A DNA stretch of 64,000 nucleotides, taken from positions 3,284,501 to 3,348,500 of the forward strand of contig NZ_CP086120.1 in NCBI RefSeq assembly GCF_021216675.1, given 5' to 3'. Source of the DNA: Streptomyces gobiensis (GTDB taxonomy: Bacteria > Actinomycetota > Actinomycetes > Streptomycetales > Streptomycetaceae). Shown in pieces: positions 1 through 64,000 of the stretch (position 1 is the stretch's first letter; each line of letters begins with the position of its first letter). The notes under the pieces were generated by a model that searched no databases, had not been told where the DNA came from, and saw only the letters and a program-made list of their open reading frames with translations. The position numbers and the translations under genes were made by a program.

Positions 1-389
1 CCCTGGAAGTAGTACGAGGCCTTCTGCATGCTGCTGGCGCCAGGCTGCAGGGAGGCGAAACCCCGGTAGTCGACGCTGGCGATCGCGTAGGTGAATCCGT
101 GCGGGACATGCACGACAAGGCTGATCTGGCAGTTCTTCCGGAAGTCGGTCGGGTCGGAGGACCCGCCCACTCTGGCCAGATAGTCGCTGTAAGTAACCGT
201 GAATGCCGTGTTGTCCTGGGCGACGGCCACGGCGGCTGTGCCCTGGCGGCACCCCGATCCATTGACCGTCGCGACTTCGATGACGATCTTGTCGGGGGGC
301 GGGTCGCTGATCGCGGACGCGCCCTGAGCGGAGAGCGTCGAGGCGAACAGTGCTGCTATCGCGCCACTTGCGAGTAATCCACCGGCCAT
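1..389 (-). CDS. DUF4360 family secreted protein (3' end cut by window edge)
   Basis: The minus strand reads from an ATG at 389, preceded by a GGGAGA ribosome-binding site, to the window edge without a stop, so only the first 129 or so residues are visible. An N-terminal signal peptide runs from MAGGLLASG to about ASA at residue 26 and is followed by DPPPDK. The mature part has VEVATVNGSGC-like and DPTDFRKNCQ segments that I recognise as the DUF4360 family of exported Streptomyces proteins with unknown function. Identification is by recall of the family pattern. It stands alone, its 5' side facing a 120-bp gap before the next minus-strand gene. Confidence 0.8.
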   Translation of the reverse strand, partial: MAGGLLASGAIAALFASTLSAQGASAISDPPPDKIVIEVATVNGSGCRQGTAAVAVAQDNTAFTVTYSDYLARVGGSSDPTDFRKNCQISLVVHVPHGFTYAIASVDYRGFASLQPGASSMQKASYYFQ

Positions 390-510
390 GATTCTCCCAT
401 CCTCGGCTCGGGTGGTGTGGGGGTAACGCAAGAGGCCGCTGCGAGGTGGGGGGATGCGGATTCCCCATCCGTACGCGGCGCGACCGTTGAGCGGGCCGGT
501 CCCCGCAGGG

Positions 511-1470
511 TCAGTTGCGGTCTGTGGGACCGGAGTTGGGCAGATAGTACGTACCAGCGTGGGGGTCGGCTAGGGAGCTTTCCGGCCAGTTGTAGTAGGC
601 GTGCAGTGCGGCCTCGCTGCCGGAGCCCATCGCGGTCATGATGCGCTGGCAGCGTGCGGAACGGAGGTCGCCCGCGATGTGGATGCGGGGGTGCTGGCGG
701 GCCGGTGGGCAGTAGCCCAGCTCGTCGGGGGAGAAGGGGCCGGTGGGGTGGTGAGGGCGGGTGCCCAGGTTGAGGTGGATGTGATCTGCCGGTCGTGACA
801 GGGTTTCGCCGGTTGTGCTGGTGATCTCGGCGGTGAGCTGGGGGCTTTCTGGGGGTGTGTACACCGTCACGTGGCGGGCCTGGATGAGCTCGACGCGGCT
901 GTCCCCTCGGGCCTCGGCGGTCTTGTAGGTGTCCTCGGGCGGGTGGACGACCAGGAGGTGGGTGTCGAGGTCCGGGGCCGAGCGGAGGAGGGTGTCCAGG
1001 GGGCGGTCGGCGCCCAGGATGAGGGCGGTCCGGCCGGTGAGCGCTTCGGGGCTGGCCTCCCACAGCGGGGTGATGGCGAGCCCTTCCGGGGCGGTGATCC
1101 AGTCGGCGTGGGCGGGCTGTGCCGGGGTGACGCCGGTGGCGACGACCACGTGCGGCGCGGTGAGCCGCTGGTCCGGGGCGAGCGTTACGGTCACGTCTTC
1201 GTCGCCGGCGTCGATACGGGAGACGGGGTGCCCGGTCATGATGTGGCAGCGGTCGGAGCGGGTGACATCACCGGCGATCGCTTCGGCCAGGGCGGGTCCG
1301 GAGGTGAAGCCGCCCAGGACATTGCTGAGGGCGGGGATGTGCAGCAGCTTGCGGCACAGCAGGGTGTCCGCCTCAAGCAGGGTGGAACGCATACCCAGGC
1401 TGGCGGCCATCACGGCCGCCGCACAGCCCGCGGGACCGCCGCCGACGATCAGCAGGTCGATATCCCTCAT
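511..1470 (-). CDS. Atypical NAD(P)/FAD-dependent oxidoreductase (thioredoxin-reductase fold)
   Basis: A 319-residue protein opening with an FAD-binding Rossmann motif, LIVGGGPAGCAAAV (residues 7-20), and closing with the class II reductase FAD motif IHIAGDL followed by MTAMGSGSEAALHAY. It is as long as a bacterial thioredoxin reductase, but the CxxC redox pair expected near the middle is absent, and the second nucleotide-binding site reads LILGADRPL instead of GxGxxA. It is therefore unlikely to be a true thioredoxin reductase and may use another acceptor. Its ATG overlaps the stop of the upstream isochorismatase-like gene as ATGA (1467-1470), so the two are probably translationally coupled. 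Substrate unknown. Confidence 0.8.
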   Translation of the reverse strand: MRDIDLLIVGGGPAGCAAAVMAASLGMRSTLLEADTLLCRKLLHIPALSNVLGGFTSGPALAEAIAGDVTRSDRCHIMTGHPVSRIDAGDEDVTVTLAPDQRLTAPHVVVATGVTPAQPAHADWITAPEGLAITPLWEASPEALTGRTALILGADRPLDTLLRSAPDLDTHLLVVHPPEDTYKTAEARGDSRVELIQARHVTVYTPPESPQLTAEITSTTGETLSRPADHIHLNLGTRPHHPTGPFSPDELGYCPPARQHPRIHIAGDLRSARCQRIMTAMGSGSEAALHAYYNWPESSLADPHAGTYYLPNSGPTDRN

Positions 1471-2009
1471 TTCAGCATCTGAGGCAGGTCACCGGAGGTA
1501 ATCAGGTGATCGGCCCCGATGAAACGCCGGGCGACCGTCACCCCGGCCTCGTGGACGGCGGAGCCTGCGTGGCTGGCGGAGGCATCGGTCACGATCCATG
1601 GCCGGTAACCACGCTCAAAGGCGTCAACGGCAGACTTCAGAACACAGTTTTCCGTGGCGATCCCGCAGAAGACGAGATCGCTCCACCCCTCCTTCTCGAA
1701 CAGGGCGCTCCCCTGGGCCGTGAAGCAGGTGTAGGCGGGCTTGTCGATAACGGCACGCGCATGGGCCGCCCGCTGAGCCAGCGTAGGAGCGATATCCGTC
1801 TCGGGCGGCTGCTGAAGCCGCGTCCAGTGCAGCAGGCGCTCAAAGGGGCTGCCCGGGTGATTGCGGTACTGGGTGAACACGACGGGACGGCCAGCCGCCG
1901 CCCAGCGGTCGATGAGCCCGGTGACGGTGGGGAGGATGTGCTGGCTGTGGGCGTTGAGAAAGCCGTTCTGCATATCGATGACGATCAGCGCCGCGTGAGG
2001 GGCATCCAA
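1467..2009 (-). CDS. Isochorismatase-family cysteine hydrolase
   Basis: A 180-residue protein with the whole catalytic set of the family: Asp in VIDMQNGF (near residue 12), Lys in VIDKPAYTCF (near 90) and the nucleophilic Cys in GIATENCVLKSA (near 122). Members hydrolyse isochorismate, nicotinamide or other amides; nothing in the sequence fixes the substrate. It is the first gene of a two-gene minus-strand unit with the FAD oxidoreductase (4-bp overlap), so the two may act on one metabolite. The call is secure at family level only. Confidence 0.88.
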   Translation of the reverse strand: MDAPHAALIVIDMQNGFLNAHSQHILPTVTGLIDRWAAAGRPVVFTQYRNHPGSPFERLLHWTRLQQPPETDIAPTLAQRAAHARAVIDKPAYTCFTAQGSALFEKEGWSDLVFCGIATENCVLKSAVDAFERGYRPWIVTDASASHAGSAVHEAGVTVARRFIGADHLITSGDLPQMLK

Positions 2010-2329
2010 GGGGCTGTTCTCCTGTACCGGCTCTGGGTGGGGTGATGTGGGCTGGCCTGACGTGCAGGCTATCCAGCTGGAAGCGGTTCGTACGGACCGT
2101 GATCAATACTGACCGAATGTTCACTCGGAGCGGGTGAGGCATCCCGCTCCCGGACCCAGCGTGTGACACTCCCCTCGCCCGCGCGAGCTGCGACAGGACG
2201 GCGGGCGGGCGTAGCATCGCCGCTCGTCGGGGAACGGGACCAGGGCGTCATCGACGTCGCTGCACGCCGCCGCCGGACGACTGACATACCGCAGTGCAAG
2301 CAGGACAAGCAGGACAAGTGAGGCGCCAA

Positions 2330-2809
2330 GTGAACGATCGGCTCCCCGATTTCGAGCAGACCGTCCGGCCTGAGTGGGTCGACTACAACGGCTGTATGAG
2401 CGAGGCGTTCTACGTCCTCGTCTTCGGCCACGCCACGGACATGATGAGGGCGGAGACCGGCCTTGGCTCCGGCTACCGCGAGGGGACCGGGTGTTCCCTC
2501 TACACCGGCGAGACGCATGTGCGCTACCTCAGCGAGGTGGAGGAGGGCGCCGAGCTCACCATCCGTACGCGGGTGCTGGGCGTGAGTGAGAAAGAGGTGC
2601 GCTTCACGCACGAGATGTACGTGGGTACGCCCGACGACGACGCGGCCGAGCCCGTGGCCACCTCCGAGCTGCTCGGCATCCATGTCGACCAGCGGGCGGG
2701 CCGTTCGGCGCCGCTGCCCGACGCGATCCGCGAGTGCTTCGCGGCCCTGACCGAGACGCCCCCCGCGTGGGCGGGCGGCGCCATCGGGCCCGTCCCGAGC
2801 GCGGCCTGA
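2330..2809 (+). CDS. Hotdog-fold acyl-CoA thioesterase family protein
   Basis: A protein of about 159 residues with the 4HBT-type opening VRPEWVDYNGCMSEAFY, in which the Asp-Tyr-Asn stretch marks the active-site region, and with YTGETHVRYLSEVEEG and an acidic/aromatic core typical of acyl-CoA thioester hydrolases. The frame is open from a GTG at 2294, through GTG 2318 and GTG 2330. I prefer 2330 because a GAGG motif lies 6-8 bases upstream and because the residues between 2294 and 2330 derive from a 9-bp repeat (CAGGACAAG). It converges on the acyl-CoA ligase gene, with a shared hairpin between them, suggesting fatty-acid metabolism, but the substrate is unknown. Confidence 0.8.
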   Translation: MNDRLPDFEQTVRPEWVDYNGCMSEAFYVLVFGHATDMMRAETGLGSGYREGTGCSLYTGETHVRYLSEVEEGAELTIRTRVLGVSEKEVRFTHEMYVGTPDDDAAEPVATSELLGIHVDQRAGRSAPLPDAIRECFAALTETPPAWAGGAIGPVPSAA

Positions 2810-2832
2810 GAGTACGTCTGCCGGTTGGGCCC

Positions 2833-2868
2833 CTTCCGCCGGACCCCGAACGCGGAGTCCGGCGGAAG
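2833..2868. terminator. Bidirectional terminator hairpin
   Basis: A 12-bp perfect stem (CTTCCGCCGGAC / GTCCGGCGGAAG) with a 12-base loop lies between the convergent thioesterase and acyl-CoA ligase genes. Confidence 0.75.
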
Positions 2869-2876
2869 TCGCGGGG

Positions 2877-4601
2877 TCACCCGGGCGGTGCGTACAGCGC
2901 CTCGATCTCGGCCGCGTAACGGTCCATCACCGCCTTGCGGCGGACCTTCATGGTGGGGGTGAGTACGCCCGTTTCCACCGTGAAGTCCCCGTCCAGGATG
3001 GTGAACGCACGGATCCGGGCCGGGCGTGCCACCTGCGCGTTGGCCGCCTCGACGGCCGCCTCGACCAGCCGCCGTATCTCGTCCTCCGGCAGCCCCTTCG
3101 TCGTATCCGGATCCAGCGTGATCAGCGCGACCGGGTACGGCCGCTTGTCACCGACCATCACCGCCCGCGAGACATAACGGGACTGCTGGATCGCCAGCTC
3201 GACCTGCGAGGGCGTGAGGTTCTTGCCCGCCGAGGTGATGATCAGATCCTTCTTGCGCCCGGTGATGGTGAGATAGCCGTCCTCGTCCAGTGAGCCCAAG
3301 TCGCCGGTGTGCAGCCAGCCCTCCGGATCCAGGGTCTGGGCTGTCGCCGCCTCGTTCGCGTGGTAGCCGGGGAAGACATTCGCCCCGCGCGCCAGCACTT
3401 CACCGTCCTCAGCGATACGGACCTCACAGCCCGGTATGGGTTTGCCGACCGTCCCGTAGCGGACCGCGCCCGCGTGGTTGAGGGCGATGACACCGCCGGA
3501 TTCGGTCATGCCGTAGCCCTCGAAGATCTCGATGCCGCAGGCGCGCAGAAAGTCCAGCGTCTGCGGGGCGATCGGGGCGGCGCCGGTCAGTGCCCAGCGC
3601 AGTCGGCCGCCGAAGATGGCCCGGACCAGTCCGTACAGCTTCTCGTCGGCGGCAGCGTACGGCTCTCGCAGCTCCTCCGGGAGTTCCTTGTCCTGGGCGC
3701 GCAGGTCGGCAGCTTGCACGCCCAGCCGCACCGCCGCGTCGAAGCGTTCCCTGCCGCCCTCCTGCGACTCCGCGATGGACAGCACGGTCGCGTGCACCTT
3801 CTCGAAGAGCCGGGGTACGGACGGCAGATGGGTTGGCTTGACCTCGGCGAGCTCGGCGACGATGTTCTCGATCACACCGCCGAAGAAGCACAGTTCACCG
3901 CCCTGCACCAGACAGCGCAACTCGATGAGCTGCGCCATCGCATGGGCCAGCGGCAGATAGAGGTAGGTGACACTGCCCGGCCCGCCCTCGATGAAGTCGA
4001 CGGTGCTGTCGTGCACCGAGACGATGTTGCCGTGCGTGATCCGGCATCCCTTGGGCATACCGGTGGTGCCGGATGTGTAGATGATGGAGCACAGATCGCC
4101 GGGCTCCACGGAGCCGCTGCGGGCGAGGAGTTCATCCAGTGGAGCCTGCGCCGCCAACTCCCCCATGGTGTCCATCGGTACCACAGCACGCAGTGCGGGC
4201 AGCTTGCCGCGCACCCGCTCCACCCGCTCCCGCTGCGCGGCGTCCTCGCAGAGGATGACCGAAGCCGCCGAGTCGCCGAGCACCCAGGTGACCTCCTCCT
4301 CCCCCGCCGTCGGATAGACGGGGACGACGACGGCGCCCGCCGCGAGGACGGCCAGATGGGCATAGGTCCACTCCGGACGGGTTTCGGCAAGGACGGCCAC
4401 CCGGTCGCCCCGCCGTACCCCTAGCCCCATCAGTCCCCGCGCGATGGCGCGCACCGTGTCGCGGAACTCCGTATATGTCACGGTTTCCCAGCCGTCCCCG
4501 TCCGCCGTTCTGAAGCGGAGCGCCGGCTGCGGGCCGTGCTGTTCGGCCGACCATTCGGCGAAGAGGGCAAGGGTGCCGGGACGTGCGGGCTCAGCGGACA
4601 T
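2877..4601 (-). CDS. Long-chain fatty-acid--CoA ligase (AMP-binding, FadD15-like)
   Basis: An adenylate-forming enzyme of about 574 residues that activates fatty acids to acyl-CoA through an acyl-AMP. Visible core motifs are IIYTSGTTGMPKG (A3 P-loop), GYGMTESGG (A5), LHTGDLG (A7), GRKKDLIITSAGKN (A8) and a C-terminal PTMKVRR with the catalytic Lys region. The frame is open from ATG 4628, but the ATG at 4601 follows GAGGGAG at ideal spacing and begins MSAEPARPGT, so I use it. It is divergent from the AraC-type regulator gene, which may control it. FadD-type versus very-long-chain specificity cannot be told from sequence. Confidence 0.92.
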   Translation of the reverse strand: MSAEPARPGTLALFAEWSAEQHGPQPALRFRTADGDGWETVTYTEFRDTVRAIARGLMGLGVRRGDRVAVLAETRPEWTYAHLAVLAAGAVVVPVYPTAGEEEVTWVLGDSAASVILCEDAAQRERVERVRGKLPALRAVVPMDTMGELAAQAPLDELLARSGSVEPGDLCSIIYTSGTTGMPKGCRITHGNIVSVHDSTVDFIEGGPGSVTYLYLPLAHAMAQLIELRCLVQGGELCFFGGVIENIVAELAEVKPTHLPSVPRLFEKVHATVLSIAESQEGGRERFDAAVRLGVQAADLRAQDKELPEELREPYAAADEKLYGLVRAIFGGRLRWALTGAAPIAPQTLDFLRACGIEIFEGYGMTESGGVIALNHAGAVRYGTVGKPIPGCEVRIAEDGEVLARGANVFPGYHANEAATAQTLDPEGWLHTGDLGSLDEDGYLTITGRKKDLIITSAGKNLTPSQVELAIQQSRYVSRAVMVGDKRPYPVALITLDPDTTKGLPEDEIRRLVEAAVEAANAQVARPARIRAFTILDGDFTVETGVLTPTMKVRRKAVMDRYAAEIEALYAPPG

Positions 4602-4679
4602 ACGCGTCTCCCTCGGTGTCGTACGCATGAAGCTAGGGAGAGAACGAGGGGCGCATGATGACGCGAGGCGTCACCACCA

Positions 4680-4708
4680 CTGACCTCTGCGCTCACCCGC
4701 GCTACCGT
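4680..4708 (+). promoter_or_regulatory. Predicted leaderless promoter of the AraC-type regulator
   Basis: CTGACC (4680-4685), a 17-base spacer and TACCGT (4703-4708) form a housekeeping-type promoter. The ATG at 4715 lies 7 bases after the -10 box, so transcript and coding region would start at the same base. Confidence 0.6.
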
Positions 4709-4714
4709 GCGCCT

Positions 4715-5749
4715 ATGAGCAGCAGCCGGACCATCAGCGTGCACCGGGTGCGGGCCGCGATGCGCGGCGCTGAGCGGCTGGGCATCGACACCGTGCCGCT
4801 GCTGCAGCACGCACAGATCCCGCCGCTGCTGCTCGGTGACGATGAGGCGCGGGTGACGCCGGAGCAGTTCACCCAGCTGGTCCGGGGGCTGTACCGGGCG
4901 ACCGAGGACGAGTTCTTGGGGCTGGGCCCGGCCCCCAGCCGACGCGGCACCTTCGCGATGATGTGCTACGCCTCGATCGGCTGCCGCGATCTGGGCTCGG
5001 CCCTGGACCGCGCCATCCGTTTCTACGGCCTCTTCCCTGACGGCCCCGAGCTCTCAGTCGAGGCCGGTGCCGGTGCCGGTGAAGGGGGCGTCTGCTACAC
5101 CATCCACAACGATCTGCCCGATGACCCGGATCACTTTCTCTCCGAGTGCCTGGTCGTGATCTGGCACCGGCTCTCCAGCTGGCTGATCGGCCGCCGGATC
5201 CCGCTGCTGTGGGCGGAGTTCCGCTACGAGCCGCCGCCGCACCAGGAGGAGTACGAGCTCATCTTCGGCTGCCCGTCCCGGTTCGGCGCCAACCGCACCC
5301 GCGCCGCCTTCGCCGCCCACTGGCTGGACGCGCCCGTCGTCCGGGACGAGGCCGCGCTGGAGGCGCTGCTGCACAGTGCCCCGGCGGATCTGCTGAGCCG
5401 CCGGGCCTGGGATACCACGGTGGTCGAGCAGGTACGGCACACCCTCCGGCGGGCCCTGCGCGAGGGGGCGCGGCTGCCGGAGCTGACCCAGGTCTCCGCC
5501 CGGCTGGCGGTCAGCCCGGCCACCCTGCGGCGGCGGCTGCAGCTGGAGGGCACCTCCTACCAGGAGCTCAAGGACGCGGTGCGGCGCGATGCCGCGCTGG
5601 CCGCGCTCGCCGAAGGGCAGGAGCGGATCGCCGAGCTCGCCGCCCGGCTCGGCTTTTCCGAGGACACCGCCTTCCACCGCGCCTTCCGCCGCTGGACCGG
5701 TACGACTCCGGGCTCGTACCGCAATGAGACGTCAAGTCAACAAGACTGA
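4715..5749 (+). CDS. AraC-family transcriptional regulator (Arabinose_bd domain type)
   Basis: A protein of about 344 residues. The N-terminal two thirds match the OruR/ArgR-like arabinose-binding-type domain (LLQHAQIP near the start, FAMMCYASIGCRDLGSAL near residue 85). The C-terminal 100 residues carry the two AraC helix-turn-helices: VSARLAVSPATLRRRLQ and IAELAARLGFSEDTAFHRAFRRWTG. An upstream in-frame ATG at 4655 exists, but the -10 box placed 7 bases before ATG 4715 argues for a leaderless start there. Regulators of this subtype often control lipid genes. The divergent acyl-CoA ligase gene and the downstream lipase gene are likely targets, by position only. Confidence 0.88.
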   Translation: MSSSRTISVHRVRAAMRGAERLGIDTVPLLQHAQIPPLLLGDDEARVTPEQFTQLVRGLYRATEDEFLGLGPAPSRRGTFAMMCYASIGCRDLGSALDRAIRFYGLFPDGPELSVEAGAGAGEGGVCYTIHNDLPDDPDHFLSECLVVIWHRLSSWLIGRRIPLLWAEFRYEPPPHQEEYELIFGCPSRFGANRTRAAFAAHWLDAPVVRDEAALEALLHSAPADLLSRRAWDTTVVEQVRHTLRRALREGARLPELTQVSARLAVSPATLRRRLQLEGTSYQELKDAVRRDAALAALAEGQERIAELAARLGFSEDTAFHRAFRRWTGTTPGSYRNETSSQQD

Positions 5750-5833
5750 GCGCCTCGGTCAGCACGGACATTACTCACTGGTCAGTACGGTCCCAGCAAT
5801 GAGCCCAGCACCCCCATTTGTTGGGAGAGCCGT

Positions 5834-7015
5834 ATGCACAGCAGAACCCGCTCTACTCGCTCCACTCGCCCTACTCGCTCTGCTCGTAACTCCCGAATAC
5901 GCCGAGGCGCAGGGGCCGCCGCGGTCGCCCTCACGCTGACCGCCGGGCTGGCCTCCGCCACCGCGGAGGCGCAGGAGTCCAGCAGGCCGGGGGATGTGGT
6001 CAGCGCCCAGGCACAGGCCTTCAAGCCGAACCCGCTGACCCACTCCGACGCCAGGTCATGGAAGGTGCACTATCGCTCAACCACCGCCACCGGGCAGCCG
6101 AACGTCGTCTCGGGCACGGTCATCGTGCCGAACGACGGCAAGACCGGGGACCGCCCGATCGTCACCTATGCCGTGGGCACCGTCGGCCTCGCCGATCAGT
6201 GCGCACCGTCCCACACCTTCCCCTCCGGCCTCACCAAGGAGGGCTCCCTGATCCAGCAGGCACTGCAGCGCGGCTGGGCGGTCGCCGTCACCGACTACGA
6301 GGGCCTGGGCACCCCCGGCACCCACACCTACACCGTGGGCCGCTCGGCCGGGCACGCGGTACTGGACGCCGCCCGCGCCGCCCAGCGGCTGCCCGAGGCC
6401 GGTCTGTCCGCTGAGTCACCGGTCGGCATCATGGGGTACTCCCAGGGCGGCCAGGCCTCCAGCTGGGCCGCCGAGCTGCACGACCAGTACGCGCCTGAGC
6501 TCAACGTCAAGGGCACCGCGACCGGCGGTGTGCCGCGCGATCTGATGGAGGTCGCCAAGTTCAACGACGGGAACATGGGCTCCGGCCTGATAGCCATGGC
6601 CGCCGTTGGCTACGACGCGGCCTTCCCTGAGCTGGACCTGAACAAGTACCTGAACGCCCGGGGCAAGCTGCAGAGGAAGATCGCCGAGACCCAGTGCGTC
6701 GAGCTCGCCGCCGGCACCTGGCCCTTCGGCCGGATCGAGGACATCACCACGACCAACCCGCTCAATGAGCCGGACTGGCAGCAGCGGCTGAATGAGTCCA
6801 AGCTCGGCACCCACGCACCCAAGGCACCGGTCTTCCTCTACCACGGAGTCGTCGACACGCTGATCCCCTACACGTCAGGCACTCAGCTCCGGGACGACTG
6901 GAACGCCCGGGGAGCCGAGGTCACCTGGAAGTCGCTGCCCCTGGAGCATGTCTCCGGTGCGATCGCGGGCTCACCGCTGGCCATGGCCTGGCTGGCGGAC
7001 CGCTTCAAGCAGTAG
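5834..7015 (+). CDS. Secreted lipase family alpha/beta-hydrolase
   Basis: A 393-residue exported enzyme of the secretory-lipase (LIP) type. The n-region is a striking Arg/Ser/Thr repeat (RSTRSTRPTRSAR) followed by a hydrophobic stretch GAGAAAVALTLTAGLAS and a probable cleavage after AEA near residue 47. The nucleophile elbow is GYSQGG (Ser near 205), the acid is in GVVDTLIPY (near 342) and the His in LEHVSGA (near 376). It presumably cleaves extracellular acyl esters. It follows the AraC regulator gene by 84 bp, which may indicate control by it. Substrate preference cannot be inferred. Confidence 0.9.
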   Translation: MHSRTRSTRSTRPTRSARNSRIRRGAGAAAVALTLTAGLASATAEAQESSRPGDVVSAQAQAFKPNPLTHSDARSWKVHYRSTTATGQPNVVSGTVIVPNDGKTGDRPIVTYAVGTVGLADQCAPSHTFPSGLTKEGSLIQQALQRGWAVAVTDYEGLGTPGTHTYTVGRSAGHAVLDAARAAQRLPEAGLSAESPVGIMGYSQGGQASSWAAELHDQYAPELNVKGTATGGVPRDLMEVAKFNDGNMGSGLIAMAAVGYDAAFPELDLNKYLNARGKLQRKIAETQCVELAAGTWPFGRIEDITTTNPLNEPDWQQRLNESKLGTHAPKAPVFLYHGVVDTLIPYTSGTQLRDDWNARGAEVTWKSLPLEHVSGAIAGSPLAMAWLADRFKQ

Positions 7016-7020
7016 CGGCG

Positions 7021-7052
7021 TGCCCCCATCGGATTCGGATCCGGTGGGGGCA
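7021..7052. terminator. Bidirectional terminator hairpin
   Basis: A perfect 8-bp outer stem TGCCCCCA/TGGGGGCA encloses a shorter CGGAT/ATCCG stem. It lies between the convergent lipase and His-rich protein genes. Confidence 0.75.
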
Positions 7053-7055
7053 CTG

Positions 7056-7355
7056 TCAGTGGTCGTCCCAGTGACCGGCGTGGGCGGCGTGCCGGTGCCC
7101 GTCGTGGGCGTAATCCACATGGTCGCCATGTGGCACCGCGGGGTGGCCGCAGCCGTCACCGTGCTCGTGGGCGTGGCCCGTGTGCTCTACATGCTGCGAG
7201 GTCTCGCACTCGTCCCAGTGGTCCTCGTGCTGACGGTGCAGGTGGCCGTCGTGGGAGTAGTCGACGTGGTCGTCGTGCTCGAAACTTTGGTGGCCGCAGG
7301 CCGGGCCGTGCTGATGGCCATGGGCCTCGTGGGGCTGGTGGACGGCGGTGGTCAT
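7056..7355 (-). CDS. Small histidine-rich protein with two metal-site-like repeats
   Basis: A 99-residue protein with 27 histidines and 3 cysteines. The ATG at 7355 follows a GGGAG ribosome-binding site, whereas the longer open frame upstream runs through an unrelated pseudogene. Two internal repeats of about 30 residues (roughly 20-48 and 69-98) share the pattern CGH-x4-H-x2-HVDY-x-HDGH-x-H-x2-H-x2-HWD. Such density of His/Asp/Cys suggests binding of zinc, nickel or another transition metal for storage or buffering; this is inference, as I know no characterised member. No signal peptide or membrane segment, so probably cytoplasmic. Confidence 0.75.
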   Translation of the reverse strand: MTTAVHQPHEAHGHQHGPACGHQSFEHDDHVDYSHDGHLHRQHEDHWDECETSQHVEHTGHAHEHGDGCGHPAVPHGDHVDYAHDGHRHAAHAGHWDDH

Positions 7356-7508
7356 CTTGCGGCTCCCGTGATCTCCGCGCGGCGCGCGGTGGGGGTTCGG
7401 TGCCCCCAAGCCTAGCGACCTTTCCGCCCCTTTGTCGGGTTTCATCCCGCCACCCAGGGGCTCCGCCCCTCCTCCGGCTCCGGATGGGGGTTCCCCCAAT
7501 TCCCGCCC

Positions 7509-7691
7509 CTTTCCGGCACCGACGGCAGCGATGGTGGTGCGCCAGCCGATCTCGTCGGAGAGGGCGCCGAAGGCGAGGTTGAACAGGATGTTCGTACCGA
7601 AGGTGATCGCCAGCAGTTGGAGCCACCGACTGCTTCCGAAGCCGACATCGTCGGAGAAGGTACTCGGCAGATAGACCAGCAAGTCGAACAT
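7509..7691 (-). pseudogene. Remnant of an MFS sugar/polyol transporter
   Basis: About 60 codons on the minus strand encode YLPSTFSDDVGFGSS, RWLQLLAITFGTNILFNLAF and GALSDEIGWRTTIAAVG, an internal piece of a major-facilitator transporter including the loop 2-3 signature region (G-x-L-S-D-x-x-G-W-R). No N-terminal helix precedes it: the frame begins directly after the cold-shock gene's terminator. On the other side it dissolves into GC-rich intergenic sequence before the His-rich gene. It is a decayed fragment of a gene once present here. Confidence 0.65.
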
Positions 7692-7708
7692 CGGGGCGGG
7701 GAAAAGGC

Positions 7709-7739
7709 AGGAGCCCCCCGCCAGTGGCGGGGGGCTCCT
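7709..7739 (-). terminator. Strong intrinsic terminator of the cold-shock gene
   Basis: A 14-bp perfect stem (AGGAGCCCCCCGCC / GGCGGGGGGCTCCT) with a 3-base loop, followed on the minus strand by a short T run. Confidence 0.9.
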
Positions 7740-7767
7740 TGAAGTGCTGAGAAGATCAGCCCGGCGG

Positions 7768-7971
7768 TCAGACCGGGGTGACGTTCTCTGCCTGCGGGCC
7801 CTTCGGGCCCTGAGTGACGTCGAAGTTCACCTGCTGGTTCTCTTCGAGGGAGCGGAAACCGCTCGCATTGATCGCGGAGTAGTGGACGAACACATCAGGG
7901 CCGCCACCGTCCTGGGCGATGAAGCCGAAGCCCTTCTCGGCGTTGAACCACTTGACGGTTCCGGTAGCCAT
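7768..7971 (-). CDS. Cold-shock protein (CspA family)
   Basis: A 67-residue single cold-shock domain beginning [20 protein letters not shown]1 (KGFGFIAQ) and RNP2 (DVFVHY) are intact, the length is typical of the family, and the C-terminus ends ENVTPV. It binds single-stranded RNA or DNA and acts as an RNA chaperone. The coding strand ends just before a very strong hairpin terminator, so it is monocistronic. About 280 bp separate it from the divergent mqnA; the leader of the transcript (minus strand 7972 to about 8110) is long, as is usual for csp genes. Confidence 0.97.
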
Positions 7972-8108
7972 AAGCCCTCCCTGGGCCTATAAGGGTCGCC
8001 CTGCTCCAGAACCTGCAAGAAGTCTGAAAACGACGAAAGCCTGCGGTCACATGCTCCGCAGGCTCTGTACTGCAAGGGAAACCAAACTGCAACTTGCGGC
8101 GAGCCTAG

Positions 8109-9128
<1,020 letters not shown>

Positions 9129-9143
9129 ACTGCACGCGTCAGC

Positions 9144-9183
9144 AGGGCAGTAGGGCAGTGGGGCGTAGGCAGTAGGGCAGTAC
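9144..9183 (+). repeat. Short GGGCAGTA tandem repeat upstream of the kinase gene
   Basis: GGGCAGTA or a one-base variant occurs three to four times between mqnA and the kinase start, with one interrupting GGGCGTAG unit. Function unknown. Confidence 0.6.
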
Positions 9184-9207
9184 GTCAGAGGGGGAGGCGT
9201 TTTCGGC

Positions 9208-10854
9208 ATGGATCCGCTCGCGGCGGACGATCCACGGACCATAGGCGAGTACCGGCTGCTGCGCAGGCTTGGCGCCGGCGGCATGGGCCGGGTCTATCTG
9301 GGCCGCAGCCCGGGCGGCCGTACCGTCGCGGTGAAGGCCGTTCATCCGCACTTCGCCGCCGATGAGGAGTTCCGTGCGCGCTTCCGCCGGGAGGTCGAGT
9401 CCGCGCGGCGGGTCGGTGGGGACTGGACAGCGCCCGTGCTGGACGCCGACCCGGAGGCCACGACGCCCTGGGTGGCGACCGGCTATGTGGCGGGCCCGTC
9501 CCTGCAGCAGGCAGTCGCCGAATACGGGCCGTTGCCGGAGACGACCGTACGCGCCATGGGTGCCGGACTCGCGGAGGCGCTACGGCATGTGCACGGTCTC
9601 GGCCTGGTGCACCGCGATGTGAAGCCGTCCAATGTGCTGCTCACCCTGGACGGTCCACGGCTTATCGACTTCGGTATCGCGCGTGCCACCGATGGCACCG
9701 CTTCCCTCACTTCGACCGGTGCCTCGGTTGGCTCGCCGGGCTATATGTCGCCCGAGCAGGTGCTGGGCAGCGGCGTGGGCGGCGCCTCCGATGTCTTCTC
9801 GCTGGGCGCGGTGCTGGCGTACGCGGCGACCGGTGCGGCGCCGTTCCCCGGGGACAGCTCGGCGGCGCTGCTCTACAAGGTCGTGCACGAAGAGCCCGAG
9901 CTGGACGGGCTGGACGGCGAGCTGCGTGAGCTGATCGCGGGCTGCCTCGCCAAGGGCGCCGCGGACCGCCCCACTCCGGCGGAGCTCGCCGGGCGGATCG
10001 CGGGTCCCGCGGGCGGGGCGGCGGGGATGGTACGGAGCGGCTGGCTGCCAGGGCCGCTGGTGGAGCAGGTGAGCAGGCGGGCTGTCGAGCTGCTGGAGCT
10101 GGAGCCGGAGGGCCCGGCGGAGGGCCCTGCGGACGGCCCCGCCTCGGGGCCCGTGCCGTTCACCACGCCGTCGGAGGGTCCGTACGGCGCCTTCGGGCCA
10201 CCGGATCCTTCGTACTACGGCACGGCGAAGCCGACCGGCCCCGGTAACGGGCGTCCCGGGCTCTCCCTCACCGCCGGCGCGGAGCGCAGCAGGCGCGGGC
10301 TGAGCTGCACCCTCGCCCTCTCGGTCGCGGGCGCGCTGGCGGCGGTGACGATCGGCTCGTACTTCTTCGGCCTCTTCCCCGGCCAGGACAGTGGCAGTGA
10401 CAGCGATGGCGGGGTCGCGCAGCCACCGCCGGCCAGCGAGGAGCCCGCCACCAGCGGTGGCTCCGACGGGGAGGCCGGGGAGCAGGGCGCTGTGCCCAAG
10501 GCCTTCCTCGGCACCTGGACCGGCGACGTCCGGAAGAGGGACGGCACGCCGCACGGGACGATGTCCGTGACGATCAGCAAGGGCAGCAAGGGTGATGAGG
10601 TCCTGAAGACGACATATGAGTTCTCCGGCTACGAATGCGGGGCGAAGGGCACCCTCGAATCCGCCACCGAGAAGAAGCTGACGGCCACGGAGGAGAGCGA
10701 CGGCCGGACCTCAGAGGTGCTGGGCATTCCGCTGTGCACCGGAGCGACCGCGACGGTGACCCTCACCCTGAAGGGCGACAAGGCGCTCACCTTCGTCTCG
10801 GACGACGCCGCGGGCGGCAAGCCCACCTCGGAGCTGACCCGCGTCAGGGACTGA
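9208..10854 (+). CDS. Membrane-anchored Ser/Thr protein kinase (PknB-like)
   Basis: A 548-residue Hanks-type kinase. The catalytic domain covers about residues 12-270: GAGGMGRVYLG (P-loop), VAVKAVH (ATP-anchoring Lys), HRDVKPSNVLL (catalytic loop), LIDFGIAR (DFG), GSPGYMSPEQ (APE equivalent). A Pro/Gly-rich linker follows, then one transmembrane helix near 365-388 (ALSVAGALAAVTIGSYFFG) and an extracytoplasmic domain of about 150 residues with no PASTA repeats, which may sense a ligand. It sits between mqnA and mqnC in the same direction, but its own role in menaquinone metabolism is not implied by sequence. Confidence 0.93.
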   Translation: MDPLAADDPRTIGEYRLLRRLGAGGMGRVYLGRSPGGRTVAVKAVHPHFAADEEFRARFRREVESARRVGGDWTAPVLDADPEATTPWVATGYVAGPSLQQAVAEYGPLPETTVRAMGAGLAEALRHVHGLGLVHRDVKPSNVLLTLDGPRLIDFGIARATDGTASLTSTGASVGSPGYMSPEQVLGSGVGGASDVFSLGAVLAYAATGAAPFPGDSSAALLYKVVHEEPELDGLDGELRELIAGCLAKGAADRPTPAELAGRIAGPAGGAAGMVRSGWLPGPLVEQVSRRAVELLELEPEGPAEGPADGPASGPVPFTTPSEGPYGAFGPPDPSYYGTAKPTGPGNGRPGLSLTAGAERSRRGLSCTLALSVAGALAAVTIGSYFFGLFPGQDSGSDSDGGVAQPPPASEEPATSGGSDGEAGEQGAVPKAFLGTWTGDVRKRDGTPHGTMSVTISKGSKGDEVLKTTYEFSGYECGAKGTLESATEKKLTATEESDGRTSEVLGIPLCTGATATVTLTLKGDKALTFVSDDAAGGKPTSELTRVRD

Positions 10855-10896
10855 GTACGCTGGATCAGTCGTAAACCCCTCCGAAGGGACGCCCCG

Positions 10897-12102
10897 GTGA
10901 CCGAACGATCGTCGAATGCCGACCTTCAGTCCCTGCTCGACCGTGCCGCTGACGGCGGGCGTATCTCGCCGGAGGAAGCGCTCGAACTGTACCGCCACGC
11001 TCCCCTCCACGCGCTCGGTCAGGCGGCCGACACGGTGCGGCGGCGGCGCTACGCCGGTACGGCGCACATCGCGACGTACATCATCGAGCGGAACATCAAC
11101 TACACCAACGCCTGTGTCACAGCATGCAAGTTCTGCGCGTTCTACGCGCCGCCGAAGAGCGACAAGGTGTGGACCCGGGATCTCGACGACATCCTGCGCC
11201 GCTGCGCGGAGACCGTGGAGCTGGGCGGTACCCAGGTCATGTTCCAGGGCGGGCACCACCCGGACTATGGCGTGGAGTACTACGAGAAGCACTTCGCGGC
11301 GATCAAGGAAGCCTTCCCCCAGCTGGTGATCCACTCGCTGGGCGCCTCCGAGGTTGAGCACATGGCCCGGATCTCGGGGGTCAGCCCGGAGGAGGCGATC
11401 CGCCGCATCCACGCCGCTGGGCTCGATTCCTTCGCGGGGGCGGGCGCGGAGCTGCTCCCGGCCCGGCCGCGTAACGCCATCGCGCCGCTCAAGGAGTCCG
11501 GTGAGCGCTGGCTGGAGATCATGGAGACGGCGCACCGGATGGGCGTCGAGTCCACCTCCACGATGCTGATGGGCACCGGCGAGACCAACGCCGAGCGGAT
11601 CGAGCACATCCGGATGATCCGCGATGTCCAGGACCGTACGGGCGGCTTCCGCGCCTTCATCCCGTATACGTATCAGCCCGAGAACAACACGCTGAAAGGC
11701 CAGACCCAGGCCACGCTCTTCGAGTATCTGCGGATGCTCGCCGTTGCCCGGCTCTTCCTCGACAATGTCGCCCATATCCAGGGTTCCTGGCTGACGGTCG
11801 GCAAGGACGTCGGCCAGCTGTCGCTGCACTACGGCGCGGACGACCTCGGCTCGGTGATGCTGGAGGAGAACGTGGTGTCGTCGGCGGGCGCGAAGCACCG
11901 CTCCAACCGGATGGAGCTGATCGACCTCATCCGGGCGGCGGGGCGGGTGCCCGCGCAGCGGGCGACGACCTATGAGCACCTGCTCGTGCATGACGACCCG
12001 GCGAACGACCCGGTTGACGACCGGGTCGTATCGCATTTCTCCTCTACCGCGATTGAGGGCGGTACGGCGCATCCTGAGCTGAAGCTCGTCGATGTGAACT
12101 GA
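10897..12102 (+). CDS. mqnC: Cyclic dehypoxanthine futalosine synthase (radical SAM)
   Basis: A 401-residue radical SAM enzyme that converts dehypoxanthine futalosine to its cyclic form in menaquinone biosynthesis. The [4Fe-4S] motif is CVTACKFC (CxxxCxxC) near residues 72-79, followed by AFYAPPKSDKVWT; FQGGHHPDYGVEYY and STSTMLMGTGETNAERI are typical of MqnC rather than MqnE. The start is GTG 10897 behind GAAGGGA. The amidohydrolase-like gene follows after 10 bp, so the two are probably co-transcribed. Confidence 0.94.
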   Translation: MTERSSNADLQSLLDRAADGGRISPEEALELYRHAPLHALGQAADTVRRRRYAGTAHIATYIIERNINYTNACVTACKFCAFYAPPKSDKVWTRDLDDILRRCAETVELGGTQVMFQGGHHPDYGVEYYEKHFAAIKEAFPQLVIHSLGASEVEHMARISGVSPEEAIRRIHAAGLDSFAGAGAELLPARPRNAIAPLKESGERWLEIMETAHRMGVESTSTMLMGTGETNAERIEHIRMIRDVQDRTGGFRAFIPYTYQPENNTLKGQTQATLFEYLRMLAVARLFLDNVAHIQGSWLTVGKDVGQLSLHYGADDLGSVMLEENVVSSAGAKHRSNRMELIDLIRAAGRVPAQRATTYEHLLVHDDPANDPVDDRVVSHFSSTAIEGGTAHPELKLVDVN

Positions 12103-12112
12103 GCCGGGTGCC

Positions 12113-12607
12113 GTGCTGACGCTTCATGTGCCCTCGGAGGGCGACGCGCTCGCCGTTGAGGGCGACCGGATCGCGGCCATCGGCCCCTACGAGGAGCTGG
12201 CCGCGGCCTATCCGGCGGCTCGGGTGCGGCGCTGGGCGGGGGCGCTGGCGCCCGGCCACGTTGCGGCTGACGCGGTCGAGCTGCTGGAGGGGACTTACCA
12301 CCCCGATCCTCGGGAAGCGGACACGGAGTCGCCGGCCGTGGCGGAGCTGACCGACTCCCGGTGGGGCCAGAGCGCCCGGCGCGGCGTGCAACGGCTCCTC
12401 GGGGAGGGGGTAACGGCCGTGGTCGGGCCGTTCACCCGCCCCGCGGTTCGCACCGCGGTCCAGCGGTCGGGGCTGCGGGTGCTGCCCGCGGCGCCCCGTG
12501 AGCTGTCGCTGGCTGTCGGCATGCGGGCCGACTTCGCCGTTTTCGACGCGTCTGGGCGCTGTGTGGCGACGGTTATCGGTGGCCGGTTGGTCTATCGGGC
12601 CCGGTAG
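12113..12607 (+). CDS. Imidazolonepropionase-like short protein (amidohydrolase remnant fold)
   Basis: A 164-residue protein from GTG 12113. Its first 25 residues ([23 protein letters not shown]) and last 35 ([30 protein letters not shown]) match the two composite beta-strands that flank the barrel of amidohydrolases such as imidazolonepropionase. The metal-binding barrel itself is missing: there is no HxH motif. It is thus a shortened, probably non-hydrolytic derivative. Its fixed place between mqnC and menG, 10 bp after mqnC, suggests a conserved role or at least co-expression. Function unknown. Confidence 0.75.
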
Positions 12608-12615
12608 GTGTTGTT

Positions 12616-12757
12616 CCCCTAACCCGCCCCTTCCCGGAAACCGGGGCTTCGCCCCGGGGCCCCGGGGGTGGCCGGTGCGGGCCGGTGGCCGGTGTTGTGC
12701 CCACCCACAGCCCCTCGCGGGGCTGCGAGTGCCCACAACGCGGGTGGGGGTCTGGGA
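12616..12757. repeat. Dispersed GC-rich palindromic repeat, copy 1
   Basis: An intergenic unit starting CCCCTAACCCGCCCCTTCCC, then the hairpin CCGGGGCTTCGCCCCGG, a GGTGCGGGCCGGTGG segment and the split stem TGTTGTGCCCACC...GCGAGTGCCCACAAC. Related units lie at about 18465, 35212, 40296 and 54799. Confidence 0.7.
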
Positions 12758-12785
12758 ATGTCTTCGCCGGGTACAGAATGGGGGC

Positions 12786-13487
12786 GTGACCCGCGCATCT
12801 TTGGATAAGCAGCCGCACGACGTCGCCGCGATGTTTGATGACGTCGCCGCGAAATACGACATCACCAACGACGTGCTGTCCCTCGGCCAGGCCCGGCTGT
12901 GGCGCAAGGCCGTCGCCCGCGCCGTGGCCGCGCGCCCGGGGGAGCGCGTGCTCGACCTCGCCGCCGGCACCGGCACCTCCTCGATGCCGTTCAGCGCCGC
13001 CGGTGCGTACACCGTGCCCTGCGACTTCAGCCTGGGCATGCTGGGGGAGGGGAAGCGGCGGCACCCCTGGATGCCGTTCACCGCCGGGGACGCCACCCGG
13101 CTCCCCTTCGCCGACGGCACCTTCGACGCCGTCAGCATCTCCTTCGGTCTGCGCAATGTGCAGGACACCGACGCCGCGCTGCGCGAGATGCTGCGCGTCA
13201 CCAGGCCCGGCGGCCGCGTGGTCATCTGCGAGTTCAGCCACCCCACCTGGGCGCCGTTCCGCACGGTCTACACCGAGTATCTGATGCGCGCCGTGCCACC
13301 GGTCGCCACCGCCGTATCGTCCAGCCCGGACGCGTATGTCTATCTCGCCGAGTCCATCCGTGCCTGGCCCGATCAGCGCGCTCTCGCCCGCCGTCTCCAG
13401 CAGGCGGGCTGGACCAAGGTCGCCTGGCGGAACCTCACGGGCGGCATCGTCGCCCTGCACCGGGGAACTCGCCCCAATAAGGCCTGA
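12786..13487 (+). CDS. menG: Demethylmenaquinone methyltransferase
   Basis: A 233-residue MenG/UbiE, which methylates demethylmenaquinone with SAM in the last step of menaquinone synthesis. Family signatures are [17 protein letters not shown] (near residue 19), the SAM motif [12 protein letters not shown], and [25 protein letters not shown]. The visible frame extends far upstream; the GTG at 12786 ([13 protein letters not shown]) gives the usual length, and a CAGAAT -10-like box ends 6 bases before it, so a leaderless start is plausible. It belongs with mqnA and mqnC upstream and the side-chain reductase downstream. Confidence 0.94.
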
Positions 13488-13488
13488 G

Positions 13489-13517
13489 TTGACCAGAAGC
13501 AACTTTGCTGACAGGGT
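13489..13517 (+). promoter_or_regulatory. Predicted promoter of the zinc-ribbon membrane protein gene
   Basis: TTGACC (13489-13494), partly over the menG stop codon, a 17-base spacer and CAGGGT (13512-13517). Transcription would begin about 10 bases before the coding region. Confidence 0.5.
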
Positions 13518-13532
13518 CAGCTGTGCGAGAGT

Positions 13533-14870
13533 GTGGCTGTGCCCTCGTTCTGTCCCGCCTGTGGTGCTCAGTTCCTGAACGATGCCCGCTTCTGCATGGC
13601 GTGCGGACAGCAGCGGCCGGTGGCGCCAGCAGTACCGCCGCCACCGCCGCCCATGGCACCCCCGCTGCCCGGATACGCACCACGGACCGCGCCCGCGCGG
13701 CCTTCGGCCGCCGCGCTCTTCCTCCACCGCACGGTCACCGGTGACTGGCTTGCCGCGCTCAAGGCCGCGCTCTGGCCCACCGGGCTGCTGTTCATGCTCG
13801 CCCTGGCCGTGGCCATCCCCGCCACCGAGGAGATGGAGGAGATCGGCCTCGGCTTCGGCGCCCGGGTCCGGGTCGCCTTGGCGCTGCTGCTGCAAGGGCT
13901 CGGCGGCGGATTCACACTGCGCGGCGAGCCGGCCGCCGAGGGGTGGCTGACGCCGTCGGCCAGCAACGAGCTGACGCTCTCCGTGGTGCCGCTGACCATC
14001 ACCGTGCTGTGGGCGGGAGCGGTCGCGCTCGGAGCCCGTATGACACACCGGCAGAGCACGGCAACGGCCGGACCCGAAGGGACGGTACGGATCGCGCTGC
14101 TGGCGGCGCTGGGCGTGCTGCTGCTCGGGCTGTTCGCACAGCCATCGGTCTCCGAGGTCTCGGTCTCCATCGCTCCGGCGCCGGCCGCGCTGTGGGCGCT
14201 GCCGCTTGGTGCACTGGCGGCGGCCATGGCGCTGTGCGGGCCGCAGGCGGGCGCCTGGCTGGCGACCCGGCACGGTCTGCGGTCCACCGCGAGCGCGCTG
14301 GGTTCGGCGGCGATCGCCATGGCCGTGGTGGTCGCGGTGTGCGGGCTGGCCGGGCTCATCTGGCTCGGGGCGGAGCAGGACCAGGACACCGGCTGGTGGC
14401 TGCTCGGGGCCTTTCTGCTGATGCCCAATATGGCCGTGGGCGTCCTGGGACTGTCCTGGGGCGCCAACGTCGAGGCGGAGAACGGCGCGACCGGTGAGGG
14501 CTTTGAGTACGACTCATTGGGGCTCGCCCAGCTGGGCAGCGAGCTGGGCGGCTGGGCGGTGGTCGGCGCGCTGCTGCTCGGCGTCTTCTGTGCGCTGACC
14601 CTGGGAGTGGTCGCCGCTCGGCGGTCGTCGCTGCGGGCCGAGCAGCTGCTGGCGGCGGGCTTCTTCATGGTGTTGTTCCTGCTGTTGATCGCCGTGGGCT
14701 CGGTGGGTGTCGAGGGCTCGGCGGATATGGGCTTCGGTCTCAGCGGCGAGGGCAGCGCCAAGACGGGGGTGAACGCGGCGGAGGCGCTGCTGTTCGGGCT
14801 GCTGTGGGCGTTCGGCGGTGCGTTCCTTGGGCCGTATCTGCTACGGCTGTTGCGGAGCCGTGCCACATAG
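13533..14870 (+). CDS. Zinc-ribbon polytopic membrane protein (streptophobe family)
   Basis: A protein of about 445 residues (GTG 13533; GTG 13539 is equally possible). The N-terminus is a zinc ribbon with two CxxC pairs, CPACGAQF and CMACGQQ (residues 7-26), followed by a Pro-rich linker and about ten hydrophobic helices, for example LLFMLALAVAIPA, ALLAALGVLLLGLFA and LLAAGFFMVLFLLLIAVGSV. This layout is that of the Streptomyces-specific streptophobe proteins, whose function is unknown. A promoter-like TTGACC-17-CAGGGT lies directly upstream. Position between menG and the geranylgeranyl reductase is the only functional hint. Confidence 0.8.
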   Translation: MAVPSFCPACGAQFLNDARFCMACGQQRPVAPAVPPPPPPMAPPLPGYAPRTAPARPSAAALFLHRTVTGDWLAALKAALWPTGLLFMLALAVAIPATEEMEEIGLGFGARVRVALALLLQGLGGGFTLRGEPAAEGWLTPSASNELTLSVVPLTITVLWAGAVALGARMTHRQSTATAGPEGTVRIALLAALGVLLLGLFAQPSVSEVSVSIAPAPAALWALPLGALAAAMALCGPQAGAWLATRHGLRSTASALGSAAIAMAVVVAVCGLAGLIWLGAEQDQDTGWWLLGAFLLMPNMAVGVLGLSWGANVEAENGATGEGFEYDSLGLAQLGSELGGWAVVGALLLGVFCALTLGVVAARRSSLRAEQLLAAGFFMVLFLLLIAVGSVGVEGSADMGFGLSGEGSAKTGVNAAEALLFGLLWAFGGAFLGPYLLRLLRSRAT

Positions 14871-14946
14871 GTGCAGCCTGCCCGGAGGAGGCGAAGACCG
14901 TCACCATAGACTGCGTTGGTCAGCGCCTAGTCTTGCGGGAGTCCTC

Positions 14947-16215
14947 GTGGCAGAACACCACGCCGATGTGATCGTCGTCGGGGCCGGGCCCGCCGGGTCC
15001 GCAGCGGCCTACCATCTGGCCCGCTCCGGACTGGATGTCCTGCTGCTGGAGAAGACCGCCTTCCCCCGGGAGAAGGTCTGCGGCGACGGGCTTACGCCCC
15101 GTGCCACCAAACAGCTGGTCGCCATGGGCATCGATATCTCCGAAGAGGCGGGCTGGCTCCGCAACAAGGGGCTGCGGATCATCGGCGGCGGTCAGCGGTT
15201 GCAGCTCGACTGGCCGGAGCTCGCCAGCTACCCGGACTACGGGCTCGTCCGTAAGCGCGACGACTTCGATGAGCAGCTGGCCCGGCAGGCCGAGAAGGCC
15301 GGTGCACGGCTGTATGAGCGGTGCAATGTCGGCGGACCGATCCTGGACGCCGCAGGCCGTATCACCGGCGTCGAGGCCAAACTCGGTGAGGACAAGGCCC
15401 CGGCCACCTTTCACGCCCCGATCGTGGTCGCGGCCGACGGCAACTCCACCCGGCTGTCCCTGAAGATGGGCCTGCACCGGCGCGAGGACCGTCCGATGGG
15501 TGTCGCGGTCCGGACCTACTTCACCTCACCCCGGCACGATGACGACTATCTGGAGTCCTGGCTGGAGCTGTGGGACCGGCGCGGCCCACAGGACCGGTTG
15601 CTGCCCGGCTATGGCTGGATCTTCGGTATGGGCGATGGCACGTCGAATGTCGGTCTTGGCATCCTCAACAGCTCCAAGGCGTTCCGGGAGCTGGACTGGC
15701 GCGAGGTACTGAAGGCCTGGTGCGCCTCCATGCCATCGGAGTGGGGCTACACCCCGGAGAACATGACCTGCCCGATCCGTGGCGCGGCGCTGCCGATGGC
15801 CTTCAACCGGAAGCCGCACTACACCCGTGGGCTGCTGCTCGTCGGTGACGCGGGCGGACTGGTCAACCCGTTCAATGGCGAAGGCATCGCGTATGCGATG
15901 GAATCCGGGCAGATCGCCGCGGAGGTCATCGTCCAGGCGCAGGCCCGCCAGACCCCGTCCCAGCGCGAGCTGGCTCTGCGCCGCTACCCGAAGGTCCTGT
16001 CGGACACCTACGGCGGCTACTACACGATGGGCCGTGCCTTCGTGAAGCTCATCGGCAACCCGAAGGTGATGAAGCTGGCCACGGAGCGGGGGCTCTCGCA
16101 CCCGCTGCTGATGCGCTTCACGCTGAAGATGCTGGCCAACCTGACCGACCCGACGGGCGGCGACGCGATGGACCGCATCATCAACGGACTGGCGAAGGTA
16201 GCCCCAAGGTCCTGA
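14947..16215 (+). CDS. Geranylgeranyl reductase family FAD enzyme (probable menaquinone side-chain reductase)
   Basis: A 422-residue flavoprotein: the FAD-binding motif VIVVGAGPAGSAAAYHLA lies at residues 8-25, EKVCGDGLTPRA near 46 and the second FAD motif LLVGDAGGLVNPFNGEGI near 300. These are typical of geranylgeranyl reductases. In mycobacteria the homologue MenJ saturates an isoprene unit of menaquinone. Here the neighbouring menG and downstream nuo operon point the same way, fitting the partly hydrogenated menaquinones of streptomycetes. The GTG at 14947 has a GGGAG site upstream; the open frame reaching 14818 overlaps the preceding gene and is not used. Confidence 0.88.
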   Translation: MAEHHADVIVVGAGPAGSAAAYHLARSGLDVLLLEKTAFPREKVCGDGLTPRATKQLVAMGIDISEEAGWLRNKGLRIIGGGQRLQLDWPELASYPDYGLVRKRDDFDEQLARQAEKAGARLYERCNVGGPILDAAGRITGVEAKLGEDKAPATFHAPIVVAADGNSTRLSLKMGLHRREDRPMGVAVRTYFTSPRHDDDYLESWLELWDRRGPQDRLLPGYGWIFGMGDGTSNVGLGILNSSKAFRELDWREVLKAWCASMPSEWGYTPENMTCPIRGAALPMAFNRKPHYTRGLLLVGDAGGLVNPFNGEGIAYAMESGQIAAEVIVQAQARQTPSQRELALRRYPKVLSDTYGGYYTMGRAFVKLIGNPKVMKLATERGLSHPLLMRFTLKMLANLTDPTGGDAMDRIINGLAKVAPRS

Positions 16216-16228
16216 CCACAAGTGGTGT

Positions 16229-16276
16229 GGGCAGTCGTGCCTCCCCCAGCGGTGGCTGGGGGAGGCACGACTGCCC
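16229..16276. terminator. Long bidirectional terminator hairpin
   Basis: A 22-bp perfect inverted repeat (GGGCAGTCGTGCCTCCCCCA... with its exact complement) around a 4-base loop, between the convergent reductase and NlpC/P60 genes. Confidence 0.9.
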
Positions 16277-16282
16277 CCTCGG

Positions 16283-17113
16283 TCAGAGGAACCGCACCGC
16301 GCCGGACGGCGTACCGCCCCAGCCCAGCTCATGCTCGGCGACGCCCGACGACGGATTCTGCGCGCCGACGTACTTGCCGTTGCCGATGTAGATGGCCACA
16401 TGGGTCGCGCTGCCCTTGCCACCCCAGTAGAGAACGTCACCGGGCTGGAGATTGCTCAGCCCGACCTCGGTCCCGGCGCTCGACTGCGCCTGCGAGGTAC
16501 GCGGGAGACTGACGCCCACCTGCTTGAAGGCAGCCGTGGTGAGGCCGGAGCAGTCGTAGGCGTTGGGTCCGGTGGCACCCATGACATACGCCTTGCCGAC
16601 CTGGGCGCGGGCGAAGTTGACGACGCTCGCCGCGTTACCGCTACCGGGCGAGGTGGACGGCGCGGACGGCGCGCCGCTCAGGGCGCTGCGCTCAGCGCTG
16701 CGCGCGGCGCGCGCTTTCGCTTCCCGCTCGGCCTCCGCCTTCCTGGCGGCCGCCGCGGCTGCCGCCGCTTCCGCGGCTTTCTTCTTGGCCTCGGCGTCAG
16801 CCTTCTTCTTCGCCTTGGCCGCCGCTTCCTGGGCCTGCTTCGCCGCCGCGGTCTGCACCGCGTCCAGTTCATACTGGATGGCGATGGATTGCGTCGCGTG
16901 AGCGGCCTGGGTGGTGGTGGAGGCGAGCGCGCTGCCCAGGGTGGGCATTTCGACGGTGTCGACCGGGGACTTGCTCTCGGCCGAGGCCGGGGAGGCGGAT
17001 CCGGTCACCGCGAGAGTGCTGAGGACGCCACCGGCAACGCCCGTGCGCAGAAGCGTGTTCCCGGAGGAACGACGGGGTTTCCGGTGGCTGCGTATGTGAG
17101 GTTTCGCGGACAT
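16283..17113 (-). CDS. Secreted NlpC/P60 peptidoglycan hydrolase
   Basis: A protein of about 276 residues. ATG 17113 (MSAKPHIRS) lies behind CTGGGAAAC; a signal peptide ends near ASPASA (about residue 45). A 60-residue Ala/Lys/Glu-rich helical stalk, probably a coiled coil, runs from about 75 to 150. The C-terminal NlpC/P60 domain has the catalytic Cys in AYDCSGLT (near 197) and the His in ATHVAIYIGNGK (near 245). It should cut peptide cross-bridges of the cell wall during growth or sporulation. I looked for a c-di-AMP riboswitch in the 266-bp upstream region, as is common for such genes, and did not see one. Confidence 0.92.
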   Translation of the reverse strand: MSAKPHIRSHRKPRRSSGNTLLRTGVAGGVLSTLAVTGSASPASAESKSPVDTVEMPTLGSALASTTTQAAHATQSIAIQYELDAVQTAAAKQAQEAAAKAKKKADAEAKKKAAEAAAAAAAARKAEAEREAKARAARSAERSALSGAPSAPSTSPGSGNAASVVNFARAQVGKAYVMGATGPNAYDCSGLTTAAFKQVGVSLPRTSQAQSSAGTEVGLSNLQPGDVLYWGGKGSATHVAIYIGNGKYVGAQNPSSGVAEHELGWGGTPSGAVRFL

Positions 17114-17379
17114 GTTTCCCAGAGCTATCAGTGGATGAACGTTCCACTCAACAAAGGTGGGATGCACCACAGTCGGCGTGTCCGTGCCCAATTTAGGGCT
17201 TTTGAGGTCCCCTCAGCCCGCCGACAGAAGTTGATCAATGTCCAACTACGGGGCGCTGGCCACGTAGTTGTCCGGTTTGTTCCTGTCGGCGACACGCCTA
17301 GCATGTCACGGCCCGGTAACGCCACTATGTCAGTCGCTGTCGTTTCGCCGTTGTGGCGCAGTTCACAGCTGGCTCCCCG

Positions 17380-18159
17380 TCAGCTCACCCATCGCTCGTA
17401 TCCCAGCTTTCCCACGAGGACAACAACCACCACCAGCAGGACAATTCGCACAAAGCCGCTCCCCTTCTTCAGCGCCATATGCGCGCCGAACCAGCCCCCC
17501 GCGATGTTGAAGAGCGCCAGCAGCGGGGCGAGCGTCCACAGCACCGTGCCATGGGCGGCGAAGACGGCGATCGCGCCGAGGTTTGTGCCGACGTTCACGA
17601 CCTTTGCGGCGGCCGTGCCGGAGACCATGTCCATATGGAGCATCGCTACGAAGGCGATCACCAGAAAGGTCCCGGTGCCGGGGCCGATCAGGCCGTCGTA
17701 GAAGCCGACACCGATACCCGCCACGAGAAGCGCCGCCGCCACCCTTCGGCGTGTCACCGGGCGTCCGCTGGGCGCCCTGCCAAAGTCCGGCCGCAGGGTG
17801 ACGAAGGCGGCCACGGCGAGCAGGATCACCATGATGAGTGGCTGGAGGATGTCGTTGTTGACTGCGGTCGCAAACGATGCGCCAGCGGCTGCCGAGAGCA
17901 GCGCCGCCCCGCCCATCCGCAGTGCGAAGCCCCGGTCGATCGGCACTCGCCGGGCATAGGTGACCGCGGCCATGGTGGTCCCGGCGATCGCCACGGCTTT
18001 GTTGGTGCCCAGTGCGTAGGTGGGGGGCAGGTGGGGGAAGCCGATGAGGAGTGCGGGGAGCAGGAGTAGGCCGCCGCCGCCTACTACGCCGTCGATCCAG
18101 CCTGCGAGTAAGGCGGCGGCGCACAGCATTACCGCGGTGGTCAGGGATATGTCGTCCAT
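17380..18159 (-). CDS. TSUP (TauE/SafE) family permease
   Basis: A 259-residue membrane protein with seven to eight hydrophobic helices arranged as two related halves, each with the family hallmark: AGWIDGVVGGGGLLLLPALL (residues 20-39) with ALGTNKAVA in the first half, and VGFYDGLIGPGTGTFLV with KVVNVGTN in the second. TSUP proteins move sulfite, sulfoacetate or other organosulfur anions; the substrate here is unknown. It is transcribed away from nuoA, and its upstream side is filled with repeats. Confidence 0.9.
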   Translation of the reverse strand: MDDISLTTAVMLCAAALLAGWIDGVVGGGGLLLLPALLIGFPHLPPTYALGTNKAVAIAGTTMAAVTYARRVPIDRGFALRMGGAALLSAAAGASFATAVNNDILQPLIMVILLAVAAFVTLRPDFGRAPSGRPVTRRRVAAALLVAGIGVGFYDGLIGPGTGTFLVIAFVAMLHMDMVSGTAAAKVVNVGTNLGAIAVFAAHGTVLWTLAPLLALFNIAGGWFGAHMALKKGSGFVRIVLLVVVVVLVGKLGYERWVS

Positions 18160-18254
18160 GCCCCCGGACGCTATCCACTTGCGCCCCCGCCTCTCCCCGG
18201 CCGCCCCGGTCCGCGGCTCCGCCGTACGGCGGGGTTGCTCCTACCCTTCCCGGC

Positions 18255-18465
18255 TCCGCCGGCGAGGGTTTCCCCTACACCCCGCTCCTTCCCGGCTGTG
18301 CCGATATGCGGCTCCGCCGCGCGGCGGGGCTTCGCCCGGCTGCGGGGGTGCCGTGGGTGGGGTTTCCCCGTATCCCGCTCCTTCCCGGCTGTGCCGGTGT
18401 GCGGCTCCGCCGCGTGGCGGGGCTTCGTCCGGCTGCGGGGTGCGGTGGGTGGGGTTCCCCGTATC
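18255..18465. repeat. GC-rich tandem repeat of about 91 bp, two copies
   Basis: Two or more copies of a unit containing CCTTCCCGGCTGTGCCG, GCGGCTCCGCCGCG and GGGGCTTCGCCCGGCTGCGGG. The same unit recurs inverted at about 35424-35830 and in the same orientation at about 40140-40300. It fills the first part of the 820-bp gap between the TSUP gene and nuoA. Confidence 0.8.
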
Positions 18466-18635
18466 CCGCCCCTTCCCGTAACCGGGGCTTCGCCCCGGGG
18501 CCCCGGGGTTGGCCGGTGCGGGACGGTGGCCGGGTGTTGTGCCCACCCGTTCCGCCCCAGCGGAACGGGTGGGCACAACACCCGGGGGTCTGGGGGCGCA
18601 AGCCACCGGTTTCGGGAAGGGGTGGGTCAGGGGAA
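18465..18635. repeat. Dispersed GC-rich palindromic repeat, copy 2
   Basis: The most symmetrical copy. A perfect 24-bp inverted repeat around a 4-base loop (GGGTGTTGTGCCCACCCGTT and on) forms the centre, flanked by outer arms CCCGCCCCTTCCCG and CGGGAAGGGGTGGG that are themselves complementary. Confidence 0.8.
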
Positions 18636-18730
18636 GCGCTAGCGGGCGGAGATGTCTGTTGCAAATTTGCTTGGGCTGTCATCGCTTGATAAAAGCGCGC
18701 TCCGCGCACCGGGCCGGAAGGCCGGTGGAA

Positions 18731-18745
18731 ATCACCAGCGGTGAT
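18731..18745. promoter_or_regulatory. ATCACC-AGC-GGTGAT inverted repeat upstream of nuoA
   Basis: A perfect 6-3-6 palindrome in the AT-richer 340-bp region upstream of nuoA, followed by other GATCAC words. It could be an operator, but no regulator can be named. Confidence 0.35.
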
Positions 18746-18886
18746 CACTCAGGCGCTTACTGTATGAAGATCATCTGCCCTGTGAACTTATGCTCTCGCG
18801 GCTGGTGGTGAAGATCACAAAGCCCTTGTCCGACCCCGTGTCGCAGATCACAGATGCCGGGGCATAGGATGCAGTCAACTCGGGCT

Positions 18887-18902
18887 TGTGAACTGCCTCA
18901 CA
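18887..18902 (+). promoter_or_regulatory. Rex-type redox operator of the nuo operon
   Basis: TGTGAACTGCCTCACA matches the S. coelicolor Rex operator consensus TGTGAAC-N3-TTCACA at all fixed positions but one. A -10-like TAGGAT at 18865-18870 puts the operator at about +10 to +25, where Rex would block transcription at low NADH/NAD+. Rex control of nuoA-N is established in S. coelicolor, as I recall it. Confidence 0.75.
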
Positions 18903-18983
18903 TGTGCACGATCTTTCGTGAGACGGTCATCGGCTCGCAGCGGACCCCAGCTAGTCATCGGCGACTGGAAGGAGCGAGGAGCG

Positions 18984-19343
18984 GTGAACGCCTACGTCCC
19001 CATCCTCGTGCTCGGAGCCCTCGGGGCGGCCTTCGCGGTGTTCTCCGTGGTCGCGGCCTCGGTCATCGGCCCGAAGCGCTACAACCGCGCCAAGCTCGAG
19101 GCGTATGAGTGCGGTGTCGAGCCCACTCCCATGCCGGTCAGCGGCGGACGCTTCCCGGTGAAGTACTACATCACGGCGATGCTCTTCATCGTCTTCGACG
19201 TAGAGATCGTTTTCCTCTACCCCTGGGCCGTCCACTTCGACTCCCTCGGGATGTTCGGCCTCGTACAGATGCTGATCTTCGTGGGGCTCATCGGTGTCGC
19301 CTACGCCTACGACTGGCGCCGGGGTGGTCTGGAGTGGGACTGA
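18984..19343 (+). CDS. nuoA: NADH-quinone oxidoreductase subunit A
   Basis: 119 residues with three transmembrane helices and the conserved loop YECGVEPTPMP, whose Cys and acidic residues line the quinone-site entrance between helices 1 and 2, followed by RFPVKYYITAMLFIVFDVE. GTG 18984 (NAYVPILVLGA) stands a few bases after AGGAG; the longer open frame upstream has no membrane-protein character. It is the first gene of the 14-gene complex I operon. Confidence 0.96.
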   Translation: MNAYVPILVLGALGAAFAVFSVVAASVIGPKRYNRAKLEAYECGVEPTPMPVSGGRFPVKYYITAMLFIVFDVEIVFLYPWAVHFDSLGMFGLVQMLIFVGLIGVAYAYDWRRGGLEWD

Positions 19344-19413
19344 GCGGCGGTAGGACTGAGCGGCCGGAATCGCGGAATCACCACCCGAGGATCTGAGATA
19401 GGGGCGAAACCAG

Positions 19414-19968
19414 ATGGGAATCGAGGAGAAGCTGCCCAGCGGCTTCCTGCTCACAACGGTGGAGAACGCCGCCGGCTGGGTGCGCAAGTCATCCGTCTTC
19501 CCGGCGACCTTCGGCCTCGCCTGCTGCGCCATCGAAATGATGACCACTGGCGCGGGCCGCTATGACCTGGCCCGCTTCGGTATGGAGGTCTTCCGTGGCT
19601 CCCCGCGGCAGGCCGATCTGATGATCGTGGCCGGGCGGGTCAGCCAGAAGATGGCGCCGGTGCTGCGGCAGGTCTACGACCAGATGCCCAATCCCAAGTG
19701 GGTGATCTCCATGGGGGTCTGTGCCTCCTCCGGCGGGATGTTCAACAACTACGCGATCGTGCAGGGCGTCGACCATGTCGTGCCGGTCGACATCTATCTG
19801 CCCGGCTGTCCGCCGCGCCCCGAGATGCTGCTGTACTCGATCCTCAAGCTGCACGAGAAGATCCGCGAGGAGAAGCTCGGTGTGAACCGCGAGCAGGCGG
19901 CCCGTGAAGCGGAGGAAGCGGCGATGAAGGCGCTCCCGACGATCGAGATGAAGGGGCTGCTGCGGTGA
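19414..19968 (+). CDS. nuoB: NADH-quinone oxidoreductase subunit B (N2 cluster)
   Basis: 184 residues. It binds cluster N2, the last iron-sulfur centre before quinone, through the tandem Cys of LACCAIEMM (residues 37-38) together with Cys of MGVCASSGG and [10 protein letters not shown] charged C-terminal tail ([18 protein letters not shown]) extends past the conserved core. It lies 70 bp after nuoA and overlaps nuoC by 4 bp. Confidence 0.97.
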
Positions 19969-20678
19969 GCGAGCCGAACGACCAGAACGGGACCGTGCCC
20001 ACGCCGCGCGAGGACGCCGGTGAGGTCATCGACGTACGCAGGGGGATGTTCGGCGCCAGGAACGGCGGCGACACCTCGGGTTACGGCGGGCTCGTACGGA
20101 CCGTACAGCTGCCCGGGGGCAGCGCGCGGCCGTACGGGTCGTACTTCGATGAGGTCGCCGATGAGCTGGAGGGCGCCCTTGAGGAGCAGGGTCTCGACCC
20201 CAGGAACGCCATCGAGAAGACGGTCGTCGACCGTGGCGAGCTGACCTTCTACATCGCCCGCGAACATCTTCCGCAGGTCGCCCGGACACTGCGCGATGAC
20301 CCGGCGCTGCGCTTCGAACTCTGCACCGGGGTCAGCGGAGTGCACTTCCCCGGCGACCGGGGCCGCGAGCTGCACGCCGTCTACCATCTGCGCTCGATCA
20401 CCCATAACCGGCTCATCCGGCTTGAGGTCAGCGCCCCCGACAGCGATCCGCACATCCCCTCAGTCGTCGATGTCTACCCGACCAACGACTGGCATGAGCG
20501 CGAGACCTACGACTTCTTCGGCATCGTCTTCGACGGTCACCCCGCGCTGACGCGGATCATGATGCCCGACGACTGGCAGGGCTTCCCGCAGCGCAAGGAC
20601 TACCCGCTCGGCGGCATCCCCGTCGAGTACAAGGGCGCCCAGATCCCGGCTCCCGACCAGCGGAGGTCGTACAGCTAA
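19965..20678 (+). CDS. nuoC: NADH-quinone oxidoreductase subunit C
   Basis: 237 residues. The conserved 30-kDa-subunit core ends with [30 protein letters not shown] and [15 protein letters not shown]. The N-terminal 60 residues ([20 protein letters not shown]) are an actinobacterial extension. It is part of the peripheral arm, packing against NuoD. It overlaps nuoB by 4 bp (GTGA) and nuoD by 1 bp (TAATG). Confidence 0.96.
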
Positions 20679-22015
20679 TGAGCACCTCGCACGCGTCCGC
20701 ACGCGAGACGTCCCCACGAAAGACAACAGAAGGAACCGTCTACACCGTCAGCGGCGGTGACTGGGACGAGCTCGCGGAAACGGCGGCCAAGCGCGACGAC
20801 GAGAAAATCATCGTCAATATGGGTCCGCAGCACCCGTCCACCCATGGAGTGCTCCGGCTCATCCTGGAGATCGACGGAGAGACCGTCACCGAGGCCCGCT
20901 GCGGCATCGGCTACCTGCACACCGGCATCGAGAAGAACCTCGAGTACCGGAACTGGACGCAGGGCACCACCTTTGTGACGCGCATGGACTATCTGACGCC
21001 GTTCTACAACGAGGCGGCGTACTGCCTGGCCGTGGAGCGGCTGCTGGGCATCGAGGACCAGATCCCCGACCGGGCCACCGTGCTGCGCGTCCTGCTGATG
21101 GAGCTGAACCGTCTCTCTTCCCACCTGGTGGCCATCGCCAGCGGCGGAATGGAGCTGGGCGCCACCACGATCATGATCTACGGCTTCCGGGACCGCGAAC
21201 TCGTTCTGGATGTCTTTGAACTGATCACCGGGCTGCGCATGAACCACGCGTTCATCCGCCCCGGCGGCCTGGCCCAGGATCTGCCGCCCGGGGCGATTGA
21301 CCAGATGCGCGAGTTCGTCAAGAAGATGCGCAAGAACCTTCCCGAATACGACAAGCTCGCCACCGGCAACCCGGTGTTCAAGGCCCGCCTCCAGGATGTC
21401 GGCTATCTCGACCTCGCGGGCTGTATGGCGCTGGGCGCCACCGGACCGGTTCTGCGCTCCGCCGGGCTGCCGCACGATCTGCGCAAGGCGCAGCCGTACT
21501 GCGGCTATGAGACCTATGACTTCGAGGTGCCGACCGCTGACACCTGCGACTCCTACGGCCGCTTCCTCATCCGTCTTGAGGAGATGCACCAGTCGCTGCG
21601 GATCGTCGAACAGTGCCTGGACCGGCTGGAGCCGGGCCCGGTGATGGTCGAGGACAAGAAGATCGCCTGGCCCGCGCAGCTCGCGCTCGGCCCGGACGGT
21701 CTGGGCAACTCGCTCGACCACATCAGGCACATCATGGGCACCTCGATGGAGGCGCTGATCCACCACTTCAAGCTGGTGACCGAGGGCTTCAGGGTTCCGC
21801 CGGGACAGGCCTATGTGGCCGTCGAGGCACCCCGCGGCGAGCTGGGGGCGCATGTCGTCAGCGATGGCGGCACCCGCCCCTACCGGGTGCACTTCCGTGA
21901 CCCCTCCTTCACCAACCTTCAGTCCATGGCGGCGTTGTGCGAGGGCGGCATGGTCGCCGATGTCATCGTCGCCGTCGCGTCCATCGACCCCGTGATGGGA
22001 GGTGTCGACCGGTGA
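20678..22015 (+). CDS. nuoD: NADH-quinone oxidoreductase subunit D
   Basis: 445 residues, the 49-kDa subunit that forms the quinone-binding pocket with Nuo[13 protein letters not shown] near residue 48 holds the His at the quinone head-group site; RIEEMHQS-like and [11 protein letters not shown] sequences close the C-terminus. It is a degenerate relative of the [NiFe]-hydrogenase large subunit. It overlaps nuoE by 4 bp. Confidence 0.97.
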
Positions 22016-22893
22016 CGGAGGTATCCCTTGGTATGCCGGAGCTGCCCGCCCCCGACTATCCGGCCGAGGTACGGGCCCGGCTTGAAGCCGATGGCAAGGA
22101 GATCATCGGCCGCTACCCCGACAGCCGTTCCGCGCTGCTGCCGCTGCTGCATCTGGTGCAGGCCGAGGAAGGCCATGTCACCCGTACCGGCGTGCGCTTC
22201 TGCGCCGAGCTGCTGGAGCTGACCACCGCCGAGGTCACCGCGGTCGCCACCTTCTACACGATGTACCGGCGTAAGCCCAGCGGCGATTACCAGGTCGGGG
22301 TCTGCACCAACACCCTGTGCGCGGTGCTGGGCGGCGACGCCATCTTCCAGGCGCTCCAGGAACATCTCGGTGTCGGCAACACCGAGACCACGGACGACGG
22401 CAAGGTCACCCTCGAACACATCGAGTGCAACGCGGCCTGCGACTTCGCCCCGGTGGTGATGGTCAACTGGGAGTTCTTCGACAACCAGACCGTCGAATCC
22501 GCCAAGCGGCTCGTCGATGATCTGCGGGCCGGGCGCGAGGTCGCCCCGACCCGCGGCGCCCCGCTGTGCACCTTCCAGGAGACCGCCCGCGTCCTCGCCG
22601 GATTCCCCGACGAGCGCCCGGGCGTCACCGAGGCCACCGGCAGCGCCGGGCCCGCCTCGCTGATCGGACTCAGGCTCGCCAAGGGTGAGACCGGGCCGGG
22701 CCGTATCGTCTCACCGCGCACCGCCGGCTACCCCGCGGAGGAGCCGCCGCCGGAACACCCCAGCTCCCATGACTCCCGCCCGTCGCCCGACCACCACCCC
22801 TCAACGAGTCCCTCCGGGACGCAGCCAACATTGCCGAGCTCGGCCTCCGACCCGCAACACCCGGCAGGTCCGGTGTCCGAGGAGGGTGAGTGA
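22012..22893 (+). CDS. nuoE: NADH-quinone oxidoreductase subunit E ([2Fe-2S], long C-terminal tail)
   Basis: 293 residues from GTG 22012, which overlaps the nuoD stop. Cluster N1a ligands are CTNTLC (near residue 102) and CNAAC (near 143) in the thioredoxin-like fold. Family members are usually 160-240 residues; here a Pro/Ser/His-rich tail of about 50 residues ([18 protein letters not shown]) follows the core and is probably disordered. An open frame from 21937 is rejected because it lies inside nuoD. Confidence 0.95.
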
Positions 22894-24272
22894 TGACCGT
22901 GACCTCCGAAATCAATGAGACGAGCCCGGAGAAGCTGCTCAGCCCCGTGCTGTCGTCCTTCTGGGACCAGCCGGACTCCTGGACGCTGGACACCTACCAC
23001 CGCCATGAGGGGTACCAGGGCCTGCGTAAGGCCCTCGCCATGGACCCCGACGATGTCATCGCCTACGTCAAGGACTCCGGGCTGCGCGGCCGGGGCGGCG
23101 CGGGCTTCCCGACCGGCATGAAGTGGCAGTTCATCCCGCAGGGCGACGGCAAGCCGCACTATCTCGTGGTCAACGCCGATGAGTCCGAGCCGGGCACCTG
23201 CAAGGACATCCCGCTGCTCTTCGCCAATCCGCATTCGCTGATCGAGGGCATCGCGATCGCCTGCCATGCGATCCGCTCGGACCACGCCTTCATCTATCTG
23301 CGCGGCGAGGTCGTCCCCGTACTGCGCCGACTGCATGAGGCCGTGCGGGAGGCATACGAGGCGGGCTATCTCGGCCAGGACGCCCTCGGCCCCGGCAAGA
23401 ACCTCACCGTGACCGTGCACGCGGGCGCCGGCGCGTACATCTGCGGTGAGGAGACCGCTCTCCTCGACTCCCTCGAAGGACGCCGTGGCATGCCCCGGCT
23501 GCGTCCCCCCTTCCCCGCGGTCGCGGGCCTTTACGCATGTCCCACTGTCGTCAACAACGTGGAATCCATTGCCTCGGTTCCCGCGATCCTCAACAAGGGC
23601 AAGGACTGGTTCCGCTCCATGGGCAGCGAGAAGTCCCCGGGCTTCACGCTCTACTCGCTGAGCGGCCATGTCGCCAGCCCCGGCCAGTACGAGGCCCCGC
23701 TGGGCATCACCCTGCGCCAGCTGCTCGATATGAGCGGCGGCATGCGCCCGGGGCACCGGCTGAAGTTCTGGACGCCCGGCGGCTCCTCGACCCCGCTGCT
23801 CACCGATGAACATCTCGATGTGCCGCTCGACTACGAGGGCGTCGCCACCGCCGGGTCGATGCTCGGCACCAAGGCGTTGCAGTGCTTCGACGAGACCACC
23901 TGTGTCGTACGGGCCGTGACCCGCTGGACCGAGTTCTACGCCCATGAGTCCTGCGGCAAGTGCACCCCCTGCCGCGAAGGGACGTACTGGCTGGTCCAGT
24001 TGCTCCGCGATATCGAGGCGGGCAAGGGCACCATGACCGATATCGACAAGATCGACGACATCGCCGACAACATCAACGGCAAGTCCTTCTGCGCCCTCGG
24101 CGACGGCGCCGCCAGCCCGATCTTCTCCTCGCTCAACTACTTCCGGGCGGAGTACGAGCAGCACATCACCGGCCGTGGCTGCCCCTTCGACCCGGCGAAG
24201 TCCACGGTCTGGGCGGACCAGGGTGACGACGGCAAGAACGACAACAACGCTCACCAGGGGGTGAACGCGTGA
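22893..24272 (+). CDS. nuoF: NADH-quinone oxidoreductase subunit F (NADH/FMN site)
   Basis: About 459 residues, carrying NADH oxidation, FMN and cluster N3. [16 protein letters not shown] near residue 64 is the nucleotide/FMN motif, with [10 protein letters not shown] after it and the [4Fe-4S] site [11 protein letters not shown] near 353. ATG 22893 has GGAGGG 6 bases upstream; GTG 22890 immediately before is also possible. It overlaps nuoG by 4 bp. Confidence 0.97.
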
Positions 24273-26800
24273 CTGTGACCACCAACGCACCCTCCTCCGG
24301 TGGAGGAGAGGCGGTGCCGCCGGAGGATCTCGTCTCGCTGACGATCGACGGCATCCAGATCAGCGTGCCCAAGGGAACCCTGGTCATCCGCGCCGCGGAA
24401 CTGCTCGGCATCGAGATCCCACGGTTCTGTGACCACCCGCTCCTCGACCCCGCGGGCGCCTGCCGCCAGTGCATCGTCGAGGTCGAGGGCCAGCGCAAGC
24501 CGATGGCGTCGTGCACCATCACCTGTACCGACGGCATGGTGGTCAAGTCCCAGCTCACCTCGCCGGTCGCGGACAAGGCCCAGCGTGGTGTGATGGAGCT
24601 GCTGCTCATCAACCACCCGCTGGACTGCCCCGTCTGCGACAAGGGCGGTGAGTGCCCGCTGCAGAACCAGGCCATGACCGCCGGTGACCCCGAGACCCGC
24701 TTCGAGGGCAAGAAGCGGACCTTTGAGAAGCCCATCCCCCTCTCCAAGCAGGTGCTGCTCGACCGGGAGCGCTGTGTGCTGTGCGCCCGCTGCACCCGCT
24801 TCTCCAACGAGATCGCGGGCGACCCGATGATCGAACTGCTGGAACGCGGCGCGCTTCAGCAGGTGGGCATCGGTGAAGGGGAGCCCCTGGAGTCGTACTT
24901 CTCCGGGAACACCATTCAGATCTGCCCGGTCGGCGCGCTGACCTCATCGGCGTACCGCTTCCGCGCCCGCCCCTTCGACCTGGTCTCCTCGCCGTCCGTC
25001 TGTGAGCACTGCGCCGGTGGCTGTGCGACCCGTACGGACCACCGCCGGGGCAAGGTCATGCGACGGCTCGCGGAGAACGACCCCGAGGTCAATGAGGAGT
25101 GGATCTGCGACAAGGGCCGCTTCGGTTTCCGCTACGCGCAGCGCCCGGACCGGATCACCACCCCGCTCGTCCGGGACCCGGAGAGCGGCGAGCTGGCGAC
25201 GGCCAGCTGGCCGGAAGCGCTGGCGGCGGCGGCCGAAGGGCTGGCCGGTGCCCGGGGACGTACCGGGGTGCTGACCGGTGGGCGGCTCACCGTCGAAGAC
25301 GCCTACGCCTACGCCAAGTTCGCCCGGGTCGCACTCGGCACCAATGATGTCGACTTCCGGGCCCGGGTACACAGCGCCGAGGAGGCCGACTTCCTCGCCT
25401 CCCAGGTAGCGGGCCGGGGCCGGGACCTGGACCGTTCCGGGCCCACCTACACCGCGCTGGAGAAGGCTCCGGCGGTACTGCTGGCCGGTATCGAGGCCGA
25501 GGAGGAGGCGCCCGGCGTCTTCCTCCGGCTGCGTAAGGCGCACCGTAAGCGCGGGCAGCGGACCTTCGCACTGGCCACCCACGCCACCCGGGGTCTGGAC
25601 AAGGCGGGCGGGACCCTGCTGCCCGCCGCACCGGGCAGCGAGACCGAGTGGCTGGACGCCCTGGCGGGCGGGGCGGGGCTCGATGAGGCCGGACAGCAGG
25701 CCGCCGAGGCGCTGCGTAACGAAGGTTCCGTGATCATCGTCGGTGAGCGGCTGGCCGCCTTCCCCGGTGCGCTGACCGCCGCCGTACGGGCCGCCTCCGC
25801 CACCGGCGCGACGCTGGTGTGGATCCCGCGCCGGGCGGGGGAGCGGGGCGCCGTTGAGGCGGGCGCCCTGCCCGGCCTGCTGCCCGGTGGCCGCCCGGCC
25901 ACCGACCCCCGCGCCCGGGAGGAGACCGCGGCCGCTTGGGGCATCGCCGAGCTGCCCCGCGGCGTGGGCCGGGACACCGGCCAGATCATCGAGGCCGCGG
26001 CCACCGGTGAGCTGGCGGCGCTGCTGGTCGGCGGGGTGGAAGTGGCCGATCTGCCCGACCCGGCACGGGCCATCGAGGCACTGGACGCGATCGGCTTCCT
26101 GGTCAGCCTGGAGCAGCGGCCGAGTGAGGTCACCGAGCGGGCCGATGTGGTGCTGCCGGTCTCGACGGTCGTCGAGAAGTCCGGCACCTTCCTCAACTGG
26201 GAAGGCCGCGCCCGGCCCTTCGAGGCCGCGATCAAACCGGACCAGATGACCCGCCGCTTTGTTTTCCCCGACGCCCGCGCGCTGAACATGCTCGCGGACG
26301 CGCTCGCCCGCGCCGAAGGCGCTGACAGCCGCAGCCATCTGGGGCTGCCGGACGTACGGACCATCCGTGCTGAAATCTCGACGTTTCAGCGGCTGGGCAC
26401 CTGGGACGGCCCCCGGGCCACCGCACCCCTGGAGACCTTCCAGCCGCCGGCCACCCCCGGCAAGGGCCAGGCCGTACTGGCCGGGCACCGGATGCTGCTC
26501 GACCAGGGCCGTCTCCAGGAGGGCGATGACGCGCTCGCCGCGACCCGGCATGAGACGGTGGCCCGCCTCTCGGCGGCCACGGCCGAGTCGGCCGGTGTCC
26601 AGGACGGTGCGCAGCTGAGGGTCACGGGCCCGGCCGGGTCGGTGGAGCTGACGCTGCGGATCACGGCGATGCCGGACCAGGTGGTCTGGCTGCCGCTCAA
26701 CTCCACCGGCGCCGGGGTGCACCAGGACCTCGGCGCGCTGCCCGGCGAGCTGGTGACCATCACGGCAGCGGCCGTGGACACCCCGGAGGTGACGGCATGA
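24269..26800 (+). CDS. nuoG: NADH-quinone oxidoreductase subunit G
   Basis: 843 residues. The N-terminal 240 residues carry the electron wire: a [2Fe-2S] set ([15 protein letters not shown]), [13 protein letters not shown] and [10 protein letters not shown] for two [4Fe-4S] clusters. A molybdopterin-oxidoreductase-like domain follows (CEHCAGGC near 249), which no longer binds Mo in complex I. The final 100 residues are a molybdopterin-dinucleotide-binding-type barrel. Overlaps nuoF and nuoH by 4 bp each. Confidence 0.96.
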
Positions 26801-28140
26801 CAGACATGCTCGCGGTGGAAGACCTCTCCATGTTCGGGACCGACCCGCTCTGGCTGGTCCTGCTCAAGGCGGTCTTCTGCTTCGCCTTCCTCATGGTGAC
26901 GGTCCTCATCTCCATCGTGATGGAGCGCAAGGTCGTCGCCTGGATGCAGCTGCGCATCGGCCCCAACCGGCATGGCCCCTGGGGCATGCTCCAGTCGCTC
27001 GCCGACGGCATCAAGCTGATGCTCAAGGAAGATGTCGTCGTCAAGGGCGCCGACAAGGCCATCTACATCATGGCCCCGATCCTTGGCGCGATCCCGGCCT
27101 TTATGGCGATCGCGGTGATCCCGTTCGGCCCGGCCGGCAACGAGGTGTCCATCTTCGGCACCCGTACCGCGATGCAGCTGACCGATCTGCCGGTGGCGGT
27201 GCTCTACATCCTCGCCACCGCCTCCATCGCCGGTTACGGCGTGGTGCTGGCGGGCTGGTCCTCCGGCTCGACCTACCCGCTGCTGGGCGGCATCCGCGCC
27301 ACGGCCCAGATCATCAGCTACGAGATCGCGATGGGCCTCAGCTTCGCCGCGGTCTTCCTCTACTCCGGCTCCCTGTCCACCTCGACGATCGTCGGTTCGC
27401 AGGCGGATACCTGGTTCGCGGTGCTGCTGCCGATCTCCTTCGTCATCTACATGGTGTGCATGGTCGGGGAGGCGCACCGTGCGCCCTTCGATATGCCGGA
27501 GTCCGAGGGCGACCTGGTCGGTGGCTTCAACACCGAGTACTCATCGATCAAGTTCGCGATGTTCATGCTCGCCGAGTACATCCATATGGTCACCCTTTCC
27601 GCCGTCGCGGTCACCCTCTTCCTGGGCGGTTGGCGGGCACCGGCGCCGATCTCGACGTACTGGGAAGGCGCCAACCACGGCTGGTGGCCGCTGCTGTGGT
27701 TCGTACTGAAGCTGAACGTGCTGCTGTTCGGCTTTGTCTGGCTGCGCGGCACGCTGCCCCGCGTCCGCTACGACCAGCTGATGAAGCTGGGCTGGAAGGT
27801 CCTGATCCCGGTCTCGCTGGTCTGGCTGATGCTGGTCGCCACCGTCCGGGCGATGCGGAACGAGGGCTACGACTTCTCCCAGGTGATTCTGTGGGTCGCC
27901 GGCGGAATCATCGCGCTGCTGCTGATCTCCTTTATCGCCGATGTCTTCCGGGACCGCGCGGAGCGGCAAGCCGCCGAGGAAGCGGCGAAGGCGGCCGCCG
28001 AGTCGCCACCGGAGTTCGACCCCATGGCAGGCGGCTATCCCGTGCCGCCCCTCCCCGGGCAGAGCCTGCCGCCCGTACCGCGCCGGCCGTCCCGCCAGGA
28101 GCAGGAGCTGGTCAGTACCAAGGAGTCCGACGATGCTTGA
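26797..28140 (+). CDS. nuoH: NADH-quinone oxidoreductase subunit H
   Basis: 447 residues with eight helices and the signature [21 protein letters not shown] near residue 48, plus [20 protein letters not shown], the quinone-tunnel loop with conserved acidic residues. The C-terminal 70 residues ([20 protein letters not shown]) form a Pro-rich cytoplasmic tail longer than in E. coli. It overlaps nuoI by 8 bp. Confidence 0.97.
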
Positions 28141-28831
28141 TTTCCTTAAGCCGGTGGCCGGCTTCGGCGTGACCTTCAGGGCCATGTTCAAGAGGCGGCT
28201 GACCGAGCAGTACCCGGAGTACAAGAAGCCCACCGCGCCGCGCTTCCACGGCCGTCACCAGCTCAACCGGCACCCGGACGGGCTGGAGAAGTGCATCGGC
28301 TGTGAGCTGTGCGCCTGGGCCTGCCCCGCCGACGCCATCTATGTCGAGGGCGCCGACAACACCGACGAGGAGCGCTACTCGCCGGGTGAGCGCTATGGGC
28401 GCGTCTACCAGATCAACTATCTGCGCTGCATCCTCTGCGGCCTGTGCGTCGAGGCGTGCCCGACCCGGGCGCTGACCATGACGAACGATTACGAACTCGC
28501 CGACCGGACCCGCGCGGGGCTCATCTACACCAAGGAAGAGCTGCTGGCCGGTCTTGAGGAGGGCATGGTCGACAGCCCGCACGCGATCTACCCGGGGATG
28601 ACCGAGAAGGACTACTACAGCGGTCTGGTCACCGAGGCCGCACCCGGCACCGAGCGCCAGGTCCCGCTGACCGAGGGCGAAGAGCCCAGCGCCCAGCGGC
28701 TGTCGGACGACGCCGAGCAGCCGGTGGCCAGCCCCGCGAGCGGCGCCCGGCCCTCGAACACGGCCGGGAAGGAACAGCCGGACGAGGAGTCGCACGGCGG
28801 CGGCAACGGGGCTGCGGGGGTGCGGGTATGA
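28133..28831 (+). CDS. nuoI: NADH-quinone oxidoreductase subunit I (two [4Fe-4S])
   Basis: 232 residues. Two ferredoxin motifs, [12 protein letters not shown] near residue 54 and [12 protein letters not shown] near 99, hold clusters N6a and N6b. ATG 28133 ([15 protein letters not shown]) gives the usual N-terminus and overlaps the nuoH stop by 8 bp. The last 50 residues, rich in Ser, Glu and Gly, are an actinobacterial tail without known role. Confidence 0.96.
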
Positions 28832-29715
28832 GCACGGATCTGCTGGCGGCCACCACCTCGACCGGCGAAGCGACGCAGTTCTATGTGCTGGGTGTCATCG
28901 CCGTGGCCGGCGCGCTCGGGACCGTACTGATGCGCCGGGCCGTGCACTCGGCGCTCTGCCTCGCCACGACCATGGTGATCCTGGCGATCTTCTATCTCGC
29001 CAACGGCGCCTACTTCCTCGGCGTCGTCCAGATCGTCGTCTACACCGGCGCGGTCATGATGCTCTTCCTCTTTGTGCTGATGCTCGTCGGTGTGACCACC
29101 GCCGACTCGCTCAAGGAGACCCTGAAGGGCCAGCGCTGGCTGGCCGCCGCCTGCGCACTGGGCCTGGGCATCCTGCTGATCGCCGGGATCGGCCAGGCCT
29201 CACTGGGCACCTTCAACGGACTGGGCGAGGCCAACGCCGCGCACGGCGGCAATGTCCCCGGCATCGCCGAGAAGCTGTTCACCGAGTACGTCGTCGCCTT
29301 TGAGGTCACCGGCATCCTGCTCACCATCTCCGCCCTCGGGGCCACGCTCCTCACTCACCGGGAGCGGACCGAGGTGGCCAAGTCGCAGCGGGAACGGGCC
29401 GAGGAGCGGGTACGCGCGGGCAAGCAGCTGCCGCCGCTGCCCACCCCCGGCGTCTACGCCCGGCACAACGCCGTCGACCGTCCGGGTCTGCTCCCGGACG
29501 GCACCACGTCCGAACTGACCGTCAACCCGACGCTCCGCGAGCGCGGCCAGGTCCGCGAGGTCAGCGCCGAGACACTGGCCCGACTGGCCGCGCTGGAACA
29601 GCGCACCGCCGACTACCACGGCCAGCAAAACGCCGGCAATGGTGACAACAGCCTCAATGGTGACGAGGGCGGCAACGGCGAACGCGGTGAACGCGGCGAG
29701 GAGGCCCCCCAGTGA
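28828..29715 (+). CDS. nuoJ: NADH-quinone oxidoreductase subunit J
   Basis: 295 residues with five helices in the first 175, including [20 protein letters not shown]-like sequence, the helix with a pi-bulge that gates proton transfer. The remaining 115 residues are hydrophilic, ending in Asn/Gly/Glu-rich repeats ([16 protein letters not shown]). Much longer than the E. coli subunit of about 184. Overlaps nuoI and nuoK by 4 bp. Confidence 0.95.
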
Positions 29716-30011
29716 ATCCCGTGAACTACCTCTATCTGGCCGCTTTGCTGTTCACCGTCGGCGCCTCCGGAGTGCTGATCCGGCGTAACGCCATCGTGGT
29801 CTTTATGAGCGTCGAGCTGATGCTGAACGCGGCGAATCTGTCGTTGGTCTCGTTCTCCCGCATGCACGGCAATCTCGACGGCCAGATCATGGCGTTCTTT
29901 GTCATGGTCGTCGCCGCCGCCGAAGTCGTGGTCGGGCTGGCGATCATCGTGATGCTCTACCGCTCCCGCCACTCGGCCTCGGTCGACGACGCCAGCCTGA
30001 TGAAGCTGTAA
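29712..30011 (+). CDS. nuoK: NADH-quinone oxidoreductase subunit K
   Basis: 99 residues with three helices; the conserved buried Glu lies in [13 protein letters not shown] near residue 36, and the second Glu in [13 protein letters not shown] near 70. Both are proton-channel residues at the hinge of the membrane arm. It overlaps nuoJ by 4 bp and precedes nuoL by 13 bp. Confidence 0.97.
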
Positions 30012-30024
30012 GGGGTACGAACCA

Positions 30025-31956
30025 GTGGAGTCATTGATCGGACTGCTCATCGCGGCACCGCTGCTCGGCGCGGCGCTACTGCTCTGCGGCGGGAGGTTTC
30101 TGGACCGTACGGGCCCCTGGCTCGCCTGTGTGCTGGCCGGCGTCTCCTTTGTCATCGGCGCGGTGCTGTTCTTCGACATGGTCGGCAAGAGCGGCGATGA
30201 ACGCGCCCTGCACCAGCATCTGTTCAGCTGGGTGCCGGTCGCCGATTTCCAGGCGAACGCCGCCTTCCAGCTGGACCAGCTGTCGATGACCTTTGTGCTG
30301 CTGATCACCGGTGTGGGCACGCTGATCCATATCTACTCGATCGGCTATATGGAGCACGACGACCGGCGCCGCCGCTTCTTCGGCTATCTGAATCTCTTCC
30401 TCGCGGCGATGCTGCTGCTGGTCCTCGCGGACAACTATCTGCTGCTGTACGTCGGCTGGGAGGGCGTCGGTCTCGCCTCGTATCTGCTCATCGGCTTCTG
30501 GCAGTACAAGCCGAGCGCGGCGACCGCGGCGAAGAAGGCCTTTATCGTCAACCGGGTCGGTGACGCGGGGCTGGCCATCGCCATCTTCCTGATGTTCACA
30601 ACCTTCGGCACCTTCACCTTCGGGCCGGTGCTGGACAACGCCACCGAGGCCGGCCAGGGCACGCTCACCGCCATCGGGCTGGTGCTGCTGCTCGCCGCCT
30701 GCGGCAAGTCCGCCCAGGTGCCGCTGCAGTCCTGGCTCGGTGACGCGATGGCGGGCCCGACCCCGGTCTCGGCCCTCATCCACGCCGCCACCATGGTGAC
30801 CGCGGGCGTCTACCTCATCACCCGCTCCGGCGCGATCTTCAACGCGGCACCGGACGCCCAGACAGCGGTGGTCGCGGTCGGTGCGGTCACCCTGCTCTTC
30901 GGTGCGATCATCAGTTGCGCCAAGGACGACATCAAGAAGGCGCTCGCCGGTTCCACGATGTCGCAGATCGGCTATATGGTCCTGGCCGCCGGGCTCGGCC
31001 CGATCGGCTACGCCTTCGCCATCATGCACCTGATCACCCACGGCTTCTTCAAGGCCGGTCTCTTCCTCGGCGCCGGTTCGGTCATGCACGGCATGAACGA
31101 TGAGATCGATATGCGCAAGTACGGTGGCCTGCGCCGCTATATGCCGGTCACCTTTGTCACCTTCGGCCTGGGCTATCTGGCCATCATCGGCTTCCCGGGT
31201 CTGTCCGGCTTCTTCTCCAAGGACGCGATCGTCGAGGCCGCCTTCGCCAAGGGCGGCACCCAGGGCTGGATCCTCGGCACGGTCACCCTGCTGGGTGTGG
31301 CGCTCACCGCGTACTACATGACGCGCATCATGGTCCTCACCTTCTTCGGGAAAGAACGCTGGCGCGCGCAGGCCGCCGACGCGGCCGGTGATCCCACCGG
31401 CGCAAGGCCCGCCGCAGCCGAGCCGCACCCGCATGAGTCGCCCAAGGTCATGACCATCCCCATGATCCTGCTGGCCTTCGGCTCGGTCTTCGCCGGTGGC
31501 CTGTTCGCGTGGAACGACTCCTTTGTGGGCTGGCTCCAGCCGGTCACCCAGTTTGAGCACGGCCATCCGCCGGTCAGCGCGGCGACCGTCACCACCGCCA
31601 CCATCGTGGCGCTGACGATCGGCATCGCAGCCGCCTGGGCGCAGTACGGGCGGCGCCCCGTACCGGTCCTCGCCCCCCGGGCGGGTCTGCTCACCCGGGC
31701 GGTGCGGCGGGATCTGCTCCAGGACGACTTCAACCATGTGGTGCTGGTCCGGGGCGGGGAACACCTCACCCGCAGCCTGGTCTATGTGGATCACAAGCTG
31801 GTCGATGGTGTGGTCAATGGAACCGCCGCCACATTCGGCGGCCTCTCCGGCCGGATGCGGCGGCTCCAGAACGGTTTCGCCCGCTCGTACGCGGTCTCGA
31901 TGTTCGGCGGTGCGGCGATCCTCATCGCCGCGACCCTGCTGGTGAGGGCGGTCTGA
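30025..31956 (+). CDS. nuoL: NADH-quinone oxidoreductase subunit L
   Basis: 643 residues, a Mrp-antiporter-like proton pump with about 16 helices and the lateral helix at the C-terminus. [15 protein letters not shown] (near residue 146) holds the key Glu and [20 protein letters not shown] the channel Lys. GTG 30025 follows AAGGGG. Confidence 0.97.
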
Positions 31957-31959
31957 GTT

Positions 31960-33585
31960 ATGTCATTTCCTCTCCTTACGGCGACGGCCGTGGTGCCCGC
32001 GCTCGGCGCGATCGCCACCGCGGCCGTGCCCGCCGCGAAGCGCACCGCCGCGAAGTGGCTGGCGCTGCTGGTCTCCCTGGCGACGGTGGTGCTCGCCGCC
32101 GTGGTGCTGATCCGGTTCGACCCGGGCGGCGCCCGCTATCAGCTCACCGAATCCCGGCCGTGGATCGCCGACTTCGGAGTCCGCTACGAGCTCGGGGTCG
32201 ACGGCATCGGTGTCGCGCTGATCGCGCTGACCGCGCTGCTGATCCCCTTCATCATCGGCGCGTCCTGGCACGACGCCGACTCCCATGAGGGTCAGACCAC
32301 CAACCGGCGCTGGCGGCCCACCCAGGGTTTCTTCGCGCTGATCCTGATGGTGGAGGCAATGGTGATCATCGCCTTCGCCGCGACCGATATCTTCCTCTTC
32401 TACATCTTCTTCGAAGCCATGCTCATCCCGATGTACTTCCTCATCGGCGGCTTCGGAGACCGCGCGCACGCGCATGGGGAGGCTGAAGGCGCCAAGCAGC
32501 GCAGCTACGCCGCGGTGAAGTTCCTGCTCTACAACCTCGCCGGCGGCCTCATCATGCTGGCCGCGGTGATCGGCCTCTACGCCGTCACCGCCAGCGAGAT
32601 GGGCGCAGGCACCTTCTCCATGCAGCAGATCGCCGAGGCCCGGGCGGCCGGTGACTTCACGCTGGCCGCTAACACCGAACGGCTGCTCTTCCTCGGCTTC
32701 TTCTTCGCGTTCGCCATCAAGGCACCGCTGTGGCCGCTGCACACCTGGCTGCCCAACGCCATGGGCGAGTCGACCGCACCCGTCGCCGTGCTCATCACCG
32801 CGGTCGTCGACAAGGTCGGCACCTTCGCGATGCTCCGCTTCTGCCTCGGCCTCTTCCCGGAGGCCAGTGCCTGGGCGACACCGGTCGTCATCTCGCTGGC
32901 GCTGGTGAGCATCATCTACGGAGCGCTGCTGGCCGTCGGCCAACGCGACATCAAACGACTGATCGCGTACGCGTCCATCTCCCACTTCGGCTTTATCGTG
33001 CTCGGCATCTTCGCGATGACCAGCCAGGGCCAGGGCGGCGCGACGCTGTACATGGTCTTCCACGGGATTTCCACAGCCGCGCTGATGCTGGTCGCGGGCT
33101 TCCTGATCTCCCGCCGTGGCTCCCGGCTCATCGCGGACTACGGCGGTGTGCAGAAGGTCGCCCCGGTGCTCGCGGGCACCTTCCTGGTCGGCGGTCTGGC
33201 CACGCTCTCCCTGCCCGGCCTGGCCCCGTTCATCAGCGAATTCCTGGTCCTGGTCGGTACCTTCAGCCGTTACCCGGCCGCCGGGATCGTGGCCACCGCC
33301 GGAATAGTACTGGCGGCGCTGTACGTCCTGCTGCTCTACCAGCGGACCATGACCGGCCCCGTGGAGAAGCCCGAGATCCAGCGGATGCCGGATCTGCGGC
33401 TCCGGGAACTCGCCGTCATCACACCGCTGATCGCGCTGTTGATTTTCCTCGGAGTCTTCCCGAAGCCGCTGACCGAGATCGTCAACCCGGCGGTTGAGCA
33501 CACGCTCTCGGATGTGCGGAAGACCGATCCCAAACCAGACGTGCCAGACGTGCCAGAGGTGTCAGAGGTGGAGGCGGCCAAGTGA
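31960..33585 (+). CDS. nuoM: NADH-quinone oxidoreductase subunit M
   Basis: 541 residues, the middle antiporter-like pump. FYIFFEAMLIPMYFLIGGFG near residue 146 holds the key Glu and RDIKRLIAYASISHFGFI the channel Lys/His. A short acidic tail (DPKPDVPDVPEVSEVEAAK) ends the protein. It lies 3 bp after nuoL and overlaps nuoN by 4 bp. Confidence 0.97.
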   Translation: MSFPLLTATAVVPALGAIATAAVPAAKRTAAKWLALLVSLATVVLAAVVLIRFDPGGARYQLTESRPWIADFGVRYELGVDGIGVALIALTALLIPFIIGASWHDADSHEGQTTNRRWRPTQGFFALILMVEAMVIIAFAATDIFLFYIFFEAMLIPMYFLIGGFGDRAHAHGEAEGAKQRSYAAVKFLLYNLAGGLIMLAAVIGLYAVTASEMGAGTFSMQQIAEARAAGDFTLAANTERLLFLGFFFAFAIKAPLWPLHTWLPNAMGESTAPVAVLITAVVDKVGTFAMLRFCLGLFPEASAWATPVVISLALVSIIYGALLAVGQRDIKRLIAYASISHFGFIVLGIFAMTSQGQGGATLYMVFHGISTAALMLVAGFLISRRGSRLIADYGGVQKVAPVLAGTFLVGGLATLSLPGLAPFISEFLVLVGTFSRYPAAGIVATAGIVLAALYVLLLYQRTMTGPVEKPEIQRMPDLRLRELAVITPLIALLIFLGVFPKPLTEIVNPAVEHTLSDVRKTDPKPDVPDVPEVSEVEAAK

Positions 33586-35210
33586 GCGCGGATCTGTGGA
33601 CCATGGGAGCTGCGCAATCCGCGGCTCCATCCATCGAGTACCTGCAACTGTCCCCGGCCCTGATCGTGTTCGGCGTCGCCGTCGTCGGTGTCCTCATCGA
33701 GGCGTTCGCGCCCCGTAAGTACCGATACGGCATTCAGGTGCCGCTTGCGGCCCTCGGTCTGGCGGGCGCGTTCGCCGCCGTGCTGGGGCTGGCGCTCGGC
33801 GGATACGGCACGACCAAGGCCTCGATCGCGGGCCTCGGCGCCATCGCCGTGGACGGCCCAGCGCTGTTCCTTCAGGGCGTGATCCTGCTGATCGCGATGG
33901 TCGGCCTCTTCACCTTCGCTGAGCGGCGGCTGGAGCCGGTGGCGCATGGCGCCAGGGTGGACTCCTTTACCGCCCACCCTGCCGCCGTAGCCGGCGGCGC
34001 AGGCGAGAAGGAAGCGGTCAAGGCGGGCTGGACCACCACGGAGATCTTCCCGCTGCTGCTCTTCGCGGTCGGCGGCATGATGCTCTTCCCCGCCGCCAAC
34101 GACCTCCTCACCCTCTTTATCGCCCTCGAAGTCCTCTCCCTCCCGCTCTACCTCCTCTGTGCGCTGGCCCGCCGCCGACGGCTGCTCTCGCAGGAGGCCG
34201 CCGTCAAGTACTTCCTGCTCGGCGCCTTCGCCTCGGCCTTCCTGGTCTTCGGGATCGCCCTGCTCTACGGCTATGCGGGCACCGCCAACTACGCGGGCAT
34301 CGCCCAGGTCGTGGACGGCACGGTGAGCAGCCCGGACCCCGCGCTCGCCAGCACGATGGGCAATGACGCGCTGCTGCTCATCGGCGGCGCCCTGGTGCTG
34401 ATGGGCCTGCTCTTCAAGGTCGGCGCCGTCCCCTTCCACATGTGGACCCCGGACGTCTACCAGGGCGCCCCCACCCCGGTGACCGGCTTTATGGCAGCGG
34501 CCACCAAGGTCGCGGCCTTCGGAGCGCTGCTCCGGCTCCTCTATGTGGTCCTCCCCGGCCTGCGCTGGGACTGGCGGCCGGTGATGTGGGGTGTGGCGGT
34601 TGTCTCCATGCTGCTCGGCGCGATCGTCGCCATCACCCAGACCGATGTGAAGCGGCTGCTGGCCTACTCCTCCATCGCACACGCCGGGTTCATCCTGGCC
34701 GGTGTCATCGCGGCGACCCCGGCGGGTATCTCATCGGTGCTCTTCTATCTGCTGGCCTACTCGTTCATCACGCTCGGCGCGTTCTCGGTGGTCACGCTGG
34801 TACGCGACGCGGGTGGCGAGGCCACGCACCTTTCCAAATGGGCTGGCCTGGGGCGGCGTTCCCCTCTGGTGGCCGCGGTATTCGCCGTCTTCCTGCTCGC
34901 CTTCGCGGGCATCCCGCTGACCTCGGGGTTCGCGGGGAAGTTCGCGGTCTTCAAGGCCGCGGCGGAGGGCGGCGCGGTGTCGCTGGTCGTGGTCGGCGTG
35001 ATCGCTTCCGCTATCGCGGCCTTCTTCTATGTCCGCGTCATCGTGCTGATGTTCTTCAGCGAGCCGAAGCCGGAGGGGCCGACGGTCGCCATCCCCAGCG
35101 CCTTCACCACGGCGGCGATCGGCATCGGCGTAGCGGTAACGCTGCTCCTGGGGGTGGCCCCCCAGTACTTCCTGAACCTGGCCTCCCAGGCAGGCGTCTT
35201 CGTCCGCTAG
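33582..35210 (+). CDS. nuoN: NADH-quinone oxidoreductase subunit N
   Basis: 542 residues, the third antiporter-like pump: FIALEVLSLPLYLLCALARR holds the key Glu (near residue 184) and TDVKRLLAYSSIAHAGFIL the channel Lys. Last gene of the operon; a repeat-filled intergenic region follows at once. Confidence 0.97.
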   Translation: MSADLWTMGAAQSAAPSIEYLQLSPALIVFGVAVVGVLIEAFAPRKYRYGIQVPLAALGLAGAFAAVLGLALGGYGTTKASIAGLGAIAVDGPALFLQGVILLIAMVGLFTFAERRLEPVAHGARVDSFTAHPAAVAGGAGEKEAVKAGWTTTEIFPLLLFAVGGMMLFPAANDLLTLFIALEVLSLPLYLLCALARRRRLLSQEAAVKYFLLGAFASAFLVFGIALLYGYAGTANYAGIAQVVDGTVSSPDPALASTMGNDALLLIGGALVLMGLLFKVGAVPFHMWTPDVYQGAPTPVTGFMAAATKVAAFGALLRLLYVVLPGLRWDWRPVMWGVAVVSMLLGAIVAITQTDVKRLLAYSSIAHAGFILAGVIAATPAGISSVLFYLLAYSFITLGAFSVVTLVRDAGGEATHLSKWAGLGRRSPLVAAVFAVFLLAFAGIPLTSGFAGKFAVFKAAAEGGAVSLVVVGVIASAIAAFFYVRVIVLMFFSEPKPEGPTVAIPSAFTTAAIGIGVAVTLLLGVAPQYFLNLASQAGVFVR

Positions 35211-35211
35211 G

Positions 35212-35425
35212 GGGGGCCTCCCCCTAACCCACCCCTCCCCGAAACTGGGGGCTACCGCCCCCAGACCCCCGAGGGGTTGTGGGCACTCGGTCCGCCCGAG
35301 GGGCGATGGGGGTCCCCCCAGGCCCTTAAGGCTATGGGGGAGGGTGGGCACAACACGGGCCACCGTCCCGCACCGGACCACCCCCGGGGCCCCGGGGGTG
35401 GTCCGGTGCGGGAAGGGGCGGGAAT
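35212..35425. repeat. Dispersed GC-rich palindromic repeat, copy 3
   Basis: CCCCTAACCCACCCCTCCCC, a hairpin GGGGGCTACCGCCCCC, the GTTGTGGGCACTCGG / GGGTGGGCACAACAC stem arms and GGTGCGGG...GTCCGGTGCGGGAAGGGGCGGG. It follows the nuoN stop by 2 bp and may serve as the operon's terminator. Confidence 0.7.
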
Positions 35426-35830
35426 TGGGGAACACCCACCCACAGCACCCCCGCAGCCGGGCGAAGCCCCGCCACGCGGCGAAGCCGCTATCGGCACAGC
35501 CGGGAGGGGCGGGATACGGGGACAACCCACCCACAGCACCCCGCAGCCGGGCGGAGCCCCGGCGCGCGGCGGAGCCGCTATCGGTGCGGCCGGGAAGGGG
35601 CGGGATACGGGGACAACCCACCCACGGCGCCCCCGGAGCCGGGCGGAGCCCCGGCGCGCGGCGGAGCCGCTATCGGTGCGGCCGGGAAGGGGCGGGATAC
35701 GGGACAACCCACCCACGGCGCCCCCGGAGCCGGGCGGAGCCCCGGCGCGCGGCGGAGCCGCGTATCGGTGCAGCCGGGAGGGGGCGGGGATGGGGGAACC
35801 CCACCCACGGCACCCTGCGCCGGGGGCGGA
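35424..35830. repeat. GC-rich tandem repeat, about four copies of 91-92 bp
   Basis: GGGATACGGG recurs at 35511, 35602 and 35694, giving periods of 91 and 92 bp. Each unit holds CAACCCACCCAC, GCCGGGCGGAGCCCC and GCGCGGCGGAGCCGCTATCGG. The orientation is opposite to that of the related copies at about 18255 and 40140. No gene is seen between 35211 and 35888. Confidence 0.85.
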
Positions 35831-35871
35831 GCCCTGCCCGCCCCGGGGCAGGGAGGGTGCGCCGTTCACAC

Positions 35872-35885
35872 GGGGGGGGGGGGGG
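35872..35885. repeat. Run of 14 consecutive G
   Basis: An uninterrupted homopolymer just past the stop side of the lipoprotein gene. Either a true slippage-prone tract or an assembly error. Confidence 0.8.
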
Positions 35886-35888
35886 ACC

Positions 35889-36383
35889 TCAGCCCTTCGG
35901 GATGAGGTCGCCCAGGTCGTCCAGGTCCGACGGGGCGACATTCGGCGCGTCGGACAGCTTGGTGTACGTATCGGTGTCACCCCCATTCCACGACACCTTC
36001 ATCGTCTTGCCCTCAATGCTGTCCACCGTCCCGTTCGTGCGCTCCTCACCACCCCCATTGGGGCACTTGATGGTGAGCGAGGGCTTGCCCGTGTCGGTCA
36101 CCCGGCCCGTGCAGGTCTGGCCGTCGTGCCGGATGAGGCTGGCCACATCCCCGGCGATGGACAGGACGTAGACCTTGCCGTCCACCTCGCTGTTCCAGAT
36201 GCCCTGTACGGTGCCGGGCTTGGCGTCGGCTTCCGGACCGCCGTTCTCATCGGTACCGGCCGACTCCCCGGCTGAAGGCTTGTCAGCCTTGCCCTCGTCG
36301 CTGCCGCTGCCGCATCCGCTGACGAGCAGCACGGCCGCGATCACCGTAGCCGCCGCCCCCGTCCATCGCGCTGACGTGCGCAC
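35889..36383 (-). CDS. Small lipoprotein of unknown function
   Basis: 164 residues with a lipoprotein signal: MRTSARWTGA, a hydrophobic core AAATVIAAVLLV and lipobox VSGC (Cys at about residue 24), followed by a Gly/Ser/Asp/Lys-rich linker. The mature domain, about residues 60-150, is a small beta-rich unit with one Cys (GQTCTGRV) and no family I recognise. It would be anchored to the outer face of the membrane. Converges with nuoN across the repeat region. Confidence 0.82.
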   Translation of the reverse strand: MRTSARWTGAAATVIAAVLLVSGCGSGSDEGKADKPSAGESAGTDENGGPEADAKPGTVQGIWNSEVDGKVYVLSIAGDVASLIRHDGQTCTGRVTDTGKPSLTIKCPNGGGEERTNGTVDSIEGKTMKVSWNGGDTDTYTKLSDAPNVAPSDLDDLGDLIPKG

Positions 36384-36419
36384 CAGTTCTCCTCCGTTGT
36401 CGTACAGATGGCCGTCAAG

Positions 36420-37637
36420 CTAGCAGGCGACGCGGCCCGTTACCTCGCCAAGGCCGATACGCGCCGCGTCGGGCCCCGGCGCCCAAGCCGAGATGGTGAC
36501 CTCGTCACCGTCCTCCAGGAACGTCCGCTTGGCATCCGCAAGCTCGAGCGGTTCCCGTCCGCCCCAGGTCAGCTCCAGCAGGCAGCCGCGCTGGTGCGGC
36601 TCCGGCCCGCTGACCGTGCCGGAGGCGAAGAGGTCACCGGTGCGGAGCGAGGCACCGTTGACGGTCATATGGGCGAGCTGCTGCGCCGCCGTCCAGTACA
36701 TCGCGGAGAACGGGGGCTCGGCGATGGTCTGGCCGTTGAGGGTGACGGTGATGCGCAGATCGATTCCGCCCGGCTCGCTGTCGGCGTCGTCGAGGTAGGG
36801 CAGCAGCTGGTGGGTGCGCTCCGGCGGTGCGACGCGGGCCGAGTCCAGGGCCTCAAGCGGGGTGATCCAGGGGGAGACGGAAGTCGCGAAGGACTTGCCG
36901 AGGAAGGGGCCGAGCGGGACGTACTCCCAGGCCTGGATGTCGCGGGCCGACCAGTCGTTGACCAGGCAGACCCCGAAGACATGTTCACGGAAGGCCGACT
37001 GCGGTACCGAGGAGCCGAGCGCGGTGGGCGCGCCGACCACAAAGCCGACCTCGGCCTCGATGTCCAGCCGCTGGGAGGGGCCGAAGGCGGGAACCGGGTC
37101 GGCGGGCGCCTTGCGCTGGCCATGCGGCCGGACGATCTCCGTGCCGGAGACCACGACGGTGCCGGAGCGGCCGTGGTAGCCGATGGGCAGACGCTTCCAG
37201 TTGGGGGTCAGCGGCTCACCGTCCGGGCGGAACATCTTTCCGACGTTGGTGGCGTGGTGCTCGCTGGCGTAGAAGTCGACATAGTCGGCGACCTCGAAGG
37301 GGAGGTGGAGGGTCACTTCGGTCAGTGGCGTCAGCAGCGGTGCGACCTGCTGGTGATGGGTCGGTGAGGTGAGCCACAGCCGCAGATCGGTCCGTACGGC
37401 CGTCCATACTGCCCGGCCGGCCGCCATCAGCGGATTCAGCGACCCCGCGCGGAGCAGCGCGATGTGCGGGGAGGCGAAGAGCTCGGCCGCCGCACCGAGA
37501 TCGAGCACCCGATCGCCGTAACGCACGCCGATACGACGCCGGTCGGGCGTGTCGGCCGTGCTGTAAACGCCGTAGGGCAGGTTGTGCCGTCCGAAAAGGT
37601 GGTCTTCGGGGAGAATGAGCGGGTTCTCTGCTGACAT
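36420..37637 (-). CDS. fahA: Fumarylacetoacetase
   Basis: 405 residues, the last enzyme of tyrosine/homogentisate breakdown, splitting fumarylacetoacetate to fumarate and acetoacetate. Visible are the N-terminal domain (LPYGVYSTADTPDRRRIGVR), the catalytic His in DFYASEHHATNVGKMFR (near residue 132), DIEAEVGFVVG with metal-binding Glu, and VNDWSARDIQAWEYVPLGPF with the metal Asp. It is monocistronic here; hmgA and maiA homologues are not visible, so the pathway is split. Confidence 0.94.
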   Translation of the reverse strand: MSAENPLILPEDHLFGRHNLPYGVYSTADTPDRRRIGVRYGDRVLDLGAAAELFASPHIALLRAGSLNPLMAAGRAVWTAVRTDLRLWLTSPTHHQQVAPLLTPLTEVTLHLPFEVADYVDFYASEHHATNVGKMFRPDGEPLTPNWKRLPIGYHGRSGTVVVSGTEIVRPHGQRKAPADPVPAFGPSQRLDIEAEVGFVVGAPTALGSSVPQSAFREHVFGVCLVNDWSARDIQAWEYVPLGPFLGKSFATSVSPWITPLEALDSARVAPPERTHQLLPYLDDADSEPGGIDLRITVTLNGQTIAEPPFSAMYWTAAQQLAHMTVNGASLRTGDLFASGTVSGPEPHQRGCLLELTWGGREPLELADAKRTFLEDGDEVTISAWAPGPDAARIGLGEVTGRVAC

Positions 37638-37809
37638 GGGGTGGTGCCCTCGCCTTCGAGGTCGTCGCCGGTCAGGACTCTGAACTGGCTGAACAGGCTA
37701 TCGAGGGACGCGGCTGACGTGATCCTTATGTGACCGGATACGCTGCCAGTGATGGTGGCAACGACGCAGTAACCAGCCGAGTGATCGTCCGCAGACAGGA
37801 GAACCCCTC

Positions 37810-38820
37810 GTGACCGTCGTCGGGCCCTTCGGGCTGAGCGTGCGGGACCAGGCTCTGGAAGCCGATGTCCAGGCAGGGTTGTCGGCTGTCGAGGAGGGGC
37901 TCTTCGAGGCCACCAAGAGCGACGTACCGTTCATCACGGAGGCCGCGCAGCATCTCGTACTGGCGGGCGGGAAACGTTTCCGGCCACTGCTGGTGATGCT
38001 GGCCGCGCAGTTCGGTGATCCGTACGCGCCCGGTGTCGTGCCATCGGCGGTGGTCGTTGAGCTGACGCATCTGGCGACGCTGTACCACGACGACGTCATG
38101 GACGAGGCCGATGTGCGGCGGGGCGTGCCCAGCGCCAATGCCAACTGGGACAACTCGGTGGCCGTCCTCACCGGCGACTTCCTCTTCGCCCGGGCCTCGC
38201 ACATCCTGGCGGACCTCGGCCCCGAGGCGGTCCGCATCCAGGCGGAGGCCTTTGAACGGCTGGTGACCGGTCAGATCCTGGAGACGGCCGGGCCCCGCGA
38301 GGGTCAGGACCCGATTGACCACTATCTGGATGTGATCGCGGGCAAGACGGGCTCGCTGATCGCCGTATCGGGCCGCTTCGGCTCGATGATGGCGGGCGCG
38401 GAAGAACGGGTCGTCAGCATCCTCACCCAGTACGGGGAGCGTATCGGTACGGCCTTCCAGCTGGCGGACGATGTGCTGGACATCGCCAGCGACACCCAGG
38501 AGTCCGGCAAGACCCCGGGCACGGATCTGCGTGAGGGCATCCCCACGCTGCCCGTTCTCCGGCTTCGGGCTCATGCGGCGGCGAGCGGCTCGGCGGACGA
38601 CCTCGCGCTGTGCCGGCTGCTGGACGGCGACCTCACGGACGATGTACGGCACGCCGAGGCGCTCGCCGGGCTGCGCGTCCACCCCGCCCTGGAGCAGGCC
38701 CGCCGCGACACGGTCCGCTACGCCGAGCAGGCCCGCGAGACGCTGGCGCCGCTGCCGGAGTGCGCGGCCAAGGCCGCTCTGTCGGAGCTCTGCGACGCGG
38801 TGGTTCACCGGGCGGGATGA
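37810..38820 (+). CDS. Polyprenyl diphosphate synthase (all-trans, probable menaquinone side chain)
   Basis: 336 residues. The first aspartate-rich motif is YHDDVMDEAD (near residue 97) and the second FQLADDVLDIAS (near 220), with GGKRFRPLL near 53. This is the long-chain trans-prenyltransferase family (hepta- to nonaprenyl). Chain length cannot be read with certainty. GTG 37810 follows AGGAG. Placement between the nuo operon and menaquinone genes supports supply of the quinone tail, but undecaprenyl or other roles are not excluded. Confidence 0.92.
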   Translation: MTVVGPFGLSVRDQALEADVQAGLSAVEEGLFEATKSDVPFITEAAQHLVLAGGKRFRPLLVMLAAQFGDPYAPGVVPSAVVVELTHLATLYHDDVMDEADVRRGVPSANANWDNSVAVLTGDFLFARASHILADLGPEAVRIQAEAFERLVTGQILETAGPREGQDPIDHYLDVIAGKTGSLIAVSGRFGSMMAGAEERVVSILTQYGERIGTAFQLADDVLDIASDTQESGKTPGTDLREGIPTLPVLRLRAHAAASGSADDLALCRLLDGDLTDDVRHAEALAGLRVHPALEQARRDTVRYAEQARETLAPLPECAAKAALSELCDAVVHRAG

Positions 38821-38988
38821 CTCCGGGGCCCTGGGTGTCATCCCCGGGGAGTACATGGAGTTGGCCCTGTCGGCTGACGCCCGACGGTCGGCGATTTGGT
38901 GGGATTGTCAGCACCACCCCGCACCTATACGGGTGACCAGGCGGCGAGGGGTGGCGGCGGCGCCGCCAATACGGAGGTATGCGCACTG

Positions 38989-40125
38989 ATGGCACGTACG
39001 CGACTGAGTAAGAAGGCGGCGCGGTACGCCGTACCGGTGACCGTAGCGAGCGTGGCGGTGGCGAGCATCGGCCTGGTACCGGCGCTGGCTGACAACGGGG
39101 ACCCCGATCTGCCGGAGATAACCGCCGAAGAGCTGATAGCGAAGATCGCGGACTCGGACACCCAGCAGCTTTCCGGCACGGTGCAGATCAAGACCGACCT
39201 GGGCCTGCCGGCCCTGCCGGGCGGCCTCCAGGGCGGCGGTGGTGATGGTGGCGATGGCGCCGACCCGCAGGCCAAGCTGATGGAGCTGGCCTCCGGCGAG
39301 CACACGCTCCGGGTGGCCGTGGACGGCCCGGAGAAGCAGCGGGTGTCGGTTGCAGAGGGCGCCGAGGAGTACAGCTACATCCACAACGGCGGCGAGGTCT
39401 GGGCACACGACAGCGCCAGCAAGTCCGCCTACCACGCCACGGCCCCGGAGGGCGAGAAGCGGGGGAAGGGCGCCGACGCCCACGAGGGGCTCGGCAAGGC
39501 CACCCCGCAGGAGGCGGCCAGGGAAGCCCTCGACGCGGTCGACGACACCACCTCGGTCACCGTCGACGGCACCACAAAGGTCGCCGGGCGGGACGCCTAT
39601 CAGCTGGCGCTGAAGCCCAAGAAGGCCGCGAACTCCACCATCGAGGCCATCCGGATCGCGGTGGACGCCGACAACGGTGTGCCGCTGAAGCTCACCGTCG
39701 CCCCCAGGGGCGGTGGCAAGGCGGCGATCGAGGCCGGATACACCAAGGTCGACTTCACCAAGCCGACCGCGGGAACGTTTGACTTCAAGCCGCCGAAGGG
39801 CACGGAGATCACTGAGGCCGAGGAGCTGGGGAAGCCCGACCACGGCGGCGACCTCGGTGAGCTGGACGGTCTGAACATCATCGGCGAGGGCTGGAACTCC
39901 GTCGTCGAGCTCAAGGCGCCGGAAGGCGCCGACGCCGGGGAGCGGCCGGGCTCGGCCAAGGGCGACAAGCTCCTGGACGCCTTCTCCGAGAAGGCCGAGG
40001 GCGACTTTGGCACCGGCCGGATCTTCAGCACGCGGCTGGTCAATGCGCTGCTGACTGAGGACGGCACGGTTTACGCTGGCGCCGTCACCAAGGATGGCCT
40101 GATCGCAGCCGCCAACGCCAACTGA
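38989..40125 (+). CDS. Secreted LolA-like lipoprotein-carrier family protein
   Basis: About 378 residues from ATG 38989, behind CGGAGG at a rather long distance. A signal peptide (MARTRLSKKAARYAVPVTVA, cleaved near LAD at residue 29) precedes a domain with ITAEELIAKIADSD and a run of beta-strands typical of the LolA fold, including KVAGRDAYQLALKPKK and GVPLKLTVAPRG. In a Gram-positive there is no outer membrane, so the role is likely sensing or carrying a hydrophobic ligand at the cell surface. In my recollection an ABC transporter follows in S. coelicolor; here repeats follow instead. Confidence 0.82.
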   Translation: MARTRLSKKAARYAVPVTVASVAVASIGLVPALADNGDPDLPEITAEELIAKIADSDTQQLSGTVQIKTDLGLPALPGGLQGGGGDGGDGADPQAKLMELASGEHTLRVAVDGPEKQRVSVAEGAEEYSYIHNGGEVWAHDSASKSAYHATAPEGEKRGKGADAHEGLGKATPQEAAREALDAVDDTTSVTVDGTTKVAGRDAYQLALKPKKAANSTIEAIRIAVDADNGVPLKLTVAPRGGGKAAIEAGYTKVDFTKPTAGTFDFKPPKGTEITEAEELGKPDHGGDLGELDGLNIIGEGWNSVVELKAPEGADAGERPGSAKGDKLLDAFSEKAEGDFGTGRIFSTRLVNALLTEDGTVYAGAVTKDGLIAAANAN

Positions 40126-40139
40126 CCCCACGGGACGGT

Positions 40140-40300
40140 TTCCCCTCTGCGGCTCCGCCGCGCGGCGGGCTTCGCCCGGCTCCGGGGGTTGCTGTGGGTG
40201 GGTGTCCCCGTATCCCTCCCCTTCCCGGCTGTGCCGATATGCGGCTCCGCCGCGCGGCGGGGCTCCGCCTGGCTGCGGGGCGCCGTAGGTGGATTCCCCG
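40140..40300. repeat. GC-rich tandem repeat of about 91 bp, two copies
   Basis: Two copies of the unit with TGCGGCTCCGCCGCGCGGCGG and GGCTGTGCCGATATG, as at about 18255. Together with the following palindromic unit it fills the 340 bp between the convergent LolA-like and rarD genes, where no coding region is seen. Confidence 0.8.
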
Positions 40301-40476
40301 ATACCCGCCCCTTCCCGGAAACCGGGGCTCGCGCCCCGGGCCCCGGGGTTGGTCCGGTGCGGGCCGGTGGGCGGTGTTGTGCCCACCCACAGCCCCTCGC
40401 GGGGCTGCGAGTGCCCACAACGGGGTGGGGGTCTGGGGCGTTAGCCCCCAGTTTTGGGAAGGGGTGGGTTAGGGGA
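40296..40476. repeat. Dispersed GC-rich palindromic repeat, copy 4
   Basis: Outer arms ACCCGCCCCTTCCCGG and TTTTGGGAAGGGGTGGGTTA are complementary. The inside holds GGTGTTGTGCCCACCCACAG with GCGAGTGCCCACAAC, nearly identical to copy 1 at 12616. The right arm runs over the rarD stop codon. Confidence 0.8.
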
Positions 40477-41434
40477 GGACGCTGTCCCCGACGCGGGGTT
40501 CCGGGGCTGGCGCGCTGGACGCTGCGCGGGCCGCGCGCAGGGCCGCGCGGGAGCGGTTCGCGTTGCGCAGGGCGTCGACGGTCAGCACGGACAGCGCGAG
40601 CCAGACCAGCAGGAAGCCCGCCCAGCGCTCGGGCGGCATCTCCTCGTGGAAGACCAGCAGGCCCAGCAGGAACATCGTCGACGGGGCGATGTACTGCATC
40701 AGCCCGATCGTGGAGAGCGGTACCCGCACCGTCGCGGCGCCGAAGAAGATCAGCGGCAGTGCGGTGACCAGGCCCGTACCCATCAGCAGCAGGGCATGGG
40801 TAGGGCCCTCGGCCGTAAACGTGGAGTCGCCGCGTGCGGCGAGGAAGACGAGGAAGCCCAGCGCGGGCAGGAACTGCAGGGCGGAGTCGGCGCTGAAGCC
40901 CTCCAGGCCGTCCAGCCCGGTCTGCTTCTTGATCAGCCCATACGCGGCGAAGCTGATGCTCAGGCTGAGCGAGACCCAGGGCATCTGGCCATAGGCGACC
41001 GTCATGACGACCACGGCCAGGGCGCCGATGCCCACCGCCGCCCACTGCGCGCGGCGCAGCCGCTCCCGCAGCAGGACCACACCGGCGGCGATGGTGATCA
41101 GCGGGTTGATGAAGTAGCCGAGGGAGGCCTCAAGGACCCGGTCGGCGCTGACCGCCCAGATGAAGAGAAACCAGTTACCGGAGATCAGTACGGCGGAGAG
41201 GGCCACCAGGCCCAGCCGCTTGGGCTGCCGCAGCAGCGGGCGTATCCAGGACCAGCGGCGCATCAGGGCGAGGATGAGCACCGCCACGGGCAGTGACCAC
41301 ACCATGCGGTGGGACAGCACCTCGCTGGGGGCGGTGGACTGCAGCAGATGCCAGTACAGCGGGAGCAGCCCCCACATGCCGAAGGCGGCGAAGCCGAAAG
41401 TGAGTCCGGTGCGAGTCTCGCTCGTCGACGACAC
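40469..41434 (-). CDS. rarD: EamA-family transporter RarD
   Basis: 321 residues, ten predicted helices in two EamA halves. RarD-type hallmarks are the opening FGFAAFGMWGLLPLYWHLL (near residue 14), HRMVWSLPVAVLIL and the second-half MGTGLVTALPLIFFGAA with IGLMQYIAPSTMFLLGLLVF. Members export or import small metabolites; in E. coli the name comes from chloramphenicol sensitivity. The substrate is unknown. Its stop lies inside the repeat arm. Confidence 0.9.
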   Translation of the reverse strand: MSSTSETRTGLTFGFAAFGMWGLLPLYWHLLQSTAPSEVLSHRMVWSLPVAVLILALMRRWSWIRPLLRQPKRLGLVALSAVLISGNWFLFIWAVSADRVLEASLGYFINPLITIAAGVVLLRERLRRAQWAAVGIGALAVVVMTVAYGQMPWVSLSLSISFAAYGLIKKQTGLDGLEGFSADSALQFLPALGFLVFLAARGDSTFTAEGPTHALLLMGTGLVTALPLIFFGAATVRVPLSTIGLMQYIAPSTMFLLGLLVFHEEMPPERWAGFLLVWLALSVLTVDALRNANRSRAALRAARAASSAPAPEPRVGDSVLP

Positions 41435-41576
41435 AGATCCTCCTCATGCGATGCGGCGGCAACCAGCCGAAGGTAGCGCCGAACACGCCCGCTTGTCATT
41501 TCCGTTTACGTATTACAGTCCTGACAGGCTCGACAGGTCCCGACCGGCGTGAGGAAGTGATCAGTGGCCGCGAACG

Positions 41577-41616
41577 CCGATGTCCCCGCACGCCGTCACA
41601 CGTGCGGGGACATCGG
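41577..41616. terminator. Terminator hairpin downstream of korAB
   Basis: A 16-bp perfect stem (CCGATGTCCCCGCACG / CGTGCGGGGACATCGG) with an 8-base loop, 12 bp past the korB stop. Confidence 0.85.
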
Positions 41617-41628
41617 GGGAAGGTGGGC

Positions 41629-42729
41629 TCAGCCTGCGACGGTCCAGGTGTCGTTGCCGTGGAGGAGCGAGGCGAGGTCGCCCTTGCCGTGTTCCTCTAT
41701 GGCGTGCTCCAGCTGATCGGCCATCTGTCCTTCGTAGACCGGCCGCCGGACGCTGCGGAAGACCCCGATGGGGGTCTGGTGCAGGGTGTCCGGGTCCGCG
41801 AGCCGGGAGAGCGCGAAGGCGGCGGTGGGTGACGCGGAGTGGGCGTCGTGGATGAGGATGCCGTCGGTGCCGTGCTCGGTGATGTCGATGACCTTGAGGT
41901 CGCCGGTGGCCGGGTCGCGGATGACGCCCTTGGACCCGAGCCCGTCCTCGGCCGGGGTGCCGAAGCGGACCGGCTGGCCGTGCTCCAGACGGATCACGGC
42001 CTCCTGGGCCTGCTGCTTGTCCTTGAGGACCTCGAAGGCACCATCGTTGAAGATATTGCAGTTCTGGTAGATCTCCACCAGCGCGGTGCCGGGGTGATCG
42101 GCGGCCGCCCGCAGTACCTCGGTGAGGTGCTTACGGTCGGAGTCCACGGTCCGGGCCACAAAGCTGGCCTCGGCGCCGAGCGCCAGTGACACCGGGTTGA
42201 ACGGCGCGTCCAGGGAGCCCATCGGGGTGGACTTGGTGATCTTCCCGGCCTCGGAGGTGGGGGAGTACTGGCCCTTGGTGAGGCCGTAGATCCGGTTGTT
42301 GAACAGCAGGATCTTGAGGTTCACATTGCGGCGCAGCGCGTGGATGAGGTGATTGCCGCCGATGGACAGCGCGTCACCGTCGCCGGTGACGACCCACACG
42401 GACAGATCGCGGCGGGCAGCGGAGAGGCCGGTGGCGATGGCTGGGGCGCGGCCGTGGATGGAGTGCATCCCGTAGGTGTTCATGTAGTACGGGAAGCGCG
42501 AGGAGCAGCCGATGCCGGAGACGAAGACGATGTTCTCCTTCGCCAGGCCGAGCTCGGGCATAAAGCCCTGCACGGCGGCGAGGACGGCGTAGTCACCGCA
42601 GCCGGGGCACCAGCGGACTTCCTGATCGGACTTGAAGTCCTTCATCGTCTGCTTGGCGTCGGCCTTGGGCACCAGGGAAAGCGCTTGGGACGCGTGCGCC
42701 TGGGGCCCCTCCATAAGCGTGTCAGCCAT
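41629..42729 (-). CDS. korB: 2-oxoacid:ferredoxin oxidoreductase, beta subunit
   Basis: 366 residues. The thiamine-diphosphate subunit: VRWCPGCGDYAVLAAV (near residue 40), SGIGCSSRFPYYMNTYG and the TPP motif GDGDALSIGGNHLIHALRRN with NNRIYGLTKGQYSPTS. With the alpha subunit it oxidatively decarboxylates a 2-oxoacid, probably 2-oxoglutarate, passing electrons to ferredoxin. It overlaps the korA stop by 8 bp, so subunits are made in step. Confidence 0.93.
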   Translation of the reverse strand: MADTLMEGPQAHASQALSLVPKADAKQTMKDFKSDQEVRWCPGCGDYAVLAAVQGFMPELGLAKENIVFVSGIGCSSRFPYYMNTYGMHSIHGRAPAIATGLSAARRDLSVWVVTGDGDALSIGGNHLIHALRRNVNLKILLFNNRIYGLTKGQYSPTSEAGKITKSTPMGSLDAPFNPVSLALGAEASFVARTVDSDRKHLTEVLRAAADHPGTALVEIYQNCNIFNDGAFEVLKDKQQAQEAVIRLEHGQPVRFGTPAEDGLGSKGVIRDPATGDLKVIDITEHGTDGILIHDAHSASPTAAFALSRLADPDTLHQTPIGVFRSVRRPVYEGQMADQLEHAIEEHGKGDLASLLHGNDTWTVAG

Positions 42730-44608
42730 TGTCGATGGCCTCCTTGAGGGCGGTAGCGAGCTGCTCGGCTTTGAAGGGCAGACCGCGGACCTGTGTGTAG
42801 GACTCGGCGTCGACGAGGTACTTCGCGCGGAGCAGGGTGGCGAGCTGACCGAGGTTCATCTCGGGCACGACCACCTTGTCGTAGGACTTCAGCACCTTGC
42901 CGAGGTTCGCCGGGAAGGGATTGAGGTTGCGCAGATGGGCCTGGGCGATCGCGTCACCCGCGTTGCGGATGCGGCGCACCGCGGCCGTGATCGGTCCGTA
43001 GGTCGAGCCCCAGCCGAGCACCAGTACCGTGGCCTCGCCGCTGGGGTCGTCGACCTCGATGTCCGGGACCTCGACGCCGTCAATCTTGGCCTGCCGGGTG
43101 CGCACCATGAACTCATGGTTGGCCGGGTCGTAGGAGATATTGCCGGTGCCGTCCTGCTTCTCGATGCCACCGATCCGGTGCTCCAGACCCGGGGTGCCCG
43201 GGATCGCCCAGGGGCGGGCCAGGGTGTGCTCATCGCGCTTGTACGGCCAGAACACCTCGGTGCCGTCATCCAGTGTGTGGTTCGGCGAGGTGGTGAACTG
43301 CACACGCAGATCGGGCAGTTCATCGGTCTCCGGGATCCGCCAGGGCTCCGAGCCATTGGCGAGATAGCCATCCGAGAGCAGAAAGACCGGAGTGCGGTAC
43401 CGCAGCGCGATCCGGGCGGCGTCCAGTGCGGCGGTGAAGCAGTCGGCCGGGGTGGACGGGGCGACGATCGGCACCGGGGCCTCGCCGTTGCGCCCGTACA
43501 TCGCCTGCAGCAGGTCCGCCTGCTCCGTCTTGGTCGGCAGACCGGTCGAGGGCCCGCCGCGCTGGATGTCCACGACCAGCAGCGGCAGTTCGAGGGAGAC
43601 GGCCAGACCGATGGTCTCCGACTTCAGTGCCACACCGGGGCCGGAGGTGGTGGTCACGGCCAGCGAGCCGCCGAAGGCCGCACCGAGCGCGGCGCCGATT
43701 CCGGCGATCTCATCCTCGGCCTGGAAGGTGCGCACACCGAAGTTCTTGTGCTTCGACAGCTCATGCAGCACATCGGAGGCCGGTGTGATCGGGTAGGAGC
43801 CCAGGAACAGCGGCAGGTCCGCTTGCTGAGACGCGGCGATCAGTCCGTAAGACAGTGCCAGGTTGCCGGAAATGTTCCGGTATGTACCTGGCGGGAACGC
43901 GCTGGACGCCGGGGCGACCTCATAGGAGACCGCGAAGTCCTCCGTGGTCTCGCCGAAGTTCCAGCCCGCCCGGAACGCCGTGACGTTCGCCTCGGCCAGC
44001 ATGGGCTTCTTGGCGAACTTCGTCCGCAGGAACTGCTCGGTGCCCTCGGTCGGCCGGTGGTACATCCACGACAGCAGGCCCAGCGCGAACATGTTCTTTG
44101 ACCGGCCCGCCTCCTTGCGGCCCAGGTCGTAGTCCTTCAGCGCCTCCACCGTGAGGGTGGTCAGCGGCACCTCGTGGATCGCGTACGCGTCCAGCGAGCC
44201 GTCCTCCAGTGGGTTTGTTTCATAGCCCACCTTGGCCATGGCACGCTTTGTGAACTCATCGGTGTTGACGATGATCTCCGCACCGCGCGGCAGATCACCG
44301 ATATTCGCCTTCAGCGCCGCCGGGTTCATCGCCACCAGCACATTCGGCGCGTCACCGGGTGTGAGGATGTCGTGGTCCGCGAAATGCAACTGGAAAGAGG
44401 AGACACCGGGGAGGGTCCCGGCGGGTGCCCGGATCTCCGCGGGAAAGTTCGGCAGGGTCGACAGATCGTTCCCGAACGACGCGGTCTCCGAGGTGAACCG
44501 ATCACCCGTGAGCTGCATACCGTCGCCCGAGTCCCCCGCGAACCGGATGATTACCCGGTCCAGGCGCCTGACTTCTTTGGCGCTGTCACTGCTGACCTGG
44601 CTGGTCAC
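42722..44608 (-). CDS. korA: 2-oxoacid:ferredoxin oxidoreductase, alpha (gamma-alpha fusion) subunit
   Basis: 628 residues. The N-terminal gamma-type domain (IIRFAGDSGDGMQLTGDRF, near residue 20) is fused to the alpha domain, which starts near 225 (LGSYPITPASDVLHELSKHK) and includes VTTTSGPGVALKSETIGLA. It binds CoA and substrate. The pair is the KorAB type found in aerobic actinobacteria, where it supports an alternative TCA step. First gene of the operon; about 215 bp upstream are non-coding. Confidence 0.93.
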   Translation of the reverse strand: MTSQVSSDSAKEVRRLDRVIIRFAGDSGDGMQLTGDRFTSETASFGNDLSTLPNFPAEIRAPAGTLPGVSSFQLHFADHDILTPGDAPNVLVAMNPAALKANIGDLPRGAEIIVNTDEFTKRAMAKVGYETNPLEDGSLDAYAIHEVPLTTLTVEALKDYDLGRKEAGRSKNMFALGLLSWMYHRPTEGTEQFLRTKFAKKPMLAEANVTAFRAGWNFGETTEDFAVSYEVAPASSAFPPGTYRNISGNLALSYGLIAASQQADLPLFLGSYPITPASDVLHELSKHKNFGVRTFQAEDEIAGIGAALGAAFGGSLAVTTTSGPGVALKSETIGLAVSLELPLLVVDIQRGGPSTGLPTKTEQADLLQAMYGRNGEAPVPIVAPSTPADCFTAALDAARIALRYRTPVFLLSDGYLANGSEPWRIPETDELPDLRVQFTTSPNHTLDDGTEVFWPYKRDEHTLARPWAIPGTPGLEHRIGGIEKQDGTGNISYDPANHEFMVRTRQAKIDGVEVPDIEVDDPSGEATVLVLGWGSTYGPITAAVRRIRNAGDAIAQAHLRNLNPFPANLGKVLKSYDKVVVPEMNLGQLATLLRAKYLVDAESYTQVRGLPFKAEQLATALKEAIDNG

Positions 44609-44824
44609 TTGTTAGGACCTCCCTCGAGGCGGCGGCTCACTATCCATCGTACGTGGGTAAGGGTTGCCTTCCTGAGGGTGATCATATAGTGGACATCGAT
44701 CTGAGACGTCCTTTTGCCCCGATATAACAAGAAATTCCACTCCCCCGAAGTGCACCGTTCGTTTACCCCTTCCCGCCCGGTCGGGCCGCGATTGAGCGTC
44801 ACTTGGTTGAACGGCTACCGACCA

Positions 44825-45496
44825 CTATGAGTTCAGATACCTGAGGACTGCGAGCACCCGACGGTGATCTCCGTCACTCTGCGACAGTCCGAGCTTCAGA
44901 AAGATATTGCTGACGTGCTTCTCGACCGCCCCGTCGCTGACCACCAGCTGGCGGGCGATCGCCGAGTTCGTACGGCCCTCCGCCATCAGCCCCAGCACCT
45001 CGCGCTCTCGCGGGGTGAGCCCGGCCAGCACATCCTGTTTCCGGCTGCGGCCCAGCAGCTGCGCGACCACCTCGGGGTCGAGCGCGGTGCCGCCCTGCGC
45101 CACCCGTACCACCGCGTCAACGAACTCACGTACTTCGGCTACCCGGTCCTTCAGCAGATAGCCGACACCCCGGCTGGATCCGGCCAGCAGCTCGGTGGCG
45201 TACTGCTCCTCGACGTACTGCGACAGCACCAGCACCCCAAGGCCGGGGTGCTCGGCGCGCAGCCGTACGGCAGCCCGTACCCCTTCGTCCGTATGCGTCG
45301 GCGGCATCCGGACGTCCGCCACCACCACATCGGGCAGCTGCCCGGCCCCCGCCAGCTGCTCCACCGTCTTGATCAGCGCCTCGCCGTCCCCGACCCCCGC
45401 GACGACATCGTGCCCCCGGTCGGTCAGCAGCCGGGTCAGGCCCTCCCGGAGCAGCACCGAATCCTCGGCGATGACCACCCGCACCCCGTACTCCAC
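44825..45496 (-). CDS. NarL/FixJ-family response regulator
   Basis: About 223 residues from GTG 45496. The receiver domain has acidic pair ED in VVIAEDSVLL, the phospho-acceptor Asp in VVVADVRMPP (near residue 58) and the Lys in GYLLKDRV (near 110). The C-terminal LuxR-type helix-turn-helix is LTPREREVLGLMAEGRTNSA with VSDGAVEKHVSNIFLKLGL. The open frame continues upstream into the kinase gene region but lacks family residues there. It sits 100 bp after two adjacent histidine kinase genes, its likely partners. Confidence 0.93.
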   Translation of the reverse strand: MEYGVRVVIAEDSVLLREGLTRLLTDRGHDVVAGVGDGEALIKTVEQLAGAGQLPDVVVADVRMPPTHTDEGVRAAVRLRAEHPGLGVLVLSQYVEEQYATELLAGSSRGVGYLLKDRVAEVREFVDAVVRVAQGGTALDPEVVAQLLGRSRKQDVLAGLTPREREVLGLMAEGRTNSAIARQLVVSDGAVEKHVSNIFLKLGLSQSDGDHRRVLAVLRYLNS

Positions 45497-45596
45497 GATT
45501 TCCGGCCCCCCGTCCTTAGCTGTATGCCTCCAGCATCCCAGATCGTGGACAGGGAAACAGGACAACCGGACAGTCCGGCCAGCTCGCCCCGCCGGC

Positions 45597-46886
45597 TCAG
45601 TCCCGCCAGGGGAGCTCCGCGGTGATGGTGGTGGGCCCCCCGGCGGGGGACTGGACGAGCAGCAGCCCGTCCACGGACTCCAGCCGCTCGGCCAGCCCCG
45701 CCAGCCCGCTGCCCTCCCCGGCGCTGGCCCCGCCCCGCCCGTTGTCCTCGATCCGCATGAGCAGCCGGTCGCCGCTGCGCCACACCTCAACGGCGGCGGT
45801 GCGGGCGCCGCTGTGTTTGCTGATGTTCTGGAGGAGTTCGGAGACGGTGAAGTAGGCGATGCCTTCGATGGCGGGTGCCGGTCGCTGGGGTAGGTCTGCG
45901 GAGACGTTGACGGGGACGGTGCAGCGGGCGGCGAGGGCGGACAGGGCGGGGCCGAGTCCGCGGTCGGTGAGGATGGCGGGGTGGATGCCGCGGGCGAGGT
46001 CCCGTAGTTCCTGGAGGGCGAGTTTCACTTCGCCGTGGGCTTCGTCGACCATTTTGGCGGCGGCTTCGGGGTCTTCCGTCAGCTTCTCCTTGGCCAGCCC
46101 GAGGCCCATGGCCAGTGCCACCAGCCGGGCCTGTGCTCCGTCGTGCAGATCCCGCTCAATACGCCGCAGATCCGCGTTCGCGGTGTCCACCACCGTGCCC
46201 CGGTCATCCTCCAGCTCCCACATCCGGGCCGCCAGCTGGGACGGGCCGAGCAGCGTACGGACCAGCAACCGGTCCACGGTGGTCAGCCCACGGAACCACC
46301 ACGGGGTGACCAGCACCAGCAGCAGACCGGCCAGCGCCAGGACGGCGATCTCCACCGGGGCGTCGATATACGCGCCGTTGCCGCGCCCATCCCCGTTGAT
46401 CTGGAGCCCCGGCTGGTCCGAGAGGGCCGGGATGACCCAGAACCACAGCGGATACGTCAGCGCCATCCATCCGTAGGCCCACACCGACAGCCCCGCCGCG
46501 AAGGAGAAGCACGCCCACGGGAAGTGCAGCAGCGTATAGAGCAGCTGCCGCCAGGACGCACCGCTCTTCAGCAGCGCCCCCACCCTGGCCATCAGCCCGG
46601 TCTTGCCCTTGGGCGGCCGTACCGGCTCCGGCTCCGCGACAGCCAGCCGCAACAGCGCCCGCGCCCTGGCACGTTCCAGCACGCCGAGGCCCCGCGCCGT
46701 GGCGAGCGTCAGGGCCAGCAGCGGCACCCCGAGAAAGGTGATCAGCAGCCCAGCGCTGGCCGCCGTCATCCCCACCATCAGCGCGAAGACCGCCGCGGCG
46801 ATCGGCAGCCCGGTGAGGAGGTAAAGAAACTCCCGCCAGGTACGGCCCGTGAAGGGCCCGCCCAGTATCCGCATGGGCAACCGCAT
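45597..46886 (-). CDS. Sensor histidine kinase 1 (HisKA_3/HATPase)
   Basis: 429 residues. Four to five hydrophobic helices in the first 215 residues form the sensor region. The dimerisation/phospho-acceptor domain reads RRIERDLHDGAQARLVALAM (His near 246) and the ATP-binding domain holds NISKHSGA (N box) and EDNGRGG/GSGLAGLAER (G boxes). A 451-bp piece (45725-46175) is identical to kinase 2. Start ATG 46886, or the Met four codons later. Confidence 0.93.
   Translation of the reverse strand: MRLPMRILGGPFTGRTWREFLYLLTGLPIAAAVFALMVGMTAASAGLLITFLGVPLLALTLATARGLGVLERARARALLRLAVAEPEPVRPPKGKTGLMARVGALLKSGASWRQLLYTLLHFPWACFSFAAGLSVWAYGWMALTYPLWFWVIPALSDQPGLQINGDGRGNGAYIDAPVEIAVLALAGLLLVLVTPWWFRGLTTVDRLLVRTLLGPSQLAARMWELEDDRGTVVDTANADLRRIERDLHDGAQARLVALAMGLGLAKEKLTEDPEAAAKMVDEAHGEVKLALQELRDLARGIHPAILTDRGLGPALSALAARCTVPVNVSADLPQRPAPAIEGIAYFTVSELLQNISKHSGARTAAVEVWRSGDRLLMRIEDNGRGGASAGEGSGLAGLAERLESVDGLLLVQSPAGGPTTITAELPWRD
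45725..46175 (-). repeat. 451-bp block identical between the two kinase genes (copy A)
   Basis: I compared it base by base with 47036-47486 (offset 1311) and saw no difference, whereas flanking sequence diverges at once on both sides. It covers the phospho-acceptor domain and most of the ATPase domain. Confidence 0.9.
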
Positions 46887-46889
46887 GGG

Positions 46890-48074
46890 TCAGCCCTCCG
46901 TCCGGTCACGGTCCCGCCAGGGCAGCTCGGCCGTGACAGCGGTGGGACCCCCAACGGGGGAGTCAACGAGCAGCAGCCCATCGACTGAGCCCAGCCGGTC
47001 AGCCAGCCCCGCCAGCCCACTTCCACCTTCAGTGGTGGCCCCGCCCCGCCCGTTGTCCTCGATCCGCATGAGCAGCCGGTCGCCGCTGCGCCACACCTCA
47101 ACGGCGGCGGTGCGGGCGCCGCTGTGTTTGCTGATGTTCTGGAGGAGTTCGGAGACGGTGAAGTAGGCGATGCCTTCGATGGCGGGTGCCGGTCGCTGGG
47201 GTAGGTCTGCGGAGACGTTGACGGGGACGGTGCAGCGGGCGGCGAGGGCGGACAGGGCGGGGCCGAGTCCGCGGTCGGTGAGGATGGCGGGGTGGATGCC
47301 GCGGGCGAGGTCCCGTAGTTCCTGGAGGGCGAGTTTCACTTCGCCGTGGGCTTCGTCGACCATTTTGGCGGCGGCTTCGGGGTCTTCCGTCAGCTTCTCC
47401 TTGGCCAGCCCGAGGCCCATGGCCAGTGCCACCAGCCGGGCCTGTGCTCCGTCGTGCAGATCCCGCTCAATACGCCGCAGATCCGCACTGGCCGTATCCG
47501 TGACCGTGACCCGGTCCGACTCCAGCTCAGCGATCCGCCGCTCCAGCTCATCCGAGGGCGACAGCAGCCCACGCACCATCGCCCGGTCCGCGTGTGTCAG
47601 CCCGCGCGCCAGCCAGGGCAGTACCGGCCAGGCGACCAGGAGGGAGACGAGAGCGACGCTGAAGGTCATGACCCCCCAGGGCACCCGGATGAACGAGTAC
47701 AGCGCGTGCCGCCACCCGACCGGGTCCTTCAGACTCGTCCACAGCCAGGGGAAGAACCCGCCATGTGTACGGTGCCGGATCGGCGACGGCTCATCGACCC
47801 GCACCCCCAGCAGCGCCCTGGCGCGAGCCCGCTCCAGCTTGCCGAACTGCCGACAGCCCAGCAGCCCCAGCGCGAGGATGGGCAGGCCGACAACAGTGAC
47901 CGACAGCGGCACTCCGCAGTAGATCCACACGCTGACGTAGGTGAAGCCGATGAGATCCATCGGCATATTGCTGAGCAGGTGTGCGATTTCTTTCCACGTC
48001 TGCGCGCTCAGCGGCGCACGTGGCGCGGGCAGCGCCGCGTCACCGGGTTCGTCGTAGTCGGAGCTCACGGCCAT
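46890..48074 (-). CDS. Sensor histidine kinase 2 (HisKA_3/HATPase)
   Basis: 394 residues, 3 bp upstream of kinase 1 and in the same operon. The N-terminal 190 residues hold a different membrane sensor (MPMDLIGFTYVSVWIYCGVP, TVVGLPILALGLLG), while the catalytic half is identical to kinase 1 through the shared block. Two kinases with unlike sensors but one output domain, next to a single regulator, suggest integration of two signals or heterodimer formation. Confidence 0.92.
   Translation of the reverse strand: MAVSSDYDEPGDAALPAPRAPLSAQTWKEIAHLLSNMPMDLIGFTYVSVWIYCGVPLSVTVVGLPILALGLLGCRQFGKLERARARALLGVRVDEPSPIRHRTHGGFFPWLWTSLKDPVGWRHALYSFIRVPWGVMTFSVALVSLLVAWPVLPWLARGLTHADRAMVRGLLSPSDELERRIAELESDRVTVTDTASADLRRIERDLHDGAQARLVALAMGLGLAKEKLTEDPEAAAKMVDEAHGEVKLALQELRDLARGIHPAILTDRGLGPALSALAARCTVPVNVSADLPQRPAPAIEGIAYFTVSELLQNISKHSGARTAAVEVWRSGDRLLMRIEDNGRGGATTEGGSGLAGLADRLGSVDGLLLVDSPVGGPTAVTAELPWRDRDRTEG
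47036..47486 (-). repeat. 451-bp block identical between the two kinase genes (copy B)
   Basis: Partner of 45725-46175. Within it, codon choice is distinct from both flanks: GAA, AAA and CTC/CTA prevail where the surrounding gene uses GAG, AAG and CTG. Confidence 0.9.
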
Positions 48075-48143
48075 ACGGCTAAGACTGCCGGTCGCGCGAC
48101 CGTCGTCGCTATGGGGGAGGTGGGCGGTCCGAGGTGGGGTTTA

Positions 48144-48169
48144 CCCCACCCACCCGGAGGTGGGTGGGG
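48144..48169. terminator. Terminator hairpin downstream of the FMN reductase gene
   Basis: An 11-bp stem (CCCCACCCACC / GGTGGGTGGGG) with a 4-base loop; a second small hairpin GGTGGGG/CCCCACC overlaps it. Confidence 0.7.
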
Positions 48170-48176
48170 AATGGGA

Positions 48177-48764
48177 TCACGCTGTGTACGCTCGCTTGGC
48201 CCGAGCTTCCTTCAGCGCAACCCCCCACCAGGTGAGCTGGTCGAGGAGCTCATCCGCCGCCTTGTTCACGGCGTCCGCCTGCAGCGGCTTGCCGTCCTCG
48301 TCGAACTGCTCCCAGGCCATGTGGAAGCTGACCGTGTTGCGCACGGTGACCGCGTGCAGCTCGGCGAAGACCTGGCGGAGCTGTTCGACGGCACGCTGGC
48401 CGCCCGCCATGCCGCCGTATGAGATGAAGGCGACGGGCTTGGCCCGCCACTCTTCGTACACCCAGTCGACGGCCAGCTTCAGGGAGGCGGGATAGCCGTG
48501 GTTGTACTCCGGGGTGATGATGACGAACGCATCGGCCTCGCCGATCCGGTGGGCGAACCCGGGACCGTTCATCGGCGCGGCTGTCTCGTCGAAGTTCAGC
48601 TTGAGCTCTTCGACGATCAGCGGGTCCGCGAGATCTATCAGCTCGGCCTCGATGTCGTCGCGCTGGGCGATCTGCTCGCGGAACCAGCCGGTGATGGTCT
48701 CGGCGAACCTGCCCTTTCGCACGCTGCCGATGATGACTGCGACCTTGAGACGCTGCTGGGACAT
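48177..48764 (-). CDS. NADPH-dependent FMN reductase family protein
   Basis: 195 residues from ATG 48764 (GGAGG upstream). The flavodoxin-like fold shows VAVIIGSVRKGRFAETI (phosphate loop, near residue 10) and the family hallmark ITPEYNHGYPASLKLAVDW (near 85) with SYGGMAGGQRAV. It reduces FMN or quinones with NADPH. It could feed reduced flavin to the cluster's monooxygenase or detoxify quinone products, but it may equally be a core gene at the cluster border. A promoter with a 19-bp spacer, like that of the MFS gene, lies upstream. Confidence 0.9.
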   Translation of the reverse strand: MSQQRLKVAVIIGSVRKGRFAETITGWFREQIAQRDDIEAELIDLADPLIVEELKLNFDETAAPMNGPGFAHRIGEADAFVIITPEYNHGYPASLKLAVDWVYEEWRAKPVAFISYGGMAGGQRAVEQLRQVFAELHAVTVRNTVSFHMAWEQFDEDGKPLQADAVNKAADELLDQLTWWGVALKEARAKRAYTA

Positions 48765-48831
48765 GGGGGGTCTGCCTCCGTTAGGAATCGACTGGGTGCC
48801 GGTATGCGCCCCGCAAGGGGAGCCAGCCACC

Positions 48832-48862
48832 ACCCTGCAAATTGAAGTGGGGTTGAGGTCAA
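48832..48862 (-). promoter_or_regulatory. MerR-type promoter of the FMN reductase gene
   Basis: On the minus strand TTGACC (48857-48862), a 19-base spacer and CAGGGT (48832-48837). The spacer contains CTCAA-N6-TTCAA. It overlaps the stop codon of the DsbA-like gene. Confidence 0.5.
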
Positions 48863-49593
48863 GGTTCTTGACGGAGCGGAGCCCCCGGCACGGTGCGCGG
48901 CTCTCCCCGTACGGCGACTCTCTTGAGCTCGAAGAACGCCCCTTCGGTCGCCAGGACGCGGAAGGCATCCCACAGTTCACCGGCCCGCTCCCCGGTCGGG
49001 ATCTCGGTGAAGATGGGGCCGAACTGTCCGGCGTGGCCGTCCACGGAGAGCGTGGGGACACCGATGAGCTGCCGGTCCAGCCCGTCTCCTGCCGGGATCC
49101 GGTCCCGGGACGCGCGCAGATCCCCGTCCCACGCCTCCGAGTCCATCGCGGAGACGAGCGACCCGGGCAGCCCGGTGTCGCGCAGCGCCGCTTCTACGCT
49201 GGGGCCGATCCGTTCCAGCGCGGCGACGGTCACGGCCCGGAAGGTCTCCCAGGACGCCTCACGGACCTTGGTGATATCGCCCGCGGGGCCGTGGAAGCGG
49301 TTTCCCATGGCCGTATAGAGGGATGCGGCGGCTTCGGGGCCGAACCGGGCGCGGGCGGCGGCGGCCACTCGGACAGGGCCCCAGTAGCGGTCCATCACCT
49401 GTCGGCGGTCCGGCGGGAGATCGGCCTCGCTGTTGAGCAGTGCGAGGCTCAGCTCATGCCAGACGATTTCGACCGGCCGGACCTTGGATACCTCGATGAT
49501 CCAGCGTGAGGTGATCCAGGACCAGGGGCACAGCGGGTCGTACCAGAAGTCGATGCGGCGCTGCGGCTGCCGCTCGCCATGGTGCCCGGTCAC
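48859..49593 (-). CDS. DsbA-family thiol oxidoreductase (mycothiol-dependent nitroreductase-like)
   Basis: 244 residues. The thioredoxin-fold opening is IDFWYDPLCPWSW (residues 15-27), followed by ITSRWIIEVSKVRPVEIVWH, the pattern of actinobacterial Rv2466c-type mycothiol-dependent reductases. The active site is CPWS, so only one Cys is left; catalysis would need an external thiol such as mycothiol. ALRDTGLPGS and VGVP-type cis-Pro (LIGVPTLSVDG) are present. It overlaps the hydroxyacyl dehydrogenase stop as GTGA, so it is coupled to a polyketide gene. Role in the pathway unknown: a redox step or quinone detoxification. Confidence 0.82.
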   Translation of the reverse strand: MTGHHGERQPQRRIDFWYDPLCPWSWITSRWIIEVSKVRPVEIVWHELSLALLNSEADLPPDRRQVMDRYWGPVRVAAAARARFGPEAAASLYTAMGNRFHGPAGDITKVREASWETFRAVTVAALERIGPSVEAALRDTGLPGSLVSAMDSEAWDGDLRASRDRIPAGDGLDRQLIGVPTLSVDGHAGQFGPIFTEIPTGERAGELWDAFRVLATEGAFFELKRVAVRGEPRTVPGAPLRQEP

Positions 49594-50579
49594 ACGTCGT
49601 CCGTTCGTGCGGTGTCCGGTCCGGCCGCGTCCGGGGTGATCCGCGCGAGCGCGTTGAGTACGGCGTTCTGCTTGCGGTCCCGCTCAGTGGCGAGCTCGGC
49701 GTAACTCCGGTTCCCGAAGGCGCGCTCCGCCTGGGTGCTGAGGAATTCGATGGTCTCGGGGTCCATCCGCGGGTGGCCCAGCTCCTGCCAGCTGCGTTCC
49801 AGGCCGGTGCCGAGGTGGGTGAGCCAGTGCCGCAGTCCGCCCTCGCCGCCCCCCAAGTGGAAGGCGAGGAAGGGGCCCACCGTGGACCAGCGCAGACCGA
49901 TGGAGTGGGTGACGATGTCATCGAGTTCCTCGATGCCGACGACGCCCTCGCGCACAAGGTGTACACACTCTTGGAGCAGCGCGGACTGGAGCCGGTTGGC
50001 GACGAAGCGCGGTACGGCCTTGCGCAGGACGACCGGGACCTTGCCCACGGACCGGTAGAAGGCCGCCGCCTCTTCCAGGGCCCCCGGCGCGGTAGCGGCG
50101 CCGCCGACCACTTCCACCAGCGGTACCACATGCGGCGGGTTGAACGGATGTCCGACGATCAGTCGGCTCCGGTCGGCCATCAGCGCGCCCATGTCGTCGG
50201 GGAGGAGCGTGGACGTCGAGGAGAGCAGCAGCGCCTCCGGGGGCGCTGCCTCGCCGACGAGCTTGAACAGCTCCTGCTTGAGCGGCAGATCCTCGGGCGA
50301 GTTCTCCTGTACGACGTCGACGCCCTCGACGGCGTGGGCCACGTCGGGTTCGAACTCCAACCGGGCGGCCAGCTCCTCGGGGTCCCGGGCGCCGCCGGGC
50401 AGGGTGGGCGCGAATACTCTGAGGCCGTCCCTGACGATTCGCTCGGCTCCGGTCCGGCGGCTGTTGACCCGTACGGTGAGTCCGTGCGACAGGAACAGGG
50501 TGATCCAGCCGAGTCCGATGGTGCCAGCACCTATGACTGCCACAACCGGCGTCCGTGCTACGGAATTAGTCATCGACAC
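49590..50579 (-). CDS. 3-hydroxyacyl-CoA dehydrogenase family ketoreductase (ActVI-ORF1-like)
   Basis: 329 residues. NAD(P)-binding motif VAVIGAGTIGLGWITLFLSH lies at residues 12-31; SSTSTLLPDDMGA and VGHPFNPPHVVPLVEVVGG (near 142) are family hallmarks, with the catalytic His in VGHPFNPP. In actinorhodin-type pathways a member of this family (ActVI-ORF1) reduces the bicyclic intermediate and sets pyran-ring stereochemistry. That role is inferred here from the surrounding type II PKS and from the SARP-type repeats upstream. GTG 50579 or ATG 50573 are both possible starts. Fatty-acid or sugar-acid dehydrogenase roles are less likely in this context. Confidence 0.83.
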   Translation of the reverse strand: MSMTNSVARTPVVAVIGAGTIGLGWITLFLSHGLTVRVNSRRTGAERIVRDGLRVFAPTLPGGARDPEELAARLEFEPDVAHAVEGVDVVQENSPEDLPLKQELFKLVGEAAPPEALLLSSTSTLLPDDMGALMADRSRLIVGHPFNPPHVVPLVEVVGGAATAPGALEEAAAFYRSVGKVPVVLRKAVPRFVANRLQSALLQECVHLVREGVVGIEELDDIVTHSIGLRWSTVGPFLAFHLGGGEGGLRHWLTHLGTGLERSWQELGHPRMDPETIEFLSTQAERAFGNRSYAELATERDRKQNAVLNALARITPDAAGPDTARTDDV

Positions 50580-50598
50580 CCATTCTCATACACCTCAC

Positions 50599-50628
50599 GC
50601 GCGAACTTCAGCTGCGCGAACTTCAGCA
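50599..50628. repeat. 15-bp tandem duplication in the leader of the dehydrogenase operon
   Basis: GCGCGAACTTCAGCT at 50599-50613 is followed at once by GCGCGAACTTCAGCA at 50614-50628. It lies between the predicted transcription start and the coding region. Confidence 0.8.
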
Positions 50629-50637
50629 TGAAATAAA

Positions 50638-50703
50638 AAGCTACAGGAAAGCACTCGAAGGCCGGTCGAGGGGCGGTCGAGGGGGCGGTCGAAGGGCGGT
50701 TGA
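50638..50703 (-). promoter_or_regulatory. SARP-binding heptamer array and -10 box of the dehydrogenase operon
   Basis: On the minus strand five heptamers TCAACCG, TCGACCG, TCGACCG, TCGACCG and TCGAGTG are spaced 11, 12, 11 and 11 bp. The last one (50652-50658) ends 8 bp before TAGCTT (50638-50643), a -10 box. This spacing is the known rule for SARP-activated promoters. The remaining 50704-51018 region is AT-richer and holds no gene I can support. Confidence 0.82.
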
Positions 50704-51042
50704 ATGCGTGAGCCTGGCGAGGACGCGTGCCACCTTGGTCAAAGTAGCGGACGCTGGGCTGCCGCGTGATGAACGTCACATGGGAAAACTATCTGCTGCC
50801 TACAGGTAAACCCGCAGGCTGCGGGGCGCTGTTATACAGTTCAATCAAAGGGGGGAGTGCAGCAGAATGCAGATACATGATTCGGCGCACGTCATCATCT
50901 GGGCGTCGAACGTTGCTCGCGAGTCGGAGAGCCCCACAGCCAGCTCGCCAGCGCCATCATTCACTTTCTGTAACGCTCTACGTGTGCGCCTCTTAGTCGG
51001 GCGGGACCAACACACGTAATGACACAGGGGGATCAGGCCAAA

Positions 51043-51819
51043 ATGCGATTCAATCTCATCGGCCCATTTGAGATAATCACCGACGAAGGCAGAGCCTACA
51101 CGCCTCGCACTCCGAAGGTGTGTCAATTACTGGCACTTCTTCTCACTCGACCCAATGAAATCGTGATGATCGATTCGCTTATTCGCGAATTGTGGGGATG
51201 TAATCCGCCGCGCAGTGCTCTGACCACGCTGCAGACGTATGTGTACCACTCCCGGAAGATGTTCGCGAACGAGGGTCTGACCAGCCCTGAACGGGAGTTG
51301 CTGCTCACCCGTCCGCCCGGATATCTCATCCGCGTCGACGCGGAGGAACTGGATACCCAGATCTTCGAGCGGCTTATCCGGCAGGGACGCGACCATCTTG
51401 CCAACGGCGAGCCGGAGCTGGCGGCCAAGAGGCTCCGGGATGCCCTCGCGCTGTGGCGGGGACCGGCCCTCGCCAACATCTCGGCGGGCGAGATACTCAT
51501 GGCTCGTATTTCCTATCTGGAGGAGCTGCGGATCCGCGCGGTGGAACTGCGGATCGAGGCCGACAAGCAACTGGGCAGACATCGGGAGCTGATCCCGGAG
51601 CTGCGATCGCTGGTCAAGGAGTACCCGTTCAACGAGTGGTTCCATGGCCAGCTGATCGACATGCTGAACACCGCGGGACGCCGGGCGGAGGCGCTTCAGG
51701 CGTACCAGAACCTGCGGAAGACGCTGCACGACGAGCTGGGTCTTGAACCCTCTACGGCGCTGCAACAGCTCCAGTACGAGGTCCTCAGCCCGCCGTTCCC
51801 CGAGCCGGTGAGCCAATAG
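51043..51819 (+). CDS. SARP-family pathway activator (ActII-ORF4-like)
   Basis: 258 residues (an in-frame ATG at 51019 would add eight). An OmpR-like winged-helix DNA-binding domain (FNLIGPFEIITDEGRAYTPR to about residue 95, with LLLTRPPGYLI) is joined to a bacterial transcriptional activation domain (TPR-like, FERLIRQGRDHL to the end, with LVKEYPFNEWFHGQLIDML and AYQNLRKTLHDELGLEPS). Length and layout fit the small SARPs that switch on aromatic polyketide clusters. Codon 29 is TTA (51127-51129), so translation should depend on the bldA tRNA. The 5' third is poorer in GC than its neighbours. Likely targets are the heptamer arrays described here. Confidence 0.93.
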   Translation: MRFNLIGPFEIITDEGRAYTPRTPKVCQLLALLLTRPNEIVMIDSLIRELWGCNPPRSALTTLQTYVYHSRKMFANEGLTSPERELLLTRPPGYLIRVDAEELDTQIFERLIRQGRDHLANGEPELAAKRLRDALALWRGPALANISAGEILMARISYLEELRIRAVELRIEADKQLGRHRELIPELRSLVKEYPFNEWFHGQLIDMLNTAGRRAEALQAYQNLRKTLHDELGLEPSTALQQLQYEVLSPPFPEPVSQ

Positions 51820-51827
51820 CGGGTCAC

Positions 51828-51862
51828 GAGCCGACCGCGCCCTACGGGGCCGCGGTCGGCTC
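51828..51862. terminator. Bidirectional terminator hairpin between SARP and MFS genes
   Basis: A 12-bp perfect stem (GAGCCGACCGCG / CGCGGTCGGCTC) with an 11-base loop. It lies partly inside the last codons of the MFS gene. Confidence 0.8.
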
Positions 51863-53509
51863 GGTCGATTCCTTCTTCTCCGCCTTCGGCGCCGTCCCGC
51901 CGCCCTTCAGCAGCAGCGCCACCAGGAACCCCAGCAGCATGACGGCACCAGCTGTCAGATAGACGGTGTTGATGGCTTCGGCAAGGCCCTCCAGCACCGG
52001 CCGGGCCAGCCGTGGGTCCGCCTCCGCCAGCCAGGCCGTGTTGTCGATATCGAGGTCGCCGCCACCGCGTACCGCCTCCAGGACTTCGGTGTTGGCAGGG
52101 GCGTGCACGACATCCGGATCCCGCAGCGCGGCCTGGAAACCGGTCGAGCCCGAGGCCACCCGGAGAGCGTCGGCGATCCGCCCGCCGACGACGGAGAACA
52201 TCACCGACAGAAACACCGCCACACCGGCCGTGCCGCCGATCTCGCGGAAGAACATATAGGCGGCGCTGGCCACCCCCATTTCCTCCTTGCGGGCGCCGTT
52301 CTGGAGCGCGATCAGCGTGACCGGGAAGCAGATGCCGACGCCGAGCCCCAGCACACAGGTGTAGAGGACGACCAGCCAGAGGGCGGTGTCCGGGCCGACC
52401 GTGCCAAAGAGGAGGAGCGCCGTCGTCACCAGCCCCAGACCGAGCAGGATGAACTCCTTGTAGCGCCCTGTCCGGTTGATCACCGGTCCGAGAGTGCGGC
52501 TGGCGAGAATGGTTCCCACGGTCTGCGGCAGCAGCATCAGAGCGGCGTTCCCCGGGGAGAGGCCCTTGACCAGCTGGAGATAGAGCGGCAGGAAGAGCAG
52601 CGAGCCGAAGACACCCATGCCGACGATGATGTTCACGGCATTGATGACGGAGAACGCCCGGGTCCTGAACAGCCGCATCGGAATGATCGCCGCATCGCCC
52701 ATCCGCGATTCGACCAGGATGAAGAGAATGAGCCCGGCCAGACCCAGGGCGAACATCGTCAGGGAGAGCACGGAGCCCCAGCCCCATTCCCGGCCCTGCT
52801 CCGCCACCACGAGCAGCGGTACCAGGCACAGCGTGAGGGCGAACGCACCGCCGTAGTCGACCCGCTGTTCGGTGCGGAGGCGCGGCATCTTGAAGGTGGT
52901 GGTGACGACGATCAGCGCCAGCAGGCCGATCGGCAGGTTGATGAGGAATACCCAGCGCCAGCCGGCGATACCCAGAACGTCGCCCATGTCGGCGAAGAGG
53001 CCGCCGAGCAGCGGTCCCGCGATACCCGCGATACCGAATACCAGGGAGAAGTAACCCTGGTAGCGGCTGCGCCGCTGGGGCGTCATCATGTCGCCCATGA
53101 TCGTGAAAGCCATTGTCATCACACCGCCCGCGCCGATGCCCTGGAGCGCGCGGTAGGCGGCGAGTTCATACATCGACTGCGCGATACCGCAGAGCAGGGA
53201 GGCGATGAGGAAGGTGACAATGGAGATCACATAGATGCGCTTACGGCCGTAGATATCGGAGAGCTTGCCAAGCAGCGGAGTGGTGATCGTGGAGGTGACC
53301 AGATACGCCGTGGTCACCCACGCCTGGACGGTCAGTCCGTTGAGTTCGTCGGCGATGGTGCGCATGGCCGTGGCGACAACCATGAGATCGAGCGCGCCTA
53401 AGAAGAGACCGAGCATCAGCCCGGCCATCACGATCATTATCTCCCGGTGAGTCGGCTCATTGGCCGTGCTCTGCGACCCGCCCGTGGGTGACGATGCGCT
53501 GTCTGTCAT
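51842..53509 (-). CDS. DHA2-family MFS exporter (probable product export/self-resistance)
   Basis: 555 residues with 14 predicted helices (EmrB/QacA type). Signatures are LDLMVVATAMRTIADELNG (D1 motif, near residue 42), LGKLSDIYGRKRIYV (motif A) and ALQGIGAGGVMTMAFTI (motif B). ATG 53509 follows GAGGAG by 9 bases. Codon 37 is TTA (53399-53401), giving it the same bldA dependence as the SARP gene. Actinorhodin's exporter gene is likewise TTA-containing as I recall. The hydrophilic loop near residues 430-490 is long. It probably exports the polyketide. Confidence 0.92.
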   Translation of the reverse strand: MTDSASSPTGGSQSTANEPTHREIMIVMAGLMLGLFLGALDLMVVATAMRTIADELNGLTVQAWVTTAYLVTSTITTPLLGKLSDIYGRKRIYVISIVTFLIASLLCGIAQSMYELAAYRALQGIGAGGVMTMAFTIMGDMMTPQRRSRYQGYFSLVFGIAGIAGPLLGGLFADMGDVLGIAGWRWVFLINLPIGLLALIVVTTTFKMPRLRTEQRVDYGGAFALTLCLVPLLVVAEQGREWGWGSVLSLTMFALGLAGLILFILVESRMGDAAIIPMRLFRTRAFSVINAVNIIVGMGVFGSLLFLPLYLQLVKGLSPGNAALMLLPQTVGTILASRTLGPVINRTGRYKEFILLGLGLVTTALLLFGTVGPDTALWLVVLYTCVLGLGVGICFPVTLIALQNGARKEEMGVASAAYMFFREIGGTAGVAVFLSVMFSVVGGRIADALRVASGSTGFQAALRDPDVVHAPANTEVLEAVRGGGDLDIDNTAWLAEADPRLARPVLEGLAEAINTVYLTAGAVMLLGFLVALLLKGGGTAPKAEKKESTEPTAAP

Positions 53510-53545
53510 GGCGTCATACTCCTCGTTGCCTGCTACCGTTCCGCC

Positions 53546-53576
53546 ATCCTCCAAGTTCAACCTCGCTTGAGGTCAA
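53546..53576 (-). promoter_or_regulatory. MerR-type promoter of the MFS exporter gene
   Basis: On the minus strand TTGACC (53571-53576), a 19-base spacer and GAGGAT (53546-53551). The first ten bases TTGACCTCAA and the TT-S-AA half-site six bases later match the FMN reductase promoter at the same positions. Confidence 0.55.
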
Positions 53577-53582
53577 GCACCG

Positions 53583-54716
53583 TCAAGGACCGGAGTTCGC
53601 CAGAGACTCCAGTGACGGGACGAGTTCGGCCGGGCCGGGCATGGCGTTCATGTCCGACCGCAGCCGGTCGGCGGCATCCCGGTATGAGGCGTTGCCGAGG
53701 ACCTCCTCGACGGCCGCCACGATGGTGTCCGCGGTGTCTTCTTCGGGCGTGATCAGCTTCGCCGAGCCGAGTTCGGCGAGCCTGTGGGTGTAGTCCAGGC
53801 CGAGCATGTGCGGAATCAGGATCTGCGGCACGCCGTGGGCCATCCCGGCGAGGGTGGTGCTTCCACCGCCGTGATGGACCATCGCGTTGATGGTCGGCAT
53901 GGCGGTATCGAGCGGAATCCAGTCGGCCCGCGCGTGCGCCGGCAGCGGCCTCAGCTTTTCAGCGACCGCCTCGGGCGCGGCGATCAGCAGCTCGGCGTCG
54001 AGCGAGGAGGTGGCCCGGACCAGCCCGTCGAGGATGTCGAAGTCATGGTCCGGGGTGACCCTGCTGCCCGCGCTGACCAGCACACGCGGCCGGTCGTGCG
54101 CCGAGTGCAGCCACGGCTCTACGGGCCGCTGTGAGGTGTACGGGATATGCCGCATCGGCAGCGCGGGCGGTACTACGGCGGGGCGGGCGGCCGACGGGCA
54201 CACGCTGATGCTCAGTGCGGGCCGGGGCATCTCGTAGAGCCCGAACCGCTCCATCTCCAGACCCAGTTGGGCCGCTGCGGCCAGATTGGTGACGGCGGGC
54301 TCGGCCAGATCGGTAGCGAACCGTACGAAGGGGACCCCCGCGTGGTGGGCGACCAGGGGTGCCGCGTACGCCAGCACCACGCCGACCACCAGATCGGGCC
54401 GCCAGTCATCGGCCAGCCGCAGCAGTGGGTCCAGACAGTCCGCCGCGTATCCGCCGAACATCCGGCCGATGGCCAGATAGGAGTCGAGGCCCTCCTCCGA
54501 CACCGGTGCGGTGTTGCCCAGGCCGGGGATCCGGAAATCGGCGACGGACCGGTCGGTCACCACGACGGGCGGCAGACCGGCCCCGGCGATGTCGCCCGCG
54601 AGTGCCTCGGGGCCGGTCATGAAGACCTCGTGACCGGCGTTACGGGTGGCCTGAGCGAGCGGGATCAGCGGGAACAGTGTCCCCGCCCCGTTTCCCCCGA
54701 CGAAAAGAATCCTCAT
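53583..54716 (-). CDS. GT-B fold glycosyltransferase (family 1, antibiotic type)
   Basis: 377 residues. The N-terminus MRILFVGGNGAGTLFPLIPL is the acceptor-domain start of macrolide/aromatic-polyketide glycosyltransferases. The C-terminal nucleotide-sugar motif is MVHHGGGSTTLAGMAHGVPQ with ILIPHMLGLDYTHRLAELGSA. It should attach the deoxysugar made by the genes at the right edge to the aglycone; O- or C-linkage cannot be told, though relatives such as UrdGT2 are C-glycosyltransferases. ATG 54716 lies 6 bases after a -10-like box, so the transcript is probably leaderless. Confidence 0.9.
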   Translation of the reverse strand: MRILFVGGNGAGTLFPLIPLAQATRNAGHEVFMTGPEALAGDIAGAGLPPVVVTDRSVADFRIPGLGNTAPVSEEGLDSYLAIGRMFGGYAADCLDPLLRLADDWRPDLVVGVVLAYAAPLVAHHAGVPFVRFATDLAEPAVTNLAAAAQLGLEMERFGLYEMPRPALSISVCPSAARPAVVPPALPMRHIPYTSQRPVEPWLHSAHDRPRVLVSAGSRVTPDHDFDILDGLVRATSSLDAELLIAAPEAVAEKLRPLPAHARADWIPLDTAMPTINAMVHHGGGSTTLAGMAHGVPQILIPHMLGLDYTHRLAELGSAKLITPEEDTADTIVAAVEEVLGNASYRDAADRLRSDMNAMPGPAELVPSLESLANSGP

Positions 54717-54722
54717 GTCCAC

Positions 54723-54765
54723 ATCGTCAGCAGTGCGGATCGAGTGCGGCTCGACGTTTCCTCGA
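54723..54765 (-). promoter_or_regulatory. SARP-binding heptamer array and leaderless promoter of the glycosyltransferase gene
   Basis: On the minus strand TCGAGGA, TCGAGCC and TCGATCC occur at exact 11-bp periods (54759-54765, 54748-54754, 54737-54743). Eight bases later comes GACGAT (54723-54728) as -10 box, and six bases after that the ATG. Confidence 0.82.
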
Positions 54766-54798
54766 CGCGGACGCCTCAGGGCCTGTCCGGGCGGATCT

Positions 54799-54860
54799 TT
54801 CCCCAACCCCGCCCCTTCCCGAAAACTGGGGGCTTCGCCCCCAGGCCCCCGGGGCGGAGG
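54799..54860. repeat. Dispersed GC-rich palindromic repeat, partial copy 5
   Basis: CCCCAACCCCGCCCCTTCCC and the hairpin CTGGGGGCTTCGCCCCCAG, the left half of the repeat family, lying inside the MITE-like element. Confidence 0.6.
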
Positions 54861-54915
54861 CCCGGGAAAATTTGCCGCAACGGTGCGGAACCACGATGGT
54901 GAGGTTCTGAGGGCG

Positions 54916-54942
54916 CCTCCCCCAGACGGAGTCTGGGGGAGG
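54916..54942. terminator. Terminator hairpin at the end of the minimal-PKS operon
   Basis: A 12-bp perfect stem (CCTCCCCCAGAC / GTCTGGGGGAGG) with a 3-base loop, inside the MITE-like element and downstream of the cyclase gene. Confidence 0.8.
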
Positions 54943-54997
54943 AATCTGTGGCGGCCGTGAGAAGCACGTTCGGTTGATCCGCCGGACAGGCCCTGGT

Positions 54998-55906
54998 TCA
55001 GGCTCGGCAGGTCATGAGCTGGCCGCCGTTGAACTCGACCATCTCCTGGAAGATACCGGCCACATCGAGGGGGCGGGCCAGCTCGCCGTCTTCCAGCTCG
55101 GCGCGTGCCCGGTGCAGATTGCCCACCAGCCGTTCCGGGTCGGTGAGGGCCGCGTACGCACCCAGGTCAGCCGTGCGGGCCGTCTCCAGCGCGGTCAGCC
55201 CCCGGGCGACGCCGGCCGCCGCGAGGTCCTGAACCCACCGTAGATACGCCTCCGTCGCGTCGAACGCCTCACCGCCGGCTACCGGGCCGTGGCCGCCGAT
55301 GACGGTACGTGGATCCAGGGCGCGCAGCTCGTCCAGCGCCCGCAGCGACCCGGCCACCGTGCCCATCAGTACAAACGGAGTGCACCCCGGCAGCACCACA
55401 TCGCCGGTGAACAGCACGCGTTCTTCCGGCAGCCACACCACCGTGTCATTGCGGGTGTGCGCGGGCCCCACATGGATCAGCTCCGCGCGCCGCTCGCCGA
55501 GGTGCAGCGTCATCCGCTCCTCGTAGGTGACCGTGGGCAGCGCCAGCTGGACGCTGCCCCACTCCACGTCCGGCCACAGCCCGGTCAGCGCCAGGCCGGT
55601 GGCGGCCATCTCCTCGCGGGTACCGGCGTGGGCGACGATGGCTGCCTCCGGGCCGAACACCGCGTTGCCGAAGGTGTGGTCACCGTGGAAGTGCGTGTTG
55701 ACCAAGGTACGAGCGCTCCCAGGGGCGACCGCGTCCACCTGCGCGCGCAGCCGTTCGGCCCGGGCCACGGTCGCGGCGGTGTCCACGACGATCGCGCCGT
55801 CGCCACCGACGACGACCCCGGAGTTGTTGAGACACCACCCTCCGTCCGGCTGGATCCAGGCGTAGACGTTGTCGGCGACCGGAGTCAGCCGGGGCTCCTC
55901 GCTCAT
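54998..55906 (-). CDS. Metallo-beta-lactamase-fold polyketide cyclase (ActIV-like)
   Basis: 302 residues. The metal site is NTHFHGDHTFGN (HxHxDH, near residue 77), with later His/Asp in GPAHTRNDTV, LFTGDVVLPG and IGGHGPV. The family member ActIV closes the second ring and releases the bicyclic intermediate from the carrier protein. The gene follows the aromatase/cyclase with an ATGA overlap and ends the minimal-PKS operon, the same order (KS, CLF, ACP, ARO/CYC, MBL cyclase) as in the actinorhodin cluster as I recall it. A generic MBL hydrolase is possible but less likely here. Confidence 0.87.
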   Translation of the reverse strand: MSEEPRLTPVADNVYAWIQPDGGWCLNNSGVVVGGDGAIVVDTAATVARAERLRAQVDAVAPGSARTLVNTHFHGDHTFGNAVFGPEAAIVAHAGTREEMAATGLALTGLWPDVEWGSVQLALPTVTYEERMTLHLGERRAELIHVGPAHTRNDTVVWLPEERVLFTGDVVLPGCTPFVLMGTVAGSLRALDELRALDPRTVIGGHGPVAGGEAFDATEAYLRWVQDLAAAGVARGLTALETARTADLGAYAALTDPERLVGNLHRARAELEDGELARPLDVAGIFQEMVEFNGGQLMTCRA

Positions 55907-56859
55907 CCGGTCGCCGTCGCTTCCCGCGCGTACTGCGCCGCCTTCTCCAGGGTGCGTCGGCTGTTGCCGCCGAGCACCCGTCGTATGTGCTCCTTCGCGT
56001 CCGCGATACCGCTGTCCGGGCCCAGCAACTCCCGGAGCGCGGCCGGGTTCAGCGTCACGGTGTGCGCCGAGGTCACCACCGCGCGTCCGCTGGGGCCGTC
56101 CGCGAAGCTCCACAGCCCGCTGTGCCCGAGCAGCACAGCGGGCGGGAGCTCCTGCTTGTACGCGATCCAGTCCCCCGGTGCGCAGATCCGCACCGAGCGA
56201 GTGGTGTGCGTGGAGCCGTCGGCGGTGGCCGTGTCCATCTCCAGCCGCTGGATGCCCGGGGTGTCCTCGGTGAGGGTGACCGCGGCGACATGCGGCAGTC
56301 GTTCGGGCCAGAGGTCGGCGCGGTTGATGAAGTCGTACGCGTCCCTGGCGCGGCCCGGCACCTCGACCCGGTCCTCGAAGGTGAACACCACATCGTCCAG
56401 CGGGTGCCCCAGCTCGGCCACGCGTCTGAGTGAGGCCAGCTCCTGCGGGGTGTTGGTGTTGACGGCGTCGGTGATCCACCGTACAGCCGCAGGGTCGTTG
56501 TCCACCGCGGCGAACTCGTGCGTCAGCGTGATCTCGGCGCCGCCCTCCGGCAGCGCGCGCACGGTCCACCGCCCACCCATCGAGGCGACCGGGGCGTGAC
56601 TGCGCTCCTGTCGGAAGGTGACGGTGCCGGAAGTCCGGTCGAGGGTGCGCGCCGACGACCAGGTCTTGACCCCGTCGCCGGCCAGGGCCCAGATCTGGAA
56701 GCGCTCGGCGTGCTCAGCGCGTTCGGTGTGGCGGACATACACGCTGGGTCCAAAGACGGCGGGCCACCGGCAGACGTCGGCAACGAGGTCGTATACGACG
56801 TCTGCGGGCGCGCTCGTCGTCTCCGTATGCACCAGCCTGTGCTGGGTCGGCGGTGTCAC
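55903..56859 (-). CDS. Didomain polyketide aromatase/cyclase (SRPBCC, ActVII-like)
   Basis: 318 residues with two START/SRPBCC domains. The first spans about residues 5-150 (VHTETTSAPADVVYDLVADV, then VYVRHTERAEHAERFQIWAL) and the second about 160-310 (VFTFEDRVEVPGRARDAYDF, NRADLWPERLPHV, SGLWSFADG). Didomain enzymes of this type dehydrate and aromatise the first ring of C9-reduced polyketides. GTG 56859 lies one base after the ACP stop. Overlaps the MBL cyclase gene by 4 bp. Confidence 0.93.
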   Translation of the reverse strand: MTPPTQHRLVHTETTSAPADVVYDLVADVCRWPAVFGPSVYVRHTERAEHAERFQIWALAGDGVKTWSSARTLDRTSGTVTFRQERSHAPVASMGGRWTVRALPEGGAEITLTHEFAAVDNDPAAVRWITDAVNTNTPQELASLRRVAELGHPLDDVVFTFEDRVEVPGRARDAYDFINRADLWPERLPHVAAVTLTEDTPGIQRLEMDTATADGSTHTTRSVRICAPGDWIAYKQELPPAVLLGHSGLWSFADGPSGRAVVTSAHTVTLNPAALRELLGPDSGIADAKEHIRRVLGGNSRRTLEKAAQYAREATATG

Positions 56860-56860
56860 G

Positions 56861-57118
56861 TCAGTTCACTCCGGCGGCGGTGGAGTTCACCGCGTCGACA
56901 ACCTGGCGGGGCGTGCGCAGCTCCAGGATCTGTTCATCCGACAGGACTACGCCGTACTGCTGCTGAATGCGCGCCGCCGTCTCCAGCATGGCCAGCGAGT
57001 CATAACCGAGGTCCTCGAACTCAACGTCCTGGATATCGCCCGACAGGTCGATCGACTCGTCGGCGCCCGCCCCCTGCACAAGGATGCGCTGCAGATCGTC
57101 GATGGTCATGATGCTCAT
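56861..57118 (-). CDS. Type II PKS acyl carrier protein
   Basis: 85 residues (MSIMTIDDLQRIL; the second Met at residue 4 may be the true start). The phosphopantetheine Ser is in the LGYDSLAML motif near residue 41, the length and acidic helices are typical. It carries the growing poly-beta-keto chain between KS/CLF and tailoring enzymes. Placed 44 bp after the CLF gene. Confidence 0.95.
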   Translation of the reverse strand: MSIMTIDDLQRILVQGAGADESIDLSGDIQDVEFEDLGYDSLAMLETAARIQQQYGVVLSDEQILELRTPRQVVDAVNSTAAGVN

Positions 57119-57162
57119 GAAGGTCTCCTGTTCTGAGAGTGTGGTGAGGTTCGGGCCGGCGG

Positions 57163-58386
57163 TCAGTCACGCACCGCGCGGATCACCAGCGCTGAATTGA
57201 AGCCCCAGCGGCCCCGGGCGAGCACCAGGGCGGCCGAGACCTGGGTCTCCCTGGGCCGGTCCAGGACCAGGTCAAGGCCGTAGTCGTCGGGCACGTCCAC
57301 GGCGCGGCCCGTCGGGGGGATCACGCCATCACGGATGGACAGCAGTGCGTCCGTCACATCGAGCGGTCCGCCGCCCGCGTACAGCCGGCCGGTCAGCGCC
57401 TTGGGGGCGGTCACCGGCACGCCCCGCGCGCCGAACAGCTCACGCAGCGCGGAGGCCTCGGCCCGGTCCTCGTCGGGGGTGCCGGCCGCGTCGGCGAAGA
57501 CCACGTCGATGTCGCCGGGTCGCAGTCCGGCGTCGGCCAGGGCCAGTTCGGCGGCCCGGCGCAGACCCGGCGGGCGGTTCGAGCCGGGCGCCGGGTCGAA
57601 GGTCGCGGCGTATCCGGCGATCTCGCCGTACGCCTGGCCCGCGCCGCGGGCGCGGAACGCGGCGGCCGACTCCAGCACCAGCATGGCCCCGCCCTCGCCG
57701 GGCACGAAGCCGGGAGCGGCCCGGTCGAAGGGCAGGTAGGACCGCTCCGCCTGGGTGGCGTGGCTGACCCGGCCGGTGGCCAGATGGGACGCCCAGCCCC
57801 ATGGATCAAGGGCGGAGTCCACACCTCCGCTCAGCACCAGACGAGTGCCCTGCCGGATCACGCGCCGGGCGTGGCCGAGCGCGTCGAGGCCCCCGGCCTG
57901 CTCGGCGACCAGCACGGCACCGGGTCCGCGCATACCGTTCCTGATCGACAGCTGGCCGGTGTTGACGGCGTAGAACCATGCGAAGGACTCATACACGCTG
58001 ACGTACTGCGGGCCCTTGGTCCACAGCTTGTCGAACTCACGGTGGGTGAACTCGAATCCCCCAGAAGCATTGGACGTGATCACGCCCATGTCGAACTCCG
58101 GGATCTCCGCCGGGTCGGCCACCGCGTCGGCCAGCGCCCAGTCGGCGGCGGCCAGCGCGAGCCGGGTGGAGACGTCGGTCTGCGGCAGCAGCCGGCTCGG
58201 GATGTGATCGGCCGGCGCGAAGTCGGTGATCTGCCCGGCCAGCGTGGCCGGGTAGCGCGAGACGTCGAAACGGGTGATCCGGGAGATGCCGTCACGCCCC
58301 TCCAGGGTGGCCTGCCAGTGTTCCTTGGCCCCGAGGCCGTTGGGCGCCGCCACTCCGATGCCGGTGACATACACCGTGTCGCTCAT
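57163..58386 (-). CDS. Type II PKS chain-length factor (KS-beta)
   Basis: 407 residues from ATG 58386. Ketosynthase fold in which the active-site Cys is replaced by Gln ([13 protein letters not shown], near residue 162), the hallmark of the chain-length factor that decarboxylates malonyl units and sets chain length. It begins [20 protein letters not shown] and overlaps the KS-alpha stop as ATGA, as is needed for the KS-CLF heterodimer. Chain length is not predicted here. Confidence 0.96.
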
Positions 58387-59651
58387 GCCGCCGTCCTTCC
58401 CTGGGCGCGGAGCACCATGGCGCTCTGGAATCCGCCGAAGCCGCTGCCCACGGTGAGCACCGTGTCCAGACGCTGCTCGCGTGCCGTCAGTGGTACGTAG
58501 TCGAGGTCGCACTCGGGGTCCGGCTCACGCAGATTCGCGGTGGGCGGCACCACCCCGTGCTTGATGGCCAGGGCGGAGGCGGCGATCTCGATGGAGCCAA
58601 TCGCGCCCAGCGAGTGCCCGACCATCGATTTGATGGAGCTCACCGGGACGCGATAGGCGTGCTCGCGCAGGCTGCGCTTGAACGCGGCCGTCTCGTGGCG
58701 GTCGTTCTGTTTGGTGCCGGAGCCGTGGGCGTTGACGTAGTCGACGGCGGTCGGGTCGAGCCGGGACTGGTCGAGCGCGTGGGTGATCGCCTCGGACATC
58801 TCCCGGCCGTCGGGCTTGAGACCGGTCATGTGGTAGGCGTTGAGCCTGGTCGCGTAGCCGGTGATCTCGGCGTAGATGTCCGCGCCCCGCCGCCTGGCGC
58901 TCTCGTACTCCTCCAGGACGAACATCGCGGCACCCTCAGCGAGCACGAAGCCATTGCGGGTGTTGTCGAAGGGGCGGGAGGCGTGCTCGGGGTCGTCGTT
59001 GCGCGGGGTGGTCGCCTTGATGGCGTCGAAGCAGGCCACCACGATCGGCGAGATCGGGGTGTCGGAGGCGCCCGCGATCATCACATCGACGGTGCCCTCG
59101 CGGATCAGCTGGCTGGCATAGCCCACCGCGTCGAGGCCGGAGGTGCAGCCGTCGGACACCATGGCGACCGGGCCTTCCGCGCCGACGGTCCAGGCGACCT
59201 CGGCCGGCATGACGCTGGGCACCATGTGGTCGAACATATGTGGGGAGAGATAGTCCGGGTCGACCTCCCACTCCCGGCCCCGGTCGGACAGCACGAGGTA
59301 TTCCCGCTCCAGCGAGGTGGCGGCCGCCACCGCGCTGCCGAGGCTGACGCCGATGCGGTGCGGGTCGGTTCCGGCGAACTCCAGGCCGCTGTCGGCCACC
59401 GCGTCCCGGACACACACCACGGCGAACTGCGCGGCGCGGTCCATGCGCCGGGTCTCCCGGGGGCTGAGCCCCTCCAGCTCGGCGTCGAAGTCGACTGCCG
59501 CGGCCACCTGGGAGCGGTAGGGAGAGGGATCGAAGAAGGACAGCCGGCGGGTGGCGGTCTGGCCGGAGGTCAGCAGGTTCCAGAAGTCCTTGGCCGAGGG
59601 GCCGCCCGGGGCTCGGACCCCCATGCCCGTGAGGACGACACGTCGGGTCAC
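58383..59651 (-). CDS. Type II PKS ketosynthase alpha
   Basis: 422 residues from GTG 59651 ([17 protein letters not shown]). The catalytic Cys is in [15 protein letters not shown] (near residue 169), His in [13 protein letters not shown] (near 309) and [11 protein letters not shown] (near 346). It condenses malonyl units with the CLF. Gene order KS-alpha, CLF, ACP, aromatase/cyclase, MBL cyclase forms one operon ending at the hairpin near 54916. Confidence 0.97.
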
Positions 59652-59710
59652 CGGGCACCTCCGTGGGGAGTGCTGCAGCGCGTCAAGGCTCTCTTCCTTC
59701 CTTAGGTGGT

Positions 59711-60859
59711 TCAGTCCGCGGCCGGGGTCAGCAGGCTCCGGGCGTAGGCGCTGGCCGCCGGGGCGAACTGCAGTCCGCTGTGTCCGGCGCCGGAGTTCAC
59801 ATCGCGCCAGAACCGCTGAAGGTCCTCGGATTCGGCTTGTCCCCGGCTGCCGGAGGTGCGCAGGAGGGTGTCCACGGTGGTGGCGAGCAGGTCGGCGGCG
59901 AGGGCGCAGTCACGCCCGTTGCGCACGGTGTCCAGAGCGGTGACGGCACCGCTGTCAGACACTGAGGCCACCCGCTCCAGCAGCAGCCGGGCCGCGTCGA
60001 TCTGCCCGTCGGCGCGGGCCAGAACCAGCTCGGCCGCGGTACGGTCCGCGCCGCCGGAGATCGCACCGCCGGGGCCCTGGAGCTTCGCCTCGGTCAGTTC
60101 GGTCCAGCGGTTCCGCGCGCCACGCGCGGCACCGAGCAGCGGGGCGGTGAGGGTGAGCCCGTTGGCGGCCTTCATCGGCGTCCGGTGGCAGGGGGCCTCG
60201 GCGTCGGGAGCCAGGCCCGCGAGGAGCGTGTCGAGCGCGACGGAGTGGTCCTTGGGCACGGTCACCTCGTCGAGCAGCAGGGTATTGCTGCCCGTTGCCC
60301 GCATCCCGGTGTTGAACCACGTGTCCACCGTGCGGTACGCCTCACGGGGCACTGCGAAGAAGCGGGGCTCCTGGCCGCCTTCCGCTGTGGCCGTACGGGC
60401 GCACACCAGCGCCCAGGAGGAGAGATCAACCCCGCTGACGTATGTCCAGCGGCCGGAGACCCGCCAGCCGCCGGGTACCGGACGGGCTTCGCCCGATGGC
60501 ACCAGGGCGCCGACCACGATGGTGTCCGGGCACCGGGCCCAGATCGCGCGCCGACCGGCCTCCGGCAGGTACGCCGCCATCCGCCCGACGCTCGCGGCGA
60601 GCGAGGCGAACCAGGCGGTGGAGGCGCACCCCTCGCCGATCTCAGCGACGGCTGCCAGCAGTTCGGCGAAGGTACCGGCGCTGCCACCGAAGCGGGTGGG
60701 CACGAAGTGCCGGGCGAAGCCTGCCTCGATCACCAGCGCTGCCACATCCGAGTCGATCAGACGCCGTGCCTCCGCCTCAGCCGCGTGCTTGGCGGCGAGC
60801 GCCGCGATGTGTTCCGCGGCGAGGAGGAGGGAGGTTGAGCTGAGCGCGTGGGTCATCAT
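59711..60859 (-). CDS. Acyl-CoA-dehydrogenase-fold flavin monooxygenase (ActVA-ORF5-like)
   Basis: 382 residues (ATG 60859 or 60856). N-terminal helical domain ([20 protein letters not shown]), a middle beta domain with [20 protein letters not shown], and the C-terminal four-helix bundle lacking the usual catalytic Glu of acyl-CoA dehydrogenases: the pattern of two-component FMNH2-dependent group D monooxygenases. ActVA-ORF5 and relatives hydroxylate the aromatic ring in benzoisochromanequinone pathways with flavin from a separate reductase. The FMN reductase at the cluster edge is a candidate partner. Sits 59 bp upstream of KS-alpha. Confidence 0.86.
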
Positions 60860-60908
60860 GCCACCGTCTAGTCGTTGAGTCGTCGAGTGCCGTCGTCGGA
60901 GGCACCCC

Positions 60909-61694
60909 CTAGTAGTTGCCGAGGCCGCCGCAGACGTTCAGCGCCTGGGCGGTGACGGCGGCGGCGCCGTCGCTGATGAGGTAGTCGACCATCGCGGCCA
61001 CTTCGGCGGTCTCGACATAGCGGCCCATCGGGACGCGGGCGGTGACCCGGGAGTGCGCCTCCTCGGTGGAGACACCCCAGATACCGGCGTAGTGGGCGCG
61101 TACCTTCTCGGCCATCGGGGTCTCGACGAAGCCGGGGCAGACCGCGTTCACCGTGATTCCGGTCTTGGCGAGTTCCAGTCCCCATGCCTTGGAGAGGCCC
61201 ACCACGCCGTGCTTGGCAGCGGAGTACGGGGCACCGTGCAGCACACCCTGCTTGCCGCCGGTGGAGGCGATGTTGATGATGCGGCCCCAGCCGCTGCCGG
61301 ACATGCCGCCGTTGTTGAGGACTTCCTTGGTCATCAGGAAGACACTGTTGAGGTTGGTGTTGATGACATCGAGCCACAGCTCGTCCGGCACATCCTGGGT
61401 GATGCCCCCGCCACTGCGGCCCGCGTTGTTGACCAGGATGCCGACCGGGCCGAAGCGGGCCACGGCCGCCGCGACGAACGCGCGGATCTGTGCCGGGTCG
61501 CTGACGTCGCAGGTCTGCCCGTCGACCTCGAGCCCCTCCGCCTGGAAGTCCTTCAGCACGGTAGCGAGGTGGTCGGCCGAACGTGAGCAGATGAAGACCC
61601 GATTCCCCGATTGCGCCAGCCGCGTCGCGATCTCCAGTCCGATACCGCTGGTGGCACCCGTCACGAGGGCCACCGGCTTGATCTTCTCGGTCAT
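60909..61694 (-). CDS. Type II polyketide C9 ketoreductase (ActIII-like SDR)
   Basis: 261 residues from ATG 61694 behind GGAGGAAGA. TGATSGIGLEIA (residues 12-23) is the NADPH motif, and catalytic Ser, Tyr and Lys lie in NIASTGGKQG and APYSAAKHG, at positions 144, 157 and 161 in the ActIII numbering, which aligns without gaps in my recollection. The loop usually PGG at 94-96 reads SGG here. It reduces the C9 ketone of the nascent chain; this fixes the folding pattern used by ActVII/ActIV-type cyclases. Divergent from the SnoaL-like gene across a heptamer-repeat region. Confidence 0.95.
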   Translation of the reverse strand: MTEKIKPVALVTGATSGIGLEIATRLAQSGNRVFICSRSADHLATVLKDFQAEGLEVDGQTCDVSDPAQIRAFVAAAVARFGPVGILVNNAGRSGGGITQDVPDELWLDVINTNLNSVFLMTKEVLNNGGMSGSGWGRIINIASTGGKQGVLHGAPYSAAKHGVVGLSKAWGLELAKTGITVNAVCPGFVETPMAEKVRAHYAGIWGVSTEEAHSRVTARVPMGRYVETAEVAAMVDYLISDGAAAVTAQALNVCGGLGNY

Positions 61695-61750
61695 TCTTCC
61701 TCCATCGCATTGCGTCGCGCCCGTCTGCTGCCGACCTTCGTCCACGCTTC

Positions 61751-61779
61751 TCGAGCGCCGGTCGAACTGGCCTGGAACG
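61751..61779. promoter_or_regulatory. SARP-type heptamer repeats between ketoreductase and SnoaL genes
   Basis: On the plus strand TCGAGCG (61751), TCGAACT (61762) and the weaker TGGAACG (61773) recur at 11 bp. Read on the minus strand TCGACCG and TCGAGAA at 11 bp are followed 8 bases later by GAAGGT, a possible -10 for the ketoreductase operon. Confidence 0.65.
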
Positions 61780-61852
61780 GCACTCTCAGTCCTGCCTCAA
61801 GCCGGATTCGATCCGGCCGGGCCACCGTGGGCCCCTGTGACCAGCGGGAGTG

Positions 61853-61888
61853 CGAGGAGCACAATGACCACGAGGAGCACAATGATCA
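61853..61888 (+). repeat. 18-bp tandem duplication of ribosome-binding site plus start codon
   Basis: CGAGGAGCACAATGACCA (61853-61870) is followed directly by CGAGGAGCACAATGATCA (61871-61888). Each copy has its own GAGGAG and an ATG, in frame with each other. Confidence 0.85.
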
Positions 61889-62331
61889 CGACGACCCCCC
61901 TGAGCGACCTGACCGGCCTGTACGCGCGGGTCCAGCAGTTCTACGCCCAGCAGATGCACGCGCTCGACGGCGGCGACTTCGCGCAGTACGCCGCGACGTT
62001 CACTCCCGATGGGGAGTTCAGCCACACACCGGGGCGTCCTCCGGCCCGTACTCGGGAGGGCATCGCGGCCGAGCTGCACGCCTTCCACGAGCAGCGGTTC
62101 GGGAACGACCCGGTGCGTCGCCGGCACTGGTTCAACATGATCAGGCTGGCGCCGGGGGAGGACGGCACCATCCGGTCCACCTTCTATGTCCTTGTAGTCA
62201 CCAGCCGTCCCGGCGTGCGGGAGCCGGAGATCGCCCCGAGCTGTGTGGTCCACGATGTGCTGGTGGAGGAGGGCGGGGAGCTGTTCAACCGCAGCCGCCG
62301 GGTCGACCACGACTATCTCGGTATCGGCTGA
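61864..62331 (+). CDS. SnoaL-like (NTF2-fold) polyketide tailoring protein
   Basis: 155 residues from ATG 61864, or 149 from ATG 61882; both have a GAGGAG site because of an 18-bp duplication. The compact alpha/beta cone fold is indicated by YAQQMHALDGGDFAQYAATF with TPDGEFSHTP, RRHWFNMIRLAP and NRSRRVDHDYLGIG. This is the SnoaL_4/dioxygenase-beta-like branch, which includes small proteins of unknown or cyclase/hydroxylase function in aromatic polyketide clusters. It is the only cluster gene other than the SARP on the plus strand, and converges on the dehydratase gene with 11 bp between stops. Confidence 0.8.
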   Translation: MTTRSTMITTTPLSDLTGLYARVQQFYAQQMHALDGGDFAQYAATFTPDGEFSHTPGRPPARTREGIAAELHAFHEQRFGNDPVRRRHWFNMIRLAPGEDGTIRSTFYVLVVTSRPGVREPEIAPSCVVHDVLVEEGGELFNRSRRVDHDYLGIG

Positions 62332-62342
62332 CGGCACGCGTG

Positions 62343-63728
62343 TCAGGAGTTCTTGACGGCGAACTCCCGCAGTGATTCGGCCACGTAGTCGATCATCTCT
62401 TCGGTGAGGCCCGGGTAGACGCCGGTCCAGAAGGTGTGCTCGGCGATGAGGTCGCTGTTCTCCAGCGTGCCGTGGATACGGCGCGGAACGCCGATGTAGG
62501 CGGGGTGCCGGGTGAGGTTGCCCGCGAAGAACCGGCGGGTGCCGATCCGGCGGGACTCCAGGTGAGCCACCAGATCCTTGCGGGTGTAGCCCGCGTCGGG
62601 CAGCACGGTCAGGCAGAAGCCGAACCAGCTGGGATCGCTGTCCGGGGTCGGCTCGGGCAGCAGCAGCCCCGGTACGCCGTCAAGTGCCTCCCGCATCCGC
62701 TGCCAGTTGGCGCGGCGCGCGGTACCGAAGTCCGGGAGCTGGCGGAGCTGGCTCAGGCCCAGCGCGGCCTGCATATCGGTCGCCTTCAGGTTGTAGCCCA
62801 CGTGCGAGAAGATGTACTTGTGGTCGTAGCCGTGCGGCAGGTCACCGAGCTGGTAGTCGAACCGCTTGAAACAGCGGTTGTCCTCGCCGGGCTCGCACCA
62901 GCAGTCCCGCCCCCAGTCGCGCAGTGACTCCACGATCCGGGCGAGCACCAGATTGTCGGTGAGTACGCAACCGCCCTCGCCCATCGCGATGTGGTGGGCC
63001 GGATAGAAACTGACCGTGGCGATATCGCCGAACGAGCCGGTCGGCTGGCCCTGGTAGGTGGAGCCCACCGCGTCGCAGTTGTCCTCGATGAGGAAAAGGT
63101 CATGCTCCTCGGCGATCCGGGCGACATCGGCGGCGGCGAAGGGGTTGCCCAGCGCGTGGGCGATCATGATGGCCCTGGTGCGCGGGCCGATCGCGGCCTC
63201 GATGCGCTCCGGTGTGGTGTTGTACGTACCGAGTTCCACATCGACGAAGACCGGCACCAGACCGTTCTGGAGGATCGGGTTGACCGTGGTGGGGAAGCCC
63301 GCCGCCACAGTGATCACCTCATCGCCGGGCACCAGCCGGCGGTCCTCCAGCAGCGGGGAGGTGAAAGCGGACAGTGCCAGCAGATTGGCCGATGAACCGG
63401 AGTTGGTCAGATGGGCCTTGCGCAGCTTGAGGACCCGGGAGAACTCCCGCTCAAAGCGGCGGGTGCTGACCCCGGCGGCGATCCGCACGTCGAGTGCGGC
63501 CTCCACCAGAGCGGCGCGGTCCTCCGCGTCGAACACCGCGCCCGAAGGCCAGATGGGTGTCACTCCGGGGACGAACTCCCCGCGGACACCGCCATGGTGG
63601 TCCTCACCCATGCCATGGTAAGCCCGGACCTGGTCCAGGATATGAGCTTTTGCCTGGCTCGCGCTCTGGCTCGCGCTCTGACTCGCGCTCTGACTTGCGC
63701 TCTGACTCGCGCTCTGGGTAGTGCTCAC
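62343..63728 (-). CDS. NDP-4-keto-6-deoxyhexose 3-dehydratase (E1/SpnQ/RfbH type)
   Basis: 461 residues from GTG 63728 behind GGAGG. DegT/DnrJ/EryC1 aminotransferase fold, but the PLP-binding Lys is replaced by His in [14 protein letters not shown], as in 3-dehydratases that use pyridoxamine phosphate. A [2Fe-2S] motif C-x57-C-x-C-x7-C is exact, starting in IEDNC and ending in [11 protein letters not shown]. The enzyme removes the C3 hydroxyl of an NDP-4-keto-6-deoxyhexose, on the way to sugars such as rhodinose or forosamine. Its N-terminus has five SASQ repeats. It overlaps the upstream reductase gene as GTGA. Confidence 0.93.
63652..63715 (-). repeat. 12-bp tandem repeats encoding (SASQ)5
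   Basis: Five copies of a GCGCTCTGACTC-type unit with one or two substitutions lie at the 5' end of the 3-dehydratase gene. Being a multiple of three, copy-number change would keep the frame. Confidence 0.88.
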
Positions 63729-64000
63729 TTCTGCCTCCACGGAGCATGCAACGGGATGCCGGCGCACCGGCGGATCGCGGCGATCAGGTGTGCCTGGCGC
63801 ACGATCGCGGGGTCGGCCGTGGTGTCCTTCTCCAGCACGGCACGTACGAACGCGGCGACGGACGCTCCGACCTGGTCCTCGGCGGCGAGGACGAGCCGTT
63901 CGGTCCCGCCGCGGTCGAGGCGTACCACGGGGCGGTGGTCGGCCGGCGGGGTGAAGGCGTGGTCGAGACGGAGCCGTCCCGCGCTGCCGTACAGCTCGTA
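63725..64000 (-). CDS. Gfo/Idh/MocA-family NDP-hexose reductase, C-terminal part (cut by window edge)
   Basis: The last 91 residues of a protein whose start lies beyond 64000. [19 protein letters not shown] and [19 protein letters not shown] with [20 protein letters not shown] are the typical C-terminal domain end of Gfo/Idh/MocA sugar oxidoreductases, such as the NDP-hexose 3-ketoreductases of antibiotic clusters. Its stop overlaps the 3-dehydratase start as GTGA, so both belong to one deoxysugar operon. The NAD-binding domain is not in view, so the precise reaction is inferred from context. Confidence 0.78.

Follow-up and report, generated by a model that had tools for sequence, protein, structure and literature searches.

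Positions 50638-50703 of a 64,000-nucleotide stretch of the Streptomyces gobiensis genome (the window; C1:3284501-3348500 of a single contig of 5,691,859 bases) most probably form the SARP-dependent promoter of a three-gene operon, which would be bound by a small SARP encoded divergently from that operon, with sister operators switching on the rest of a type II polyketide cluster at the same time. The region is very probably a classical SARP operator in a natural longer form. This reading follows from a geometry that obeys the published rule, from the placing of all four triple arrays of the genome within the cluster, and from the adjacent SARP gene. In the rule as given in the available parts of two sources, the repeats lie 11 or 22 bp apart and the last is 8 bp from the -10 element (PMC10936776; PMC4393881). 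The elements of the region, read on the minus strand, are as follows.

50697-50703, minus strand: heptamer 1, the farthest from the promoter, TCAACCG, one mismatch in the TCGA core
50686-50692, minus strand: heptamer 2, TCGACCG, at a period of 12 to heptamer 3
50674-50680, minus strand: heptamer 3, TCGACCG
50663-50669, minus strand: heptamer 4, TCGACCG
50652-50658, minus strand: heptamer 5, TCGAGTG, promoter-proximal
50651-50644, minus strand: 8-nt gap between heptamer 5 and TAGCTT, CTTTCCTG
50638-50643, minus strand: predicted -10 element TAGCTT, 8 nt beyond heptamer 5, a gap that is identical in 11 related loci

The heptamers start at 50703, 50692, 50680, 50669 and 50658, giving periods of 11, 12, 11 and 11, so the geometry claimed by the first-pass annotation, including TAGCTT 8 nt after the last heptamer, is exact. 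Its description of the units as TCGACCG-type applies in full to units 2-4, while the farthest reads TCAACCG and the nearest TCGAGTG; the five cores thus comprise four perfect TCGA and one TCAA. The three proximal heptamers, at periods of 11 and 11, fit the 11/22-bp rule. Beyond them the periods are 12 and 11, of which one departs from the rule, and because of the 12-bp period the two farthest heptamers are one base out of phase with the others. If position +1 is 50629, the proximal heptamers start near -29 and -40 and, by geometry alone, overlap the -35 region.

The array is far above chance. TCGACCG-N4-TCGACCG-N4-TCGA with at most two mismatches is found once in the window, against a mean of 0.02 in shuffled sequences. 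The first-pass annotation had proposed a genome-wide motif scan, and this places the pattern TCGA-N7-TCGA-N7-TCGA at four sites in the 5.69-Mb genome, all of them in the 24 kb of C1:3335155-3359240, within the type II polyketide cluster; the same pattern read backwards, as a control, is found at one place genome-wide. A first-order Markov model of the window predicts about 0.6 triples per 5.69 Mb; this is a rough estimate, derived from a single event in 10 Mb, and no quadruple array arose in that simulation. A heptamer pair followed, across the 8-nt gap, by the two most conserved -10 positions (TCGA-N7-TCGA-N12-ANNNT) occurs at eight places genome-wide, six of them inside the cluster, and the backwards control gives 0. 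As the Markov model leads one to expect about 4.6 matches to a pair plus NANNNT in the genome, an isolated pair site carries little weight and the two matches outside the cluster are taken as background. The signal is the clustering of these sites and not their number. A scan of 90.5 kb allowing at most two mismatches over three units returns the same six operator faces together with a weak additional match at 69273. These faces belong to five loci, since one site, C1:3359198-3359257, has a NANNNT hexamer on both sides.

The TCGA core is palindromic, and the direction of the array is therefore taken from the -10 element and from homology. The four triple arrays were picked without regard to a -10 element. 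On the minus strand NANNNT lies exactly 8 nt downstream in all four (TAGCTT, GACGAT, GACCAT and GAGGAT), compared with one of the four on the plus strand; by chance it is expected at about 0.021 per position and side in the 90.5 kb. Together with the arrays of related loci, which face the dehydrogenase (see below), this bears out the minus-strand direction towards the dehydrogenase operon. Alternatively, the array might drive, or additionally drive, plus-strand transcription to the SARP gene as an autoregulatory site. The palindrome would permit this, the units as read on the plus strand are similar to the OtcR repeat CGGTCGAAG (PMC4393881, in the part available), and the sister site at C1:3359198-3359257 does carry NANNNT at 8 nt on both sides. 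We nevertheless regard plus-strand control as highly unlikely, since the hexamers at the corresponding positions of the five-heptamer array, TGGCGA (after TTGAATG) and ATGCGT (after the last TCGA), do not fit NANNNT, the SARP start is about 340 bp from the array, and the arrays of the relatives point at the dehydrogenase. As the main direction of the array, the plus strand was rejected on these hexamers.

The predicted target on the minus strand consists of three genes.

49590-50579, minus strand: ketoreductase of the 3-hydroxyacyl-CoA dehydrogenase family, ActVI-ORF1/Med-ORF12-like, start GTG 50579 or ATG 50573
48859-49593, minus strand: DsbA-like gene with Rv2466c-like and DSBA domains, its start overlapping the dehydrogenase stop as GTGA
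48177-48764, minus strand: NADPH-dependent FMN reductase, third gene of the operon, with GGAGG upstream
48144-48169, minus strand: GC-rich stem-loop after the FMN reductase stop, without a T run, read by eye and not folded

The stem-loop is likely to mark the end of the operon. The first-pass annotation had the array driving a dehydrogenase/DsbA operon; the sequence supports that link, but the operon as described was incomplete, its third gene being the FMN reductase. A possible FrnE/frenolicin link of the DsbA-like gene is not relied on here. The dehydrogenase contains 3HCDH_N (145.9 bits) and 3HCDH (40.9 bits) domains, and its His144 and Glu156, 12 residues apart, are invariant in three aligned proteins, of which ActVI-ORF1 is not one. 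The spacing is that of the His129/Glu141 dyad described for ActVI-ORF1, the C-3 ketoreductase of actinorhodin, which acts on the ketone of the bicyclic intermediate, and Med-ORF12 is given as its medermycin counterpart (PMC4498746, in part). By its sequence, the dehydrogenase resembles these ketoreductases of benzoisochromanequinone pathways. The same earlier reading tied an 'outlying' dehydrogenase to the polyketide cluster; the tie is supported, whereas the gene is not an outlier, because it fits the core of an ActVI-ORF1/Med-ORF12-class pathway. Adjoining the operon, at 44825-48074 on the minus strand, are two sensor histidine kinases side by side, which carry a Sensor domain, and a response regulator of the LuxR type.

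A short open reading frame may lie between the promoter and the dehydrogenase.

50570-50629, minus strand: possible leaderless ORF of 19 codons; its ATG lies 8 nt downstream of the -10 element and its TGA overlaps the dehydrogenase ATG as ATGA

From ATG 50629 it encodes MLKFAQLKFAREVYENGCR, and it contains a 15-bp tandem repeat (50599-50627). As a rough estimate, such a coincidence of start and stop has a chance of a few per cent. The ATGA overlap might possibly couple its translation to that of the ketoreductase; GAGG lies 12 nt upstream of GTG 50579, the alternative start of the dehydrogenase. S. tanashiensis has a leader of similar length but with an ordinary ribosome site.

On the other side of the array is the candidate activator.

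51043-51819, plus strand: SARP activator gene (Trans_reg_C and BTAD), divergent from the operon; the ORF was called from 51019 and the start at 51043 was set by comparison with relatives

The protein of 266 aa consists of Trans_reg_C (34.7 bits) and BTAD (163.4 bits) with no further domain, as in a small SARP. A BTAD search of the genome gave five matches, and as the other four are in open frames of 1007 to 1142 codons this is the only small SARP found in the genome. It shares 60-64% identity with SARPs encoded on three Streptomyces plasmids, including the auricin plasmid pSA3239.

The array is also found before related dehydrogenases. A scan of bacterial genomes, from which the best 80 of 115 loci were taken, together with genus and family searches, gave 131 loci; 90 were matched by tblastn and 77 were distinct once 13 duplicates with identical 600 bases had been removed, a step that reduced array-positive loci from 17 to 11. 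Of these 77, 44 are at least 60% identical in the dehydrogenase and 33 are 45-60% identical. Where the gene heads its operon (no same-strand ORF of more than 150 codons ending close to its start), a three-heptamer array with the same 8-nt gap precedes it in 11 of the 15 relatives with at least 60% identity. The -10 hexamers in these 11 are CAGCCT, CAGTCT, CAGGCT or CAGCAT, and the period is 11 bp. The strict array is absent from the other four (L037, L041, L047 and L054; L041 has a run of N upstream), from all 29 relatives of at least 60% identity in which the gene is sited behind another same-strand gene, and from all 33 relatives at 45-60% identity. The 11 positive loci are not independent, because ten of them form one closely similar family. 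In these ten, which include S. violaceoruber NRRL S-981 (L050), there are three units and the dehydrogenase ATG itself follows 7 nt after the -10 element. The eleventh, S. tanashiensis JCM 4086 (L022), has the layout seen in S. gobiensis, with the array between the dehydrogenase and a divergent, 58% identical SARP (L022:5826-5077, located by tblastn), and with three units in place of five. The frame at L022:9589-10392 was considered as the SARP and ruled out, having no Pfam match.

The best dehydrogenase matches among the 80 loci taken from 115 are a 72% identical protein of Streptosporangium, encoded behind another ORF, and the 70% identical one of S. tanashiensis. A close relative sharing the same array was not found among 295 genus genomes, 394 family genomes or 150 relatives (E cut 1e-125), counts that include the own genome; outside it the best dehydrogenases in these sets are 66, 66 and 65% identical. 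A shared intergenic array was also looked for in pSA3239 and Streptomyces sp. W1SF4 and discarded, the SARP and dehydrogenase there lying tail to tail. In both, other genes on the same strand precede the dehydrogenase gene, and an array immediately before it would not be expected.

The remaining genes of the cluster include KS, ACP, cyclase, ketoreductase, MFS transporter, glycosyltransferase and deoxysugar genes, with a second KS-like gene taken for the chain-length factor. Besides the array before the dehydrogenase, operator loci are predicted before two glycosyltransferases, the ketoreductase/PKS core and a methyltransferase/sugar gene pair, making five in total.

54723-54765, minus strand: sister operator of three heptamers, 8 nt and GACGAT; a glycosyltransferase ATG follows 6 nt on and an MFS transporter is next
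61734-61776, minus strand: sister operator of two perfect heptamers and one with a mismatch, 8 nt and GAAGGT, heading the ketoreductase/PKS core run
73.8 kb in extended window numbering: sister operator heading the second glycosyltransferase
C1:3359198-3359257 (74,698-74,757 in extended window numbering, L019): sister operator of three heptamers, flanked on each side by NANNNT at 8 nt, in the interval separating a methyltransferase gene from a divergent nucleotidyltransferase gene

The last of these is possibly a bidirectional SARP operator. At both glycosyltransferases the ATG lies 6-7 nt after the -10 element, so leaderless transcripts are possible. The two glycosyltransferases (53583-54806 and C1:3357106-3358251) have matches to the 'activator-dependent' glycosyltransferase subfamily that fall short of its cut-off. 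The right-hand part of the cluster also contains a second DsbA-like gene (L018:16252-16896) and an IS4/5-type transposase fragment (L018:17407-17799). The SARP gene about 340 bp from the array, the sister operators, the 8-nt NANNNT and the three-heptamer arrays of 11 of the 15 relatives all support the first-pass reading of the region as a SARP operator.

Long TCGA arrays are rare among Streptomyces but have parallels. Of 392 Streptomyces genomes, 58 contain arrays of at least four TCGA at 11/12 bp (backwards control 4, counted from the table). Of thirty such loci retrieved, the S. gobiensis array and one further array have NANNNT at 8 nt from an end, the hexamer being absent at this distance from either end in the remaining 28. 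The frequency of arrays that lack this hexamer, and the GGGG and GGGGG runs on the plus strand of the present one, speak for a chance or structural GC repeat, for example a G-rich DNA structure, with no activator role. This is extremely improbable, as the sister arrays retain the TCGA period and the 8-nt gap in the absence of such G runs and all four triples of the genome fall within 24 kb. At least four units with the 8-nt gap to a -10 element are present in six of the 392 genomes, S. gobiensis included (control 0). In three of the five others (G161, G624 and G162) a SARP homologue is encoded nearby, while none was seen in the 19 kb examined around the G663 array or the 3 kb examined around the G203 array. 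The arrays at G161:C12 (L193), G624:C9 (L194) and G162:C542:5431 (L196) resemble that of S. gobiensis in having four TCGA units, NANNNT at 8 nt and a SARP nearby, but belong to other clusters, with SARPs of 36-41% identity; between G161 and G624 the matched stretch shows a single base difference. Read by eye, the array of G162 includes a fifth unit, TCGGGCG, which has one mismatch. The observation that five repeats exceed the usual two or three thus holds, and such a length is uncommon though it has precedents. Among the open papers in the literature matches listed, no title refers to a SARP operator of four or five repeats, which is not to claim that none is in print.

The adjacent 11-bp units of the array agree at 9, 11, 9 and 6 of 11 positions and Tandem Repeats Finder (TRF) reports an 11-bp tandem array of 4.5 copies with 85% matches. 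This high identity makes tandem duplication the likely origin of the units. Such likeness of neighbouring units is also seen elsewhere; adjacent units of the other operators examined share 5 to 7 of 11 positions, and one pair, in the 54.7-kb operator, shares 10, which also weakens any case for slippage built on likeness alone. Given that the region is a SARP operator, we lean slightly towards only the two or three proximal heptamers being functional and the farthest having little or no effect, as products of slippage in a GC-rich 11-bp unit. The unit identities and the TRF tandem array favour this, as do the three heptamers of related dehydrogenase promoters, the two or three repeats of the operators named in a review (PMC10972967, in part) and the AfsR complex, described as a dimer on two repeats (PMC10936776, in part). 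On the other hand, units 2-4 retain an intact TCGACCG and the G162 array also reads as five.

An operator with more than three heptamers has been built and tested at the pimM promoter, the operator of PimR, which like the S. gobiensis array has 11-bp heptamer units. According to the available part of that study, a fourth heptamer gave only 140% transcription and 114% product, loss of one triplet heptamer abolished production, and the authors consider three heptamers the optimum, with monomers binding cooperatively; a second triplet replacing the doublet, however, gave 470% transcription, indicating that more sites can matter (PMC5930380). The slight gain from a fourth heptamer suggests that extra units may matter little, and by analogy it speaks against the fourth and fifth units of S. 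gobiensis having a large effect. The transfer is uncertain, as PimR is a SARP-LAL regulator whose operator is upstream of the -35 element, with another heptamer sequence and an artificial fourth unit. The same result lowers the odds of a graded or switch-like operator, in which protomers would cover -74 to -23, the upstream ones contacting polymerase alpha or loading the proximal pair, so that the operon would fire at a lower SARP level than its sisters, with the leaderless 19-codon ORF coupled to the ketoreductase through ATGA. We consider this graded or switch-like reading unlikely.

For a SARP-dependent promoter, we infer that the small SARP binds the 11-bp direct repeats and that the protomers on the promoter-proximal heptamers would compensate for a poor -35 element by holding sigma region 4 and RNA polymerase. 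Transcription would then start from TAGCTT at about 50629-50634. The same SARP at the sister operators (PKS core, two glycosyltransferases, sugar/methyltransferase genes) would turn the whole cluster on together. The upstream heptamers, with starts near -51, -63 and -74, probably arose by tandem duplication; the one near -51 would be the counterpart of the third heptamer in ordinary operators, and the two beyond it may contribute a little occupancy or have almost no effect.

The predicted SARP regulon comprises five loci with six promoter faces in a cluster of benzoisochromanequinone-like type, and its clarity makes the SARP a rational choice for efforts to activate the cluster. The natural contrast of five and three repeats, combined with a small SARP and the usual -10 distance, could be used to probe extra heptamers beyond the AfsR dimer, and the finding gains weight only if the extra units alter the response. 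The operator type is known; its natural long form is unusual.

A close structural comparison is the AfsR-afsS initiation complex (PDB 8hvr, 8k60 and 8jke), in which, as described in the part of the source available, the AfsR box is at -40 to -19 and the repeats and sigma region 4 are contacted by a dimer arranged side by side (PMC10936776). The S. gobiensis SARP similarly has an OmpR-type DBD and a BTA domain with 11-bp repeats over the -35 region, and its proximal heptamers at -29 and -40, if +1 is 50629, would be near the position of the AfsR box. AfsR differs in being a large SARP that acts on two repeats of another sequence. Of its base-contacting residues, which include T88, R87 and R92 (PMC10936776), T88 is kept in the alignment while R87 is replaced by Gln and R92 by His, so the base contacts of the cluster SARP would differ from those of AfsR. 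Another close parallel is the site of ActII-ORF4 at actVI-ORF1 in the actinorhodin cluster of S. coelicolor, where, according to the available part of a review and with the act sequence itself not compared, SARP-type heptamers also precede a ketoreductase of the 3HAD family, numbering three as against five in S. gobiensis (PMC10972967).
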